Below are positions 1 through 64,000 of a stretch of 64,000 bases of DNA, piece by piece. Under the pieces are notes generated by a model. That model made no database searches, was not told the DNA's origin, and saw only the letters and a list, made by a program, of their open reading frames with translations. Position 1 is the stretch's first letter. The number at the start of each line of letters is the position of its first letter. The DNA is from Anaerolineae bacterium. Its GTDB lineage: Bacteria; Chloroflexota; Anaerolineae; Aggregatilineales; Phototrophicaceae. The position numbers were made by a program, and so were the translations under genes. Where the stretch lies: positions 1-64,000 of the forward strand of contig JAJDUC010000079.1 in the NCBI GenBank assembly GCA_022826865.1, written 5' to 3'.

Positions 1-105
1 CCCACAATTTGCAGGCCATTTTCAACGGGCGTCTCACGAGACGCCCCTACACTTCCGCAATTTTCGTAGCGAACCGCTCATTATGATTTTGATGCGATTG
101 CCCTG
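1..105 (-). repeat. MITE-A copy 1, truncated by window edge
   Basis: Hairpin GGGCGTCTCACGAGACGCCCCTAC, then terminal ATTTTGATGCGATTGCCCTG; matches copies at 22514, 31942 and 45748. Confidence 0.8.
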
Positions 106-159
106 GACGGGGAGGAGTGCATCGAAGTCGGTTGAAATTCCAATGAACCAATATCAACT

Positions 160-185
160 TCACCACAAAGGCACAAAGGGCACAA
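160..185 (+). repeat. CACAAAGG-type short periodic repeat
   Basis: ttcaccacaaaggcacaaagggcaca; related tracts at 3258, 54700 and 55967. Confidence 0.6.
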
Positions 186-336
186 GTAACATCAGGAAAG
201 TAATGCAACAATCTGAAGAACGGTGTAGGGGCGATTCGGTCGCCCGCCGACATAAGCGCGAATTTTCGGGCGACACACAGAATCGCCCCTACATATCGAC
301 CTTATGCTGAATTCGCATGACTAACTTGATTCTACT
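178..336 (+). repeat. MITE-B copy 1 (diverged ends)
   Basis: Shares aatctgaagaacggtgtaggggcgattcggtcgcccgccgaca...cgcccctacatatcgaccttatgctgaat with the inverted copy at 3278-3429; boundaries approximate. Confidence 0.7.
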
Positions 337-554
337 GAGAAAAGGGCATATTTCGTACACGATTCTCGACGCTCTCGTTTTTCTCGATGTACTCGGTGGC
401 AAAGTTTTTTCTGTTTCAACCGAAAAGGATACACTACCGGACGGGGCGACTCTTGGCTTGCACTGTCAATGGCAATGGAGCGGCGCTGCTTGAAACGGCC
501 CGGCACAGCAGTGATACAATGTCTGCCAGCGACTATCTTTCGGCAGGTCCATTT

Positions 555-1508
555 ATGCTTCGGTTGACCTCGCGCTTTGGCCTAATGCTCTGGCCGCTAT
601 GCCTGGCTTTTGCCTTGTTCGTTGAAGCGGCGACGCCACTTTTGCCGCCAAGCGAGCGCGCTGTTTATGTCGCCGGCATAAGCGGTCGACGGCAGCTGAT
701 GATCTCCGATCTGTCCTGGATTATCAGCATTGACCTGCCACCGCACAGCGGCGACGTTTTCCAGCCCAGCGTCTCTCCAGATGGGCGGGAGGTGGTCTTT
801 GCCGCCAATATTGAGGGCGACCGGGAACTGTATTTGCTCAAACTGGGTGAAAGCCAGCCGCGGCAGCTAACGGACAACGACCATGAAGACCTGCACCCGC
901 AGCGGTCGCCCGATGGAAACAAGATCGTCTATCAGTCCAATCCGGACGGCATATACCAGTTCTTCCTTTTGGACGCGCGCAGCGGCGAATCGCGCCGGCT
1001 CACCGACAACGACGTGGCTTATTCCCGCCCGGCCTGGTCGCCCGACGGGAAAGCGCTCGCCTACGACTCGGTCGGCGAGATAATGATCCTGGACATCGCC
1101 AGCCTCGAAAGCCGCGCGCTAACACGCGACGAATTCTGGGATGCGCAGCCGGCCTGGTCGCCCGATGGCGCTACCATCATCTATGATTCCTATAGAGACG
1201 GCCGCTGGAATCTCTACAAGTTTGAGCTTGGAAGCGGTCGCGTCAGCGCCTTGACCAGCCCCGACCGCGACGAGCAGCACGCCACCTTCACAAACCGGCC
1301 GGGACAGATCGCCTTCCAGTCGGTAACCCGCTTTCCCGGTCGCCTGTTTGTCATGGATACTGCCGGCTCCTGGGCGGTCCGCACAGTGGAAATACCGCCG
1401 AACACGGGCAGCCACTTGCATTTGCTCTTTGGCAATCGCGATGTTCTGGATATCGATTGGACCGACATCCTCGAGCCGGACTGGCTGCGGCACGAGGCTG
1501 GCGCCTAG
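555..1508 (+). CDS. Secreted TolB/PD40 WD40-like beta-propeller protein
   Basis: Repeated SPDG motifs (SVSPDGREVVFAAN, AWSPDGKALAY, AWSPDGATIIYDS); signal-like N-terminus MLRLTSRFGLMLWPLCLAFALF at internal ATG. Confidence 0.75.
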   Translation: MLRLTSRFGLMLWPLCLAFALFVEAATPLLPPSERAVYVAGISGRRQLMISDLSWIISIDLPPHSGDVFQPSVSPDGREVVFAANIEGDRELYLLKLGESQPRQLTDNDHEDLHPQRSPDGNKIVYQSNPDGIYQFFLLDARSGESRRLTDNDVAYSRPAWSPDGKALAYDSVGEIMILDIASLESRALTRDEFWDAQPAWSPDGATIIYDSYRDGRWNLYKFELGSGRVSALTSPDRDEQHATFTNRPGQIAFQSVTRFPGRLFVMDTAGSWAVRTVEIPPNTGSHLHLLFGNRDVLDIDWTDILEPDWLRHEAGA

Positions 1509-3139
1509 CCCGAACCCTGGGGCACGCCGTAGAACGAGAGCCTGTGCCCCGCTGTTGACACGACAATCATGGTTCCGTCCGGGCTGAAACTGACAGCGTG
1601 AACGCCGCTCTCCGCTTCGTAGGTCGCTATCCGTTCATGCCTTCTTGTGTCCCAAATGGAAAAGGTTCCCTCGGCTGCGCCGACAACCAGCATGGACCCG
1701 TCCGGATTGAATGCAAGCGATGTCGTGCCGGCCGTCGGCTGCGCATAAGTCGCTTCCAACAACAGCGACTCGGCATTCAGGATCTGCAAGTTCGGGCCGG
1801 GGCCGGCGACGCCAACTGCCAAGAGTGAGCTGTCAGCGCTGTATGCCAATGCCACCGGCGGCGCGCCGTATGGAAAATCGGGATAGCTTGAACCGCTGCT
1901 CACATCCAAGAATCTGACGTTGTTGTCTTCCGCGCCGGAGGCGACGACGCTCCCGTCTGGACGGAAAGCCAGCGATCGGATCAAACCACGATGGCCCGAG
2001 AGAATAGTATGTTGGGAGACCGTCGGCAGATTCCAGACGATGCCGGCGAATTCAGGGCTGGCATCCCGATTTGCATAGGCCAACGGGCCGGCGCTTGCGA
2101 AATAATCGCCATCGGCGCTGAAGGCCAGGGCGGAAACCGCGCCGCCATGCGCGTTCAGATATAGCAGCTCCTCGGCTTCAAGCGCCTCTCCGGGTTCAAG
2201 CTGCCATAAATGCAGGCTGCCGTCGACGCTGCCGAAGAGTATCTGTGAGTGACCTGGGCGAAAAGCCAGTTCCGTGATGCCGGTGTCGTATTCCAGGATA
2301 GAGGGAGAAAGTTCCGGCTGACGCAGATCATAAAGCCAGAGGCTGTCCGAGCCGGCCGCGCCGGGCAAGGCGAGGTAATGACCGTCGCCGGACCAGGCAT
2401 GGGCGGGACCGAAATTGCCTTCGACATATGTGATTTCCCGCAGGAAGCGGACGAGATTGACGTTAAGCCCTTCGCGGCTGGGCAGCGCTGGCGGCGCTTT
2501 GGGCGCGACAAAATAAGCGCTGTCCCCGGCTTCCGCCAGGTAGCCCATCTGGCCGTTGACATTGACCAGCCACCAGGTATAGCCGTCGACGCAATCCGGA
2601 CCGGCGGCGACCGCGAAGGGCAAACCGGCCGGCACCTCCATGAGCGCTTGCCCGTCAGTGGACGGCTGCCCGCGCAGATGCGAGTAACCGCGAATGACTT
2701 CAGCTTCAATGCCGTAAATGATTCGTGAGCGCATATAGGGTCCGCCAGAAGCATCATCGGCGCAGAGGCGATTGGAGTAGACGTCTACTGACGCTGCGGC
2801 CGCCGCTGCCGGGGCCAAGACGCCACAGTAAACAAGCAGAGCGCTATCCGCGGACACGCGATAGTCGTAGGCGATCCCGTTATAGCTTAACTCAAATCGG
2901 TAGCCGAGGACCTCGCCGCCGCTGCCGCTAAGCGTCGGGCAGCCCAGGGCGGAATCGGGAAAATTGGCCTGTTCCCAGCGCCACTTCGCCAGATTGTCTA
3001 TGCCGATTGAATGGCCCAGCCGCGCGCTCAAATCGAGGAGGGCGGCATCAATTTGCGCCGGCGCCCCCTGCCCCGCGGCAAACATAGACGACGCCAGGAC
3101 GATTAGCAGCAGGCTTGCCAAGATCAAGACCGGTCTCAT
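1505..3139 (-). CDS. Secreted WD40-repeat protein
   Basis: Signal peptide; WD40-like repeats (LAFSADGDYFASAG, LAFRPDGSVVASGAEDNNVRF, VSFSPDGTMIVVS). Confidence 0.75.
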   Translation of the reverse strand: MRPVLILASLLLIVLASSMFAAGQGAPAQIDAALLDLSARLGHSIGIDNLAKWRWEQANFPDSALGCPTLSGSGGEVLGYRFELSYNGIAYDYRVSADSALLVYCGVLAPAAAAAASVDVYSNRLCADDASGGPYMRSRIIYGIEAEVIRGYSHLRGQPSTDGQALMEVPAGLPFAVAAGPDCVDGYTWWLVNVNGQMGYLAEAGDSAYFVAPKAPPALPSREGLNVNLVRFLREITYVEGNFGPAHAWSGDGHYLALPGAAGSDSLWLYDLRQPELSPSILEYDTGITELAFRPGHSQILFGSVDGSLHLWQLEPGEALEAEELLYLNAHGGAVSALAFSADGDYFASAGPLAYANRDASPEFAGIVWNLPTVSQHTILSGHRGLIRSLAFRPDGSVVASGAEDNNVRFLDVSSGSSYPDFPYGAPPVALAYSADSSLLAVGVAGPGPNLQILNAESLLLEATYAQPTAGTTSLAFNPDGSMLVVGAAEGTFSIWDTRRHERIATYEAESGVHAVSFSPDGTMIVVSTAGHRLSFYGVPQGSG

Positions 3140-3277
3140 CCTACGCTCCCGAAATCGCGCTCTTCGATTCGCGCATTATATCATTTTGGCGCCGGCGACC
3201 CGGGGAGTGGTGAATATCGTGGATGTAATTCTCTTGGCGAACACGACACAGGTTTTTCCCACCACAGAGAACACAGA

Positions 3278-3429
3278 AGTAAACGCAAGTAAGTAATGCG
3301 AAATTCAGCATAAGGTCGATATGTAGGGGCGACACTGTGTGTCGCCCGAAAATCCGCGCTTGTGTCGGCGGGCGACCGAATCGCCCCTACACCGTTCTTC
3401 AGATTTTGCAGGACTTACTTGCGTTTACT
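3278..3429 (-). repeat. MITE-B copy 2 with perfect 17-bp terminal inverted repeats
   Basis: AGTAAACGCAAGTAAGT (3278-3294) and ACTTACTTGCGTTTACT (3413-3429); internal gtaggggcgacactgtgtgtcgccc and gggcgaccgaatcgcccctac hairpins; GA on both flanks. Confidence 0.85.
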
Positions 3430-3576
3430 GAGGGCACAGAGTTATCTTGTTGCTCGGCGCAGTTTGTAATAACCGCCTATTCACCACTACCGCGACCCGG
3501 CAATGCTTGAAAGTGGACGGACAATTTGCCACAATGACAACATGAGTTGGACACGGGCTAGATAGAGGCCGCCGGT

Positions 3577-6288
3577 TTGAGCAGCGCGCTGGAATTCGTG
3601 ATACTCAGTCAAGACGTCGACGAGGCTGGCGAACCGCGCCGCAAGCTGCTTCTGTTTCATGGGGCGCTGCCGTCGCTCGAGCCGGCGTATTACGCGCAGT
3701 TGATTGAGTTGGAGCCGATGGTCGATGATCAAGGCGAAGACTGCCCGGTCCTGGCATTGGTGGATTACGACAGCGCGCGCAAGCTCCTGGTTGCGCTTCA
3801 GCCGTCAAATGAGCCACAGGCTTCTTATACCGGGCATTACGTGTTTATTCCGGCTGCCGCGCTTGCCGAATCCGCCCTGCAGCTTGAAGAATGGCTGGCC
3901 ATGCTGCCAGAAGTCTCCCGTGACATCAATGTCACTTTGCCGCTCCTGCAGCCGCCCGATTTCACCGGCCTGGATGGCGTGACGCGCGCCGCGGCGCTGC
4001 GGCGACTCCTGGATCAATTTCCGGATGAGGGTTTCGAACATGCGCTGGCCATGCTTGGCGCGGTCACGGGCCGGGAGACCTTGCACATTCCCAACTTTCC
4101 CGCGGACTTCAGCCGGCGGCTGGCGCTGGTCGCTGGCATCCAGGCGCTGCTGCCCGGCAAGCTGGCGGCGCGCATCACCTTCGCCAGCCACGGTCCGATC
4201 AAAAGCGATTTTGCGCCGCAACTGATGTTTGTGGAATCGCCGCCGGAAGACGCCGTCCGCGTTTATGACTGGCAGGAACCGCAGTTGTTCAAGGACCCCG
4301 CCCGACATGCTTATGTTGAATTGCTGCGCACGCTGTGGCGCGGCGATGTCCCGGCGCTGGTGGAAGAAATCCAGAGCCTGGTGGCCTACGGTCTGGCAAT
4401 AGACGACAGCGGCGACCTGGCTGCCGCGCTGGAGCGGCTGGCGGAACGCCACTGCCTGGACCGAAAGGTGCAATCCCAAGACGAAGTCCCGACGGAACAG
4501 ATGATAAGCGCATTGGAAAGCGCTTCGCCGCCCGGCGCGGCGCTGCGCCGGCGATACATCGAAAGATTGCTGCAAAACGCCCTGCATAACCGCGATGCCG
4601 CTGCCGGCCGGCGGGTTGCCGAGGAACTGGAGCGCGATGCCGATTTGGAGAATGCCCTCGCCGGCGCTTTCGACGACATGCTGGAGGACCAGCCCGATGC
4701 TGTTTATGTTTTCACCCGCAATCGCTTGCGCCATCTGGGATTGGATGAACGCTGGATAGCGCGCTTGCAGAGGGCCGCGCGAAGCTCGCTTAATGTCGCT
4801 ATCCAGGAGGGCGATGCCGGCACATTGACCGGTTGGCTGGAATTGATCGCGCATGAGCCCCAGTCTTATCAACTGCATGACATATTGCGCGAAGGCGTCT
4901 TGCAGGCCTCGGCGCGCGCTTATGACGATGGCGAATTGGGCATCCACTTGATCTTGATCGCGGCGCGCCGAGTTCCGTCAATTGTCGATGATCTATACGC
5001 TGACAAGCGGCTGATTGACGCGCTGGAAAGCAACGTCCGGGTGGCGCTGCAAAAGCCGTCGGCGGAATCCATCGAGCGATTGATTGATAACAAAGCCGAG
5101 TACTTCCTGCTGGCGCTCTATCACGGCATCAAAGTGTCCGAAGAGCGGTTGGCGACGGCGGCTTCGGTCCGGCGGCTCTGGACTTTGTATGAATCCCAAG
5201 AAAGGGTCGACTTGCCGGCCATGTACCGCGCGCCGGCGGTGATACGGCTGTTGGCCACGGGCGCCAGCCATCAGATGACGGACGATGCCCTGGAGTTCTT
5301 GTTCAGCAGCATCATCGACGGCGACGACCGGCGGCTGATTGCGGATGCCGTGCGGCATTTCGCCGAATGCGAATTGCTTTTCCCGCGTTTGCGAACGGCC
5401 CTGGAAAGCGACAAGGTGCCACTGGACAAGGTCTTGTCGATCATGAATACCGTCAGCGGCATCAAAAGCGTCGAAGCTCGCGCGGTCATCGATACTTTTT
5501 TCGATTTGCTCGATTATTACCAATGGGCGCCGCAAACGCAGCGGCTAATGGAAGCGCTGGCGCGCATGATGTCCAAGCACGGCGAAGCGCAGGTGTCCTA
5601 TCGCAATCTTTGGAAGCTCTTTGATCGCTGTCATGAATTGCAGATCGAAGGCGCCGCCCGCGTCTCGATCAATCAACTCATGCGGCAGTACTTTGAAGAA
5701 GAAGATTTGAAGGTGGTGGCGGAGGGACTGGCGCGCATCTGCCCGCAGGTCGCCTGGAGCAAGGGCTTGCAGGATACGGTCAACGGCTGGTGGCGGGATT
5801 ATACGCAAGCCTGCGCGCTGCCTCAGTTGCAGCGTTTGCAGCGAGAGCTGGATGGGCAGCGCCACCTCGAAGCGCAGAAACATATATTGAAGACGGCGCT
5901 GGCCATGCGCCGCTGGCTGCATAACCGCGACCCGGCGCAATTCGCCGAGGCGATCAACACGACCTTCACCATTTTGGAACATATCACGGAAGCCTTTGAC
6001 GAGGCCCATCTGGCGGAAATCGATTCGCGAACGATTCGCCGCGAAGTGGATGCCGCCAGCAGCGGCCTGTCGTCGGAAGAGCGGCACATTCTGGCGAACA
6101 ATCTGCGCAATATCGCGCAGCGCGTCACGCAAATGGCGGAGAAACGCAGCAAGCCTTCGCTCATCCGCAGCGACGACAGCATTGACCGGCAGTTGACGCA
6201 TGGCGAGGCAAGCCCGCATGGCTCGATCGATATGATGAAGTGGATCGCCGGCTACCTGGATGGCGCGCATCCGCGCTCCGAAGACTGA
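3577..6288 (+). CDS. Large (903 aa) predominantly helical protein of unknown function
   Basis: Long uninterrupted ORF with native-looking composition, immediately upstream of the type III RM locus; no family confidently recognised. Confidence 0.75.
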   Translation: MSSALEFVILSQDVDEAGEPRRKLLLFHGALPSLEPAYYAQLIELEPMVDDQGEDCPVLALVDYDSARKLLVALQPSNEPQASYTGHYVFIPAAALAESALQLEEWLAMLPEVSRDINVTLPLLQPPDFTGLDGVTRAAALRRLLDQFPDEGFEHALAMLGAVTGRETLHIPNFPADFSRRLALVAGIQALLPGKLAARITFASHGPIKSDFAPQLMFVESPPEDAVRVYDWQEPQLFKDPARHAYVELLRTLWRGDVPALVEEIQSLVAYGLAIDDSGDLAAALERLAERHCLDRKVQSQDEVPTEQMISALESASPPGAALRRRYIERLLQNALHNRDAAAGRRVAEELERDADLENALAGAFDDMLEDQPDAVYVFTRNRLRHLGLDERWIARLQRAARSSLNVAIQEGDAGTLTGWLELIAHEPQSYQLHDILREGVLQASARAYDDGELGIHLILIAARRVPSIVDDLYADKRLIDALESNVRVALQKPSAESIERLIDNKAEYFLLALYHGIKVSEERLATAASVRRLWTLYESQERVDLPAMYRAPAVIRLLATGASHQMTDDALEFLFSSIIDGDDRRLIADAVRHFAECELLFPRLRTALESDKVPLDKVLSIMNTVSGIKSVEARAVIDTFFDLLDYYQWAPQTQRLMEALARMMSKHGEAQVSYRNLWKLFDRCHELQIEGAARVSINQLMRQYFEEEDLKVVAEGLARICPQVAWSKGLQDTVNGWWRDYTQACALPQLQRLQRELDGQRHLEAQKHILKTALAMRRWLHNRDPAQFAEAINTTFTILEHITEAFDEAHLAEIDSRTIRREVDAASSGLSSEERHILANNLRNIAQRVTQMAEKRSKPSLIRSDDSIDRQLTHGEASPHGSIDMMKWIAGYLDGAHPRSED

Positions 6289-6333
6289 CAGGCTGGGATT
6301 CGGCTTGCTATAATCGGGAACGCAGGGGGCCCT

Positions 6334-8044
6334 ATGCCGACATTGGACTTCAAGGGCAAGAATCACATCTACGCCCATCATCTTTCAGTGCCATATCGCC
6401 CGCTTGAAGTGGATGCGTCGCGCTCGGTAAACGGGGGCGAAAGCATACCCCTAACCGACCAAAACCTCATCATCCACGGCGACAATCTGGAAGCGCTGAA
6501 AGCATTGCTGCCGCATTACGCTGGCAAGGTCAAGTGCATCTACATCGACCCGCCCTACAATACTGGAAACGAGGGCTGGGTCTACAACGACAACGTAAAC
6601 AGCCCCATGATGCGGGAATGGTTTGAGAAGCAAAGCCCGGTTGATGGTGAAGATTTGGAGCGCCATGACAAGTGGCTCTGCATGATGTGGCCCCGCTTGC
6701 ATTTGCTGCGAGAGCTGTTGCGAGATGACGGCGTGATATTCGTGAGCATTGATGATAACGAAGTCCATCACCTGCGGATGATGATGGATGAGATATTTGG
6801 GGAGGAGAATTTTGTAGCATGTTTTGTCTGGCAAAGTACAAAATCGATTACAAATCCTGCCTTGGTTTCGGAATCACATACTCATAATCTCGCGTATGCG
6901 AAAAGACTTGATACGATTAAGCAAAATCGAGTCAACTTCAAATTACCTGCAATCGTGACTGGATTTGAAAACCCGGACAAAGATCCAAGAGGACCTTGGA
7001 AAGCAGACCCGTTTGAAGCTGGTGGCAAACGCCCAAATCAAATGTATCCAATTACGAATCCAAACACAGGGCAAGTGTTTTTACCAAAAGATGGAAACTG
7101 TTGGAAAAATGACCTAAATCGATTCAAACTGCTCCTAGCAGATAATAGGATTGTTTTTGGGCGGAGTGGCAAATCCCGCCCTCAGCGAAAGCGTTTTTTG
7201 TCTGAAGCAAAGTCCAGGGGACTTACAGCAAACACATGGTGGGACAACGTTGGCACAAATACTTCTGGGACAAATACACTGACAAATATATTTGGAAGCA
7301 AGGTTTTCACTAATCCCAAACCCGTCGATTTTATCAAACGTGTGCTACAATTAAGCACCCAACCCAACCCAACCCAACCCAAGAACATCCGTTCTGCGCG
7401 AACCCGACATCATTCTCGACTCCTTCGCGGGCAGCGGCACCACCGCTCACGCTGTACTGGCGCTCAACAAAGAAGATGGCGGCCACCGGCGTTTCATCCT
7501 GGTGGAATGTGAAGACTATGCCGACAGCATTACCGCCGAGCGCGTCCGCCGCGTCATCCAGGGCGTGCCGAACGCGAAAGACAAGCAGCTCAAAGCAGGG
7601 CTGGGCGGCAGCTTCGCTTACTGCACGCTGGGCGAGCCGATTGAAATCGACGGCTTGCTCACTGGCAAGCGCTTGCCTGACTTTGCAACGCTTGCCAGCT
7701 ACCTGCTGCACACTGCATCTGGCATTTCCGTCTCGCCGGGCGACTTGAATGCGAACGACGCCCCCCACCCCAAACCCCTCCCCGAACGCCAGTGTCTACG
7801 CGGCGCAGATGAGGGAGGGGCATTTTACTCCACCGAGACAACTGACTATTATCTCATTTATGAGCCGAGCCTGGATTTTCTGCGGGGAGGCGCTGCGGCG
7901 CTCAACCTGGAACGCGCCGAGCGCATCCGCGAGAATGGCCGCCCGGCGGTGGTCTTCGCCGCTGCCACGTATATCAGCCAGAGCGACTTAAGCAAATGGC
8001 ATATCACCTTCTGCCAACTGCCTTATGAACTCCATAATCGCTAA
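6334..8044 (+). CDS. mod: Type III restriction-modification DNA methyltransferase Mod, frameshifted at an (ACCCA)5 tract
   Basis: Frame 1 has YIDPPYNTGNEGWVYNDNV and FVSIDDNEVHHLRMMMDEIFGEENF; frame 2 continues with EPDIILDSFAGSGTTAHAVLALNKEDGGHRRFILVECEDYADSIT and the Mod C-terminus; junction at 7357-7381. Confidence 0.85.
7357..7381 (+). repeat. Simple sequence repeat (ACCCA)x5 inside mod
   Basis: acccaacccaacccaacccaaccca read directly. Confidence 0.95.
7757..7821 (+). repeat. Palindromic GC-rich element inserted in frame in mod
   Basis: ccccccaccccaaacccctcccc...gagggaggggca; encodes APHPKPLPERQCLRGADEGG between canonical Mod segments. Confidence 0.6.
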
Positions 8045-8050
8045 GGAAAC

Positions 8051-8107
8051 TCCCCTTCCCGCATTTTGGGATGCCCGCAATAGAGATTGCGGGAAAGGGG
8101 ATGGGGG
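8051..8107. repeat. Palindromic element at the mod/res junction
   Basis: tccccttcccgca...tgcgggaaaggggatggggg inverted arms plus inner cccgcaatagagattgcggg. Confidence 0.65.
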
Positions 8108-8113
8108 CAAGAA

Positions 8114-10588
8114 TTGGAACTCAAGGAATATCAGGTCAAAGCGCTGGAAGCGTTCGACGATTACTTTGAGGCTTTGACGCGCAACGAGCGGGAAGGTCAA
8201 GAGCAAGCAAAGCGCTATCAAGACGCGGGCTTGCCCATGCCGGAAAATACGCTCGACTTTCCCCGCCAAGCATGGAAAGAACTGGCTGAGGTCGGCAAGG
8301 TGGCTGACCGCAGATATGCCGAGCGCAGCGATGGATTGGGACGACCCATTCCGCACGTCTGCATCAAAGTGCCGACGGGCGGCGGCAAGACCCTGCTCGC
8401 GGCTGAGGCGCTGGGGCGGATTCAGCATCCGACGGGACTTGTGCTGTGGATCGTGCCCACGCGCGCCATCTACCGGCAAACGAAGGGCGCGCTCTGGAAT
8501 CGAGAGCATCCATACCGGCAGCGCCTGGAGCGAGCCAGTGGCGGTCGCGTCAAGATGCTGGAAAAGGACGTCCGCTTCCAGCCGGCCGACATCGCCAATT
8601 ACCTCTGCGTGATGCTCTTGATGTTTCCAGCTGCCAACCGTCAAAAGGGTAAAGAGTTTCTGCGCTTTTTCCGGGATTCAGGACGATACAACGCCTTCTT
8701 TCCCAATAGCGATCACGCTCTTTATGCTGCGGAACTGCTCAAGAAATTCCCGGATCTGGACGCGGAAGACGGTCCCGTCAAACAGAGCCTGTTTAATGTA
8801 ATCAAGATGCAGCGTCCCGTAATCATCTTGGACGAAGCGCATAAGGCATACGGGAAAAAGTTAGAGGGCGCGCAGGATTTCGCCAAGTCCATCAATCGCC
8901 TGAACCCGCGCCTCGTCATTGAGTTTTCCGCCACGCCCAACCCGCAAATCAGCAACCTGCTGGTGGATATCACAGGCGTGGAACTCAAAGCCGAAGAAAT
9001 GATCAAAATGCCGGTGCAGGTAGTCAGCCAGATGAAATCCGACTGGAAGGATACCTTGTCGGCCGCCGAGGCTGAATTGACCAAAATCAACAATGCCGCG
9101 CGGCGCCTGCATCAACAGGAAGACCGATACATCCGTCCCATCGCCGTGGTTCGCGTGGAACGAACCGGGCGCGATCAGCGAGACGGAACTCGTGTTCATG
9201 CGGAAGATGTGCGTGAATACCTGATACAGAACGAAGGCATCTCAACAGAAGCCATTCGCGTCAAATCCGCCGAAAATGATGAATTGGGGCGGGAGGACTT
9301 GCTGTCTGAAACAAGTGAAGTTCGCTGGATCATCACCAAAGCGGCGCTGATGGAAGGCTGGGATTGTCCCTTCGCCTACTTGCTAGTCCTTCTCGACAAT
9401 ACTCGTTCGCAAATCGCCCTGACGCAACTGGTGGGCCGCATCTTGCGCCAACCACATGCCCGGCTCACAGGCGTCGAAGCATTGGATCGCTCTTATGTCT
9501 ATTGCTGGAATCTTGATGTGCTCAAAGCGGTGGATCAAGTGAGACAGGGCTTGCAGGATGAAGGCCTTACCGGCTTGATGGATCAAGTCCAAAGCGCGGA
9601 TGGCGACGACCCCACTCAGCGCAAGATATCTATTCCGAGGCGAGAGGCATTTCGAGAATTTCCCGTCAGCATTCCGAAAGTTTTGCACCAACATCGGGGC
9701 GGCTGGCGCATACTGGATCACCTGCAAGACATTCTGGCGGAAGTGGACTGGAATGAAGTCCGCCTGCCGCCCATACAAATGTATACTCACGAACCGCCGT
9801 ACATGCATCGAGCGGAGGTTGATGTCGACGAAGAAAGTCCATTCTACTCCCCAAAAGAAGAGTTCGATGCCTATGACAAGACGCTGTCCGTTTCCTGGTT
9901 TACGCGGCGGCTTTCCGATATCGTGCCCAACCCCTGGCGGGCGGCTCAATTTGTTATGGAATTGTTCGACCAATTACGCGCTAGCGGACGCTCCGAATCT
10001 GAAATATATTTTAACCGCGCAGGATATGCTGCGCAGCTAAGGGCACACCTGAGCGCTGAATGCAATCGCCTGTGCAAATCGATATATGAACAGAAACTCA
10101 AAGAGGGAATCATTCGTTTTGATTTTTGCGCGGAGCCAAGTTTTAAATTGCCGCCTGCGTTCCCGTTGACAATTGGAGATAAGGACCATACTTTAGAGCG
10201 CGGCGGGATGCCGGTGCAGCTCAGTTTCTTCGACAAAGTTTTCGAGAAACAATTTGATTCGGAATTGGAAAAGGATTTTGCCTTTCACCTGGAAAAACAG
10301 CCGCTCAAATGGTGGCATCGAGTACGGCGGGAGTATTATGTGCTAGGATGGCGCAGTCAGAAAATATACCCTGATTTTGTCACCTTTGCCGACCGGCATT
10401 TTGGCATGTTTGAGACCAAAGGCAATCACCTAAAAAACGAAGATACGATTTATAAGCGCGAAGTATTCGAGCTATTAGAACAGCATTTCAATACCACCGA
10501 ACGCGGGGTTCGCATTGAAAAGCGCGAGAACCGAAAAGGACAATTCCAGATTGTGTATGACTCCAAATTCCCGTCTATAAAAAATTGA
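8114..10588 (+). CDS. res: Type III restriction enzyme Res subunit (helicase/endonuclease)
   Basis: Walker A VPTGGGKTLLA, ILDEAHKAYG, FSATPNPQ, LVGRILRQP; C-terminal YPDFVTFADRHFGMFETKG nuclease-like motif. TTG at 8114 (MELKEYQVKALEAFDDYF) preferred; ORF is open to 8087. Confidence 0.85.
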   Translation: MELKEYQVKALEAFDDYFEALTRNEREGQEQAKRYQDAGLPMPENTLDFPRQAWKELAEVGKVADRRYAERSDGLGRPIPHVCIKVPTGGGKTLLAAEALGRIQHPTGLVLWIVPTRAIYRQTKGALWNREHPYRQRLERASGGRVKMLEKDVRFQPADIANYLCVMLLMFPAANRQKGKEFLRFFRDSGRYNAFFPNSDHALYAAELLKKFPDLDAEDGPVKQSLFNVIKMQRPVIILDEAHKAYGKKLEGAQDFAKSINRLNPRLVIEFSATPNPQISNLLVDITGVELKAEEMIKMPVQVVSQMKSDWKDTLSAAEAELTKINNAARRLHQQEDRYIRPIAVVRVERTGRDQRDGTRVHAEDVREYLIQNEGISTEAIRVKSAENDELGREDLLSETSEVRWIITKAALMEGWDCPFAYLLVLLDNTRSQIALTQLVGRILRQPHARLTGVEALDRSYVYCWNLDVLKAVDQVRQGLQDEGLTGLMDQVQSADGDDPTQRKISIPRREAFREFPVSIPKVLHQHRGGWRILDHLQDILAEVDWNEVRLPPIQMYTHEPPYMHRAEVDVDEESPFYSPKEEFDAYDKTLSVSWFTRRLSDIVPNPWRAAQFVMELFDQLRASGRSESEIYFNRAGYAAQLRAHLSAECNRLCKSIYEQKLKEGIIRFDFCAEPSFKLPPAFPLTIGDKDHTLERGGMPVQLSFFDKVFEKQFDSELEKDFAFHLEKQPLKWWHRVRREYYVLGWRSQKIYPDFVTFADRHFGMFETKGNHLKNEDTIYKREVFELLEQHFNTTERGVRIEKRENRKGQFQIVYDSKFPSIKN

Positions 10589-10603
10589 GCACGACGAACG
10601 CTG

Positions 10604-10945
10604 ATGCAAAAACTGTTCACATACGGCACGCTCCAGGACCCGGCAACGCAGGAGAGACTGCTGGGCCGGACCTTGGGCGCGGGCAGCGCCGATACCTTGC
10701 GCGGCTATCGGCTGGCGCGCCTGACCGGTATTCACCAGGTCTTCTCCATTCTTCAGCCCCATCCCGGTTCGACCGTGGAAGGCATGTTATTCGAAGTGTC
10801 GCAGGAAGAGCTGGAGCGCCTGGACGACTACGAAGGCGACGCCTACCAGCGCGTCAGCGTCACGCTGGTGAGCAAGACGCGGGCCTGGGCTTATATCGAG
10901 AATCCCAAATCCAGCTTTCGCATCCATATTGAAGCGCCCGAATAA
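10604..10945 (+). CDS. Gamma-glutamylcyclotransferase (AIG2-like) family protein
   Basis: MQKLFTYGTLQDPATQERLLGR; ELERLDDYEGDAYQRV. Confidence 0.8.
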   Translation: MQKLFTYGTLQDPATQERLLGRTLGAGSADTLRGYRLARLTGIHQVFSILQPHPGSTVEGMLFEVSQEELERLDDYEGDAYQRVSVTLVSKTRAWAYIENPKSSFRIHIEAPE

Positions 10946-11006
10946 GTCCGGCCACGGACGGGCATTGCTTCGCTGATTGACATACAGGCTCGACGAAAGA
11001 AGGCAA

Positions 11007-12182
11007 ATGTCAACACTCGGCATCGGCGTCATCGGCATGGGCTGGATGGGCCAAGTGCATGCGCGCTCTTACAGCTTGGCGCGGCAGCGATTCCCGGATA
11101 GCGACGTCGCGGCGCGGCTGGTCATCTGCTCCGACAGCGTTGCCGCCCGCGCGGAAAGCGCGCGTGAGCTTCTCGGCTTCGAAAGCGCCACAACGCGCTG
11201 GCAAGATGTTGTCGCCCAGCCCGACGTGGATATTGTCAACATTGCCACCCCGAACAACCTGCACCTGGAGATCGTCGAGGCAGCCGCGGCCGCCGGCAAA
11301 CATATTTTCTGTGAGAAGCCGGTCGGGCGGAAGCCGGAGGAGACGGCGCAGATCGAGCGCCTCGCGCGGGAGGCGGGCGTTCTGAGCTTCGTCGGTTTCA
11401 ATTATCGCTGGGCGCCTCTGGCGCTGCATGCCAAGCAGTTGATCGACGCCGGCGACCTGGGCGAACTCACGCATTATCGCGGGCGCTTCTTCAGCATGTA
11501 TGGCAGCGACCCGCTGGGTTTGCTGTCCTGGCGCTTCGACCGCCGCATCGCGGGTTACGGCGCGCTGGGCGATATCATGGCCCACGTCAGCGATATGGCG
11601 CTTTACCTCTGCGGCGGCATTAGACGCCTGGTCAGCAATTCACATACCTTCATCCCGGAGCGTCCGCTGCCGATACCGGGCAAAGGCACGCATTACTCGC
11701 GGGGCGCGCCAGAGGATCCGCATGGCGCAGTCAGCAACGAAGATTATGTCGGCGCGCTGGTGGAATTCGCGAACGGAGCGCGCGGCACACTCGAAGCATC
11801 ACGCGCGATATTCGGTCCGAAGAACCAGATGGCCTTTGAAGTCAACGGGACCAAGGGCGCGCTCAGCTGGGATTTCGAGCGTATGAACGAGTTGCAGCTT
11901 TACCTGCCGGGCGAGGATGGCCGGCACGATGGATTCATGCGCGTAGTTGGCGGCGATCGCTATCCCTTCCACGGCAACTTCAATCCGGGAGAAGGCAGCG
12001 GCATCGGTTATGAAGATATGAAGGTCATCGAAGCTCATCAGTTCCTCAAGGCGGTGGCGGCCGGGCGGCAAGCGAAACCCGGCTTGGCGGAGGCGCTGGC
12101 GGCAGCTGATGCGCACGCGGCCATGATCCGCTCCTGGGAAAGCGGCGGCTGGGAAGAGGTGAACAGCCTGCGCATCCCTTAA
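11007..12182 (+). CDS. Gfo/Idh/MocA family oxidoreductase
   Basis: GIGVIGMGWMGQVHARSY; ATPNNLHLEIVEAAAAAGKHIFCEKPVG. Confidence 0.88.
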   Translation: MSTLGIGVIGMGWMGQVHARSYSLARQRFPDSDVAARLVICSDSVAARAESARELLGFESATTRWQDVVAQPDVDIVNIATPNNLHLEIVEAAAAAGKHIFCEKPVGRKPEETAQIERLAREAGVLSFVGFNYRWAPLALHAKQLIDAGDLGELTHYRGRFFSMYGSDPLGLLSWRFDRRIAGYGALGDIMAHVSDMALYLCGGIRRLVSNSHTFIPERPLPIPGKGTHYSRGAPEDPHGAVSNEDYVGALVEFANGARGTLEASRAIFGPKNQMAFEVNGTKGALSWDFERMNELQLYLPGEDGRHDGFMRVVGGDRYPFHGNFNPGEGSGIGYEDMKVIEAHQFLKAVAAGRQAKPGLAEALAAADAHAAMIRSWESGGWEEVNSLRIP

Positions 12183-12245
12183 GGCGCGCTTCCGCTTTGT
12201 ATGGCACAATCAGCACGGTAGAGAATCGCATAAACGGAATCGACC

Positions 12246-13559
12246 ATGCCGCAACTCGCGCTGCGTGGCGCCCTTTACACGCTTATAGATGACCCCTTCT
12301 TGCATCCGGCGGAGGATTGCGCCCGGTACGAAGAGGATGGCCTCATCCTGATCCAAGACGGTCGGATCAGCGCAGTCGGCCCTTTCAATCGGCTGCGCTC
12401 GCGACTGTCCGCTGAGGTCCCGCTGCGTCATTATCCCAACGCAATCTTGCTGCCCGGCTTCGTCGATGCGCATATCCATTATCCCCAGGTGGAGATCATC
12501 GGCTCATACGGCACGCAGCTGCTGGAATGGCTGAACAAATACACCTTTCCGACCGAAGCCAAATTTAATGATCCCGAGCACTCGGCGCGTATCGCGGAAT
12601 TTTTCATATCCGAATTGCAGCGCAACGGCACTACTGCGGCATCGGTGTTCTGCACATCGGCGCCCGCTTCGGTCGATGCGATATTTGAGGCGGCCCGGCA
12701 AGATAACATGCTCATTCTGGCCGGCAAAATGATGATGGACAGCCATGCGCCGAAGAATATCCTCGACAGCGCGCAATCCAGTTACGATGACTCAAAGGCG
12801 CTGATCGAACGCTGGCACGGGCGCGGCCGTTGCCTCTACACTGTGACGCCGCGCTTTGCCTTAACCAGCAGCCCGGGCCAACTGAAATTGGCCGGCGCCT
12901 TGCTGCGCGAATACGGCGATGTCAGATTGCAATCACACATTTCCGAGAATCGGGACGAGCTCGCCCGCGCGGCCGATCTTTACCCGGATCGGGCGAATTA
13001 CACGGACATCTACGACCATTTCGGCCTGCTGGATGAGCGGGCGATATACGGGCATGGCATCCATCTCTCCGAGGGCGAATTGCAGCGCTTCCACGATACC
13101 GGCGCGAAGATCGCTCACTGCCCGACATCAAACTTCTTTATCGGCAGCGGCCTCTTTGACATTGAAAAGACCAGGTCGGCCGCCCGACCGGTCACCGTTG
13201 GCCTGGGCACTGATGTGGGCGGCGGCACGAGCTTCTCGATGCTGCAGACGATGAGCGAAGCCTACAAAATGGCGCAACTCCGCGGCATCTCGCTAACGGC
13301 GGCCCAGTGCTTTTACCTGGCGACCCTGGGCAGCGCTGAATCGCTTGGCATTGAGGACCGGGTTGGCAGCCTGCGGGCCGGATACGCGGCCGATATTGTT
13401 GCATTGGATCCGCGGGCGACGCCTCTGCTGGAATTGCGATCGGAAGTAGCCGAATCGCTGGATGAACTGCTGTTCGCCCTGATGATATGCGCGGACGACC
13501 GGGCGGTCGAAGCGACATACGTCGCCGGAGAGCCGGTCTACCTGCGCGCGCAAGGATAG
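12246..13559 (+). CDS. guaD: Guanine deaminase / amidohydrolase
   Basis: LLPGFVDAHIHYPQ; HISENRDEL; HCPTSNFFIGSGLFD; VGLGTDVGGGTSFS. Confidence 0.82.
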   Translation: MPQLALRGALYTLIDDPFLHPAEDCARYEEDGLILIQDGRISAVGPFNRLRSRLSAEVPLRHYPNAILLPGFVDAHIHYPQVEIIGSYGTQLLEWLNKYTFPTEAKFNDPEHSARIAEFFISELQRNGTTAASVFCTSAPASVDAIFEAARQDNMLILAGKMMMDSHAPKNILDSAQSSYDDSKALIERWHGRGRCLYTVTPRFALTSSPGQLKLAGALLREYGDVRLQSHISENRDELARAADLYPDRANYTDIYDHFGLLDERAIYGHGIHLSEGELQRFHDTGAKIAHCPTSNFFIGSGLFDIEKTRSAARPVTVGLGTDVGGGTSFSMLQTMSEAYKMAQLRGISLTAAQCFYLATLGSAESLGIEDRVGSLRAGYAADIVALDPRATPLLELRSEVAESLDELLFALMICADDRAVEATYVAGEPVYLRAQG

Positions 13560-13566
13560 GCCAAAT

Positions 13567-15513
13567 CTAACGCAGGGCGATCTCCGCGAGCGCGACATAA
13601 CTTTCACCTTCCGTCAGCAGGCGCGCGGCCGGATCGTCGATGTCATAAAGTCCGGCGATCAAGCGATAGGCGCCGGCCGGCAGATCGGCCGGTATCAGAA
13701 GACCATGATTATCGACAATGACATCGCCCGGCTGCCAGGCTGTCGCCGGCGCTGAGCCGCCGACCGGTTCACTGTCGCGCTGCGCGACCAGGGCGCCCGC
13801 GCCATTGAGAAGCTGCAAGAACACTTTGTATCTTTGGTCCGGGCGGCGGTCCGCCGTCCAGCGCAATTGAATTTGCAGCAGGTCGCCCGCCGCGACCGAA
13901 TCAGCGCTCAGCGCAAAAGACCGCAGCCTGATATCGGCGCCAAAACGCCGGTCGATCTGAACGGGATCGCCCAGGTCAGCAGGGCGGGCGTATTGCAAAT
14001 AACGAAAATCGTCGAACCAAGCCTCGCTGATTTCAAAGGCGTACCGGTTCAGGGTCGTCTCAAGGACGCGCTTCGGGTCTTGTTCCGCTTCGCCGTACAA
14101 AATGACGTGCAAGCGTTCGCGCGCGGCGACGATTTCAAGCGTTTCGTCCCGAGTCTGTTGCGCGTCCGCCGAGTTTGGCAAGCCGTAGACCGGGGCGCCG
14201 GCCGTATAGTAGTAGCGCAGCAATTCTTCCAAGCCGGTGCCGCTGACAATCAGCGCATCCTCCGCGCCAAGCTCCGCCTCTATTATTCGAACCAGGGCGC
14301 GCATATCGTCCCGCTGAAATTCGGGCGCATGGTACAGGCGCGGCAGACTGCTGGCTTGGGCCAGGAATATGGCGCCGACGCTGATGCCGGCCGCCAGCTT
14401 CGGCAAGATGCCGAGCGCGGCGCCGGTCCGGCGCAAGCGCCACGAAGCCAGGATCCAGACGCCCCGCCCCATCCAGAGGGCCAAGCCCAACTGCGCCGGC
14501 AATAGAAAGCGAAGGTAACGGTCCGTCAGTTCGAGATAAAGGTAGCCCGCGAGCGAGACGAGAACCCAGGCCAAGGGAAGCAGCGCGTCCCAGCGCCACT
14601 TTTGGCCACCGGGCGCGGGCAGCAAACCGAAGAGCAGAATGATACAGATGCCATAAATCCAGATGTCCGAGGCTGTATCGTATGTATTGCCGACGGCTAA
14701 GTGCCCCAGGATCATACCCAAGGCTTGATGCGGCGCGGCCGCCGCCGAAAGGTTTGGCTGCGCGAAGACTCGCTCCAGCGAAATCGGCAGCCAGGGCGCG
14801 AAAAGCAACAGCGTCGTCAAATTGGGAACGAGGGCCCAAGTCGCGATGCGCCGCAGGCTCCCGAAAGCCAGCGACATTGGCCTTTCCTTCAGCAAAGAAG
14901 ACAAAACGACGAGCGCCAGGACGCTTAATTGCGACAAGATGACCAGGGCATAGGCGACATGGGTATACATGCCCAGGGCATTGATTAGACCCAGCCCAAT
15001 CATGTTCCGTCCGGATTGCGAGCGCAAACAGCCGGCGAAGAGCCACATGCTCGCGCCGGCGGTCGCCGCCAACATGGCATACATGCGCGCCTCTTGCGCG
15101 TAATAGATGCTGAAGCTGTTGAGAGCGACCAGAGCGGCCGCGGCCAAACCGACGCCGGGATGGAGCAAACGCTTGCCCAAGGCGTATGCCCAGGCGACGC
15201 TGATGACACTGAACAGCGCAGACATAGCGCGTAAAGCAAATTCGGATGTTCCTGTCAAGTTCTGCCAAAGACCGTGCAGCGCGAAGTATGCCGGCACATG
15301 GACATCGCTATGGAGGCGCGGGATCACCTCCAGAGGGCTGCGCAGAGAATGGGCATAGGAGACGCCCTCGTCGTACCAGAGCGATTGCTCGTCGAGGCGG
15401 TGGAAGCGAAAGGCTGCTGCCAGCAGAATGAGGGCCAGAGCCAGCGCCAAGGGCAGATAAGACCAGCGAAGGCGCCTCTCCCCGGCCATGACGACGCCAG
15501 AGCTCTCGCTCAT
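13567..15513 (-). CDS. Polytopic membrane glycosyltransferase (GT39/ArnT-like)
   Basis: Multiple TM segments; RFHRLDEQSLWYDEGVSYA N-terminal motif. Confidence 0.75.
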   Translation of the reverse strand: MSESSGVVMAGERRLRWSYLPLALALALILLAAAFRFHRLDEQSLWYDEGVSYAHSLRSPLEVIPRLHSDVHVPAYFALHGLWQNLTGTSEFALRAMSALFSVISVAWAYALGKRLLHPGVGLAAAALVALNSFSIYYAQEARMYAMLAATAGASMWLFAGCLRSQSGRNMIGLGLINALGMYTHVAYALVILSQLSVLALVVLSSLLKERPMSLAFGSLRRIATWALVPNLTTLLLFAPWLPISLERVFAQPNLSAAAAPHQALGMILGHLAVGNTYDTASDIWIYGICIILLFGLLPAPGGQKWRWDALLPLAWVLVSLAGYLYLELTDRYLRFLLPAQLGLALWMGRGVWILASWRLRRTGAALGILPKLAAGISVGAIFLAQASSLPRLYHAPEFQRDDMRALVRIIEAELGAEDALIVSGTGLEELLRYYYTAGAPVYGLPNSADAQQTRDETLEIVAARERLHVILYGEAEQDPKRVLETTLNRYAFEISEAWFDDFRYLQYARPADLGDPVQIDRRFGADIRLRSFALSADSVAAGDLLQIQLRWTADRRPDQRYKVFLQLLNGAGALVAQRDSEPVGGSAPATAWQPGDVIVDNHGLLIPADLPAGAYRLIAGLYDIDDPAARLLTEGESYVALAEIALR

Positions 15514-17237
15514 CGCCGGCGGGCGCTGAGCGCCATGCCAACTGTTGCGACCAGGGCGACGACTAGCGCGAAACCCAGAGCGATCCAAGACAGCAGACGT
15601 CCCGTACTCCGGTCGTATACAACGATTTCATCGACGACCAGCGCTTCTGAACCGAAGGCGACATGCTGCGATCGCGCCAGCCCGGAAGACAGTCCGATAT
15701 GCGTCATGCGCCAAGCGGACCGGCCTTCGCCCTCCGGCCGCCAGCGGATATCCAGGGCCGTGCCCTGCGCGCTGAATTCCAGGCCGCTGTCCAAGCGGAG
15801 GGCGCGACCAAAGCGAGCGGAGGCGTCGGCAACAAGTTCGCCGTCGGCGTCAATCTGCCAAGTCTCCGCTTGGTGAACGCCGCGATAGAGTATCGGCGTC
15901 TGCGCAGTAATGTAGTCCTTGACCGCATGATAGACGGGCAGAGGCGTGAAGGTCGGCTTTTCCGGCTGGTAGTCGGGCTCGACCATTCGAAAATAATAGA
16001 ATGCCTGGTCAGCTTCGAAGGGGTCTTTGCGCGTGAAGAACCAGTACATGACATTGCCGACCCAAGTCCATTCCTCTTGTACGCGATCGTATAGCTGCGG
16101 CATATAGCGCGCCGCCTGCTCTTGCGTGACATTGCCGTAGTTGCTGTAGAGCGCAATCCGCTCGGGCGGCAGGGCGGCGTCCAGCGTTGCGTTCCAGGCG
16201 GCTTCGCTCAACCAGATCGGCTTATGCGCGTCGCCGTTTCGCACCATAATATCGCGATAGTAACTGTGCCGCGCCACATTGACGCTGGTCGCGCGCATGC
16301 GCCGGTCGGTCGGTCCGCTGAACAGCCCGTATCCCTGGGCCGAAAGCACATCAAAGCATTCGCCGCCGCCGCTGTCATAAAATGCCTGGAGAAATACCAG
16401 ATCGCTCAGGTCGCGCGCGCCATCCAGGGCGATGGTTGGGGCGATGGCGCCGCTGATGACAACAATCTCCGGATCGACTGTCTTTAGCGCCGCATGGGCG
16501 CGGCAAATCAAATCGGCATAACCGGCCGGATCAATCGGCTGATTGCCCCACTCTGGATAGATATTCGGTTCATTCCAGATCTGATAATGGCGAATGCGGC
16601 CGCGATAGCGTTCCGCCACGGCGACGGCATAGTTGACAAAATCATTCAGGTCGTCGGGCGGCGCATGGGCGCCGGCTTCCGGATCGGCGCGCGACCAGGC
16701 GGGCGGATTGCTCAAGCGCGCCATCAGCCGCAAGCCGTATGCTTCTACCATGTCGACAATCCGGTCATATTTTGCCCAGGCGTCGACCGTGTCTTTCCGG
16801 CCATCGCCATCGCGATCCTGGCGCGAATCGGTGAATTGCCCGCGTCCATCCACCTCGAGGTCTTCCCAGGGGAATTCCTGCCGCAACCAGACGAAACCGG
16901 CGTCGCGGATCATGCCCAGCATCGCCTCAATTTTTTCCGGCTCAACCTCCTGCTCCAAAAATGTATTGATGCCGTAGGGGATCTGCGCCTTGTTATCAAT
17001 GGGCGCATGGGCATCGGTCGCCAAGGGATGGCGTATAAGATTGCCGGCCAGCTCGACCATGCCTCTGATCTGCCCGAGCGCCTCTTCCTCTCCGGTTTGG
17101 GACCAAAAAAAGCGCCAAAGGAGGCCCTGCCCGCGCAGATCAAAGCCGAGCGCCAACAGTAGAAGGAAGACGGCTAAAATGGCCAGCGCAAGGCGCCGAA
17201 GCCCCGAACCTGGCCTGTGGAGCGACGCGTTAGACAT
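15510..17237 (-). CDS. Cellulase/GH-like TIM-barrel protein with N-terminal TM
   Basis: RHYQIWNEPNIYPEWG; IWLSEAAWNA; 4-nt overlap with the downstream membrane protein. Confidence 0.7.
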   Translation of the reverse strand: MSNASLHRPGSGLRRLALAILAVFLLLLALGFDLRGQGLLWRFFWSQTGEEEALGQIRGMVELAGNLIRHPLATDAHAPIDNKAQIPYGINTFLEQEVEPEKIEAMLGMIRDAGFVWLRQEFPWEDLEVDGRGQFTDSRQDRDGDGRKDTVDAWAKYDRIVDMVEAYGLRLMARLSNPPAWSRADPEAGAHAPPDDLNDFVNYAVAVAERYRGRIRHYQIWNEPNIYPEWGNQPIDPAGYADLICRAHAALKTVDPEIVVISGAIAPTIALDGARDLSDLVFLQAFYDSGGGECFDVLSAQGYGLFSGPTDRRMRATSVNVARHSYYRDIMVRNGDAHKPIWLSEAAWNATLDAALPPERIALYSNYGNVTQEQAARYMPQLYDRVQEEWTWVGNVMYWFFTRKDPFEADQAFYYFRMVEPDYQPEKPTFTPLPVYHAVKDYITAQTPILYRGVHQAETWQIDADGELVADASARFGRALRLDSGLEFSAQGTALDIRWRPEGEGRSAWRMTHIGLSSGLARSQHVAFGSEALVVDEIVVYDRSTGRLLSWIALGFALVVALVATVGMALSARRR

Positions 17238-17379
17238 GCGGCGCATTATAGCTTTTGCGCCGACGATTGGAATAGCGCCAGCGCGATCGCCGACCGTCCT
17301 GAGCAAGCTGGGCGGCGTCTCTTCTTTGATTTGCGCCCGGGAATATGTTTAACTTGTCAAAACTGCAGCGGGCTTCCGC

Positions 17380-18849
17380 ATGATTCTTCGTCTTTACATT
17401 CTTCCTCTGGTTTTCCTCCTGGCGTCGCTCGCTTCCAGCGCGCAAGGCGCCGTCGAACGCGCCGACTGCATTTCTGAACCCGACGGCTTCGTATCCCGCT
17501 GCGGTTATGTCGCGCTGCCGCAGGATTATCAGGATCCGCGCGGCGGCCGGGTCCAGATATATTACACCTTGGTCCACAGTCAAAGCGCGGAGCCACAGCC
17601 CGACCCGCTGGTCTACCTGGTCGGCGGGCCCGGCAGCAGCGGCTCCCGGTTGCTGCCGATTTCTTTCGGCGCCTATTTGAACGCTTTCGCCGGCGAGCGC
17701 GACATTATTGTCATTGACCAGCGGGGAACCGGGCTTTCCAATCCGCCCTTGTATTGCCGGGAAGCGGTCTACCGTTTTGATGAGATCTTGGAAAGCCGAC
17801 ATGCCGAACATGCCGAGCTGGTCCTCGATATATTGACCGACTGCCATCGGCGCCTGGCGAGCAGCGGCGTCAAGTTCGATGCTTACCATAGCGATAATAA
17901 CGCCCGCGATATCGTGAATGTGCTGCGGGCGCTGGGATACGAACGCTGGAATCTGGTTGGCGTCTCTTATGGCTCGCGCCTGGCGCTGGTGATGATGCGC
18001 GATTTTCCACAATTCCTCCGCAGCGTGATCCTGGACTCGGTCTATCCGCCGCAAGCCGATATCTACCTTGATGTCTATCACAACGGCGAACGCGCGCTCA
18101 AACTGCTCTTTGAGGCTTGCGCCGCGTCGGAAGGCTGCGGCGGGCGTTACCCCCACTTGGAGGCGGTCTTCTACAACTTGTATCACCGCCTGAATAAAAC
18201 GCCGATGTCGGTCGTTTATTCGCCGCCCGATTACAGAACGCTCGACATGGAGATCAGCGGATACCGTCTTTATGACTGGGTCTTCAGCTGGCTCTATGAA
18301 GTCGATTCAATCGCGCAGATCCCTAAGATGATATACGACCTGCATCAGGGACGGCCGGATTACGCGGCGCGATACGGCGCCGCCTATGAAATGACCATGA
18401 CGACGCTCAGCCTGGGCATGCACTACAGCGTACAGTGCCAGGAAGAATACGGATCAGGCGTATTCCGCGATTATGCCGGCATGCTGGCCGACCACCCGCA
18501 CTTGAGCGGATTCTTGCGCTATCCGGTCGAGGGGACCGCCACGCTGCCGCGGCTCTGCGGCCTGTGGGGCGCGAAGGCGCGCCCGGATCATGTGAATGAT
18601 CCGGTTGCCAGCGATGTGCCCGCTCTGCTGCTCTCGGGCGACTACGATCCGATCACGCCGCCGGCATACGCCCAGGCGACATACGAGACCTTGACGCGCG
18701 CCTACAATTATACCTTTCCCCATGTCGGCCACGGCGTGCTGCGCTCCGATGATTGCGCGGTGCGCATCGCGGTCGATTTCATCAATGATCCGCTCATGGA
18801 TCCCGACAGCAGCTGCATCGCCGAAACGCGGGCGATTGAGTTTGAGTGA
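17380..18849 (+). CDS. Secreted alpha/beta hydrolase, TAP-like C-terminus (proline iminopeptidase-like)
   Basis: PLVYLVGGPGSSG; DIIVIDQRGTGLSNPP; LVGVSYGSRLAL; LLLSGDYDPITPP. Confidence 0.83.
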   Translation: MILRLYILPLVFLLASLASSAQGAVERADCISEPDGFVSRCGYVALPQDYQDPRGGRVQIYYTLVHSQSAEPQPDPLVYLVGGPGSSGSRLLPISFGAYLNAFAGERDIIVIDQRGTGLSNPPLYCREAVYRFDEILESRHAEHAELVLDILTDCHRRLASSGVKFDAYHSDNNARDIVNVLRALGYERWNLVGVSYGSRLALVMMRDFPQFLRSVILDSVYPPQADIYLDVYHNGERALKLLFEACAASEGCGGRYPHLEAVFYNLYHRLNKTPMSVVYSPPDYRTLDMEISGYRLYDWVFSWLYEVDSIAQIPKMIYDLHQGRPDYAARYGAAYEMTMTTLSLGMHYSVQCQEEYGSGVFRDYAGMLADHPHLSGFLRYPVEGTATLPRLCGLWGAKARPDHVNDPVASDVPALLLSGDYDPITPPAYAQATYETLTRAYNYTFPHVGHGVLRSDDCAVRIAVDFINDPLMDPDSSCIAETRAIEFE

Positions 18850-18998
18850 TTTCGCTTTCGGCGCCCGAGCCCGGCGCAGGATGCGACGCGGAGACATGCG
18901 GCGGAATGCAGCGCATTCGTCGGCTCGCTGAGGCTGTACCGTCCCGCCTTTCATGCTAAAGTCGGTCAAAGTCACTGAATCAGTCAGGGCAGAGCGAG

Positions 18999-19964
18999 AT
19001 GATCAATTTGAAAGATGTGCAGGCTGCTGCGGCGGCTGTCGCGCAATACACGATTCCTACGCCACAGCGCCAATCTCCCGGCTTGAGCGCGCGGCTGGGC
19101 GTCGCGGTTGAGCTCAAACTTGAAATGCGGCAGCATAGCGGCTCATTCAAGACGCGCGGCGCCTTCCATCAGATGCTGGCCTTGGGCGCTGAGGCGCTGG
19201 CCAGTGGCGTGGTCGCCGTAAGTGGCGGCAATTTCGCGCGCGCAGTCGGCTATTGCAGCGGCGCGCTCGGCGTCGACGCCGTCGTCTGCATGCCAGAGAA
19301 TGCGCCCGCGGCTTCAATTGAGGCGACGCGCGGCTATGGCGCCGCGGTCGAGTTGCTGCCCGATGCTGTTGCCGCCTTTGCCCGCGCCGACGAGTGGGTT
19401 GCGCGCGGGCGCAGCGCCCTTCACCCCTTTGACAATAAAGAGCAGATCGCTGGCAACGGCATCGTGGCGCTTGAGATCCTGGAAGATTGCCCGGGGCTGA
19501 CCGATATCGTCGTCAGCATCGGCGGCGGCGGCTTAATCGCCGGGATCATCGCGGCGCTGAAAGCGGCAAAGCCGGCGGCGCGCGTCTGGGGCGTCGAACC
19601 GGAAGCGGCGCCGACGATGCGGCGCGCCCTGGATGCCGGCGAAATCGTAAACATCGTGCCGGCATCCTTGTCGAAGACACTAGGCGCGCCCTTCGTCGGT
19701 CAGGCTACGCTTGACCTCTGCCGCGAGCATCTGGAAGATCTGGTTCTGGTGAGCGACCTCGACATGATTGCCGCTCAGCAGTATTTCATCACGGAGGAAA
19801 ACTTAAATCCGGAATTGGCGGCGGCCAGCACACTCGCGGCTGCCGAGCGCATCAAAGATCGTCTGCCTGCGGATGCGCAATTGGCGCTGCTAATCTGCGG
19901 CTGCAACGATTCCCCAGCTGACATTGCCGCTTATGCGCAGATGCTGGCAAGCGCGACGAGTTAA
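18999..19964 (+). CDS. PLP-dependent threonine/serine dehydratase family
   Basis: HSGSFKTRGAFHQML (PLP lysine); SIGGGGLIAGI. Confidence 0.83.
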   Translation: MINLKDVQAAAAAVAQYTIPTPQRQSPGLSARLGVAVELKLEMRQHSGSFKTRGAFHQMLALGAEALASGVVAVSGGNFARAVGYCSGALGVDAVVCMPENAPAASIEATRGYGAAVELLPDAVAAFARADEWVARGRSALHPFDNKEQIAGNGIVALEILEDCPGLTDIVVSIGGGGLIAGIIAALKAAKPAARVWGVEPEAAPTMRRALDAGEIVNIVPASLSKTLGAPFVGQATLDLCREHLEDLVLVSDLDMIAAQQYFITEENLNPELAAASTLAAAERIKDRLPADAQLALLICGCNDSPADIAAYAQMLASATS

Positions 19965-21409
19965 CTATAGAGGCGGCGATAGAGATCGGTCTGCCGGTCG
20001 CGGGCCGCCCGCAGCGCCTTCACGCCGGCGGCATCGGGTTCGATGACGGCGCAGATCGGCGGCGGGTCAGCGTCAAGCGGCACATGATCGAGGCTACGGC
20101 GCAGGAGCAGGGCCACGCCCCGCGCCGTAATTTCGGCTTCCGCCAAGAGATGTATCGGCCGGTCGAAGGCATCCGCAATCATCTGCGCCCAGGCCCTGGA
20201 TGCGCCCAAGGCGCCTCCGCCCGCCATCACGACGCCTTCCTCCGCCTCGAGCAACTCGAGAATCAGCGAGAGTCTTATGGCCACCGCCTCCAGTTGCGCC
20301 TGCAGGATGTCGATACGGCTGGCGCCGCGGCGGATGCCATGGATGGTGCCGGAGGCGTTGGGCTGCCAGCCCGGGCTGCGCTCGCCCGCCAATAGCGGCA
20401 ATACCGTCAGCCCATGGGAATCGGGCGCGCGCTCGCGCAGTGTCCCCTCCAGCCCGGCTTCGTCGATGTCCAATTCCTGTACCGCCCACTGATAGACGTT
20501 GCCGCCTTCGCTGGTTGCGCCGCCGACGAGCGGCATGCCGGCGCAGACCAGGTAACGCCAGAGCCCGGCCGGCAAGCGCGGGATTTCCCTCACGACGCGC
20601 AGGGCGGACGTCGTGCCGATCGTCAGAGCAATATGACGGGCGTCAACCGCGCCGGAGCCGATATTGGCGACGGCGCCATCGCCAAGCGCCAGAAAAAACG
20701 GCGTATCGCGCAGGGCCGGCCAGCGCTCGGCGTAGCGGACGGAAAGGCCGCGCTGGACAGAGTCAAAGTCCGCCAGGGTCGGCAGCTTGTCGAGCAGCGT
20801 CTCCCCGACAAGCAGATGCGCGTATTCGCGGCGCCAGACCAGCTCCCGCGTGTGCAGCAATCCCGACCAACTTGCGATCGAATAGCTGGTGGGCGTCTCA
20901 CGGCCAAACCAGCGGCCGTACAAGAAGCCGCCGATATCGCTAACGCGTTTGATGCGCGCTTCCGCCGCCGGGTTCTTGCGCAGCAGATGCGCATATTGCG
21001 CCGGCAGATACGCCGTATGCAGCATACAGCCGACCGCCTGATGATAGCGGTCAGCATCGCCACCGAGTTTGTGCAGCAGACGCGGGATCTCGTCCCGGCT
21101 GAGCGTATCCGCGTATGTGAAGACCGGCGTGCAGGCTTCGCCCGTTTCGTCCAGGCCGAGCCAGTTGCCGGCGAAGCTGGCCATGCCAACGGCGTGGATG
21201 CTGCGGGCCGCGGGCTGCTGCAAGACCTCGTCCAGGCAAGCCTCGATGTTTGCCCGTATCCGCGCGGGGTCGGCAGTGGCGCGCCCGGCCCTATCCGTAT
21301 GAAAGTCTTGCCTGCGGCTGCGGATTGAGCCCGGTATCAGCCGGGCGTCATCGTCGAACAGCAGCGCCCGCGCCGATGAACTGCCGAGGTCGATCACGAG
21401 CAGAGTCAT
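19961..21409 (-). CDS. FGGY-family carbohydrate kinase (gluconokinase/xylulokinase-like)
   Basis: VIDLGSSSARALLFDDD; IALTIGTTSALRVV; VVMAGGGALGASRAWAQMIADAF. Confidence 0.83.
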   Translation of the reverse strand: MTLLVIDLGSSSARALLFDDDARLIPGSIRSRRQDFHTDRAGRATADPARIRANIEACLDEVLQQPAARSIHAVGMASFAGNWLGLDETGEACTPVFTYADTLSRDEIPRLLHKLGGDADRYHQAVGCMLHTAYLPAQYAHLLRKNPAAEARIKRVSDIGGFLYGRWFGRETPTSYSIASWSGLLHTRELVWRREYAHLLVGETLLDKLPTLADFDSVQRGLSVRYAERWPALRDTPFFLALGDGAVANIGSGAVDARHIALTIGTTSALRVVREIPRLPAGLWRYLVCAGMPLVGGATSEGGNVYQWAVQELDIDEAGLEGTLRERAPDSHGLTVLPLLAGERSPGWQPNASGTIHGIRRGASRIDILQAQLEAVAIRLSLILELLEAEEGVVMAGGGALGASRAWAQMIADAFDRPIHLLAEAEITARGVALLLRRSLDHVPLDADPPPICAVIEPDAAGVKALRAARDRQTDLYRRLYS

Positions 21410-21441
21410 GGGCGGAAGCTCTCAGGCCGGCCGCGTCCCGA

Positions 21442-22425
21442 TCAAGACTTCAGGATGGCCTCAATGCGCGTCAGCTCCGCGTCAGAGAAATCCAGGTTGT
21501 TCAGCGCGGCAACGGCATCGTTAAGCTGCTCGGGTTTGCTGGCGCCAATCAAGGCGGAGGTCATCTCCGGATGGCGCAGGCTCCAGGCGATTGCAAGCTG
21601 AGCCATGTTTTGGCCACGTTCATTGGCGATGTCGTTGAGCTTGATTACCTTGTCGATCTTGTCCTGCGCCAGGCGGTCGCCCCATTCATGTTTGCTCGCG
21701 CGCGAGTCCGCCGGGGTCGCGCCGATATATTTGTTCGTCAGGATCCCTTGATCGAGCGGCGAAAAGCAGATGCAGCCGACGCCTTCGTCGCCGAGGATGT
21801 CCAGCAAGCCGTCTTCAATCCAGCGGTCGAACATGTTATAGCGCGGCTGGTGAATCAGGCAGGGCGTGCCGAGTTCCTTCAGAATGCGCGCCGCCTCGCG
21901 GGTCTGCTCCGGCCGATAGCTGGATATGCCGGCATAGAGCGCGCGCCCGCTGCGGACTATCGTATCCAGCGCCCCCATCGTCTCTTCCAGCGGCGTATCC
22001 GGATCGTAGCGGTGGCTGTAGAAGATATCAAAGTACTCCAAACCCGTGCGCTGCAAACTCTGGTCGCAGCTGGCGATCATGTATTTGCGCGAGCCCCATT
22101 CACCGTATGGACCCGGCCACATGCGATAACCAGCTTTATTGGAGACGATGAGCTCGTCGCGATAAGGCGCCAGATCGCGGCGGAAGACCTGGCCGAAAGT
22201 CTCTTCGGCCGAGCCCGGCGGCGGGCCGTAATTGTTGGCGATGTCGATATGGCTGATGCCAAGATCAAAAGCCCGGCGCAGCATTTGACGGCTGTTCTCA
22301 AAACTGTCAACGCCGCCGAAATTCCACCAGATACCGAGGGAAATAGCCGGCAAGAGCAGACCGCTGCGGCCGCTGCGTCGGTATTTCATCGCGTCATAGC
22401 GCTCGTCCGCCGCCCGATAAACCAT
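21442..22425 (-). CDS. Aldo/keto reductase (YghZ/glyceraldehyde-3-phosphate reductase-like)
   Basis: GLLLPAISLGIWWNFGG; FDLGISHIDIANNYGPPPGSAEETFG; YFDIFYSHRYDPDTP. Confidence 0.87.
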   Translation of the reverse strand: MVYRAADERYDAMKYRRSGRSGLLLPAISLGIWWNFGGVDSFENSRQMLRRAFDLGISHIDIANNYGPPPGSAEETFGQVFRRDLAPYRDELIVSNKAGYRMWPGPYGEWGSRKYMIASCDQSLQRTGLEYFDIFYSHRYDPDTPLEETMGALDTIVRSGRALYAGISSYRPEQTREAARILKELGTPCLIHQPRYNMFDRWIEDGLLDILGDEGVGCICFSPLDQGILTNKYIGATPADSRASKHEWGDRLAQDKIDKVIKLNDIANERGQNMAQLAIAWSLRHPEMTSALIGASKPEQLNDAVAALNNLDFSDAELTRIEAILKS

Positions 22426-22513
22426 GCTTCACTCCTTGACTTTAAAAATGTGGAAGAGCCGCGCCAACTATAGCGCATCGCGTCGGACTTCCCAAGTGCG
22501 GCTGCTGCGCGAG

Positions 22514-22705
22514 CAGGGCAAAATCATGAGCATCATAATGAGACGTTCGCCACGAAAATTGCGAAAGTGTAGGGGCGTCTCGTGAGACGCCCGTTGAAAA
22601 TGGCCTGCAAATTGCGGGCGTTTCAGCGAAACGCCCCTACGGATTACATAATTTGAGGGAAAATGTCATTTATCGGCGCAATTTAAATTTGATGCGATTG
22701 TCCTG
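22514..22705 (-). repeat. MITE-A copy 2
   Basis: cagggcaaaatcatgagcatcataatgag...gtaggggcgtctcgtgagacgccc...gggcgtttcagcgaaacgcccctac...aaatttgatgcgattgtcctg. Confidence 0.85.
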
Positions 22706-22886
22706 GGTCGCCGCAGACAGGAACTTGAAAAGGCCTCAGCAATTCGCTAGAATTGTGACAAATTTAACAAGCGAGTTTTCGCCAGTGAAAGACGCGCTTG
22801 CGGCGCTTCCGCCGAGGCATAAAGAGTGGACGCGCCTGGCGGGCGAGGCTGATTGCAAAGCCATAAAACTCAGGTGGTAATCCAGT

Positions 22887-24215
22887 ATGGATAACAGTCG
22901 TTCAAATATCCCGTCGATAAGCCCGGCTGCTGTCGTTGTAACCGCTGTGTTTCTGCTCGTCAGCATTATCGGCGTCAACTGGTTTACGACCTTTGTTCCC
23001 CTTGTGCTGCCGCCGCAGGCTTCGGCTGAATCCAAGAGCGTTGACGAGCTCTTCTACATCTTGATGATCATCGGTGGCGTGGTTTTCTTTTTGATACAGG
23101 GCATGCTGCTGATTTCTGTGTTGTTTTTCCGCGCCCGCGACGGCGATCTTGGCGATGGGCCGACCTATCACGGCAACCCGCTGCTGGAGATCGTCTGGAC
23201 GATCATTCCGGCGCTGGTGATCGTCTTTCTGGCTGTGGTCAGCTATAACATCTGGACCCAGAACTCCGAGCCAAAAGCGGCTGTCAATATGATCGACGGC
23301 GAAGAGACCAAGATCAAGGTCACAGGCGCCCGCTATGCCTGGACGCATACCTATGAGACGAATCGCCTGGATGCGGACGGCGACCCGATCGTTATCAACA
23401 GCGGCGACAAGCTCCATACCTATATCGGCCAAAATGTCGACTTGGAATTGCGCACGCAAGATGTCATTCATTCTTATTGGGTGCCGGCGATGCGCGTCAA
23501 ACAGGACTTGCTGCCCGGCAATCCGGATTTTGGCGGTCGACCAACCGACATCCGTTTCACGCCCATTCGCGTCGAAGGCGCGGCATACCCGGCCGAATAT
23601 CCAATCGTCTGCGCCGAGCTCTGCGGCGATGGCCACGGTCGCATGCGCGGCACGGTTGTCGTCCACGAAGACGAGAGCCAATTCCTGGCGCAGTTTTTCG
23701 AGCCGGCCATCTACGCCATTCTCAACCCGCCGGCCGACCCGGTCTTGCGCGGAGAGATTGTCATTCAAGAGTACATCTGCAACAGTTGCCACACCCTGGA
23801 CAGTCTGGAATGGAGCAGCCGCACCGGACCCTCGCTCAACGGCATAGCCGAGCGCGCCGGCGAGCGCGTCGCCGGCCAATCGGCTGAGGAATACATTGCC
23901 ATCTCGGTTTGGAATGCGCCGGCTTTCGTTGTCCCCGGCTATACCGAGCAGATGGCAGTTTTCGGCCCCGATCAGACGGACGCCAACCACATGACCGCGG
24001 AAGAACTCTATTCGATTGTCGCCTTCCTCTGCACCCAAGGCGAACAATCCGATTGTGATTTGGAGAATCTGACCGAGGCGATACCGCAGGCGATCAAGAC
24101 CGCCTTCGGTCTTGAAGTTGATATCAGCTTCGGGCAAGACGACGCCGAGGCTTCCCAACCGGAGGCCGCAGCCGACGGGAGCGACGAGAGCGAAGCGGAC
24201 AGCGAATCCGACTGA
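22887..24215 (+). CDS. coxB: Cytochrome c oxidase subunit II with fused cytochrome c domain
   Basis: CuA motif CAELCGDGHGRM; C-terminal CNSCH heme site; two N-terminal TM segments. Confidence 0.92.
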   Translation: MDNSRSNIPSISPAAVVVTAVFLLVSIIGVNWFTTFVPLVLPPQASAESKSVDELFYILMIIGGVVFFLIQGMLLISVLFFRARDGDLGDGPTYHGNPLLEIVWTIIPALVIVFLAVVSYNIWTQNSEPKAAVNMIDGEETKIKVTGARYAWTHTYETNRLDADGDPIVINSGDKLHTYIGQNVDLELRTQDVIHSYWVPAMRVKQDLLPGNPDFGGRPTDIRFTPIRVEGAAYPAEYPIVCAELCGDGHGRMRGTVVVHEDESQFLAQFFEPAIYAILNPPADPVLRGEIVIQEYICNSCHTLDSLEWSSRTGPSLNGIAERAGERVAGQSAEEYIAISVWNAPAFVVPGYTEQMAVFGPDQTDANHMTAEELYSIVAFLCTQGEQSDCDLENLTEAIPQAIKTAFGLEVDISFGQDDAEASQPEAAADGSDESEADSESD

Positions 24216-24276
24216 TGCCTGGACGGGAATCGCCCGTCAGCCAATGAGAACAAGAGTGGAGTGAAAAGGCGCAAAC

Positions 24277-25968
24277 ATGGCAACCATTGCCGTCCCCTTG
24301 GGGGCACAGGAGCAAGGTCAAGCAGCGGAAGCGGTTCAGCGCCCGGCACTAAGCGAATACTTGCGCTGGAGCGTCGATCACAAAATCATCGGCGTGCAAT
24401 ACGGCGTTGCCTCCTTCCTCTTCTTTCTCATCGGCGGCGCAATGGCCATGGGCATTCGCCTGGAGCTGTGGACGCCGGACCTCGACCTGATGGTTTCTGG
24501 CGCCGCCTACAATAGCCTCTTCACCTTCCACGGCACCATTATGATATTCCTGTTTATCATCCCGATGTGGGCGGCCGTCGGCAATTTTGTCGTGCCGCTG
24601 CAGCTCGGGGCCAAAGACATGGCCTTTCCCTGGCTGAATGCATTCGCCTTCTGGTTAATTCCGCCGGCGGCGGTGGTCGTGCTGCTGGGATACTTCGTCA
24701 GCCCGGCGGAAGCGGGCTGGACCTCTTACCCGCCCCTGTCCACCCTGTTCAGCGGCGACGGACAGACGCTTTGGGCGCTGGGCGCGCACCTGCTTGGCAT
24801 CTCGTCGATCATGGGCTCAATCAACTTCATTGTGACCATCCTCAACATGCGGCCGCCACAGATGACGCTCTGGCGTATGCCGCTGCTTTGCTGGGCGGTT
24901 TTGGCGACCAGCATCATCGCTGTCATGGCGACGCCGTTCCTGGCGGGCGCCTTGACCCTGCTGCTGCTGGATCGCGTTGCGGGAACCACCTTCTTTGACG
25001 CGGCGGGCGGCGGCGACGTGCTGCTCTGGCAGAATATATTCTGGTTCTACAGCCACCCGGCGGTCTATATCATGGTGCTGCCGGGCATGGGCGTGCTCTC
25101 GGAAGTGCTGTCGGTCCACAGCCGCAAGCCGGTCTTCGGTTATCGCATGGTCGGCTTGTCCAGCATGGGCATTGCCTTTGTCGGCTTCACCGTCTGGGCG
25201 CATCACATGTTCACCAGCTTGCAGCCGGAATTGCGCATCCCCTTCATGATTACAACGATGATCATCGCCGTGCCCACCGGCATCAAGATGTTCAGCTGGC
25301 TGGGAACGATCTGGGGCGGCAAGATCCATTTCACCAGCGCCATGCTCTTTGGGCTTGGCTTCATGTCCATGTTCGTCATCGGCGGCATTACAGGCGTCAT
25401 GCTGGCCGCCTTGCCCTTCGATATTCACGTCCACGATACCTATTTCGTCGTCAGCCACTTCCACTTTGTGCTCTTCGGCGGGAGTGTCTTCGCCATTTAC
25501 GCCGCGCTTTATCACTGGTTCCCGAAGGTAACCGGACGCATGATGAACGAGCGCCTGGGCCGGATCCATTTCGCCTTTACCTATTTCGGTTTCCTCTTCA
25601 CATTTTTCCCGATGCACATTGTCGGCATGCTGGGCATGCCGCGGCGCGTGGCCGTGTATGTGCCCGAATTCCAACCCTGGAATCAACTGATCAGCTTTTC
25701 CGCCTTCGTTCTGGGCTTTTCAACTTTTATCGTGATTTACAACGTCATCAAGTCCTATTATCACGGGCCCATCGCCGGGGCCAATCCCTGGCGCGCCTTG
25801 ACCCTGGAATGGGCTACCACATCGCCGCCGCCTGTGACCAACTTCGTCGACGATCCGATTCCCTTTGAAGACCCCTACGGCTACGGCACGGAAGCGGCTG
25901 CCGCCTATGTCGAAGCTGTTGAGGCGGCTTTCAGTCCCGGCGGCTCCGCCGCAAGAACGGAGCGCTGA
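24277..25968 (+). CDS. coxA: Cytochrome c oxidase subunit I
   Basis: FTFHGTIMIFLF, WFYSHPAVYIMVLPGMG, HDTYFVVSHFHFV. Confidence 0.95.
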   Translation: MATIAVPLGAQEQGQAAEAVQRPALSEYLRWSVDHKIIGVQYGVASFLFFLIGGAMAMGIRLELWTPDLDLMVSGAAYNSLFTFHGTIMIFLFIIPMWAAVGNFVVPLQLGAKDMAFPWLNAFAFWLIPPAAVVVLLGYFVSPAEAGWTSYPPLSTLFSGDGQTLWALGAHLLGISSIMGSINFIVTILNMRPPQMTLWRMPLLCWAVLATSIIAVMATPFLAGALTLLLLDRVAGTTFFDAAGGGDVLLWQNIFWFYSHPAVYIMVLPGMGVLSEVLSVHSRKPVFGYRMVGLSSMGIAFVGFTVWAHHMFTSLQPELRIPFMITTMIIAVPTGIKMFSWLGTIWGGKIHFTSAMLFGLGFMSMFVIGGITGVMLAALPFDIHVHDTYFVVSHFHFVLFGGSVFAIYAALYHWFPKVTGRMMNERLGRIHFAFTYFGFLFTFFPMHIVGMLGMPRRVAVYVPEFQPWNQLISFSAFVLGFSTFIVIYNVIKSYYHGPIAGANPWRALTLEWATTSPPPVTNFVDDPIPFEDPYGYGTEAAAAYVEAVEAAFSPGGSAARTER

Positions 25969-26011
25969 TCGGCTATGACGCTTCATTCCAGGCAAGCGCT
26001 GCGAGCAGGGC

Positions 26012-26623
26012 ATGACCAGTTACGTTGAGCGGCGGGTAAAGCCAAAACTCAGCCTCGATCGCGATGCCGAGTTGCGCCTGAAGAACAATCGTCTCGGCAT
26101 GAATATTTTCCAGGCGAGTTGGATCATGGTGTTTTTCGCGATGATTGTCGTGAACTGGCAGTTGCGCTACAGTTACGCCCAGTGGCCGCCGGCGGGCGTG
26201 ACGCCTTTTGACCCGCTTCTGCCCAGCATCGCGACGCTGGCGCTGCTATTGAGTTCGGTATTGGTCCGGCGCGGCAGACAGTCTTTGCAGGCGGACGAGG
26301 TCAGCGGCTTCCTGGCATGCTGGCGCCTGGCGATGGCGCTCGGCGTCGCCTTTATGGCGATCATCATTTATGAATTTGCAACGGTTTCGCAGGCGGCTCT
26401 GGCGACACAATACGGGGCCACCATGCGGCTGATGACCGGTTTTCATTTTGTGCATGCGCTGGCGATTCTGGCTGTTATGCTATGGGTATACCGCGCAGGC
26501 CTGAACGACATGCGCAGTGGCAGGCCCTATAATTCCTGGGCGGTTGAAGGGACGGCCAAGCTCTGGTATTTCGTAAGCTTCGCCTGGATTCTTTTCTACC
26601 TCGTGCTTTACTGGATCCGTTGA
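26012..26623 (+). CDS. Heme-copper oxidase subunit III family protein
   Basis: Five-TM pattern; TGFHFVHALAILAVMLWV and KLWYFVSFAWILFYLVLYWI. Confidence 0.7.
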   Translation: MTSYVERRVKPKLSLDRDAELRLKNNRLGMNIFQASWIMVFFAMIVVNWQLRYSYAQWPPAGVTPFDPLLPSIATLALLLSSVLVRRGRQSLQADEVSGFLACWRLAMALGVAFMAIIIYEFATVSQAALATQYGATMRLMTGFHFVHALAILAVMLWVYRAGLNDMRSGRPYNSWAVEGTAKLWYFVSFAWILFYLVLYWIR

Positions 26624-26700
26624 GGAAAGCGACTTGAACGCCAAGGAAATCGAACAAACGCGGCGCGCGGCAGGCCTATGGGCTAAGGGAGTGGCAAGAC

Positions 26701-27711
26701 ATGGATAAACCCGGACTCTCCAGGGCGATCCCGGCTCTCATTGTGGGCTTCATCGCGTCGCTCGCCTTCGTTTACGCCGTGCGAACGCTGCAAAATATGG
26801 AACCGGTTTGGATGAATGCCGAAACCAGCGAAGGCGCGCAGGTCGGCCTGGTGCTGGCGGCTTTTGTCTGCATGGGCGCCTTCATGTGGGGAGTCGGCGC
26901 CTTTGACCCCAAGATGAGCGAGCATGGGGAACACGCCGAGGAACATGAAGACGAATCGCCCGAAACAGACTTCTCTCTGCGCAGCAGCGGCCCTGTCTTC
27001 CGCTTAGGAAAATGGCTCTGGGACGCGGCCTGGACGATCATCAACGATACTCCAAAGGCTTGGCGCTTTCCCTATTGGCATGTCAGCTTCTTCCTGATCA
27101 ACTGGGTGGTGAACATCATCTGGTTCATCGTCTGGTTCGCTATTCCCTTCCTCGCCTGGCGCATCTTTTTGATTACTTTCGCTGGCATCCCGGGCACGCT
27201 GGGCGTGCTGCTCATGAGCATTTCCTGCCTTTGGCAGATGATTTCTTTCTATGCCGGTCAACTCTTCCTGGTGTTGACAATCGCCGTCATCGTCACCATC
27301 GTGCTCTTCACGTTTGCGCTTCTGCCGCATGGCTTGGGCTTGCAAATTTCGACCGAGCCAAACGCTGATTTTTTCGCCAATGGCTTCGGCGATTTTGTCA
27401 TCCCCATACAAGATATCCTCGGTTTGGTCCTGCCGCCGGATGATTTCGCCAATGATACGATTGCAGGCACGAGCCAGTTCACGGTGCTGTTGGGATTCAT
27501 TTTGATCATATTTGTCTCGCTCGCGCTCGCGGCCGGCGGAATTGCCATCTTCTTTTATCTTGCGCATCGCGGCGTGAGTGAAGTGAAAGAATTTGAAGCG
27601 ACCGATGGCGAGCGCACGCAGATCTTGCCCATCCGTGAAGCGGGCAAAATTGCGGGCGGCGTCGCCAATTTCATTCGCGCCATCCCGCGCGCGATCGGCT
27701 ATGAGAAGTAA
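26701..27711 (+). CDS. Membrane protein of the oxidase cluster, unknown function
   Basis: Multi-TM ORF colinear with cox genes. Confidence 0.6.
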   Translation: MDKPGLSRAIPALIVGFIASLAFVYAVRTLQNMEPVWMNAETSEGAQVGLVLAAFVCMGAFMWGVGAFDPKMSEHGEHAEEHEDESPETDFSLRSSGPVFRLGKWLWDAAWTIINDTPKAWRFPYWHVSFFLINWVVNIIWFIVWFAIPFLAWRIFLITFAGIPGTLGVLLMSISCLWQMISFYAGQLFLVLTIAVIVTIVLFTFALLPHGLGLQISTEPNADFFANGFGDFVIPIQDILGLVLPPDDFANDTIAGTSQFTVLLGFILIIFVSLALAAGGIAIFFYLAHRGVSEVKEFEATDGERTQILPIREAGKIAGGVANFIRAIPRAIGYEK

Positions 27712-27726
27712 GTTAGCACAGGAGAA

Positions 27727-28578
27727 ATGAACTTGACCGATCATACCCCATATCGAGAATTTACAATACGACTCAAACTTCTTATCAGTAAACACCCGAA
27801 TCTCATCACCACGACTCTGAGCAACATATTTACTATGCGATTAATTGGAAATAAGACGCATGGCGATCTTGCTGAGATAGCTATTCCAGAATTCATTAAT
27901 CAGTATATGTATGACTTTAAGTCTACTCATGTTGGTAAAGACAGATTTCGCGCCAAGAAGCACGAAGAAGATATCTCTGTCGTAAATCAGATCACTGAGG
28001 ATGAAGTGCTCATCAGCATTAAAGCCTACGGTGTAGGTCCACTTCAGTTATCTACAGACAAAGAGGCGCGTATGTTTCCGTACATGGAATCACAGGGCGA
28101 AGCTGAAATCAACGATTCTAATCGTATTCGCGCAATTCTGGAGTCGCCAGCCTTTTCAGAAATTGAACAGATGAATGTCCTCCCTCTAATATATGATGAG
28201 AAGAAGAACAGGTGCAACATATTAGTGTTCGATTCAGAACAGGCTAAGCAAGATGTTGCAACTATTAGAAAGGTTACAGGTGGGCGCGGCAGAAAGCATC
28301 CTATCTACGAATTTCTAAATGAAAACAACGAGTACATCTGCGAGGTGAGATATGGGGGTGCAGCTGCTAATGCCCTTCAACGCGGCTTGTGGACGAATAC
28401 GCGAAACGCCATCCAGTATTTCGACAGCATTACCGGTGGTTGGATCGACTATTCTCATAACTTGATCCTAGTAAAGCTGTTCTCGCATGCTCTTGTGGCT
28501 TCAAAGAGAGGACATGTTGAGGCACTGGAAAGTGTGAAAAGGGATATAGCAACCTTAATTCAAGGTGAGGGATTGTGA
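27727..28578 (+). CDS. Putative type II restriction endonuclease
   Basis: Overlaps a D12 methylase by GTGA; central EEDISVVNQITEDEVLISIKAYG could be a PD-(D/E)XK-like core; AT-rich relative to neighbours. Confidence 0.5.
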   Translation: MNLTDHTPYREFTIRLKLLISKHPNLITTTLSNIFTMRLIGNKTHGDLAEIAIPEFINQYMYDFKSTHVGKDRFRAKKHEEDISVVNQITEDEVLISIKAYGVGPLQLSTDKEARMFPYMESQGEAEINDSNRIRAILESPAFSEIEQMNVLPLIYDEKKNRCNILVFDSEQAKQDVATIRKVTGGRGRKHPIYEFLNENNEYICEVRYGGAAANALQRGLWTNTRNAIQYFDSITGGWIDYSHNLILVKLFSHALVASKRGHVEALESVKRDIATLIQGEGL

Positions 28579-29711
28579 ATCAACCACAGCTTCAGCTCGG
28601 ACTGTTTTCTGATGAAAAGCCCCAGTCAGCAAACACCGAAGGAATCAAATACATCGGTTCCAAAATGCTAATGATTCCATACATATTGGACGTTGCGCGA
28701 AGGACTAACGCCCGAACAGTATTGGATGGGTTCTCGGGTAGTACACGTGTTTCTCAGGCATTTGCCCAGAGTGGCTACGATGTTATTTCTTCTGACATTT
28801 CTGCATGGTCGGAAGTTTTCGCTACATGCTATTTGAGACCAAAGCGCGACTGGCAATTGGCGGAACTTATTGAGGAACTTAATAGCACCTCCCCGATCGA
28901 CGGATGGTTCACCGAGCACTATGGTGGAGACGTCAAGGAATCAGGGATCGTCGAAAACAAGAAGCCTTGGCAAAGGCACAACACTAGAAAACTAGATGCC
29001 ATTCGAGAAGCAATTGACGAAATGTCTCTTTCCGAAATAGAAAAATCAGTGGCGATAACTAGCTTAATTTTGGCGCTTGATAAAGTAGATAGTACATTAG
29101 GACACTTTGCCTCATATCTAAAGGAATGGTCTCCACGTTCATACAAGAGTCTTCAACTCAAGGAGCCCATGTTTATTGAAACCACCGGGAGTCACGAGGT
29201 TCGCCGTGGTGACATTTTCCAGGTCTTAGACGACGTACCTGAAGTTGATCTGGCATATTTCGATCCACCCTATGGTTCAAACAACGAGAAGATGCCGCCG
29301 TCTAGAGTACGCTACGCAGCCTATTATCACATTTGGACAACGGTATGTCTCAACGACAAGCCAAGACTGTTCGGTAAAGCAAAGCGTAGAGTCGATACGC
29401 GTGATAAAGTCGCAGCGTCAGTATTTGAGGATTTTCGACGTAGCTTTAGTGGGCGGTTTCGTGCCGTCGAGGCTATCGATAGACTGGTACGCACTGTCCG
29501 CGCCAAGTATGTTCTGTTGTCTTATAGTTCCGGCGGCCGTGCAACTTCCAGTGAACTTGTAGAGGTGTTGAAGCGAGTGGGGGAGATCAAAGAAATTATT
29601 GAAATAGAGCACAAGAGAAATGTAATGTCTGGTATGCGCTGGACTAACAAATGGATTCGACCAAAAGAAGGTAAGAACTTCGAATATCTATTCTTAGTTG
29701 AAAAGCACTAA
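28575..29711 (+). CDS. D12-class DNA N6-adenine methyltransferase
   Basis: KYIGSKMLMIPYI; VLDGFSGSTRVSQAFAQSGYDVISSDIS; VDLAYFDPPYGSNNEK. Confidence 0.85.
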   Translation: MNQPQLQLGLFSDEKPQSANTEGIKYIGSKMLMIPYILDVARRTNARTVLDGFSGSTRVSQAFAQSGYDVISSDISAWSEVFATCYLRPKRDWQLAELIEELNSTSPIDGWFTEHYGGDVKESGIVENKKPWQRHNTRKLDAIREAIDEMSLSEIEKSVAITSLILALDKVDSTLGHFASYLKEWSPRSYKSLQLKEPMFIETTGSHEVRRGDIFQVLDDVPEVDLAYFDPPYGSNNEKMPPSRVRYAAYYHIWTTVCLNDKPRLFGKAKRRVDTRDKVAASVFEDFRRSFSGRFRAVEAIDRLVRTVRAKYVLLSYSSGGRATSSELVEVLKRVGEIKEIIEIEHKRNVMSGMRWTNKWIRPKEGKNFEYLFLVEKH

Positions 29712-29737
29712 TTGAGAAAAAAGGCGAGAAACCCGGT

Positions 29738-30370
29738 ATGGCGGAATTGACAGCGAACCAGCTCGGCGCAGCGGCTCATGACGACAATGGGCACCTCAGC
29801 GAAGAAGAGAAGAACGAAAACCTCAAGCTCGGTGTCTGGCTGTATCTGGCGTCCGAGATCGTGATTTTCTCCATCATGATCGTGGGTTATATCATTCTGC
29901 GCATTAACGAGCCGGCGGTGGTGGAACAGGCGCATGAGCAACTCGGGGTCGGTTTGGTGACAGCCAATACTTTTGTATTGCTCGCAAGCAGCTTTTTTAT
30001 GGTGATGGGCTTGCGCGCCATGCAGGGGGGCAATCGGGCCGGCATGCTGCGCTGGATCGGGCTGACCGCAGTCGGCGGAACCGTCTTCCTCATTGGGCAA
30101 TATATCGAATACAGCGAACTGGCCCACTTGGGCATCATCCTTGGCTACACCGATTCCCAATGGAGCACGCTGGGCATGCGCTTTTACGCGCCGACCTTCT
30201 TCCACGGCGCGCACGTCTTTGTCGGTGTGATTTGGGCGCTGGAAGTCCTGCGCCGCGGCGCCAAGGGCCGTTATGACCATAACCCAATCGGCATTGAAAT
30301 GTTCGGCCTCTACTGGCACTTCGTCGATGTGGTCTGGATCATGCTGTTCACCCTGATTTATCTGGTATAG
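29738..30370 (+). CDS. coxC: Cytochrome c oxidase subunit III
   Basis: FFHGAHVFVGVIWALEVL; FGLYWHFVDVVWIMLFTLIYL. Confidence 0.9.
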   Translation: MAELTANQLGAAAHDDNGHLSEEEKNENLKLGVWLYLASEIVIFSIMIVGYIILRINEPAVVEQAHEQLGVGLVTANTFVLLASSFFMVMGLRAMQGGNRAGMLRWIGLTAVGGTVFLIGQYIEYSELAHLGIILGYTDSQWSTLGMRFYAPTFFHGAHVFVGVIWALEVLRRGAKGRYDHNPIGIEMFGLYWHFVDVVWIMLFTLIYLV

Positions 30371-30381
30371 GAGCGCGCGGG

Positions 30382-30762
30382 ATGGCGGAAGCGACACATC
30401 ACGAAGACGGACAGCACAGCAACACCGTCCGACTGCTCGGTTTTGAAATCACGGTTGAAGGCGGCATCTACACCGTCGTCTTCGGCGGCCTGGCCATCTT
30501 GACGGTGATCGAGGTCCTCAGCGCCGAATATCTCAAAGAGGCGATCCACAATGCCCCGGAGGCGGCGGCGACGCTGCAAGCTATCAAAGCGATACTGCTG
30601 CTTGGCATTGCCATCATCAAATCCTGCCTGGTGATTTGGTTCTACATGCATCTGCGCGATGAAAAGCGGGTGCTGGCCGTCGTGCTGCTCCTGCCCCTCC
30701 TGATCGCCAGCTTGTCAATCATGTATCTGCTGGCTATCCCGCCGATTGGCTACGGCGTCTGA
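30382..30762 (+). CDS. Cytochrome c oxidase subunit IV family
   Basis: KSCLVIWFYMHLRDEKR with three TM segments, directly after coxC. Confidence 0.8.
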   Translation: MAEATHHEDGQHSNTVRLLGFEITVEGGIYTVVFGGLAILTVIEVLSAEYLKEAIHNAPEAAATLQAIKAILLLGIAIIKSCLVIWFYMHLRDEKRVLAVVLLLPLLIASLSIMYLLAIPPIGYGV

Positions 30763-30804
30763 CCAATTGCCCGCCCGCCGCATGGATGACAAATCAGGCC
30801 GAGC

Positions 30805-31431
30805 ATGAGATACAATGCCTTCAAGTACGCTGACGGAGTGGCTTCGTCCATGATTGTCGAGAAGCAGATCTACACAATCGATGATGTTAGGGAACTGGCG
30901 CAAGATCCCGCCAATGACAATGTGTTGTTCGAACTCATTGATGGAGAATTGTTCCGCATGACGCGCCCAAACCGACAACATGGTCTTCTGGCATCCGAGA
31001 TTGCGTTTTTTCTAAGGTCTTTCACAAGACAGATTGAAATTGGCGAGGTTGTAGTAGAATCAGGGCACCATCCGCCCGATTACCGCTACACCTTGCTGGG
31101 ACCGGATGTCGCCTTCACACGCTATGAAAGGATCCCCGATTCAAAGTCGGACGATTTCTATCCCGTCATGCCCGATCTGGCGGTTGAGGTCCTTTCTCCG
31201 AGCGAGAGCCTGAATAAGGCGCGCCAGAAAGCTGAAGTCTACCTGCGCAACGGAACGAGCCTGGTATGGCTGGTCCAGCCGGACAAGCTGGGTGTTGAAG
31301 TATGCCGCCTTATTGACGGTTCCCAATTGCAAATCGAATTTGTCAGCCACGATGGCAGCTTGAGCGGCGGGGCTGTCTTGCCCGGATTCGAGCTGAGCGT
31401 CAAGCAGATTTTCGCCGTCCTGCCCTCATAA
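30805..31431 (+). CDS. Uma2-family putative endonuclease (DUF820)
   Basis: ELIDGELFRM; GPDVAFTRYERIP; PDLAVEVLSPSES; GTSLVWLVQPD. Confidence 0.85.
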   Translation: MRYNAFKYADGVASSMIVEKQIYTIDDVRELAQDPANDNVLFELIDGELFRMTRPNRQHGLLASEIAFFLRSFTRQIEIGEVVVESGHHPPDYRYTLLGPDVAFTRYERIPDSKSDDFYPVMPDLAVEVLSPSESLNKARQKAEVYLRNGTSLVWLVQPDKLGVEVCRLIDGSQLQIEFVSHDGSLSGGAVLPGFELSVKQIFAVLPS

Positions 31432-31485
31432 AGCGGACACCGCGCCTTCGCACGAATCAGACTGACAGATCTAAAGGAGCGGCGC

Positions 31486-31911
31486 ATGCCGGTTGATATC
31501 GAACTTTCTGAAGGAACGCGCACGACCATCAACATTAGACATCACCAATGGCATGCCGACGAGCCAATCGCGGATGGCGGCGCCGATACCGCTCCCACGC
31601 CCGGCGAGATGATGCTGGGCGCGCTCGGCTCCTGCATGGCGATTACTTGCAAGCTTTATGCCGAGCGCAAGGGCTGGGATCTGCAGCGGATCGAGGTCAA
31701 GCTGGACTACGAACGCTTTCGCGGGCGGGATTATCCGTCGCATGACGGCGATGAGCTTTTTGTGCATGAAGTTCGCGAGGCGCTGGTCTTTCATGGCGAT
31801 CTCGACGAAAAACAACTGGCGCGCCTGCGTGATATCGCCGGCAAATGCCCGGTGCATCGCCTGCTCGCATTCCCCACCTACTTCGTCGATTTGTCGCCGG
31901 TCAAGGAATAA
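31486..31911 (+). CDS. OsmC-family protein
   Basis: TPGEMMLGALGSCMAITCKLYAERKGWDLQRIEVKLD. Confidence 0.87.
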   Translation: MPVDIELSEGTRTTINIRHHQWHADEPIADGGADTAPTPGEMMLGALGSCMAITCKLYAERKGWDLQRIEVKLDYERFRGRDYPSHDGDELFVHEVREALVFHGDLDEKQLARLRDIAGKCPVHRLLAFPTYFVDLSPVKE

Positions 31912-31941
31912 ACGCCGCGCCTACCGGTCGGCCTGAACGCG

Positions 31942-32134
31942 CAGGGCAATCGCATCAAATTGAAACTGCGCTGATAAATGACAATTTCCCCTCACATTTC
32001 GTAATCTGTAGGGGCGTTTCGCTGAAACGCCCGCAATCTGCAAGCCATTTTCAATGGGCGTCTCACGAGACGCCCCTACATTTTCACAATTTTCGTGGCG
32101 AACGGCTCATTATGATTTTGATGCAATTGCCCTG
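31942..32134 (+). repeat. MITE-A copy 3 (complete, ~193 bp)
   Basis: CAGGGCAATCGCATCAAATT ... ATTTTGATGCAATTGCCCTG termini with two internal hairpins. Confidence 0.9.
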
Positions 32135-32151
32135 CCTGATCGCGCCCGCCG

Positions 32152-33678
32152 TCATCGCGTCACGGCATATAGCTGGAGCTTGCTCGCGTTGCCGGGGCGG
32201 GGGAACTCCGCTTGGAGTTGGAGTGGGACCGTGGTCAATTCCTCGCGGGAAAGCAAGCCGCCCGTTTCCAGCAGCAGATAATAACGCTCATGTTTATCCG
32301 CTTGCTGGGGCAGGCGCGCGTTAAGGTATGCGGCCCGCCTTTCGCCGGACAGTACATTTGGACATTGAATATGGACCTTGTCGGCGTCGGCGACATACAG
32401 GCGCAGGGTGTAACAGCCGACGACAGCGCCCTCAATCACAATTGCGCCGTCCGCGGCCAGGTCGCTCAAGTATGAGGACAGTTCGGGAATGCCGAAACCG
32501 GATGAGTTTCTGCTGACATACTCACCCCAATCTCCGGGCGCCAAACCTGCGGAAGCCGGCGCCTGTTGAAGCGCCTTGATAAAGGGCAATGACAGCATGG
32601 CAATCCAGATAAGCAGCGAACCAACAGCTAGCGGAAAGATATCTCGCTTGAACAATCGGCCGGCAAGTTGAGATAGGTCGGCCAGGGCAATAGCGGCCGA
32701 CACGATGAATAGGGGAAACACCGGCAGAAAATACCGATTGAAGAGCGCGTCGCCGCCGAGCCAAATCAGGGCGAATTCGTAGCCGACAATGCCCGCGAGC
32801 AACGGAAGCAAGGGGCGTGGTCTGCGGAATACGCCAGCGAGACAAACCAAGGCTGCGGCCAAGATGAAGACCGCGCCTTCGTAGACGCTGAACATATCCA
32901 GCAAGGCCGAGAGATTGTTTCGAATCCGATCGGCGTCAATTAGGCCGCTTGCCGACGGGCGGCCGGCGGATTTACCGAAGTAGTCGATCTGCCGCGATAA
33001 GATAACGAGCGCAAAGGGCATCCACATCGCAGCGATTGCGCCATAAAACGCGAGCAGGCTGCGCAAGCGATCGCGAATGCTCCAGCGCGGCAGCGCCCAG
33101 GCGAATACCAGGGGCAAGGGCAATAAGAACAAAGCCGGCGCTTTGGCCAAAAGAGCGACGACGTACAAAACGGCGGAGAACAGCGCCCGTCTGTAGCCGG
33201 GATGCGGCCGGTCATATACCGCGAACAGAGACCAGATCCAGAGGCTAAGCGCGGCATGCAGCATCGTATCCGCCAGGACAAGGCGATCGAAAAAATAAAG
33301 TGCGGGCGAAAAGACAAGCGCCATAGCCGCGAGCAAACTCCCCTTCAGGCCGCCATAGCGATTGGCTATCGCCAGGGCGCCGGCGAACCCAAGACAGCAG
33401 AGAATGAGGAAACTGGCGCGGGCGATCCAGGCGGCATTGAGATGGGGTTGAAATGGAAGCAAGTAGTAGGGCAGCAGGAACTTGCCGGCGCGGGCATGTT
33501 GCAGGTAAACCCCGTCCCGAATATTTTCACTGCGCTCGATGGCGATTGCTTCATCAATGAATAGCGGAATCGCGTCCAGTTGGTGCAGCCGCAATCCAAA
33601 GAATGCCAGGACGCCAATTACAAACAAGCCAACAGGAGCCGGTGATCGTTGCAAAGTCGCGGCGCCTCCGCCTTTCAA
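32152..33678 (-). CDS. Polytopic membrane glycosyltransferase (GT39-like)
   Basis: RLHQLDAIPLFIDEAIAIERSENI; multiple TM segments. Confidence 0.7.
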   Translation of the reverse strand: MKGGGAATLQRSPAPVGLFVIGVLAFFGLRLHQLDAIPLFIDEAIAIERSENIRDGVYLQHARAGKFLLPYYLLPFQPHLNAAWIARASFLILCCLGFAGALAIANRYGGLKGSLLAAMALVFSPALYFFDRLVLADTMLHAALSLWIWSLFAVYDRPHPGYRRALFSAVLYVVALLAKAPALFLLPLPLVFAWALPRWSIRDRLRSLLAFYGAIAAMWMPFALVILSRQIDYFGKSAGRPSASGLIDADRIRNNLSALLDMFSVYEGAVFILAAALVCLAGVFRRPRPLLPLLAGIVGYEFALIWLGGDALFNRYFLPVFPLFIVSAAIALADLSQLAGRLFKRDIFPLAVGSLLIWIAMLSLPFIKALQQAPASAGLAPGDWGEYVSRNSSGFGIPELSSYLSDLAADGAIVIEGAVVGCYTLRLYVADADKVHIQCPNVLSGERRAAYLNARLPQQADKHERYYLLLETGGLLSREELTTVPLQLQAEFPRPGNASKLQLYAVTR

Positions 33679-33946
33679 GGCCGGCGCATGGGGCGCGGGC
33701 CGGCCGCCTGATCAAAAGTCGCCAAGATAGCTACCCGGTCGCCGACGCCATTGCGCAACCGGGATGGCGCAGTCAGAACGAGAATGTCACAGTCTTTGAA
33801 GGTCATGGTCAAGCCGGATCGGGAGTCTCATTCCGCATTCATTCTAGCAGACCCGCTCGTCTTGACGACGCCGCAAACCCTACCAAAATTACCGGCGCTG
33901 TGGTCAACTGGAAGCGTCGCGCGAACGTGCCGACCAGGGGTGGACG

Positions 33947-34783
33947 ATGTCGCTAAGTCCCAAGGCGCTGCTCGATAGCTATGATATCCTGCCCAAGAAA
34001 AGCCTTGGGCAAAACTTCATGCATGACCCCAAGGCTCTGGCGAAGATTGTCTCCCTCGCCCAATTGCAGCCGACGGACACCGTGGTCGAAGTCGGGGCCG
34101 GGACCGGCGCGCTGACAGATCTGCTATCGCAAGCCGCCGCCCAGGTCTATTCAATCGAGGTCGATCAGCGCTTACAGCCTATCCTGGAAGAGCGCTTTGA
34201 TTACAGGCCTAATGTCTATCTCCACTTTGCCGATGTGCTGAAAACCGATATCGCGACCCTGGTGGGTGACAATACCTACATCGTTGTCGCCAATATGCCC
34301 TATTACATCAGCAGCGCGATTCTTTGGCATTTCCTCGAGTCGCGGCGCCCGCCCGAGCGCTTGGCGATGACCATGCAACTGGAAGTGGCGGAGCGCGTCA
34401 TCGGCAAGCCAGGCGCCATGAATCTGCTGTCGATCGCCGCGCAGCTCTATGGCCGCCCCCGGATTGTCAGCAAATTCGGCCCGGCGGTATTCTGGCCCCG
34501 CCCCAACATTCACAGCGCCGTCATTCGCATCGACATACACGAGTCGCCGCCGGTGGAACTGCCATCGACGCAAATGTTCTTCCGTGTCCTGCGGGCGGGT
34601 TTCAGCCTGAAACGCAAACAACTCAAAAACGCCTTGTCGAGGGGATTGCGCCTGAATGGAGCCAGCGCCGGCAAACTGATCGACGCCGCCGGCATCGATC
34701 CGCGGCGACGGGCCGAGACCCTGTCACTGGAAGAATGGGCGCGATTGACGGACGTGGTCGCCGAAGCCGAGCTGCCGCTCTGA
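33947..34783 (+). CDS. rsmA: 16S rRNA (adenine1518/1519-N6) dimethyltransferase
   Basis: KKSLGQNFMHDPKALAKIV; VVEVGAGTGALTDLL; VVANMPYYISSAIL. Confidence 0.95.
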   Translation: MSLSPKALLDSYDILPKKSLGQNFMHDPKALAKIVSLAQLQPTDTVVEVGAGTGALTDLLSQAAAQVYSIEVDQRLQPILEERFDYRPNVYLHFADVLKTDIATLVGDNTYIVVANMPYYISSAILWHFLESRRPPERLAMTMQLEVAERVIGKPGAMNLLSIAAQLYGRPRIVSKFGPAVFWPRPNIHSAVIRIDIHESPPVELPSTQMFFRVLRAGFSLKRKQLKNALSRGLRLNGASAGKLIDAAGIDPRRRAETLSLEEWARLTDVVAEAELPL

Positions 34784-34858
34784 CGGGAGATTTACGCGGC
34801 CGTAGGATTTAGGCAAGATTCATCAGCCATACTGGAAGGCAACTGGACGAGCAGAGGG

Positions 34859-35404
34859 ATGAACGCAATGAGCAAGGAAGTCGCGACATTGGGGGGCGGA
34901 TGCTTTTGGTGTGTGGAAGCCGTCTACAATCAACTAACCGGCGTCGAGTCCGCCATATCAGGATATATGGGCGGGCATGTCGATCATCCGACATACGAGC
35001 AAGTCTGCGCCAAAACCACCGGTCATGCCGAGGTCGTCAACGTCGCCTTCGACAACGACGTCATCAGTTTTCAGGATGTGCTGGATATCTTCTTCACTAT
35101 TCACGATCCGACAACGCTCAATCGGCAGGGCAACGATGTGGGACCGCAATATCGTTCCGGCATTTGGTATCACGGCGAAGAACAGAAGCGCATCGCCGAA
35201 GACACTATTGAGCGCATCGATAACGACGGCCTGTATCGCAACAAGATCGTGACAGAGGTAACGCCCGCCAGCGCGTTCTGGGTCGCGGAGGATTATCATC
35301 AGGATTATTTCGTCAATAATCCGCGCACGGGCTATTGCGCTTATATCATCGCGCCGAAAGTTGCCAAGTTCCGCAAGCAATACTTCGAGCGGCTCAAGCA
35401 ATAA
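34859..35404 (+). CDS. msrA: Peptide-methionine (S)-S-oxide reductase
   Basis: ATLGGGCFWCVEAVYNQLTGVESAISGYMGGHVDHPTYEQVC. Confidence 0.95.
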   Translation: MNAMSKEVATLGGGCFWCVEAVYNQLTGVESAISGYMGGHVDHPTYEQVCAKTTGHAEVVNVAFDNDVISFQDVLDIFFTIHDPTTLNRQGNDVGPQYRSGIWYHGEEQKRIAEDTIERIDNDGLYRNKIVTEVTPASAFWVAEDYHQDYFVNNPRTGYCAYIIAPKVAKFRKQYFERLKQ

Positions 35405-35575
35405 ATGGGAAGGCGCAAAGAGCCGCCGGTGGCGCCTCGCACAGGGCGCTTCTGTTGGGGTCATCGGTCCGGCCGCTGGAAGATAACGAGCCGGTTTTGC
35501 CCGCATGGGGAAACATAAAGAGCGAGCCGCTGGCCCGCCCTTGGAAGCGCCTTGCTGTTTCCGCGTCGTTGAGAG

Positions 35576-36262
35576 TTAAGCCCCGGCCTCGACGCGAACG
35601 CCCGGCCCCATAGTCGAAGTCAAGGTCATTCGGCGAACATAGGCGCCCTTCTGCGATTCCGGCTTGACGCTCTGCACCGTATCCACCACAGCCTGCAAGT
35701 TTTCCACCAATTGCTCATGCGAAAAACTTGCTTTGCCAACCGGTATATGCAGGTTGCCGGTGCGATCATTCCGAAACTCGACCCGTCCGGCTTTCAATTC
35801 GTTGACGACGCGCGGAAGATCATCCGGCTGGACAACCGTGCCCGCCTTGGGATTCGGCATCAAGCCGCGCGGGCCAAGGATGCGGGCGATTTGCCCAATC
35901 TTGCGCATCATCGGCGGCGTGGCGATGGTCGCGTCGAATTCCAGCCAGCCGTCATTGCGAATCTGGTTGATCACCTCGTCCGTGCCGATGATATCGGCGC
36001 CGGCCGCCAAGGCCGCCTCCTCGTGCTGCTCGTCGACAAAAGCCAGTATCCGCACGCTCTTGCCCGTTCCATGCGGCAGCATGACTGTCGTACGGACTTG
36101 TTGATCGCTGTGGCGGGGATCAATACCCAGCCGGAAATGCACCTCGATGGTCTCATCAAACTTGGCCCGGGCATTGCTCTTCACGATCTTCAGAGCGTCT
36201 TCCATCGGGTAGTTCGTCTGCCGATCGAAGGCTTTCATTGCATCTTTGTAGCGCTTTCCCAT
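35576..36262 (-). CDS. rplA: 50S ribosomal protein L1
   Basis: GKRYKDAMKAFD; RILGPRGLMPNPKAGTV. Confidence 0.97.
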   Translation of the reverse strand: MGKRYKDAMKAFDRQTNYPMEDALKIVKSNARAKFDETIEVHFRLGIDPRHSDQQVRTTVMLPHGTGKSVRILAFVDEQHEEAALAAGADIIGTDEVINQIRNDGWLEFDATIATPPMMRKIGQIARILGPRGLMPNPKAGTVVQPDDLPRVVNELKAGRVEFRNDRTGNLHIPVGKASFSHEQLVENLQAVVDTVQSVKPESQKGAYVRRMTLTSTMGPGVRVEAGA

Positions 36263-36338
36263 CTTATACTCTCCTCGTGGTCAACGGGCGCTCTCGCCCT
36301 CCCACAAATCATTGTCGATACGCAGCAGCGCCGCGGCC

Positions 36339-36764
36339 TTAGTCAGATACTTTTACACCCATCTGCCGGGCTGTGCCCTCGACCTGGCGCATCGCGCCTT
36401 CAATGTCGATGGCGTTCATGTCATTTATCTTGACCTGGGCGATCTCCCGCACTTGGTCGCGATTCAGGACCGCAACGGTTTCCGCAAGCGGATTGGAAGC
36501 CGCCTTTTGCAGGCCGGCCGCCTTCTTGATCAGAAATGAGGTCGGCGGGCTCTTGAGCGCGAACTTGAAGGAGCCATCGGCGAAGACGGTGATCTCAGCC
36601 GGCACGATTTCACCCATGCGGCTTGAGGTGCGGCCGTTGTACTCCTTGCAGAACTGCATCAGATTGATGCCGTGCTGAGCCAAGGCCGGCCCAATCGGCG
36701 GCGCGGGATTGGCTTTTCCCGCTGGAATTTGCAGCTTCACAATTGCTTTGATCTTCTTCGCCAT
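36339..36764 (-). CDS. rplK: 50S ribosomal protein L11
   Basis: IVKLQIPAGKANPAPPIGPALAQHGINLMQFCKEYN. Confidence 0.97.
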   Translation of the reverse strand: MAKKIKAIVKLQIPAGKANPAPPIGPALAQHGINLMQFCKEYNGRTSSRMGEIVPAEITVFADGSFKFALKSPPTSFLIKKAAGLQKAASNPLAETVAVLNRDQVREIAQVKINDMNAIDIEGAMRQVEGTARQMGVKVSD

Positions 36765-36858
36765 TCTTAATCCTCACTCACTCAGAAACTTAGCCCGGCG
36801 CCCAAGGGGCCAGGCAGCGTGTTTTCGACTAACTTGTCCCTTCCGGCGTCTACGGAGC

Positions 36859-37692
36859 TTACATGCGCTCAACTTCCATAAAGCTGAGCACGACGGCGGT
36901 CTCGCGCCCGAAGAAATCAACCATGACGCGCACTTTCTCCCGCCCCGAATCAATGGAGGCCACCGTACCGGGAAAGTCATTGAATGGGCCGCCAACGATA
37001 CGCACACGCTCGCCGATCTTGTAATCGACCTTGACGACCTTGTCCTCGGAGTCCATCCGATCCATGATGCGCTTGACTTCTTCCGGCCGCAGCGGCGTCG
37101 GCTGGCTCTCCCCGCCGACGAAGCCGACAACGCCCGGCGTGTTGCGCACCGTATACCAGGCGTCTTTGTCCAGCTCTCTCTCCCAGCCGGATTCCATTTC
37201 TTCGACATCTTCCTCAGTGATGACGTGTCCACAGCCGCCGCTGCTGACATCGCAGCGCCATTCCAGTTTCGCTTCCTCGCCAGCTTGCGCCGGCGCGCTC
37301 ATTTCGATTATGGCGCTCTTGCGACACCTTGGGCAGATCTTCATCCAACGCATCTGCACCATGACATAACCGGGGAAAACACGCTTTTCAACCGTGCGGC
37401 GCTTGCCGTCCTTCACCTCGATTTCGTCTTCTGTGGGGATGAGCACATCGTAAATCAGATCTTGCATGCCCATCGTTTCGATACGTTGACGCAAGGCATG
37501 CTCGACCTTTTTCTCGTAACCGGAATAGCAATGGATGAAGAACCAACTGCGTTCCAATTCATCTTCGACCGCTGCCTCGTCGAGCGCGCCCGGCAGGCCT
37601 TCGACTGCTTCCGGCGCTTCCGCCTCGTCCAGATATACCGGCGCCGGATCGTAATCCGTTGTTTCCGTGCTTGTAATTGTTTGCTCGTCCAT
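36859..37692 (-). CDS. nusG: Transcription termination/antitermination protein NusG with insertion in the NGN domain
   Basis: WFFIHCYSGYEKKVEHAL, VFPGYVMVQM, WYTVRNTPGVVGFVG, GERVRIVGGPFNDFPGTV; extra segment with CPRC and CDVSSGGC. Confidence 0.93.
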   Translation of the reverse strand: MDEQTITSTETTDYDPAPVYLDEAEAPEAVEGLPGALDEAAVEDELERSWFFIHCYSGYEKKVEHALRQRIETMGMQDLIYDVLIPTEDEIEVKDGKRRTVEKRVFPGYVMVQMRWMKICPRCRKSAIIEMSAPAQAGEEAKLEWRCDVSSGGCGHVITEEDVEEMESGWERELDKDAWYTVRNTPGVVGFVGGESQPTPLRPEEVKRIMDRMDSEDKVVKVDYKIGERVRIVGGPFNDFPGTVASIDSGREKVRVMVDFFGRETAVVLSFMEVERM

Positions 37693-37735
37693 GAGTTCAA
37701 TTCGTCCAGACTTACAGAAGCTTCCAAGGTCCCGG

Positions 37736-38125
37736 CTAAATCGAGCCGCGGCGAATCATAAAGAAAGCCCCGCCGACCATCGCCACTATTACCGCCAAGA
37801 GCATCCAGGCGTTGCCCGGGTTCAAGCCGATGCGCATGAACTCGGACCAGATCACCGCCAATATCCCCAAGAAGATTGCCGACGCGATCGTGACGTTTAT
37901 ACAGAGGATTGTCAGACGGCGTGTATCTTCCCGGCTCGGCCAGGACACCTTGTTCAACTCGGAACGCACATTGACGAAATAGTCGACCGTCATATACAAG
38001 GGCCGCGTCAAAGTGTTGCCCTGCGGCTCGCTCTTGACATTTTTGACCTTGCGCGTGCGCCGCCCCGGTGTCGCCTTGCCTTTTTTCTGGGTTATCGCTT
38101 GCTGAGTTTTTTCTTCCACCGCCAT
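37736..38125 (-). CDS. secE: Preprotein translocase subunit SecE
   Basis: VNVRSELNKVSWPSREDTRRLTILCINVT plus C-terminal TM; start at internal ATG (MAVEEKTQQ). Confidence 0.9.
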   Translation of the reverse strand: MAVEEKTQQAITQKKGKATPGRRTRKVKNVKSEPQGNTLTRPLYMTVDYFVNVRSELNKVSWPSREDTRRLTILCINVTIASAIFLGILAVIWSEFMRIGLNPGNAWMLLAVIVAMVGGAFFMIRRGSI

Positions 38126-38177
38126 CTGCTGACGCTCCTCACTCGCATCCGGGGCGCTGCTGGCCCGTTCCCGATAT

Positions 38178-38207
38178 ATAAACACCGCCGCGGAGGACGG
38201 TGTTTAT
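38178..38207 (-). promoter_or_regulatory. 10-bp-stem hairpin between tRNA-Trp and secE
   Basis: ATAAACACCG-N10-CGGTGTTTAT perfect inverted repeat. Confidence 0.6.
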
Positions 38208-38218
38208 GTGATTCAATA

Positions 38219-38291
38219 CAGGGGCAGAAAGACTCGAACTCTCGACCTACGGTTTTGGAAACCGGCGCTCTACCAACTGAGCTATGCCCCT
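38219..38291 (-). tRNA. tRNA-Trp (CCA)
   Basis: Complement AGGGGCATAGCTCAGTTGGTAGAGCGCCGGTTTCCAAAACCGTAGGTCGAGAGTTCGAGTCTTTCTGCCCCTG folds as cloverleaf, anticodon CCA. Confidence 0.93.
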
Positions 38292-38341
38292 ATGTGATCC
38301 GCGCGTCCCGCAACTACTATACACCAATACGAAGCACAAAT

Positions 38342-38503
38342 CTACTTGGTTTCGCGATACAACACGTGCCGGCGCAGGTAGGGGTCGAATTTGCGCAACT
38401 CAAGACGCCCCTGGGTATTGCGGCGGCTTTTCTCCGTGATATAGATGTGACCGCTTTCCGTGCTGCGCAGCTTGACGACGATGCGCTGTCCTTTTTTCGC
38501 CAT
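38342..38503 (-). CDS. rpmG: 50S ribosomal protein L33 (53 aa, absent from ORF track)
   Basis: Translated by hand: [53 protein letters not shown]. Confidence 0.95.
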
Positions 38504-38553
38504 GATCTTTCCTTAAGCAACTTCTTCGGGCGCCTTGCGCAGCGCCGGGCTAG

Positions 38554-38625
38554 AGCCTCCGATGAGATTTGAACTCATGACCTCGCCCTTACCAAGGGAG
38601 CGCTCTACCCCTGAGCTACGGAGGC
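38554..38625 (-). tRNA. tRNA-Thr (GGT)
   Basis: Complement GCCTCCGTAGCTCAGGGGTAGAGCGCTCCCTTGGTAAGGGCGAGGTCATGAGTTCAAATCTCATCGGAGGCT, anticodon GGT. Confidence 0.93.
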
Positions 38626-38663
38626 GTTTCGCCGCCCGCGCAAAGCATGCGGCGACAAATCAG

Positions 38664-38746
38664 TGGGCCGGACTGGATTCGAACCAGTGTAGGCTCTCGC
38701 CAGCGAATTTACAGTCCGCCCCCTTTAGCCACTCGGGCACCGACCC
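38664..38746 (-). tRNA. tRNA-Tyr (GTA)
   Basis: Complement GGGTCGGTGCCCGAGTGGCTAAAGGGGGCGGACTGTAAATTCGCTGG...; long variable arm; anticodon GTA. Confidence 0.93.
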
Positions 38747-38769
38747 GCTTGATTCGGCTGTTAAGCCAG

Positions 38770-38842
38770 AGCCACCACTGGGATTTGAACCCAGAACAAC
38801 CTGTTTACAAAACAGGTGCTCTGCCGATTGAGCTATGGTGGC
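38770..38842 (-). tRNA. tRNA-Thr (TGT)
   Basis: Complement GCCACCATAGCTCAATCGGCAGAGCACCTGTTTTGTAAACAGG..., anticodon TGT. Confidence 0.93.
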
Positions 38843-38932
38843 GCAGACCCGTAAGTCTACCACGCGGACAGAGCGCGCTCAAGGCAAGTTTCCAATGATG
38901 GGCAATGATTGTACGACGGCGCTCCGGCCTTG

Positions 38933-39865
38933 TCAAGAGCGCCTGCCGCTGCCAGGGTCGAGGAAGTCGGGCTGTTCCCAAGCAGGATTCGGGTAGCGGT
39001 AAAAGCCCCGGCCGGTCTTGACGCCAAGCTCGCCGCGCTCGATACGGTCCGTCAATATCGGCCGCGGCCGGTCGGCCGGATCGCCACTCTCGGCCGCGTA
39101 GCGCAGCTCAATGTCGCGGATCACATCGAGGCCGATGCGATCCATCTGCGCGAAGGGCGGCGGTTTTTCCCGTCCGAATTTGATCATCCAGGCGCGGTCG
39201 ATATCTTCAAAGCTGGCCACGCCGCTATCCGCCACGCGCATCGCTTCCTTCTTGACCGCGCGCCAGACTCGGTTGAAAACCAGACCAGCGCTCTCCTTGT
39301 TCACACGCAAGGGCAATAACCGGATCGCGCGGGCGAACTGCGTCAAGTCATGCAGCACATCGTGTCGCGTACAACTGCCGCCGCCCAGATCCACCATCGG
39401 ACTATCCCAAACCGGCAGGTAAAAATGGAGATTCGCCACCTGCTCGGGGCGCTCGGTCGCGCCTTCCAGCAAGCTCACGCGAATCGACGAACTGTTGGTC
39501 GCGATGATCGCGCCCGGATTGAGTGTCTTATCCATTTGGGCGAACAGAGCCCGCTTGAGCTCAAGCCGTTCCGGCGCCGCTTCAATGGCCAGGTCCACGC
39601 CGCGCAGGGCGCCCTCCAAGCGCGTGGCGTAAGTGATCCGCGCGAAGATCGCGTCCGCTTCGCAAGCGGATGGTCCAGCTTCCGCCAGCCAGCCGGCGAC
39701 GGTCTGTCGCTGCGATGCTTCCGCATCAATCAGTACGGCGGCATCAATATCGTAAAGCGCAACCGGGAAACCATGCCGCGCAGCCTGCAGGGAAATCTGC
39801 CGGCCCATCGTACCGGCGCCAATTACCGCGACACTTTGTATCTTCGACATTTCTGAATGCCCCAC
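38933..39865 (-). CDS. 3-hydroxyacyl-CoA dehydrogenase family (paralog 2)
   Basis: VAVIGAGTMGRQISLQAARHGFPVALYDID; IIATNSSSIRVSLL. Confidence 0.85.
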   Translation of the reverse strand: MGHSEMSKIQSVAVIGAGTMGRQISLQAARHGFPVALYDIDAAVLIDAEASQRQTVAGWLAEAGPSACEADAIFARITYATRLEGALRGVDLAIEAAPERLELKRALFAQMDKTLNPGAIIATNSSSIRVSLLEGATERPEQVANLHFYLPVWDSPMVDLGGGSCTRHDVLHDLTQFARAIRLLPLRVNKESAGLVFNRVWRAVKKEAMRVADSGVASFEDIDRAWMIKFGREKPPPFAQMDRIGLDVIRDIELRYAAESGDPADRPRPILTDRIERGELGVKTGRGFYRYPNPAWEQPDFLDPGSGRRS

Positions 39866-39867
39866 GC

Positions 39868-40887
39868 TTAGCGCGCCTCCGAAGGAAACTCGGCCAACAA
39901 GCGAGCGAGCGCGGCATATCGCTTGTCGCGTTCGATTAGCAATTGTTCGCGTTCATCTTCACTATAGCCATAAAAGCCTGCAAGCGATTTGCTACCGTGA
40001 TTGCCCTTCGCCACGATTTCCTCCAGGGCATGCGGCGTCGCCCATTCCTCGCCCAGCCCATCCCGCAAAACGGAAAATATGTTGGCGTAGACATCCAGGC
40101 CGGCCATATCGGCGATTTGAAAGGGTCCGTAAAATGGCAGCCGAAAACCGAAACAGCTGCGTACAACTTCGTCGACCTCCCGCGGCGTCGCCAAGCCGGC
40201 TTCAACGCAGGCCAAGGCCTCGCGAAACAGCGCCAACTGGATGCGATTGGCGACAAATCCGGGACCGCTGCTGACCGTCGCCGGCCGCTTGCCGAGCGCC
40301 AGCAGGAATGCGCGCGCGGCATCCACAACCCGGGGATCGGTGAACGCCGAAGGGATAAGCTCAACGCCGGGCGTCCATTCCGGCGGATTGAACCAGTGCA
40401 TGCCCAGGAAGCGGTCCTTGCGCTGGACAAATTCCGCCAGGTCGTCAATCGGCAAGGAAGATGTGTTCGTGGCAATGATGGCTTCAGCCGGCGCTTGCGC
40501 CGCGCATTCGGCGAGCACCGCGCTTTTGACCTCGATGCGCTCGGGCACGGCTTCAAAGACCAGATCGGCGCTGGCTGCAGCCGTAGCGATCCCATCGGCA
40601 GTGGAAACTTTCCGCGCCGCGTCAAGGGCCCGCTCCGGCAGCAGATCCGCCTCAACCTGCCCGCGTACGCGCTCCAGCAGTGCAGCCGAAGCCTGGCGCG
40701 ATCGTTCCGGCGTCTCGTCGACTATGACGACATCCAGGTCGGCAAGCGCAAAGCACTCGGCGACACCCAAGCCCATCGTGCCGGCGCCGATGACAGTGGC
40801 GCGCTTAATCCTCTTCATCGACCTCTCATTCACTACGAAAAAAACGAACATGCCGTCACTAGACAGCATGCCCGCCTTAAAGCTCAC
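39868..40887 (-). CDS. 3-hydroxyacyl-CoA dehydrogenase family (paralog 1)
   Basis: ATVIGAGTMGLGVAECFALADLDVVIVDE; IIATNTSSLPIDDLAEFV; GMHWFNPPEWTPGVELI. Confidence 0.88.
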   Translation of the reverse strand: MSFKAGMLSSDGMFVFFVVNERSMKRIKRATVIGAGTMGLGVAECFALADLDVVIVDETPERSRQASAALLERVRGQVEADLLPERALDAARKVSTADGIATAAASADLVFEAVPERIEVKSAVLAECAAQAPAEAIIATNTSSLPIDDLAEFVQRKDRFLGMHWFNPPEWTPGVELIPSAFTDPRVVDAARAFLLALGKRPATVSSGPGFVANRIQLALFREALACVEAGLATPREVDEVVRSCFGFRLPFYGPFQIADMAGLDVYANIFSVLRDGLGEEWATPHALEEIVAKGNHGSKSLAGFYGYSEDEREQLLIERDKRYAALARLLAEFPSEAR

Positions 40888-40949
40888 TATCTGATTTTCA
40901 CGCGACCGCTATTGACAAAATGCAATCACGCTTCAGCCGATACCAGGGC

Positions 40950-41777
40950 TTAACGACGCCTGCCGGGGCGACGCCCGCGCCGACCTTCCGTCAACAGCAT
41001 TTCGCTGCTGACGTACTCCGACTGATAGGCGTAGCTTTCCATCTGCATCGCGCTTTCCCCAGCCGCGAGGATCATCGCGCAGCCATCGCGCAAGCAACGG
41101 AGCACATCGTCGCCGGGTCCTGTCTGCGTCAAGACGACTTGCGTGCGCTCGGCATAGGCCACATGCTTCTCAACCTCGTGGAAGACCTCACTGCCGGCAT
41201 AGAACATCGCCCCGCCGGGGCCTTCGGCCATCATGCGCACCTGCGACGCGGCGAAAAGCTCACGCTTGCTCGCTTGGTAATGGCGCTCGGTCGTCATGAC
41301 CATGCTGAGTTTGGGCTGCTGCAGATAATGTTCGAGCTTGGCTTCCGCTGCGCGTCGGGCATTGTCGGTCGCCGCGAGCAGTTGCGCGCCCCGCGCCATC
41401 TGATTGGCGGCTGCGCTCAACCTGCGCGTCAAGTGATCGCGATGATCGGTCAACTGCCTGATATGCTCGCCGGCATATTCAAGCGCGCTGGCGCTCTTCC
41501 GCAATACAAGCGACTGATCCTGGATGTTCTGCTGCGCGGCGGCGAGATCGCTGCGTGTGTGGTCAAGCTCATTCTGCGTCTTGCCAAGCTCATATTGACT
41601 GGCGGCAAGCGCTTCATGCGCAGCGGACAAATCGCCCATCAGGTTCTTGACGCCACCGAAGACCAGCACGGCAACGATCGCGAAGGCGATCAGCAATCCA
41701 AGCATCCGAGACCAAAACAATGACTTGCGTTCTAAGTACTGTGTGCGTTTCATATTTTCCTCCAATTCTTTCATCAC
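40950..41777 (-). CDS. Membrane-anchored coiled-coil protein, unknown function
   Basis: N-terminal TM (MLGLLIAFAIVAVLVFGG) followed by heptad-rich segment. Confidence 0.55.
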   Translation of the reverse strand: MMKELEENMKRTQYLERKSLFWSRMLGLLIAFAIVAVLVFGGVKNLMGDLSAAHEALAASQYELGKTQNELDHTRSDLAAAQQNIQDQSLVLRKSASALEYAGEHIRQLTDHRDHLTRRLSAAANQMARGAQLLAATDNARRAAEAKLEHYLQQPKLSMVMTTERHYQASKRELFAASQVRMMAEGPGGAMFYAGSEVFHEVEKHVAYAERTQVVLTQTGPGDDVLRCLRDGCAMILAAGESAMQMESYAYQSEYVSSEMLLTEGRRGRRPGRRR

Positions 41778-41826
41778 AATTGCAGGTCAATTTGCCGCGA
41801 TACTGCTGGAATTGTATTCCATCAAC

Positions 41827-42570
41827 CTAGTGTACCTCATCAATTTGAATAATGCCAAATGTTTCACCTTTTCGGATCGCAAGTTTGACTTCGCCAATGG
41901 CCTTGGTGACTTCAATATCGCGCGGGCAGGCGGGCGTGCAGTTGAATATCGTGCGGCAGCGCCAGACGCCATTCGGCTCGCTGAGGATATCCAGGCGCTC
42001 TTTCTCGGCTTGATCGCGGGTATCAAAGATGAATCGATGCGCCCCCACAATCGCGGCCGGGCCGACATAATTTCCATTTGCCCAGAAGCTCGGGCAGGCC
42101 GTCGTGCAGCAGGCGCAAAGGATGCACTTGGTTGTATCGTCAAACTGTTCGCGGTCGGCTTGCGTTTGCAGGCGCTCGCGCCCGTCTTCGGGCAGGGCCT
42201 CGTCATTGACAAAGAAGGGCATCACCTGCTTGTAATGATCAAAAAAGGGCTCCATATCGACGATCAGATCTTTGATAACCGGCAGTCCCAGAATCGGCTC
42301 CACCTGAACCTTTTCGCCGACATCGCGAACCAGAATCTTGCAGGCCAGCCGATTGACGCCGTTAATCCGCATCGCATCCGAACCGCAGACGCCGTGCGCG
42401 CAAGAACGCCGCAGCGACAGAGAGCCGTCCTGCTCCCACTTGATGCGATGCAGCATTTCCAGCACGCGGTCGGTCGGGTCCACATCCCGCAGGACAAATT
42501 CTTGCCAATAAGGCTTTTCCTGGCCGGGTACATCCGGGTTCTGCCGTCTGATTCTGAATGTGACTTCCAT
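41827..42570 (-). CDS. sdhB: Succinate dehydrogenase iron-sulfur subunit
   Basis: SLRRSCAHGVCGSDAMRING; CILCACCTTACPSFW; CPRDIEVTKAI. Confidence 0.93.
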   Translation of the reverse strand: MEVTFRIRRQNPDVPGQEKPYWQEFVLRDVDPTDRVLEMLHRIKWEQDGSLSLRRSCAHGVCGSDAMRINGVNRLACKILVRDVGEKVQVEPILGLPVIKDLIVDMEPFFDHYKQVMPFFVNDEALPEDGRERLQTQADREQFDDTTKCILCACCTTACPSFWANGNYVGPAAIVGAHRFIFDTRDQAEKERLDILSEPNGVWRCRTIFNCTPACPRDIEVTKAIGEVKLAIRKGETFGIIQIDEVH

Positions 42571-42608
42571 GATTCTCTCGATTCCGTTTGACGAATTGGC
42601 GCCGCCGA

Positions 42609-44501
42609 TCAGTAGACCCGCTCAATCGGGCGGAACTTCTGCTGGTCTTCCGGTATGCCCTGTTCGATCTCTTCTTCCCAGAGCGACAGGTCAACCTTCT
42701 TGTCGAAATGGGCTTCGTAGGACGGATCACTCATCTCGCCAGTTTGATAAATTAGGGAGTGCGCCATCCAATTCTCGTCGTCGCGCTTCTTGAAGTCCTC
42801 GCGGCTGTGGGCGCCACGGCTTTCCTTGCGCTCGTAAGCTGTCCGCGCCGTCACATCAGCCAGATCCAGCAGGCAGCCCAGCTCCCAGGCTTCCATCACA
42901 TCGGTGTTGAATACACGCGATTTGTCATCAATTTGCAGATCAGTGCGGAAGCGCTCGCGCAGTTCGGCCAAATCGTCGATGCCCTTTTGCAATGTTTCTT
43001 CGGTGCGGAAGACACCGACATTGTCCATCATCGTCTGCTGCATCAGAGCGCGCAGTTCACCCGGGCGCGATTTGCCCGAGCCGCCGCGAATCCGCTCGTA
43101 TTCCGCTTCAATCTCCCCGCCGGCGTCAGCGGGCAACGGCGTCCAGTCGGCGCCTTTGACGTATTCAGCGACTTTCATGCCGCCTCGCCGCCCGAAGACA
43201 ACCAGATCGACCAGCGAATTGGTGCCGAGTCGGTTGGCGCCGTGTACGCTGACGCAGGCCGTTTCACCCGCCGCATAGGCGCCGGGCATGACCGCGCCGT
43301 CGGCGTCAATCACGACCTCGGCATCGACATTCGTTGGAATGCCGCCCATCGCATAATGCGCGGTTGGCTGCACCGGCATCGGCTCCTTCACCGGGTCGAC
43401 GCCCAGGTAAGTACGGCAAAAGTCGAGGATATCAGGGAGTTTTCGCTCGACCGTGCCTTCGTCAATGAAATCTTTACGGTCCCGCCCCTCTTCGGCAAAG
43501 TAGCGGTTGACCGTCTGCGGCCGCACATCCAGGTGCACATAACCGCGGTTCTTGATGCTGCGGCCGGCGCGGGTCTCCAGATATATGGCGCGGCTGACGA
43601 CATCGCGGCTCGCCAGGTCTTTTGCGCTCGGCGCATATCGCTCCATGAAGCGCTCGCCCTGGCTGTTGATCAGCACGCCGCCTTCGCCGCGCACGCCTTC
43701 GGTGATCAAAATGCCCATCCGATAGATGCCGGTGGGGTGAAACTGGAAGAATTCCATATCCTGCAGCGGCACACCGCGGCGCAGCGCAATCGCCGCGCCA
43801 TCGCCCGTCAGCGAATGGGCATTGCTCGTGACTGACCAGCAGCGCCCCCAGCCGCCGGAAGCGAAGAAACTGGCCTTGCCATGAAAGATGTGAAACTCGC
43901 CCGTGCCCAACTCAATCGCGACAACGCCGGCGACCGTTCCGCCAACGACGATCATGTCGACGACCTGGAATTCGTCAAAGAACTTGACTTCGTTCTTGAT
44001 GCATTGCTGATACAGCGTCTGCAATATCATGTGCCCGGTGCGGTCGGCGGCATGACAGGCGCGCCGCACCAATTCTTCGCCGAAGTTGCGCGTATGCCCG
44101 CCAAAGCGCCGCTGGCTGATGCGTTTTTCGGAGGTGCGGTCGAAGGGCAAACCCATATGCTCCAACTCGATCACGGCGTCGACGGCATTCTCCGCCAGGA
44201 TTTTCGCCGCCGCCTGATCCGTTAGATAATCGCCGCCTTTGACGGTGTCATAAGTGTGGTAGATCGGACGGTCCTCGTCCAGATTCCCGAGCGCCGCGCC
44301 GATGCCCCCCTGCGCCGCGCCGGTATGGCTGCGCGTGGGGTAGAGCTTGCTCACCACAGCAACATCAGCGCCGCCTTTGCTGGCATAGAGCGCCGCCATC
44401 AAACCGGCCCCGCCGGCGCCAATGATGATTGCATCGTGTTTATGAACTTGCATGAATGGCCCGCTCCCGCAGCTGTCTCGCCGCGCCCGCCCAGGGTCCA
44501 A
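42609..44501 (-). CDS. sdhA: Succinate dehydrogenase flavoprotein subunit
   Basis: [64 protein letters not shown]. Confidence 0.95.
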
Positions 44502-44522
44502 ACCGCCAGGCGCTGATTTGGC

Positions 44523-45629
44523 TCATTCTCCCGCCTCCGCGTCGCCAGCGCCGTTGAGCCAGGCTTCGAGCTCGGCCGGCACTTCTTCACCGCGCAGCTC
44601 ATAGATCTCAGCCGTGGCCGCCATGGCTTCGCCGATGATGTCCTTTTCCAGCGGAACGAATAGCGCCGCCGCCCCCAGCGCCAGCAAGACGGCCGCGATC
44701 ACCGTGCACAACGCCACAGATGTCCGCCGGGCGAAGTGATTGAAGCTGGTGAAATCGGTCAAGACATAACGCAGGCCGTTGAAGCCGTGCAGCGTGACAA
44801 GCACCAGCAGAAACATATCGTAGACGCGCCAGACAAAGACGCCGCCGGCCGCATAACTCCAGCGATGATAAACGAACTCGACCGCGCTCGGCACTGCGCC
44901 GATGGTCCCGTTGCTTGCCAATGTCCCGGCGACCTCTTGCGCCGCGGTAATATCAAACACGCCTTGCACGACGTGCATCAGCGCCAGATGACCAAAAACC
45001 AGCGGCAGGATCAAGATGCCGCTCAAGCGCATGAAGGCCCACCAGAAGCCTTCGATCGGGCTCGCTTGCGGGTACCGCGAGCGGGTTGAAGAATCGCCGC
45101 TGATCAAGCTGTAAACCGCCGCCAGAACAATCGCCGCCACCAGAACAGCGACGAAACCGGCGATGAAGGGCAGCTGCTCCAGGATCGAGAAGAGGACCAC
45201 ATCCAGCAGCCTGTCCCCGGCGATGGCTTGCTCGACCAGATAAAAGTCGATGACATGCGATAGCATGCCCAGGAAAACCGGCGCCAGCGCCAACAGCGTC
45301 AAGACCAGCACGGCGACCGCCGCCTGGGCCTGATGCCGCCACAACTCCGGCTTGTAATCAAAGATGACGATGCGAATGCCGTTGAAGGCGTGATAGACAA
45401 CCGCGAAGACCAGACCAAATTCGCCAATCGTGAATATTGGCGATTGATAGGCGGCGATGGCTTTGACATAGAGCTCGGGATAGAAGACCGCCCATGAGGT
45501 ATCGACCACATGCAGCGCCAGAAACAAGACCACGCCGACGCCGGTCAAACGGTGCAGAACCCAACTCCACTGCCCGATGGCGCCGCGATAACGCAGAGTT
45601 TCTCTGACGGTAAGGACGAGGCTGGTCAA
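44523..45629 (-). CDS. Fused SdhC-SdhD cytochrome b subunit
   Basis: GQWSWVLHRLTGVGVVLFLALHVVDT plus a second half with FWWAFMRLSGILILPLVFGHLALMHVV and LVLVTLHGFNGLRYVLTD; TTG start at 45629 preferred. Confidence 0.8.
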   Translation of the reverse strand: MTSLVLTVRETLRYRGAIGQWSWVLHRLTGVGVVLFLALHVVDTSWAVFYPELYVKAIAAYQSPIFTIGEFGLVFAVVYHAFNGIRIVIFDYKPELWRHQAQAAVAVLVLTLLALAPVFLGMLSHVIDFYLVEQAIAGDRLLDVVLFSILEQLPFIAGFVAVLVAAIVLAAVYSLISGDSSTRSRYPQASPIEGFWWAFMRLSGILILPLVFGHLALMHVVQGVFDITAAQEVAGTLASNGTIGAVPSAVEFVYHRWSYAAGGVFVWRVYDMFLLVLVTLHGFNGLRYVLTDFTSFNHFARRTSVALCTVIAAVLLALGAAALFVPLEKDIIGEAMAATAEIYELRGEEVPAELEAWLNGAGDAEAGE

Positions 45630-45747
45630 GGGATGGCCTTTCTCATGTATGCCCTTCGGCGCTTGCCCGGGTATGCTGCGTCCCGGGGAACAATCGCGAT
45701 GATTATAACACGCGCATCGGCAGGCGAAAGGGCAAGCAGACCTGCCA

Positions 45748-45932
45748 CAGTGCAATCGCATCAAAACATTATCCGCCGATGGCCATGTAAAAATGTAGGG
45801 GCGTCTCGTGAGACGCCCGTTGAAAATGGCTTGCAAATTGTGGGCGTTTCAGCGAAACGCCCCTACAGATTACGATGGTTGAGCAAAATTTGACATTTAT
45901 CGGCGCAATTTCAATTTGCGGTGTTTGCTCTG
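45748..45932 (-). repeat. MITE-A copy 4 (diverged)
   Basis: cagtgcaatcgcatcaaaa...gtaggggcgtctcgtgagacgccc...gggcgtttcagcgaaacgcccctac...; diverged right end. Confidence 0.8.
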
Positions 45933-46001
45933 AGCATGCGCCTGTTGACAGGTCGGCGAATCGGAGTAAGCTGAAACAGACTTAGCGCGGGAGGTTAGCC
46001 G

Positions 46002-47417
46002 ATGAACGACTTCAATGCATTAATCAATGGCCTGCATGGTTTCAGTATCGCTATTGGCCTGGTCCTGGGATTGGTGGGCGGGTTTGTCTTTGCCATGTTG
46101 ACCTATCGATTCTATGGCAAAAACTTCCGCAATACGTTTGAGAGGCTGTCGGATGAAATGAAAAAGTCGTATGACGGCGTGACCAGCGAAATGAAATCGT
46201 CTTTCAAAAGCCTTTCTTCTGAAGCATTGGCTAACAATCAGAGCGACTTCTTGACACTGGCCGACCGTGAGTTGGACAAAAAGAGCCAACAGCACACGAC
46301 CGAACTTCAATCCAAGAAGGCGCTCATCGACACGCAACTACAGCAAATGTCCGAGACCCTCAAGGCGGTGCCTGCGGAATTGGAAAAGAACCAGAGCAAA
46401 GTCACAGAAGTATTAGACAAATCGGCAGAGCAAATTGAGAAATCGAATAAGAGCTATCTGGACCAGTTGACGGAGAAATCCGAGACGCAGACGAAACAGC
46501 ATAGCAAGGAATTGGAGGGCAAGAAGGAACTTATCGACCAACGTCTTACTGATATGGATGTGAAGCTGGGCAAAGTTGAGCGGCTGGTGCAAGAATTGCA
46601 AACGGACCGCAAGGCGCAATACGGCGCGCTCGGCCAACAGCTGCAAAGCCTCACGACCACCGCCACCTCGCTGCAAAAGGCGCTGGCTGATAATCAGGCG
46701 CGTGGCCAATGGGGTGAACGCATCGCCGAGCAGATTCTGGAATATCTGGGGCTGAGAGAGGGGATCAGCTACACGCAGCAGACGCTCACGCCGTCGGGCG
46801 AACGCCCGGACTTTACCTTCCTGCTACCCAATCACCTGTCGCTCAACATGGATTGCAAGTTTCCGATCGACAATTACCTCAAATATGTCGAGGCGGACAG
46901 CGACAGCGAGAGACAGGAATACAGCAAAAACTTCCTGCGCAACGTGGAGAAGCATGTCACGGACGTCACGAACCGGGATTACATCAATCCGAAGACAGTC
47001 GATTGCGTGCTGATCTTCATTCCGAACGAGCAGATCTACCGCTTCATCCATGAAGCGGGAACTTCTGTCATAGACTCAGCGCTGCAAAACAAAGTCATTC
47101 TCTGCTCGCCTCTGACTCTGTACATGGTCTTGGCTGTCATCAGGCAAGCCTCGCAGAATTTCAATATCGAACAGCGCTCGCGCGAGATATTCTCCCTGGT
47201 CAATGAAATCCGAGACGAGTGGAAGAAATACAGTGAGCAAATGGCCAAGCTCGAGCGCAGCTTCAAGTCAGTGAATGACAATTTCCACCGCTTGAATTTC
47301 ACGCGATCACGCGCTCTGGACAGACGTTTCGACAAGATTGAAGTGATGCTGGACAGCAACGAACTCAGCAGAGGCGACGCCGAGGATCTGACGCGACTCC
47401 CGGAACAGACGACCTAA
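46002..47417 (+). CDS. rmuC: DNA recombination protein RmuC
   Basis: ARGQWGERIAEQILEYLGLREGISYTQQ; RPDFTFLLPNHLSLNMDCKFPIDNYLKY. Confidence 0.92.
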   Translation: MNDFNALINGLHGFSIAIGLVLGLVGGFVFAMLTYRFYGKNFRNTFERLSDEMKKSYDGVTSEMKSSFKSLSSEALANNQSDFLTLADRELDKKSQQHTTELQSKKALIDTQLQQMSETLKAVPAELEKNQSKVTEVLDKSAEQIEKSNKSYLDQLTEKSETQTKQHSKELEGKKELIDQRLTDMDVKLGKVERLVQELQTDRKAQYGALGQQLQSLTTTATSLQKALADNQARGQWGERIAEQILEYLGLREGISYTQQTLTPSGERPDFTFLLPNHLSLNMDCKFPIDNYLKYVEADSDSERQEYSKNFLRNVEKHVTDVTNRDYINPKTVDCVLIFIPNEQIYRFIHEAGTSVIDSALQNKVILCSPLTLYMVLAVIRQASQNFNIEQRSREIFSLVNEIRDEWKKYSEQMAKLERSFKSVNDNFHRLNFTRSRALDRRFDKIEVMLDSNELSRGDAEDLTRLPEQTT

Positions 47418-48427
47418 TCCAGCGCTTCGGCGACCATCCGCTCCCCCATCAAATCCATCAGCGTATTGGCGATCAACTCCGGATTGTGCCGGATGGTATC
47501 CTGCTTCTGCCAGAGCGCCCGCTTGCCGGACTGGGTATCGGCCACATCGGCCAAGACCGGCCGGACGTTCATCGTCAAGATGTTATGCACTTCGTGCGTA
47601 GTCGGCAGGAGGACATTCACCTGCTCGCGGGCGTACAAGTCCATCAATTCTTCACCTGGTTTACTGGCATTCAGCACCACAAAGTCGAGCACGCCGATTC
47701 CCAGGTACGATATCACCTGCTGTACATGATCCGACAAGGTATAGCCATCGGTTTGACCGGGCTGGGTCGTGGTATTGCAAATGTAGACCTTGGTCGCCTT
47801 TGAATCGCGAATGGCCTGCGTAATTTCTCTGAATGCCAGACAAGCGATCACTGTGGTAAACAGGCTGCCCGGCCCGATTGTGATCAGGTCCGCTTCATGC
47901 AGCGCGGCGAGGCAGGGCGCGTAGGCGGTGGCGTCCGGATTCTGCACGAAGATGCGTTTGATGGCCGCTTTGTCCAGTTGTCTTACATTGAGCTCCTGCT
48001 CGACAATTGTGCCGTCCACCAACTCGGCGCAAATATGTGTGTTCTCTTCCGTTACCGGGTAGATATTTGCCTGCACATCAAGAAATTCGCTGAGCTGCTC
48101 GATCGCCCGGACAAAACTGTCCGACATCTGCGTCAAGGCGGCAATAAAGAGGTTGCCAAAGGCCATGCCATCCAGATTGGGATCGCCCGGCGCGACAATG
48201 CGATGCTGCATCAGCCGCGTCATAAGCGGCTCATCCTTGAGCGCGAGCGTCGCCAAAGCATTCCGGATATCGCCCGGGGCGGGAATCTGAGCAAATTCGC
48301 GGACGATGCCGGTGCTGCGTCCTGTATCGGTGACGGCAATTATGCCGGTTAGATCGCTGCTATGACGCTGCATGCCTTGCATCACTTGCACAGCGCCCAA
48401 ACCGCCGCCAATGGCAACAACTTTCAT
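47414..48427 (-). CDS. yvcK: YvcK/CofD-like family protein
   Basis: VVAIGGGLGAVQVMQGM; VTDTGRSTGIVREFAQIPAPGDIRNAL; LITIGPGSLFTTVIACL. Confidence 0.88.
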   Translation of the reverse strand: MKVVAIGGGLGAVQVMQGMQRHSSDLTGIIAVTDTGRSTGIVREFAQIPAPGDIRNALATLALKDEPLMTRLMQHRIVAPGDPNLDGMAFGNLFIAALTQMSDSFVRAIEQLSEFLDVQANIYPVTEENTHICAELVDGTIVEQELNVRQLDKAAIKRIFVQNPDATAYAPCLAALHEADLITIGPGSLFTTVIACLAFREITQAIRDSKATKVYICNTTTQPGQTDGYTLSDHVQQVISYLGIGVLDFVVLNASKPGEELMDLYAREQVNVLLPTTHEVHNILTMNVRPVLADVADTQSGKRALWQKQDTIRHNPELIANTLMDLMGERMVAEALD

Positions 48428-48653
48428 CTAGTGGAAGCTCCGTGTGCATCGACCGCAATACTGTCCTAGTATAGCGCAGAAGTTTTCCGCGATGCGCCAA
48501 CTTGCCGGTTAATTCGCCCAGCGGCGACGCCTTCGGACGCGCCAAAACCGGGCAGCAGCAACGGAAAAAACACCGGCAAATCAAGGCCGTGTCCCGGGTA
48601 GAGGCGCGTGAAAGCGCTGGAAAATCAAGCAAACTGTGTCATGATATGGCCTG

Positions 48654-50039
48654 TTGCCCGCCGGCCATTCGATCGAAGGGCCTATGCCCGGCTCAACTCT
48701 GGAAAAGACGCTGTTCCGCGCCATTCTGCTGGCGTATTTCTTCGTCGGCGCGCTCTACGCCATCTACACACCGGATTGGCAAGCGCCTGATGAACCGGCC
48801 CATTACAACTACATTCGCCAGATCGCCCAGGACGGCTGCTGCCCGGTCATCCGCGCGGGCGACTGGGACAGCGAATATCTGTCTGAGTTGACGACGGCTC
48901 GCTTTGCGCCGGCGCTTCTTGGCAAGCTCGAAAGCATCCAATACGAAGATCACCATCCACCGCTCTATTACCTGCTGGCAGCGCTCGTATTCAAGCTGAG
49001 CGCCGGCGACCTTGCTGCGCTGCGCCTTTTCAGTTTGCTCTTGGGGGGCGCTGTGGTCGCTTTGAGTTATTTCGTCAGCAGAGGCATCCGGCCCGATCTA
49101 CCGCAGGTCGCTCTCGGCGCGATGGCGCTGACCGCTTTCCTGCCGCAACATTTGCATATGCTCAGCGCGGTCAACAACGATGGGCTGGCGGAATCGCTCG
49201 TCGGGCTGGCGCTGCTCTGGATCCTGCGCTACCTGCGGACTGACGCCGCCCTCGTCTGGCAGTTGGGCTTGATCGTTGGCTTGGCCTTCTTGGCCAAGCT
49301 CACGATATATTTTTTGGCGCTGCCGGCGCTGCTGGCGATCATGCTGAAATGGCGCCACAAGGGCGAGACCGCTCGTGAATTGCTGCGATCGACCTTGGTG
49401 TTCGCGCTGCTGGCCGGCGTCATCGGCGCCGTCTGGTGGCTGCGCAACAGCGCCGTGTACGGCTTCCCGGATTTTTTCGGTTTGGCCGCGCATGACCGGA
49501 TTGTCGCCGACCAGTTGCGCAGCGCCGATTACATCGCCGCGCATGGCGGCGCGCATTTTGCGGGCCAGCTCCTGAGCACGAGTTTCAAGAGCTTTTGGGG
49601 GCAGTTCGGTTGGATGGCGCTGCCGCTCGATGGCGTCTTCGGAGGCTGGATATATCGGGGCTTCGCCCTTTTCACTCTGGTCGGCTGCTCGGGCGCGCTG
49701 CTTGCGGCGCATCAGCGCAGGAAATCAGCCAATGACCGGGAATCGTCCCGACGAATTCAAGAAGCCGTCCGCGCCATCCTGCTGACTACCGCGCTTCTGG
49801 TAGTCCTGCAATTTATCTATTACAACACGGAATTTCTGCAATGGCAGGGGCGCTATCTGTTCCCGGCGCTGATTCCGATAGCGTACACGCTGGTTTTTGG
49901 CATTGACCACTGGCGCGAGCGCCTGCTGGGAGCCCGGGAGGCGTCCCGCTGGCTGACGCCGCTGACGCTGATCTGCCTCGCGCCGCTGGATGTTTATCTC
50001 TTGTTTCGGGTGATCGCGCCCGGACTATCGCCCGGCTGA
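48654..50039 (+). CDS. DUF2142/GT39-like polytopic membrane protein
   Basis: TPDWQAPDEPAHYNYIRQIA; QYEDHHPPLYYLLAALVF. Confidence 0.7.
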   Translation: MPAGHSIEGPMPGSTLEKTLFRAILLAYFFVGALYAIYTPDWQAPDEPAHYNYIRQIAQDGCCPVIRAGDWDSEYLSELTTARFAPALLGKLESIQYEDHHPPLYYLLAALVFKLSAGDLAALRLFSLLLGGAVVALSYFVSRGIRPDLPQVALGAMALTAFLPQHLHMLSAVNNDGLAESLVGLALLWILRYLRTDAALVWQLGLIVGLAFLAKLTIYFLALPALLAIMLKWRHKGETARELLRSTLVFALLAGVIGAVWWLRNSAVYGFPDFFGLAAHDRIVADQLRSADYIAAHGGAHFAGQLLSTSFKSFWGQFGWMALPLDGVFGGWIYRGFALFTLVGCSGALLAAHQRRKSANDRESSRRIQEAVRAILLTTALLVVLQFIYYNTEFLQWQGRYLFPALIPIAYTLVFGIDHWRERLLGAREASRWLTPLTLICLAPLDVYLLFRVIAPGLSPG

Positions 50040-50134
50040 GCGGCAAGCGATGAGCCTGGTCGCCTAGGGAGAGATTCCAGCGCGAATGCAAATTGTGGGC
50101 AAGCTGAAAGGCGTCTTGTCAGGTTACTCAACCG

Positions 50135-50698
50135 TCATTTGCTGACGCGGGTGACGTAGCTCTCTTCTTCGAGGTTGACCTTCACCACATCGCCGACGTT
50201 GATGAACATCGGCGCATGCACTTCAAAGCCGCTTTCAAGTTTGATCCTTTTGGTCGGGCTGTTGGCGGTGTCGCCGGCGACCGCCGCCTCCACCTCAATG
50301 ACCGCGTACTCCATCGTCTTGGGCAACTCGTAGTCAATAATCTCGCCCTCATAACTGAGCAGCTTGATCTCCATACTGTCTTTGATGTATTTGAGGTCTT
50401 CACCAAAGATGGAGCGGCTGAGCTGGGGCTGTTCATAATTTTCAGTATTCATGAAGGTGACAAAGTCGTCATCGGCGTAGAGGTATTCGACTTTGCTGGC
50501 TTCGACGCGGATGTCCTCCACGCGCTCGCCGGAGTTAAAGGTCATTTCAGTGGTCGAGCCGCTGCGGAGGTCGCGCACCGTCACGCGAATCGTGGCTTTG
50601 CCGCGCCCGGGTTTGTGATGGCGGTATTCCATCACGCGATAGAGATTGCCATTCTCGGTGAAAGTCGTGCCCTTCCGCAATTGATTGACATCAATCAT
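50135..50698 (-). CDS. efp: Elongation factor P
   Basis: MIDVNQLRKGTTFTENGNLYRVMEYRHHKPGRGKATIRVTVRDLRSGS. Confidence 0.95.
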   Translation of the reverse strand: MIDVNQLRKGTTFTENGNLYRVMEYRHHKPGRGKATIRVTVRDLRSGSTTEMTFNSGERVEDIRVEASKVEYLYADDDFVTFMNTENYEQPQLSRSIFGEDLKYIKDSMEIKLLSYEGEIIDYELPKTMEYAVIEVEAAVAGDTANSPTKRIKLESGFEVHAPMFINVGDVVKVNLEEESYVTRVSK

Positions 50699-50771
50699 GG
50701 TATGTTTCCGCCCCTGGAATCGACATGGCTCGCGCCAACAGTATAGCAGAGGCGTCGCCGCCTTAGAACGG

Positions 50772-51509
50772 CTACTCCGGTTGCGGCTGCAGACCAAAGA
50801 ACTGGCTGAGCTTCCGCCAGATCACGCCGTCGTCCGGTTGCGCAAGCAGCCAGGCCATGCCGTGCAAGTCGCTGCCGGCTGTGGCCAGGACGCTAATGTT
50901 GGCGCATGAGCTGCGGCGGACATGTTCCTGGAGAGAGGCCATGCCATCGCCCGGGGAATTCAGAACCAGGATGTCAATGCCATGATAACAATCCTCGAGG
51001 ACTAGCTTGGCGACGTTTACCTCGTCAAAGCGATTGTAGGCGCCGACCGTGACAATGCCCTGGCAGGCGCTCGGCAGCAAGTCGCAATGGAGAATTGCCA
51101 AGGCGCCGCCGGCGCTGGCGCCCATGGTATAAAACTCGCCCTTCAGGCCGCGCCGCCACAGAAAAGCATGAATTTCGAAGACCAATTGGGCGAAGCGCCG
51201 CCGCTCAAAACGGCGCGCCGCCGCTGGGTTAAACCAAGGATGGTCGATGGCCAGGATATTGTATTGCGCTTGCAATCGCTCGCCCTGCGCGCGCTGGAGC
51301 AGGCCCTCCCAACTTGCGCGCCCGGCTGGAATGCCCAGAGCCGTCTGCAAGTCGAATTGATGCCAGAGGACGAGTGTCGGTTTGTTCAGGCCGCTGAAGT
51401 AGAACCCGGCCTCCTGCCCGGCGATCGTATGCGTCTCCTCGCCATCAAGCGCCTGGAACGACGCCGCCCAGCCAAAAAACACAATGACGATAAACCACAG
51501 CAGGCCCAT
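50772..51509 (-). CDS. Predicted secreted alpha/beta-hydrolase-like protein
   Basis: N-terminal hydrophobic segment; EFYTMGASAGGALAILHC nucleophile-elbow-like motif. Confidence 0.55.
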   Translation of the reverse strand: MGLLWFIVIVFFGWAASFQALDGEETHTIAGQEAGFYFSGLNKPTLVLWHQFDLQTALGIPAGRASWEGLLQRAQGERLQAQYNILAIDHPWFNPAAARRFERRRFAQLVFEIHAFLWRRGLKGEFYTMGASAGGALAILHCDLLPSACQGIVTVGAYNRFDEVNVAKLVLEDCYHGIDILVLNSPGDGMASLQEHVRRSSCANISVLATAGSDLHGMAWLLAQPDDGVIWRKLSQFFGLQPQPE

Positions 51510-51515
51510 GCGCGC

Positions 51516-51902
51516 TTAAGACCCCAGCAGCGCGACCGCTTCAATTTCGATCAAGGCGCCGGCCGGAAGGGCGCCCGCCTGCACCGTTGTTCGGGCCGGC
51601 GGGTCCTCCGGGAAATATGAGCCATAAATCGCGTTGAACTCGGCGAAGTCATTGATATCGGCCAAGAAAACGGTCGTCTTCACCACCTTGCGCATGCCGC
51701 TGCCGGCCGCCTCCAGCACGGCGCTGATATTATTCATCACTTGGCGTGTCTGCGCCTGGATGCCGCCCTCGCGCAGATCCGTTGTGCCCGGGATCAGCGG
51801 GATCTGCCCGGCCGTGAAGACGAAGCCATTGACGATGATGCCTTGCGAATAGGCGCCGACCGCGCCAGGCGCTTTTCCCGTGGAAATGACTTGTTTTGGC
51901 AT
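51516..51902 (-). CDS. RidA (YjgF/YER057c) family deaminase
   Basis: MPKQVISTGKAPGAVGAYSQGIIVNGFVFTAGQIPL; VKTTVFLADINDFAEFNAIY. Confidence 0.93.
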   Translation of the reverse strand: MPKQVISTGKAPGAVGAYSQGIIVNGFVFTAGQIPLIPGTTDLREGGIQAQTRQVMNNISAVLEAAGSGMRKVVKTTVFLADINDFAEFNAIYGSYFPEDPPARTTVQAGALPAGALIEIEAVALLGS

Positions 51903-51989
51903 GTTCGCTACCTTTATCTTTTGAGCGAATGGAATTCGTGGGGGCATTGTGGTATCTTTAGCGTGAGTGTCAAGGGAGAGGATACTCTC

Positions 51990-52220
51990 ATGGATCCCAT
52001 TGAACGCAAGACTCCGGCTCAGGTGATAGAAGACGCCAGCGAGTTCGCCCCGACGATTGATGACGACGAGCCGACCTCGGAAGAACTCATTGAAATGCTC
52101 CGCGAAAGACTCGAGGATGTAAAAGCTGGCCGAACCCGTCCAGCAAGAGAATTCTTACGCGAACTCCGGGAAACCCTAGCCGCAGATGAAGACGCTGGTC
52201 AAGACCACAGAGACTTTTGA
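51990..52220 (+). CDS. Antitoxin-like small acidic protein, copy 1
   Basis: MDPIERKTPAQVIEDASEFAPTIDDDEPTSEELIEMLRERLEDVKAG; paralogous to 52772-52984; overlaps toxin ORF. Confidence 0.65.
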   Translation: MDPIERKTPAQVIEDASEFAPTIDDDEPTSEELIEMLRERLEDVKAGRTRPAREFLRELRETLAADEDAGQDHRDF

Positions 52221-52521
52221 GAGAGAAGCGGAGCGGCTAGCTCGAAAGTTCCCATCGCTAGAAGTCGATATTGACCTGCTGACAACGCAGCTTGAGCATG
52301 GCGCGCGACCAGGGATCAGGCTGACCGGAATCGGCTATACGTCGTTCAAAGTCCGCCTGCCGAATCGGTCGGCGCGGCGTGGCTAGCGCGGCGGGTTTCG
52401 TGTCATCTACTATGTAAAAGAGGCAACACTCGTGTTGCTTCTCATCGTCTACTCCAAGACGGAACGCTCCAATATCCCAAACGAAACCGTTCGGCGTCTG
52501 ATTGACGAAACCCATCGGTAA
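52186..52521 (+). pseudogene. RelE/ParE-like toxin, copy 1, nonsense mutated (TAG at 52384-52386)
   Basis: Reading through the stop gives ...NRSARRG*RGGFRVIYYVKEATLVLLLIVYSKTERSNIPNETVRRLIDETHR, colinear with the intact copy 2; AAG in copy 2 aligns with TAG here. Confidence 0.85.
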
Positions 52522-52577
52522 ATGGGATACAACTGTCGCAGGAGAAATCCCGCCCAATACTGGTTTGGGCGTTTGCG

Positions 52578-52691
52578 CTACCTCGTCCCCCGCCGTCCAT
52601 GACAGCGCTTGAACTTCAAGCCGCTGCCGCAGGGGCAGGGATCGTTACGATCCCAGTTCGCCTTGCCAGTTGAGACGACTTGCTTTGGCAT
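52578..52691 (-). CDS. Chimeric 37-aa ORF: RidA N-terminus fused to SEC-C motif
   Basis: Hand translation [37 protein letters not shown]; first 11 aa match RidA (51902), remainder matches the C-terminus of the radical SAM gene at 53343. Confidence 0.6.
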
Positions 52692-52771
52692 TTGGAATCC
52701 TTTCGAACGCATGGCAGTTGTACCGGCACTGTGGTATATTTGGGGCGGCTGTCAAGGTAGAGGATACGCTG

Positions 52772-52984
52772 ATGGATCCCGTTGAACGCAAGACGCCGGC
52801 CAAGGCGATAGAAGACGACAGCGAGATCTCCACGGCGATAGATGACGAAGAGCCGACAACGGAAGAACTCATTGACATGCTCCGCGAAAGTGTCCAGCAG
52901 GCGAATTCGGGACAGACGCGACCGATTGAAGAGCTTCTGAGCGAGCTTGATGAAATTCTAGCTGACGATGACGACGCGCGTTGA
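52772..52984 (+). CDS. Antitoxin-like small acidic protein, copy 2
   Basis: MDPVERKTPAKAIEDDSEISTAIDDEEPTTEELIDMLRESVQQANSGQTRPIEELLSELDEILADDDDAR. Confidence 0.65.
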   Translation: MDPVERKTPAKAIEDDSEISTAIDDEEPTTEELIDMLRESVQQANSGQTRPIEELLSELDEILADDDDAR

Positions 52985-53300
52985 ATCCACCGGCCGCTTT
53001 GACAATGAGTCGCGTCGCCTGATTCGCAAGTTTCGTTCTCTGCGAAATGAACTGGATCTGCTGAAGTCACAGTTGCAGCAAGGTAATCGCCCCGGCGACC
53101 GACTGACTGGAATCGGTTACGAGGCATACAAAGTCCGATTCCCAAATCGCTCGGCGTGGCGTGGCAAGCGCGGCGGGTTTCGTGTCATCTATCAAGAGCG
53201 ATCGGGGCGGTTCGTGCTGCTATTGCTGGTCTACTCCAAAACAGAGCGCGCGGACATTCCCGACGATGTCATTATTCGCGTGATTGAAGAAGCCGGTTAA
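52968..53300 (+). CDS. RelE/ParE-family toxin-like protein, copy 2 (intact)
   Basis: ESRRLIRKFRSLRNELDLLKSQL...GYEAYKVRFPNRSAWRGKRGGFRVIYQERSGRFVLLLLVYSKTERADIP. Confidence 0.75.
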   Translation: MTTRVESTGRFDNESRRLIRKFRSLRNELDLLKSQLQQGNRPGDRLTGIGYEAYKVRFPNRSAWRGKRGGFRVIYQERSGRFVLLLLVYSKTERADIPDDVIIRVIEEAG

Positions 53301-53342
53301 GCTCGGGCGGCAACAGCATGCCTTCAAGCCAGGCTCCGGTTG

Positions 53343-54638
53343 CTAGCGCCGCCGCCCATGGCAGCGCTTGAATTTCAAGCCGCTGCCGCAGGGGCAGGGA
53401 TCGTTGCGCCCGGCTGTGGCGAAAGCCCGCTCAAGCTCGGCATCGTAACGCGCCATCTGCAGCATCACATTGGCCGGGGGCCGGCGCCCGGCCAGCTCAG
53501 CCGCCATGAAACTCATCGACGGCCGCGCGTGATTGAAGAAGGCGCGATAACCGGCGCAGAGGTAATTCAAGCCCGGCTCGCCATCCGGCGTCGAAATGAA
53601 GCGGTTCTTTGGGCAGCCGCCGTTGCAGACGAACTTGACTTCGCAATCCAGGCAATATTGCGGCAAGGTATCGCGCTTGTCTTGGCCGAACTTGATCTGC
53701 TCGTCCATGACCACGATCTCGCTCAGCGGCACATCCATGATATTGCCGAGCTTGTAATCGGGCTCGACATAGTGATCGCATGAAAAGACATCGCCGTTAT
53801 GCTCCATCGCCAGCGCCAGGCCGCAGGTCTCATCGAAGATGCAGAGCCCGGGCGGCGCGCCGGTCCAGGCGGCCAGCGCGATATCAAAGATCTGCACGAA
53901 GACCCGGCCGACATCGCGCCGCACCCACTCTTCGTACATATCAATCAGGAATTGCCCGTAACCCGCCGCAGTGATTGAGCGCTCGGTGACGCGATCGCCT
54001 TCTTGATAGCCGGTGTCGTTGTCGCGTTCGACGATGGGGATGAATTGCATGAATTGCGCGCCGACCTCATCGCGCAGGAACTTGTAAACGCGCGCGCCCT
54101 GCCCTTCGTTGGCGGCATGCACCGTGGTCAAAATGTTGTATTCGGCCTCGTGCTTCTGCAGCAGCCGCAGGCCGTCCATGACGCGCTGGAAGGTGGGCTG
54201 GCCGCCCTTGTCGACGCGATAGTAGTCGTGCACATCGCGCGGACCATCGAGACTGACGCCGATGAGGAAATCGTTGCCGGCGAAGAACTCGCACCATTCG
54301 TCATCCAGCGTCACGGCGTTGGTCTGCAGGGCGTTGCTGATGCGCATGCCCGGGCGTCGGTGCTTCTGCTGGTAGCGGACGGCTTGCCGAAAGAACTCGA
54401 CGCCCATGAGGGTCGGCTCGCCGCCTTGCCAGGCGAAGTTGATGTCATTGACCTGCTGCGCCTCGATGTACTGGCGGATGTATTCTTCGAGCAGATTGTC
54501 GGACATGCGGAACTTGCTGCCAGGGTAGAGCGCTTCTTTGGAGAGGAAGTAGCAATACTTGCAATCGAGATTGCAGATGGCGCCTCGCGGCTTGGTCATC
54601 AGGTGGAAGGCGGTGGGGCGTTCTGTCGTGGTTTGCAT
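53343..54638 (-). CDS. Radical SAM/SPASM anaerobic sulfatase-maturase-like protein with C-terminal SEC-C motif
   Basis: [76 protein letters not shown]. Confidence 0.9.
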   Translation of the reverse strand: MQTTTERPTAFHLMTKPRGAICNLDCKYCYFLSKEALYPGSKFRMSDNLLEEYIRQYIEAQQVNDINFAWQGGEPTLMGVEFFRQAVRYQQKHRRPGMRISNALQTNAVTLDDEWCEFFAGNDFLIGVSLDGPRDVHDYYRVDKGGQPTFQRVMDGLRLLQKHEAEYNILTTVHAANEGQGARVYKFLRDEVGAQFMQFIPIVERDNDTGYQEGDRVTERSITAAGYGQFLIDMYEEWVRRDVGRVFVQIFDIALAAWTGAPPGLCIFDETCGLALAMEHNGDVFSCDHYVEPDYKLGNIMDVPLSEIVVMDEQIKFGQDKRDTLPQYCLDCEVKFVCNGGCPKNRFISTPDGEPGLNYLCAGYRAFFNHARPSMSFMAAELAGRRPPANVMLQMARYDAELERAFATAGRNDPCPCGSGLKFKRCHGRRR

Positions 54639-54699
54639 GGAGGGGAGTATAGCTTAATTCGGCGCGGGGGCACACAGGGCAATCGCTGCATATTTTTTT

Positions 54700-54728
54700 A
54701 CCACCGAGTACACCGAGGACACAGAGAG
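54700..54728 (+). repeat. ACCACCGAG-type short periodic repeat
   Basis: accaccgagtacaccgaggacacagagag. Confidence 0.6.
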
Positions 54729-54828
54729 TCGCGTGGACACTGACCGCCGGCACAGAGAAAAGCGGCTTGGGGTTGGGTGTGATAAACTTGGATCAATGCG
54801 ATCAATCTGATGAAATTGGAAGTGCATT

Positions 54829-55905
54829 ATGACGCTTTATGATTCTCTGAGCAAGATTGCCGAACAAATTCAAAGTCAGCGCCATTTGATAACTTCTGAG
54901 CAAGCAACGATACTTGTTTCAATCCAGCCCTTCATCCGCGCATTGGGCTACGATACACAGAATCTGGCCGAGGTTCAGCCGGAGTTTACTGCCGACCCGC
55001 ATTCCAGTGGCACAGAAAGAGTGGATTATGTGATAAAGCGCGATGGCAAGCCAATCATGTTAATTGAGGTGAAATCGGCCAACACAACGCTGAATCAACA
55101 TCATTGGAAACAGCTACACAGCTACTTTGTCTCGCTGGATGTGGAATTCGGCGTACTTACAAATGGCTTGGAGTATCGCTTTTATACCGATACCAAGAAA
55201 AACAATGTCATGGATGAAGAGCCGTTTCTGTCTATTGATATGCTCAGGCTCGACGCAACGGAGATTAGCATTCTCGACGGCTTTAGCAAAACTCGTTTTG
55301 CACCGGCGCAAACGCTACGCAAGATTAAAATTAGCAACTTGCTGGAGAAGGAACTGAATCGACCCTCAGACAACTTCGTCAAGCATTTCGCCAGACAAGT
55401 TCATTCAGGATCAATTTGGCAGACAGTCATTGAGGAATTTAGGCCGCTGGTCAAGCGGGCATGGGATGACTTGGTGGATCAAGAAATTTCTCGCCGCCTG
55501 CGCCGGCCAGATGATGAAGAGGAAGATGGGGAAAATCTAACTCTACCCGATACAGTCAACACGATCCAGAAAGATGAGAAAAATCCATTACCAGAAACAT
55601 CTGCTAAAATCCCAGTTTTTCTGAGATATAAGGGCGAAATCTTAGCTCAGGAAGCGACTCTGACACTCCCGCCAGACATGCATGTATCTTTCAAGAAAGT
55701 CATTCACTTTCAAGGCAAAGACTGGACGATTGGGGGTTCAGCAACGGCAATTATCCATCCCTTAACGGCTCCCGCAAAACCTGCCATGAATGGTCTCGAT
55801 TATTGGCGAGTGATTGATCCGCTTGATGGCAAGGATTGTGGCCTCCGTACGATATGGAAAGATGAAGCATTGGCTGCGCGGCTGTTTGAGAAGTACGCCA
55901 AATGA
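54829..55905 (+). CDS. Orphan HsdR_N-type nuclease-domain protein, possibly with RAMA-like C-terminus
   Basis: RVDYVIKRDGKPIMLIEVKSANTTLNQHHWKQLHSYF (HsdR_N PD-ExK-like); C-terminal FQGKDWTIGGSATAIIHPL...AMNGLDYWRVIDPLDGKDCGLRTIWKDE. Confidence 0.7.
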   Translation: MTLYDSLSKIAEQIQSQRHLITSEQATILVSIQPFIRALGYDTQNLAEVQPEFTADPHSSGTERVDYVIKRDGKPIMLIEVKSANTTLNQHHWKQLHSYFVSLDVEFGVLTNGLEYRFYTDTKKNNVMDEEPFLSIDMLRLDATEISILDGFSKTRFAPAQTLRKIKISNLLEKELNRPSDNFVKHFARQVHSGSIWQTVIEEFRPLVKRAWDDLVDQEISRRLRRPDDEEEDGENLTLPDTVNTIQKDEKNPLPETSAKIPVFLRYKGEILAQEATLTLPPDMHVSFKKVIHFQGKDWTIGGSATAIIHPLTAPAKPAMNGLDYWRVIDPLDGKDCGLRTIWKDEALAARLFEKYAK

Positions 55906-55966
55906 TCACCTCAATCCATGCATGCAACGCAATATCACCTTCACCGCCCGAAACGCCATAACAAAT

Positions 55967-56003
55967 CCTTCGTGACCTTTGTGCCTTCGTGTCTTTGTGG
56001 TCA
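55967..56003 (-). repeat. CACAAAGG-type short periodic repeat (inverted relative to 54700)
   Basis: tccttcgtgacctttgtgccttcgtgtctttgtggt. Confidence 0.6.
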
Positions 56004-56151
56004 ACAAAGTCCCCGCGCCCTCTGCCGTGACTTACCCTACCGCAGCTTCTCCAGCACAGCCCGCAGAAAAGCCGCGACATAATACGTTGCAAATTCAAGC
56101 ATATTACTATAGCATAGGTGTAGCCGCTTACATCATGCTAGGAATACAACA

Positions 56152-56367
56152 ATGAGCGCTCAAGCAACTGAAATGCAAACGAACAATCCTGAACCACTTG
56201 AACAGCGCGTCACAGACCTTGAGCTTCGCGTAGCGAAAATTGAAGACCCTATGCAAGCCATCCTGGAAAATGTCCTTCACATGCGCAAAGTTCAGGACGT
56301 GCAAGGCCAATTGTTGCTAAAGATTGCGGATCATCTCGGAATTGATCCCAATCCATTTCGGTCCTAA
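56152..56367 (+). CDS. Small hypothetical protein
   Basis: 71-aa ORF with coiled-coil-like sequence (EQRVTDLELRVAKIEDPMQAILENV). Confidence 0.5.
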   Translation: MSAQATEMQTNNPEPLEQRVTDLELRVAKIEDPMQAILENVLHMRKVQDVQGQLLLKIADHLGIDPNPFRS

Positions 56368-57287
56368 CGCAACTTCTCCAGCACAGCCCTTAAGCCAACC
56401 GGCAGCTCGCTCACGAAGCGCAGCCGCTCGCCACTTACCGGATGCTCAAACGCCAACTCATGCGCGTGCAGAAACTGCCGCTTCATTCGCACCCGCTGCT
56501 TGCGCCTGCCATAGACCGCATCCCCAACCACCGGGCAGCCGATGAAAGCCATATGCACGCGAATCTGATGACTGCGCCCGGTTAGCAGATTCAAGCGCGC
56601 CAGCGCCCGATCGCCCTGAAAGTCATCGTCCAGCACCTCGAATTCAGTCTGCGCTGGCTTGCCGCCGCGCCGTACCGCCATGCGTTTGCGTTGCCGCGGA
56701 TCGCGAGCGATGGGCGCGTCGATGAGACCCATGTTGGAATCCGGACGCTTCTCGAGCAGCGCCAGGTATATTTTCTCCACGGTCCGCGCTTGAAACTGCG
56801 CCATCAAGGCCAGCAGCGCCGGCTTGTTGCGCGCGGCGACCAGCAGGCCGCTCGTGCCGCGATCGAGACGATGGATGATGCCCAAGCGGTCCTGCGTCTC
56901 TGGGTCGTCCATCATGTCCGCCAGCTCGGGATAGCGCGCCAGCAGCGCATTGACGAGGGTGCCGGATGCGTTGCCTGGTCCCGGATGGACCACCATGCCG
57001 GCCGGCTTGTCGATGACGGCCAGACGCGCGTCTTCGTAGACGATATCGAGGGCAATATCTTCCGGCTCGACCGAGGTTTCCGCGCGCGGCGGGATGCTCA
57101 CGCTGACCGCTTCGCCGCCTTTGAACTTGTAGCCGATCTTCCGCGCCTCGCCATCGACAAGCACATGCCCGGAGCGAATGAGCGCTTGCACCTGCGCCCG
57201 CGAGTAGCCGGGCAAATGCGCCAGCAGGAATTTATCAAGCCGCTGCCTGGCTTCGTTGACGCTGAGCCTTAGCGATTGCTCTGGCAC
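56364..57287 (-). CDS. rluD: RluA/RluD-family pseudouridine synthase
   Basis: S4 domain; GIIHRLDRGTSGLLVAARN; GRSHQIRVHMAFIGCPVVGDAVYG. Confidence 0.92.
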   Translation of the reverse strand: MPEQSLRLSVNEARQRLDKFLLAHLPGYSRAQVQALIRSGHVLVDGEARKIGYKFKGGEAVSVSIPPRAETSVEPEDIALDIVYEDARLAVIDKPAGMVVHPGPGNASGTLVNALLARYPELADMMDDPETQDRLGIIHRLDRGTSGLLVAARNKPALLALMAQFQARTVEKIYLALLEKRPDSNMGLIDAPIARDPRQRKRMAVRRGGKPAQTEFEVLDDDFQGDRALARLNLLTGRSHQIRVHMAFIGCPVVGDAVYGRRKQRVRMKRQFLHAHELAFEHPVSGERLRFVSELPVGLRAVLEKLR

Positions 57288-57691
57288 GGGTAATTGCCCA
57301 GGAGCCGTTCGCCTAAGCGCTGCTCGACGCGAGGCGCTTCATTCATGCGCAGCACAAGAATCGTCGCCCGTCCTTCCGGCGTCATTCCCGAAAGCGACGC
57401 GTCTGGATTGATTTGAAAATGCTCAGGCCAGTGCTGTCGACGGGGGTTGTAAAGCTTGGTTGCTTCGTCAGTGAGGGGGTCAATCGACGCGATTGTAGAG
57501 CCCTTGTAAAGGTTGCATTCTGAACACGACAGGCAAAGATTATCAACACGATCTTCCCCTCCATGTTTTATTGCCTGGATATGATCGATATGGAACGCGA
57601 TAGGTTCTCTGCCATCGCCAACACGGCAGTATTCACAGCATCTTCCTGCCCGTTCAAATACATATCGGCGCTGTTGGGCAGAGATTGTCAC
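57269..57691 (-). CDS. HNH endonuclease
   Basis: RCCEYCRV...FHIDHIQAIKHGGEDRVDNLCLSCSECNLYKGS. Confidence 0.88.
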   Translation of the reverse strand: MTISAQQRRYVFERAGRCCEYCRVGDGREPIAFHIDHIQAIKHGGEDRVDNLCLSCSECNLYKGSTIASIDPLTDEATKLYNPRRQHWPEHFQINPDASLSGMTPEGRATILVLRMNEAPRVEQRLGERLLGNYPCQSNR

Positions 57692-57945
57692 GCTTCCAAG
57701 CCCCGCATCCGAAGCTCGGTTTTGATTTTCAGCGTAGTAATCATGCGGTTTGCGCGGATGTAATCATCAAGTTCATGCCGCTCTTCACAGGTCAATTCGG
57801 CTTCGCGATTTTGTTCGAGCAGATAGCTCACGCGCGCCTGCATATCGTCTGGCAGCGCGAAGGCGAGCAGGTCAGCATCCGTCGGATCGGAAGCCAAGAA
57901 ATCGGTTATTAGACAGAACACATCTTGCGCAGGCGCTTTTATCAT
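57688..57945 (-). CDS. Small protein translationally coupled to HNH endonuclease
   Basis: 85 aa, FALPDDMQARVSYLLEQNREAELTCEERHELDDYIR; GTGA overlap with the downstream HNH gene. Confidence 0.65.
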   Translation of the reverse strand: MIKAPAQDVFCLITDFLASDPTDADLLAFALPDDMQARVSYLLEQNREAELTCEERHELDDYIRANRMITTLKIKTELRMRGLEA

Positions 57946-58009
57946 CGCGATGCTCCTTTACCTCCGCCCAATTGTACCGCAATACCTTACAGTAATCACC
58001 CAGCGCGGC

Positions 58010-58162
58010 TTAAAGCGGACCCAGCGCCGAACTGAGCAGCGCCGCGAGCGTGCCAGCCACGACAATCGCCAGCAGCATGATCAGCGCCATTCGGATCAGC
58101 TTGCGCAGCGCCGCGCGCTCAGCCGCCGACCAGCCGCGCTTGTCTTCGTCCTCACCCGCCAT
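58010..58162 (-). CDS. 50-aa single-TM protein (absent from ORF track)
   Basis: Hand translation MAGEDEDKRGWSAAERAALRKLIRMALIMLLAIVVAGTLAALLSSALGPL*. Confidence 0.5.
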   Translation of the reverse strand: MAGEDEDKRGWSAAERAALRKLIRMALIMLLAIVVAGTLAALLSSALGPL

Positions 58163-58331
58163 GACCAACCCTAAAGCGCCTTCGTCCGACTTCGATTAAA
58201 CCACAGTTCAATCGCGCCCTTCAAGTTTGGCCTGAGCGACCGGGCCGTGACGCAATCGCCCGCGCCCAGCCCGATATATGACCGCCCAAGCTGTCGGGCT
58301 ATAATGTCTTGCCGAGAGGAGAGGCCCGTTT

Positions 58332-59318
58332 ATGAGGGTATTGGTGACCGGCGGCGCCGGATACATCGGCAGTCATGTCGTACAACTGCTTATCGAGCGC
58401 AATGTGCAGGTCGTCGTCTTCGACAACTTGAGCACAGGCCATCGCGGCGCGGTACATCCGGACGCGACCCTCATCGTCGACGATTTGCACAATCGGTCCG
58501 CGCTCGCCGCACTGTTTGAAGCGGGGGCATTCGATGGCATCCTGCACTTCGCCTCCCAAATCCTGGTCGGCGACAGCATGCGGCAGCCCTTCACTTACCT
58601 GCGGGACAATGTTTATACGGTCATCAATGTGCTGGAAGCGGCCAGCCGCCACAATGTCAAACGCTTCATCCTCTCCTCCACCGCCAACCTATATGATCAG
58701 CCTGAGCGCATGCCTATCGATGAAAGCGAATCATTGAAGCCCGGCAGCATCTACGGCGAAACAAAGTATATGGCGGAGCGGCTCCTCGGCTGGATGGACC
58801 GCCTCTACGGCATGAAATACTGCAGCTTGCGCTACTTCAATGCCTGTGGCGCGCACCCTGACGGCCATATCGGCGAAGCCCACGATCCCGAATCCCACCT
58901 GATCCCGCTCGTGCTGCAAGTCGCCCTGGGGCAGCGCGACTCCATTCAGATTTTCGGGACGGATTACGACACGCCCGATGGCACCTGCATTCGCGATTAT
59001 GTGCATGTGCTCGATTTGGCGCGCGCCCATATCCTGGCGCTGGAAGCGCTGTCGGACGGGGGGAGCCGCGTCTACAACCTCGGCAGCGGCAGCGGCTACT
59101 CCGTGCTGGAAGTCATCGAAGCCGCTCGCGCCGTCACCGGCCAGCCGATTCCCGCCGTCGCCGCGCCCCGCCGCGATGGCGACCTGCCGGTCCTGGTCGC
59201 CGATAGCGACAGGATCGGCCGCGAATTGGGCTGGGAGACCGACTATAACGATCTCCAGTCGATCATCCGGACCGCCTGGAATTGGCATCAGCGGCATCCC
59301 CGGGGTTATGAAGCCTGA
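58332..59318 (+). CDS. galE: UDP-glucose 4-epimerase
   Basis: [57 protein letters not shown]. Confidence 0.93.
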
Positions 59319-59372
59319 GTGGTGAATCAGGCGCTTGCCTCTGTATCAGTTCTCGAATAAAGAGGGGCTGAT

Positions 59373-60254
59373 ATGACTCGCCTGGCTGTTCTCGCCGATA
59401 TCCATGGCAACCTGCCCGCGCTGGAAGCTGTCATAGACGACATGGCGCAGTTCGATGTTGATCATGTTGCGGTCGCCGGCGACAGCGTCAATTGGGGACC
59501 CTACTCGCGCGAGGTGATGGAAATCATCAGCGCGGGCCGCTGGGCAGTCATCCGCGGCAACAACGAGTTTTACGCCCTCGATTACGGCACGCCGCGCATG
59601 CCGCCGCATTGGTCCTCATTCACCATGCCGCCGATCCTGCGCGAACACCTGGGCGCGGATTGGCTCCGCATTATTGCCTGCTTGCCGGATGACCTTTGCT
59701 TGCGTTTTGTTGACGCGCCTGCGATCCGCATGGTTCACGGGATTCCCGGCAATCCTTTCCAGGCGATCAGCCCCGGCTCTTCCGCCCGCGAAGTCGAGGC
59801 TTGGCTGGCCGATGTGCCGGAAACCACCGTCATCTGCGGCCACAGCCATATTGCCCTGGAGCGCCGCATCGGCCGCTGGCATATCTTCAATCCCGGTTCC
59901 GTCGGCATTCCTCTGGACGGCGAAATCAGCGCCAGCTATATGATTCTCGACGGGGACGCAAGCGGTTGGAGGATGGCCGCGCATTGCCGGGCGCCGTTTT
60001 CCAACGAGGCGAACTTCGCGCGTTTTGCAGCGCAGCGCTTCGCCGAACGCGGCGGCGTTACCGCGCGGCTCGTCATCGAAGAATTCAAACGCGCTCGCCT
60101 GCGCCTGCATCCCTATCTAATCTGGAAAGACGCCAACCGCCCCGACCAGCCCGACAGCATCAAGCTGATGGAAGAATTTCTCAAACTGGGCAACATCAGC
60201 GGTTTCATGCACTCCGATTATCAAGATCTGAGGCCGGCGCTGTATCGCGACTGA
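59373..60254 (+). CDS. Calcineurin-like metallophosphoesterase (YfcE-like)
   Basis: LAVLADIHGNLPALEAVIDD; VAGDSVNWGPYS; VICGHSHIALER; NPGSVGIPLDG. Confidence 0.88.
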   Translation: MTRLAVLADIHGNLPALEAVIDDMAQFDVDHVAVAGDSVNWGPYSREVMEIISAGRWAVIRGNNEFYALDYGTPRMPPHWSSFTMPPILREHLGADWLRIIACLPDDLCLRFVDAPAIRMVHGIPGNPFQAISPGSSAREVEAWLADVPETTVICGHSHIALERRIGRWHIFNPGSVGIPLDGEISASYMILDGDASGWRMAAHCRAPFSNEANFARFAAQRFAERGGVTARLVIEEFKRARLRLHPYLIWKDANRPDQPDSIKLMEEFLKLGNISGFMHSDYQDLRPALYRD

Positions 60255-60310
60255 TTGCCCCGGGCATGGTAGGATAGACGCAGTCAACCGCCAGGGACCC
60301 GGAGCCGCCC

Positions 60311-60583
60311 ATGTGCCGCAACATCCGCGCGCTGTACAATTACGAGCCGCCCAGCACGGGCGCCGACATTGAGGCGGCGGCCCTGCAATATGTGCGCAAA
60401 GTGAGCGGCTATAAGAAGCCGTCCGCCGCAAATGAAGCCGTCTTTCAACGGGCGGTTGCCGACATCGCGCGGGCGACGGCGTCCCTGCTTGACTCATTGC
60501 AGACCACGGCGCCGCCCCGCAACCGCGAAGCCGAAATCGCCAAGGCGCGCGCCCGCAATGCCGCGCGCTTCGGCCGCGCCTGA
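60311..60583 (+). CDS. DUF2277-like small protein
   Basis: MCRNIRALYNYEPPSTGADIEAAALQYVRKVSGYKKPSAANEAVF. Confidence 0.8.
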   Translation: MCRNIRALYNYEPPSTGADIEAAALQYVRKVSGYKKPSAANEAVFQRAVADIARATASLLDSLQTTAPPRNREAEIAKARARNAARFGRA

Positions 60584-60651
60584 GCCGTTTACACGCCGAA
60601 TAGCTTGCGCTAGACTACGGCCCGGAACGGCGAGACAGACGAGAGGACTGC

Positions 60652-61689
60652 ATGACGGAATCCGGCAGCAGCATGCGCGCCGTCATCATCGAAAACATCG
60701 GCCGCCCGCGCGCCCTCAAGGTGACGCGCATTCGCCGTCCACAACCGGGCGCGGGCGAAGCGCTCGTCAAGATTCACGCCAGCTCGGTGAACCCGCAGGA
60801 CCTATTGCTCCGCAGCGGCCGTCTCATCATTCGCAAGCCCATGCCGCATATCCTGGGCGCGGACCTGGCCGGCGAGATCGCGCAGCTCGGCGACGGTGTG
60901 AAGGACTGGCAAATCGGTGACCGCGTCGCCGCCAGCTTTGAGCAGCTCGGCTGCGAAATCGATGGCGCTTATGCAGAGTACTGCGCCCTGCCCGCCAGCC
61001 AATTGATCAACTTGCCTGACGATCTCGACTTTCAATCAGCCGTTGCCGCCGGCGCCGCATTTGCCGCCGCCTTCCAGGCTCTGGTGACCTGCGGCAAACT
61101 CAAAAAATCGGACACAGTGGTAGTGCGCGGCGCGGGCAACAGCCTCGGCGCATCGGCGGTGCAGATCTCCGCCGCGCGCGGCGCCAAGGTCATCGCCATC
61201 AGCGAGAGCGAATTCGCGGGGCGCTTGCGCGAAATCGGGGCGACAGTTGTGCTTGAGGACGCCGGCGACGATTTGCTGCGTCAGGTTCAACTCGCGAGCT
61301 TGGAAGAAGGCGCCAGTCTCATTCTGCATTGCAGCGACGAGCTCGACCTGGTTCAGTCCCTGGGCATGCTCAGAAATGGCGGCCGGCTGGCTATCGCCTG
61401 CGCCCTGCGCAAACCGGCAGCCCGCTTTGACGCGCTGGACCTGCACTTGAGGAATCTCAGCATCCTGGGCGCCAGCGGTTCCATCAAGCCCAAAGATTTT
61501 GAATCCATCTTGCGCAGCGTGGCCAATGGCGCCTATCGCGCGCTGGTGGACGAGATTATGCCTCTGAGCCAAGCCCAAAAGGCCCATAGAAAGATGGAGA
61601 AATCGCCCGGGTTCGGCAAAATTGTTCTCGTTCCCGATTCGATTCTGGAAGCCGAGAAAAAACCCTCCAATTGGATCCCGATCGAATAA
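60652..61689 (+). CDS. Zinc-type alcohol dehydrogenase/quinone oxidoreductase-like protein (MDR family)
   Basis: ALVKIHASSVNPQDLLLRSG; ILGADLAGEIAQLGDGVKDWQIGDRV. Confidence 0.88.
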   Translation: MTESGSSMRAVIIENIGRPRALKVTRIRRPQPGAGEALVKIHASSVNPQDLLLRSGRLIIRKPMPHILGADLAGEIAQLGDGVKDWQIGDRVAASFEQLGCEIDGAYAEYCALPASQLINLPDDLDFQSAVAAGAAFAAAFQALVTCGKLKKSDTVVVRGAGNSLGASAVQISAARGAKVIAISESEFAGRLREIGATVVLEDAGDDLLRQVQLASLEEGASLILHCSDELDLVQSLGMLRNGGRLAIACALRKPAARFDALDLHLRNLSILGASGSIKPKDFESILRSVANGAYRALVDEIMPLSQAQKAHRKMEKSPGFGKIVLVPDSILEAEKKPSNWIPIE

Positions 61690-61696
61690 CCGGCGC

Positions 61697-62716
61697 TCAA
61701 TCGAGCCCGGGATAATCCAGAAACAGCGCGTCCAGCGCCAAGCGCAAGTTGGCGTTGGTATCAAGCGTTTGCAGCATCCGCTGTGTCGCCTTCAGCGCTT
61801 CAAGAGCATTCGCCGGTCCAATGCGCTGGGCGAGAGCGCGAATCTCGGCGCGGCGGTCGCCATTGCATGGTTTGACTGGGCTGTCCAGGCACTGCAGCGC
61901 GACATCGCGCCAATAGGTTTGCCAGATATCCAGGACATGACGCAGTTCCGCTTTGTCCCGTCCCACGCGCTTGCTCAGCGTTTCCGCGGCTTTTATGCGC
62001 GCCAAACGCGTCCCGGCCAGGACATCGCGCAGCAGATTCAGCATTTCTTCGCGTATGGCGAGCGTCTCGTCGTCCGCCAGGGCCTTCAGCGCCCAACCGG
62101 CGCGGCCGCAGCTTAACCTGGCGATCAAGTCCGCGCGCTCTTCATCACAGCCGCGGCTGATCAGCGTGTCTTTCATCAGCTCCAGAGGCGCCGGCCGCAG
62201 CGGCAGCATCTGCGCGCGGCTGCGCACGGTCGGCAATATGCGTTCGGCGTTGGCGGCGATCAAAATCATAACCGCATAATCTGGCGGTTCTTCCAGCGTC
62301 TTAAGCAGCGCGTCCTGCGCCAGCGGCGCAACCAGATCAAAGTCATCGAATATGGCGATTCGGTAGCGCGAGGCAAAGGGCTTCAGCGCCAGCGCATGCG
62401 CGGCATGCCGTATCTCGTCAATCTTGGGCGGCTGGCCATCCGCCTGGCTGATGACGAGCAGGTCTGGATCGGATCCCCGGTCGACGGCTTTGCAGGCGCG
62501 GCAGTCAAGACAGGGACGGTCCGCTGCGTTCCGCTTCTCGCAGTTGAGCGCCATCGCATAGGCGCGGGCCAGCTTCATCTTGCCCAGCGACGGGCTGCCA
62601 CTTATCAAATAGGCATGGCGATTACGCCCGTGCCGCAGCGCCCGGCGCAGAAAATCCACAGCCCACTCGTGACCGATGACGCCCCAATTCGCGGAGGCCC
62701 GGCTACCTTCGTCCAT
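61697..62716 (-). CDS. holB: DNA polymerase III subunit delta'
   Basis: GHEWAVDFLRRALRHGRNRHAYLISGSPSLGKMKLARAYA; CLDCRACKAVDRGSDPDL; LLKTLEEPPDYAVMILIA. Confidence 0.9.
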   Translation of the reverse strand: MDEGSRASANWGVIGHEWAVDFLRRALRHGRNRHAYLISGSPSLGKMKLARAYAMALNCEKRNAADRPCLDCRACKAVDRGSDPDLLVISQADGQPPKIDEIRHAAHALALKPFASRYRIAIFDDFDLVAPLAQDALLKTLEEPPDYAVMILIAANAERILPTVRSRAQMLPLRPAPLELMKDTLISRGCDEERADLIARLSCGRAGWALKALADDETLAIREEMLNLLRDVLAGTRLARIKAAETLSKRVGRDKAELRHVLDIWQTYWRDVALQCLDSPVKPCNGDRRAEIRALAQRIGPANALEALKATQRMLQTLDTNANLRLALDALFLDYPGLD

Positions 62717-62896
62717 GCGCCGATTATACAGCGCGGGCCTGGCAAATTGAAATGCGCGGCGACGTCTGCTTGCAAATGGCCAGCCTCGCGTGAAACCCGC
62801 GTAAAGTCGGCAAGCGCCGTCGTATGTTAGCTATGAAAGACTCTATAATGGTAAGCGGGAAGCGCTCAATAAACCGCCGCCCCTTAGGAATAGCCG

Positions 62897-64000
62897 ATGG
62901 ATCAAGCAAAGGACATTCGCATGCCATCATTGATCGCGCGACTCATTCGCCTGATTATGCTCATGTTCATTTTGACACTGTCGATTCAGGCCCAGGACGC
63001 GCCGGCCATCTCCATCAGTCCTCAAGCGGGCGAGGTCGAAAGCGCTGTATTCGACATCGTCATCAGTGGATTGCAATCGGAAACGGTTTACCAGATCGAG
63101 ATCCTCTTCGCCGGCGCTGTCGTCTTCAGCAGCGAAGAAACGAGCGACGCCGACGGCCTGATACCCTATCCCATTCGCAGCACAGAAGGCGATCAAGCCG
63201 GCGCCTATACGATTCGCGCGCTCCATCAAGGCGAAGTCGTCGTCAGCGCGGCATTCCACTTGATCGCTGCGGGCGAGGGCGCTGAAGACCAACGCGAACT
63301 CCTGGGGAATGTCATGGTTTCGCCCGAGACGGCGCCCTTTGGGCAAATACAGACGATACGCATTTCCGAACTCGCGCCGGAAAGCGATTATGCGCTGGCG
63401 ATCACCGCCAGCGAGACGCAAGAATCGGCTTATCGCCGGCAGCTCAGGAGCGACGCCGACGGGGTCATCGAGATCGAGGTGTTCGCGGAAGCAGGCGATT
63501 CGCCCGGGCAGCGTCAGGTCGACGTCTACAACGTCGGCGGCCAGTTGATCGCCACGGGCGAATTCACAATTGAAGCGCCAGCCGTGCGCGACCTGAGCCT
63601 GCATCTGGCGCCGACCGCCTTGGCCGCCGGCGGGACGGTGGAGATCGCCGTTGCCGGGGCCGTGGCCTTGGACAGCGTCACCGCCCAGATCACGACCGTC
63701 GACGGCGTGCTGATTGATACCGTGCTGGCGCAAGCCTCGGCTGCGGGGGAAGCGGCGCTGCGTTTCGCGACTTCGTCGAACCTGCCCCCGGGCGAATACG
63801 CAGTCGCTATCTTTATCGAAGGCGAGAAGCTCGCGACGACGAGCTTTGAAGTCACAGCCGTCGCAATGGAGACACAAGCTCAAGACCAAGCAGATGCGAC
63901 CGCGGGGCTGCCGAGCGTTGCCGATGCGGTCGCGACGATTTCGCCCCAGTCGGCGCCGATCGGTTCCGGCCACCGCATCACGGTCAGCGGCTTGCAGGCG
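62897..64000 (+). CDS. Secreted repeat protein (Ig-like/macroglobulin-like segments), truncated by window end
   Basis: Open frame to the window edge, hence absent from ORF track: MDQAKDIRMPSLIARLIRLIMLMFILTLSIQAQDAPAISISPQAGEVESAVFDIVISGL... Confidence 0.65.
   Translation, partial: MDQAKDIRMPSLIARLIRLIMLMFILTLSIQAQDAPAISISPQAGEVESAVFDIVISGLQSETVYQIEILFAGAVVFSSEETSDADGLIPYPIRSTEGDQAGAYTIRALHQGEVVVSAAFHLIAAGEGAEDQRELLGNVMVSPETAPFGQIQTIRISELAPESDYALAITASETQESAYRRQLRSDADGVIEIEVFAEAGDSPGQRQVDVYNVGGQLIATGEFTIEAPAVRDLSLHLAPTALAAGGTVEIAVAGAVALDSVTAQITTVDGVLIDTVLAQASAAGEAALRFATSSNLPPGEYAVAIFIEGEKLATTSFEVTAVAMETQAQDQADATAGLPSVADAVATISPQSAPIGSGHRITVSGLQA

Follow-up and report, generated by a model that had tools for sequence, protein, structure and literature searches.

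The type III mod gene at positions 6334-8044 (+) of the window, i.e. of the whole 64,000-nt stretch of Chloroflexota DNA that was analysed, is broken into two reading frames at an (ACCCA)5 array (7357-7381). The best fit to the data is a mod-res type III restriction-modification (R-M) locus with the methyltransferase as a contingency gene, which would be turned on and off via the reading frame by slipped-strand mispairing. We estimate the probability of this reading at about 0.85. More generally, members of this Chloroflexota genus very probably switch such methylases by the gain and loss of repeat units.

Layout of the mod-res locus

The following features were assigned (positions are those of the window):

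6334-7356 (+), N-terminal segment of mod with motif IV (DPPYNTG), FVSIDDN, the target-recognition domain (TRD), and motif X (FTNPKPVDFIKRVLQLST); PADLOC MTase_III PDLC03644, E 5.6e-112, profile positions 1-346
7352-7354 (+), TAA in the C-terminal frame, just 5′ of the array, read from the sequence
7357-7382 (+), (ACCCA)5 array, the proposed switch; a perfect period-5 run of 26 nt, open in all three frames
7381-7395 (+), 15-nt tag AAGAACATCCGTTCT, coding in the C-terminal frame for RTSVL, with which the linker ends; the same letters follow arrays in type IIG-like genes of genome G083
7400-8044 (+), C-terminal part of mod, including SAM motif I (DSFAGSGTT) and read one frame on (+1) from that of the start codon; PDLC03644 profile positions 345-541; under purifying selection
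7510-7512 (+), premature stop, end of the OFF product (392 aa)
7757-7825 (+, approximate borders), in-frame insert in mod of about 16 codons (PHPKPLPERQCLRGAD...), GC-rich and dispersed-repeat-like, not in sister species
8046-8107 (no strand assigned, approximate borders), short palindromic element between the mod stop and the res start, absent from sister species
8087-10588 (+), res, type III restriction subunit, 833-aa ORF, start probably TTG 8114 by homology; Pfam ResIII and DEAD; PADLOC REase_III PDLC03653, E 1e-184

From the ATG at 6334, the N-terminal frame passes through DPPYNTG, FVSIDDN, and the array before it ends at the stop at 7510-7512, yielding 392 aa. The C-terminal frame is open from 7355 to 8044 and holds DSFAGSGTT and the C-terminus. 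A first-pass annotation of this DNA had placed the N-terminal Mod motifs in one frame and FAGSGTT with the C-terminus in the next, with the change of frame at the array (7357-7381). Re-examination of the ORFs showed this description to be exact, and the perfect run was found to reach 7382.

Because the TAA at 7352-7354 adjoins the array in the C-terminal frame, the two frames can be joined only within or just after the array. The array starts only at nt 1024 of mod, away from the 5′ end, which is the usual, though not a strictly defining, place for tracts of this kind; motif X is on its 5′ side and the SAM-binding motif I on its 3′ side. As the two halves of mod match PDLC03644 at positions 1-346 and 345-541, it represents an insertion between neighbouring consensus positions. 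The unit of 5 nt is not a multiple of three, and since none of the three frames has a stop within the array, the array can end translation only via the frame that it hands on. When the gene was rebuilt with different numbers of ACCCA units, 0, 3, 6, 9, and 12 units gave a full-length ORF and 1, 2, 4, 5, 7, 8, 10, and 11 units a truncated one; the assembled copy, with five units, is OFF. The earlier hand calculation, by which five copies are OFF and three or six restore one ORF, was thus reproduced, and the product with six units has 571 aa plus stop, equal to the 572 codons that had been claimed.

The features of a type III mod-res locus are present, i.e. an N6/N4 methyltransferase domain, DPPY before the TRD, and an FxGxG motif I after it, split in two frames. 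Judged by these sequence features, the locus appears to belong to the type III R-M family. The res gene adjoins mod and has a helicase domain (ResIII, DEAD). It is open in six species, with 832-845 aa; in G064, a long res ORF was not picked up by the ORF script. In sister species, the TGA of mod lies a few bases 5′ of the GTG of res. Short GC-rich palindrome-like inserts such as those at 7757-7825 and 8046-8107 also occur in other genes of the genus.

The solved type III Mods 6k0w, EcoP15I (4zcf), and Mbo45V (7dsu) are sequence relatives of the window Mod and have the same order of motifs. Unlike the window mod, the aligned chain of 6k0w carries no insert at the repeat site, where it has a gap in the alignment. 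In an AlphaFold model of the in-frame Mod of G083 (mean pLDDT 58; only the better C-part was used), the repeat-encoded residues 368-378 form an unstructured loop that leads from helix 354-365 to strand 382-386. In the model of this ON relative, the array site falls in a disordered loop between the motif X helix and the motif I strand.

Arrays in mod and type IIG-like genes of the genus

For comparison, one genome per species was used, with the genome of the window as G000. The homologous C-part of mod is present in 8 of the 34 genomes of the genus, the window's included. Besides G000, the gene is OFF in G078, which has (AGCCC)17 at the same codon site, and in G075, which has (CACAA)14 there. 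It is ON in G083, with a run of C14 at this site, in G064, with two ACCCA units and flanks nearly identical to those of the window (CGTGTGCTACARTTAAGC), and in G079 and G093, which have no repeat at the site. The frame shift needed for a full Mod is +1 in G000 and -1 in G078 and G075. The comparison of orthologs for repeat number, which the first-pass annotation had proposed as a check, thus yielded four more mod genes of the same genus with a repeat at the site, of other lengths or units, and in both states. The arrays are homogeneous and their units differ by species, which implies ongoing expansion and contraction.

The identity between species is 76-97% for the N-part, 14-34% for the TRD, and 70-86% for the C-part. 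On its 3′ side, the exchanged TRD is joined to the part with SAM motif I, and the array occupies this joint, so that one on/off device would be common to unrelated TRDs.

(ACCCA)5 scores best among the short-unit arrays of the window, where an exact scan found no other. The tract searches in genomes were made with chosen patterns. Three ACCCA units occur once in the 4,085,682-bp genome (pattern search), at the array of the window, and the number of period-5 runs of at least 26 nt expected by chance in 4.09 Mb is about 1e-6. Five units of the pattern [CG][AC]CA[AG] were matched in 4 of 154 genomes of the order, all of the same genus, and all of the matches lie in DNA methyltransferase genes: three species have them in mod, and G083 has them at three type IIG-like loci. 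A homogeneous array plus AAGAAC was not found outside the window genome in a scan of 399 genomes of the phylum, a sample without the other array-bearing members of the genus. No array was present near motif I in 72 mod homologs from other taxa, the sole matches being two A8 runs. Many of the more distant mod homologs stem from MAGs with names that we take to be those of sponge-associated organisms.

The type IIG-like array loci of G083 are on C25, C41, and C82. C25 and C41 are weakly matched by PADLOC PDLC03613, and C82 is their homolog. As assembled, the ORFs comprise only the recognition and the C-terminal part, and the genes may be incomplete. In both C41 and C82, which are OFF, the array is followed by the exact tag of the window, and this tag reads PRTSV in the downstream frame. 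C82 reads LPVLPPHTY-K(PSQAK)n-PRTSV-LLDFI, compared with LPVIPPHTY-TPALLDFI in repeat-free relatives. C25 (L145) and C41 (L146) have a common 5′ flank, different TRDs, and the same kind of array at the end, as would be expected of two TRD alleles or of a duplication. A further type IIG-like ORF of G083 (C72; L184) is split at G18, on the 5′ side of the recognition part.

Because the 15 nt directly after the arrays are identical and the unit types are common to both gene classes, mod and the type IIG-like genes may carry one cassette. It is possible, though doubtful, that array and tag make up a portable cassette for switching. Within a single Chloroflexota genus, this cassette would have spread to methyltransferase families that are unrelated (type III Mod and type IIG-like). 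Placed each time at the 3′ joint of the TRD, it would turn the gene on and off via the frame and also be the joint at which TRDs are exchanged. Given the common tag, one may ask by what route a switch passes from one gene to an unrelated one. A role for the tag alone was rejected: 13 other genomes of the class have exact copies of it, but these are scattered, little more frequent than those of a reversed-pattern control, and in no case beside an array. Several of these copies are presumably at the start of mraZ or in promoter-like stretches similar to SOS/LexA-type boxes. Promoter-like stretches with exact AAGAACATCYGTTCT, likewise similar to such boxes, were seen in other genomes of the class (L164, L168, L170, and L174), and the mod tag has the same inverted repeat.

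Explanations of the frame break

According to the switch reading, slipped-strand mispairing would insert or delete 5-nt units in the mod array. With 3n units, the half with the TRD and motif X and the half with motif I would be made as one protein, connected by a flexible (PNPTQ)n-PRTSV linker, and Mod would be ON. With any other number, translation would end early, motif I would not be made, and Mod would be absent (OFF). Type III Res does not cut without Mod, so the OFF state would be safe. By analogy with known systems such as ModS (PMC6265453) and MmyCI (PMC3498834), we infer that slippage would lead to switching within populations, to a loss of methylation in the OFF state, and to effects on expression, as of a regulon, or on phage defence. 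The array of the window, with five units, is short, and its slippage is presumably low. Two structural causes of slippage were rejected: a hairpin, with only -3 kcal/mol, and, as a general cause, a G-quadruplex, which the complement (TTGGG)5 could form but which CACAA and GCCAA arrays would not be expected to form likewise.

All five frame-readable pentamer arrays (three in mod, two in type IIG-like genes) are OFF. The probability of this is (2/3)^5 = 0.13 if the phase is random, and the switch reading leaves it unexplained. It would fit a fixed inactivation, in which the array expanded once, mod became a pseudogene, and the repeat is debris. The window copy has further traits compatible with this explanation, i.e. 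the two palindrome-like inserts at 7757-7825 and 8046-8107, which could be early decay, and a change of N to H at one otherwise invariant residue of the C-part. Nevertheless, we regard fixed inactivation as improbable. The dN/dS values of the C-part between OFF copies are 0.233, 0.212, and 0.180, inside the range of 0.069-0.235 of the remaining pairs (Nei-Gojobori; the synonymous sites are partly saturated). Over about 195-211 codons 3′ of the array, no copy has a stop or a frameshift, and the C-part of G000 keeps 133 of the 135 residues that are invariant across 11 in-frame homologs. In addition, independent dead genes would not retain homogeneous arrays with differing units at one codon site, and the copy with poly-C at this site is ON. 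These comparisons argue that the mod segment 3′ of the frameshift is under purifying selection and that mod is probably kept for use although the assembled copy is OFF. It is possible that mod was permanently lost only very recently.

Another proposal is that the array is mainly a recombination joint for the exchange of TRDs and that its effect on the frame is secondary. The identities of the N-part, TRD, and C-part, with the array at the 3′ joint, the recurrence of array and 15-nt tag in the type IIG-like genes, and the C25/C41 pair of G083 favour such a role. As the sole or main function it is unlikely, because the TRDs of G079 and G093 were exchanged without an array and because frame-breaking 5-nt units are needless for a pure joint. 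The joint and the switch are compatible and do not exclude one another.

An assembly or base-calling error could hide a true array of 3n units, or an error of 1 nt could break the frame; the genome is a draft of 131 contigs, assemblies fail at repeats, and one array of a sister species extends past the end of its contig. However, with only 26 nt the array of the window is shorter than any read, and the contig around it measures 110 kb. The OFF state is seen in three independent assemblies, with different units and in both of the possible wrong frames, and different repeat units would not arise from collapse. An error is therefore very improbable. Programmed ribosomal frameshifting on the repeat could produce the full protein without a change of the DNA, since long CCCAA/CCCAG runs could be slippery and the C-terminal frame opens right after the TAA. 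In contrast, the unit sequence is not conserved, sister copies are in frame at the same site without a shift, and the opposite directions of the required shifts (+1 in G000; -1 in G078 and G075) mean that a single programmed frameshift cannot explain the OFF copies. On the basis of these opposite directions, programmed frameshifting was rejected, with hardly any probability left for it.

Known systems and further tracts

Phase-variable methyltransferases of several bacteria resemble the proposed switch. The mod genes with SSRs of H. influenzae, Neisseria, H. pylori, and M. catarrhalis are switched by changes of length, as proposed here; such genes and their phasevarions have been studied mostly in host-adapted pathogens (PMC7394358), in contrast to the Chloroflexota host of the window. 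The value given for type III mod genes with SSRs in REBASE is 17.4% (PMC7394358). ModS of Streptococcus suis is likewise a type III mod with a pentanucleotide, GAGCA(n), in the ORF and frame-based ON/OFF states, and its alleles have conserved N- and C-parts and an exchanged central TRD (PMC6265453), as in the window mod. The ModS tract occupies the 5′ end of its gene, and switching was shown by fragment analysis (PMC6265453); the array of the window mod is in the middle of the gene, between TRD/motif X and motif I, and switching is predicted from the sequence. The MmyCI mod of Mycoplasma mycoides, AG(n), is also a type III mod with an adjacent res and a repeat within the coding region. It is OFF with AG12 and ON with AG10, and its wrong frames stop after the repeat, as in the window (PMC3498834). 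Its repeat is a dinucleotide that starts at nt 320, before the C-terminal motif I region, with one unit type across species (PMC3498834), whereas the genus of the window has units that differ by species. The type IIG restriction-methyltransferase of Campylobacter jejuni is phase-variable (PMC4889913) and comparable with the type IIG-like genes of G083, which, unlike it, have pentamer arrays and the 15-nt tag of mod.

The first-pass annotation had proposed phase variation in an environmental lineage. The orthologs and the coding constraint support the switch itself; an environmental host is not by itself a novelty, because type III mod genes with SSRs have already been noted in commensal and environmental organisms (PMC7394358). 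That annotation did not mention that the array is in the middle of the gene at the TRD joint, that type IIG-like genes carry such a cassette, or that the genome has other tract-bearing methylases. In open-licence papers, which are weak evidence of novelty, we found neither a report of phase variation for Chloroflexota or sponge symbionts nor a cassette common to SSR-bearing type III mod genes and another methyltransferase class. As far as this literature goes, what is new is the taxon, together with the location of the array at the TRD joint, the turnover of units at a single site, and the cassette common to two enzyme classes. One uncultured Chloroflexota genus has phase-variation candidates of the type III, type IIG-like, and Dam types, with the putative type III and type IIG-like switch at the seam of specificity exchange. 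If the switching is true, bet-hedging of methylation or phage defence in uncultured bacteria is testable from existing metagenome reads.

The Dam-type candidate is a D12 (Dam-type) DNA adenine methylase gene of the window genome, which is split at G12 (G000:C123, 70860-70871; L239). Its orthologs have G12 and are OFF in G069 (L206), and have G13, are in frame, and are ON in G081 (L217). C/G runs of at least 14 occur in 29 of the 34 genomes of the genus, compared with 15 of 64 other genomes of the family, and some of the runs counted are at contig ends and may be sequencing artefacts. In several species, poly-C/poly-G tracts, mostly non-coding, lie beside a common GTATACATACTGTATCTATAC-like sequence (L207, L210, and L216; L213 has a variant). 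Two further tracts were seen in the window genome. A gene for an N-6 DNA methylase (N6_Mtase, PF02384) has C12 near its apparent end (G000:C39:216-227; L235). An ORF split at C11, with a signal-peptide-like start and an fn3-like domain in different frames (G000:C75:1102-1112; L237), is a candidate for a phase-variable surface protein.
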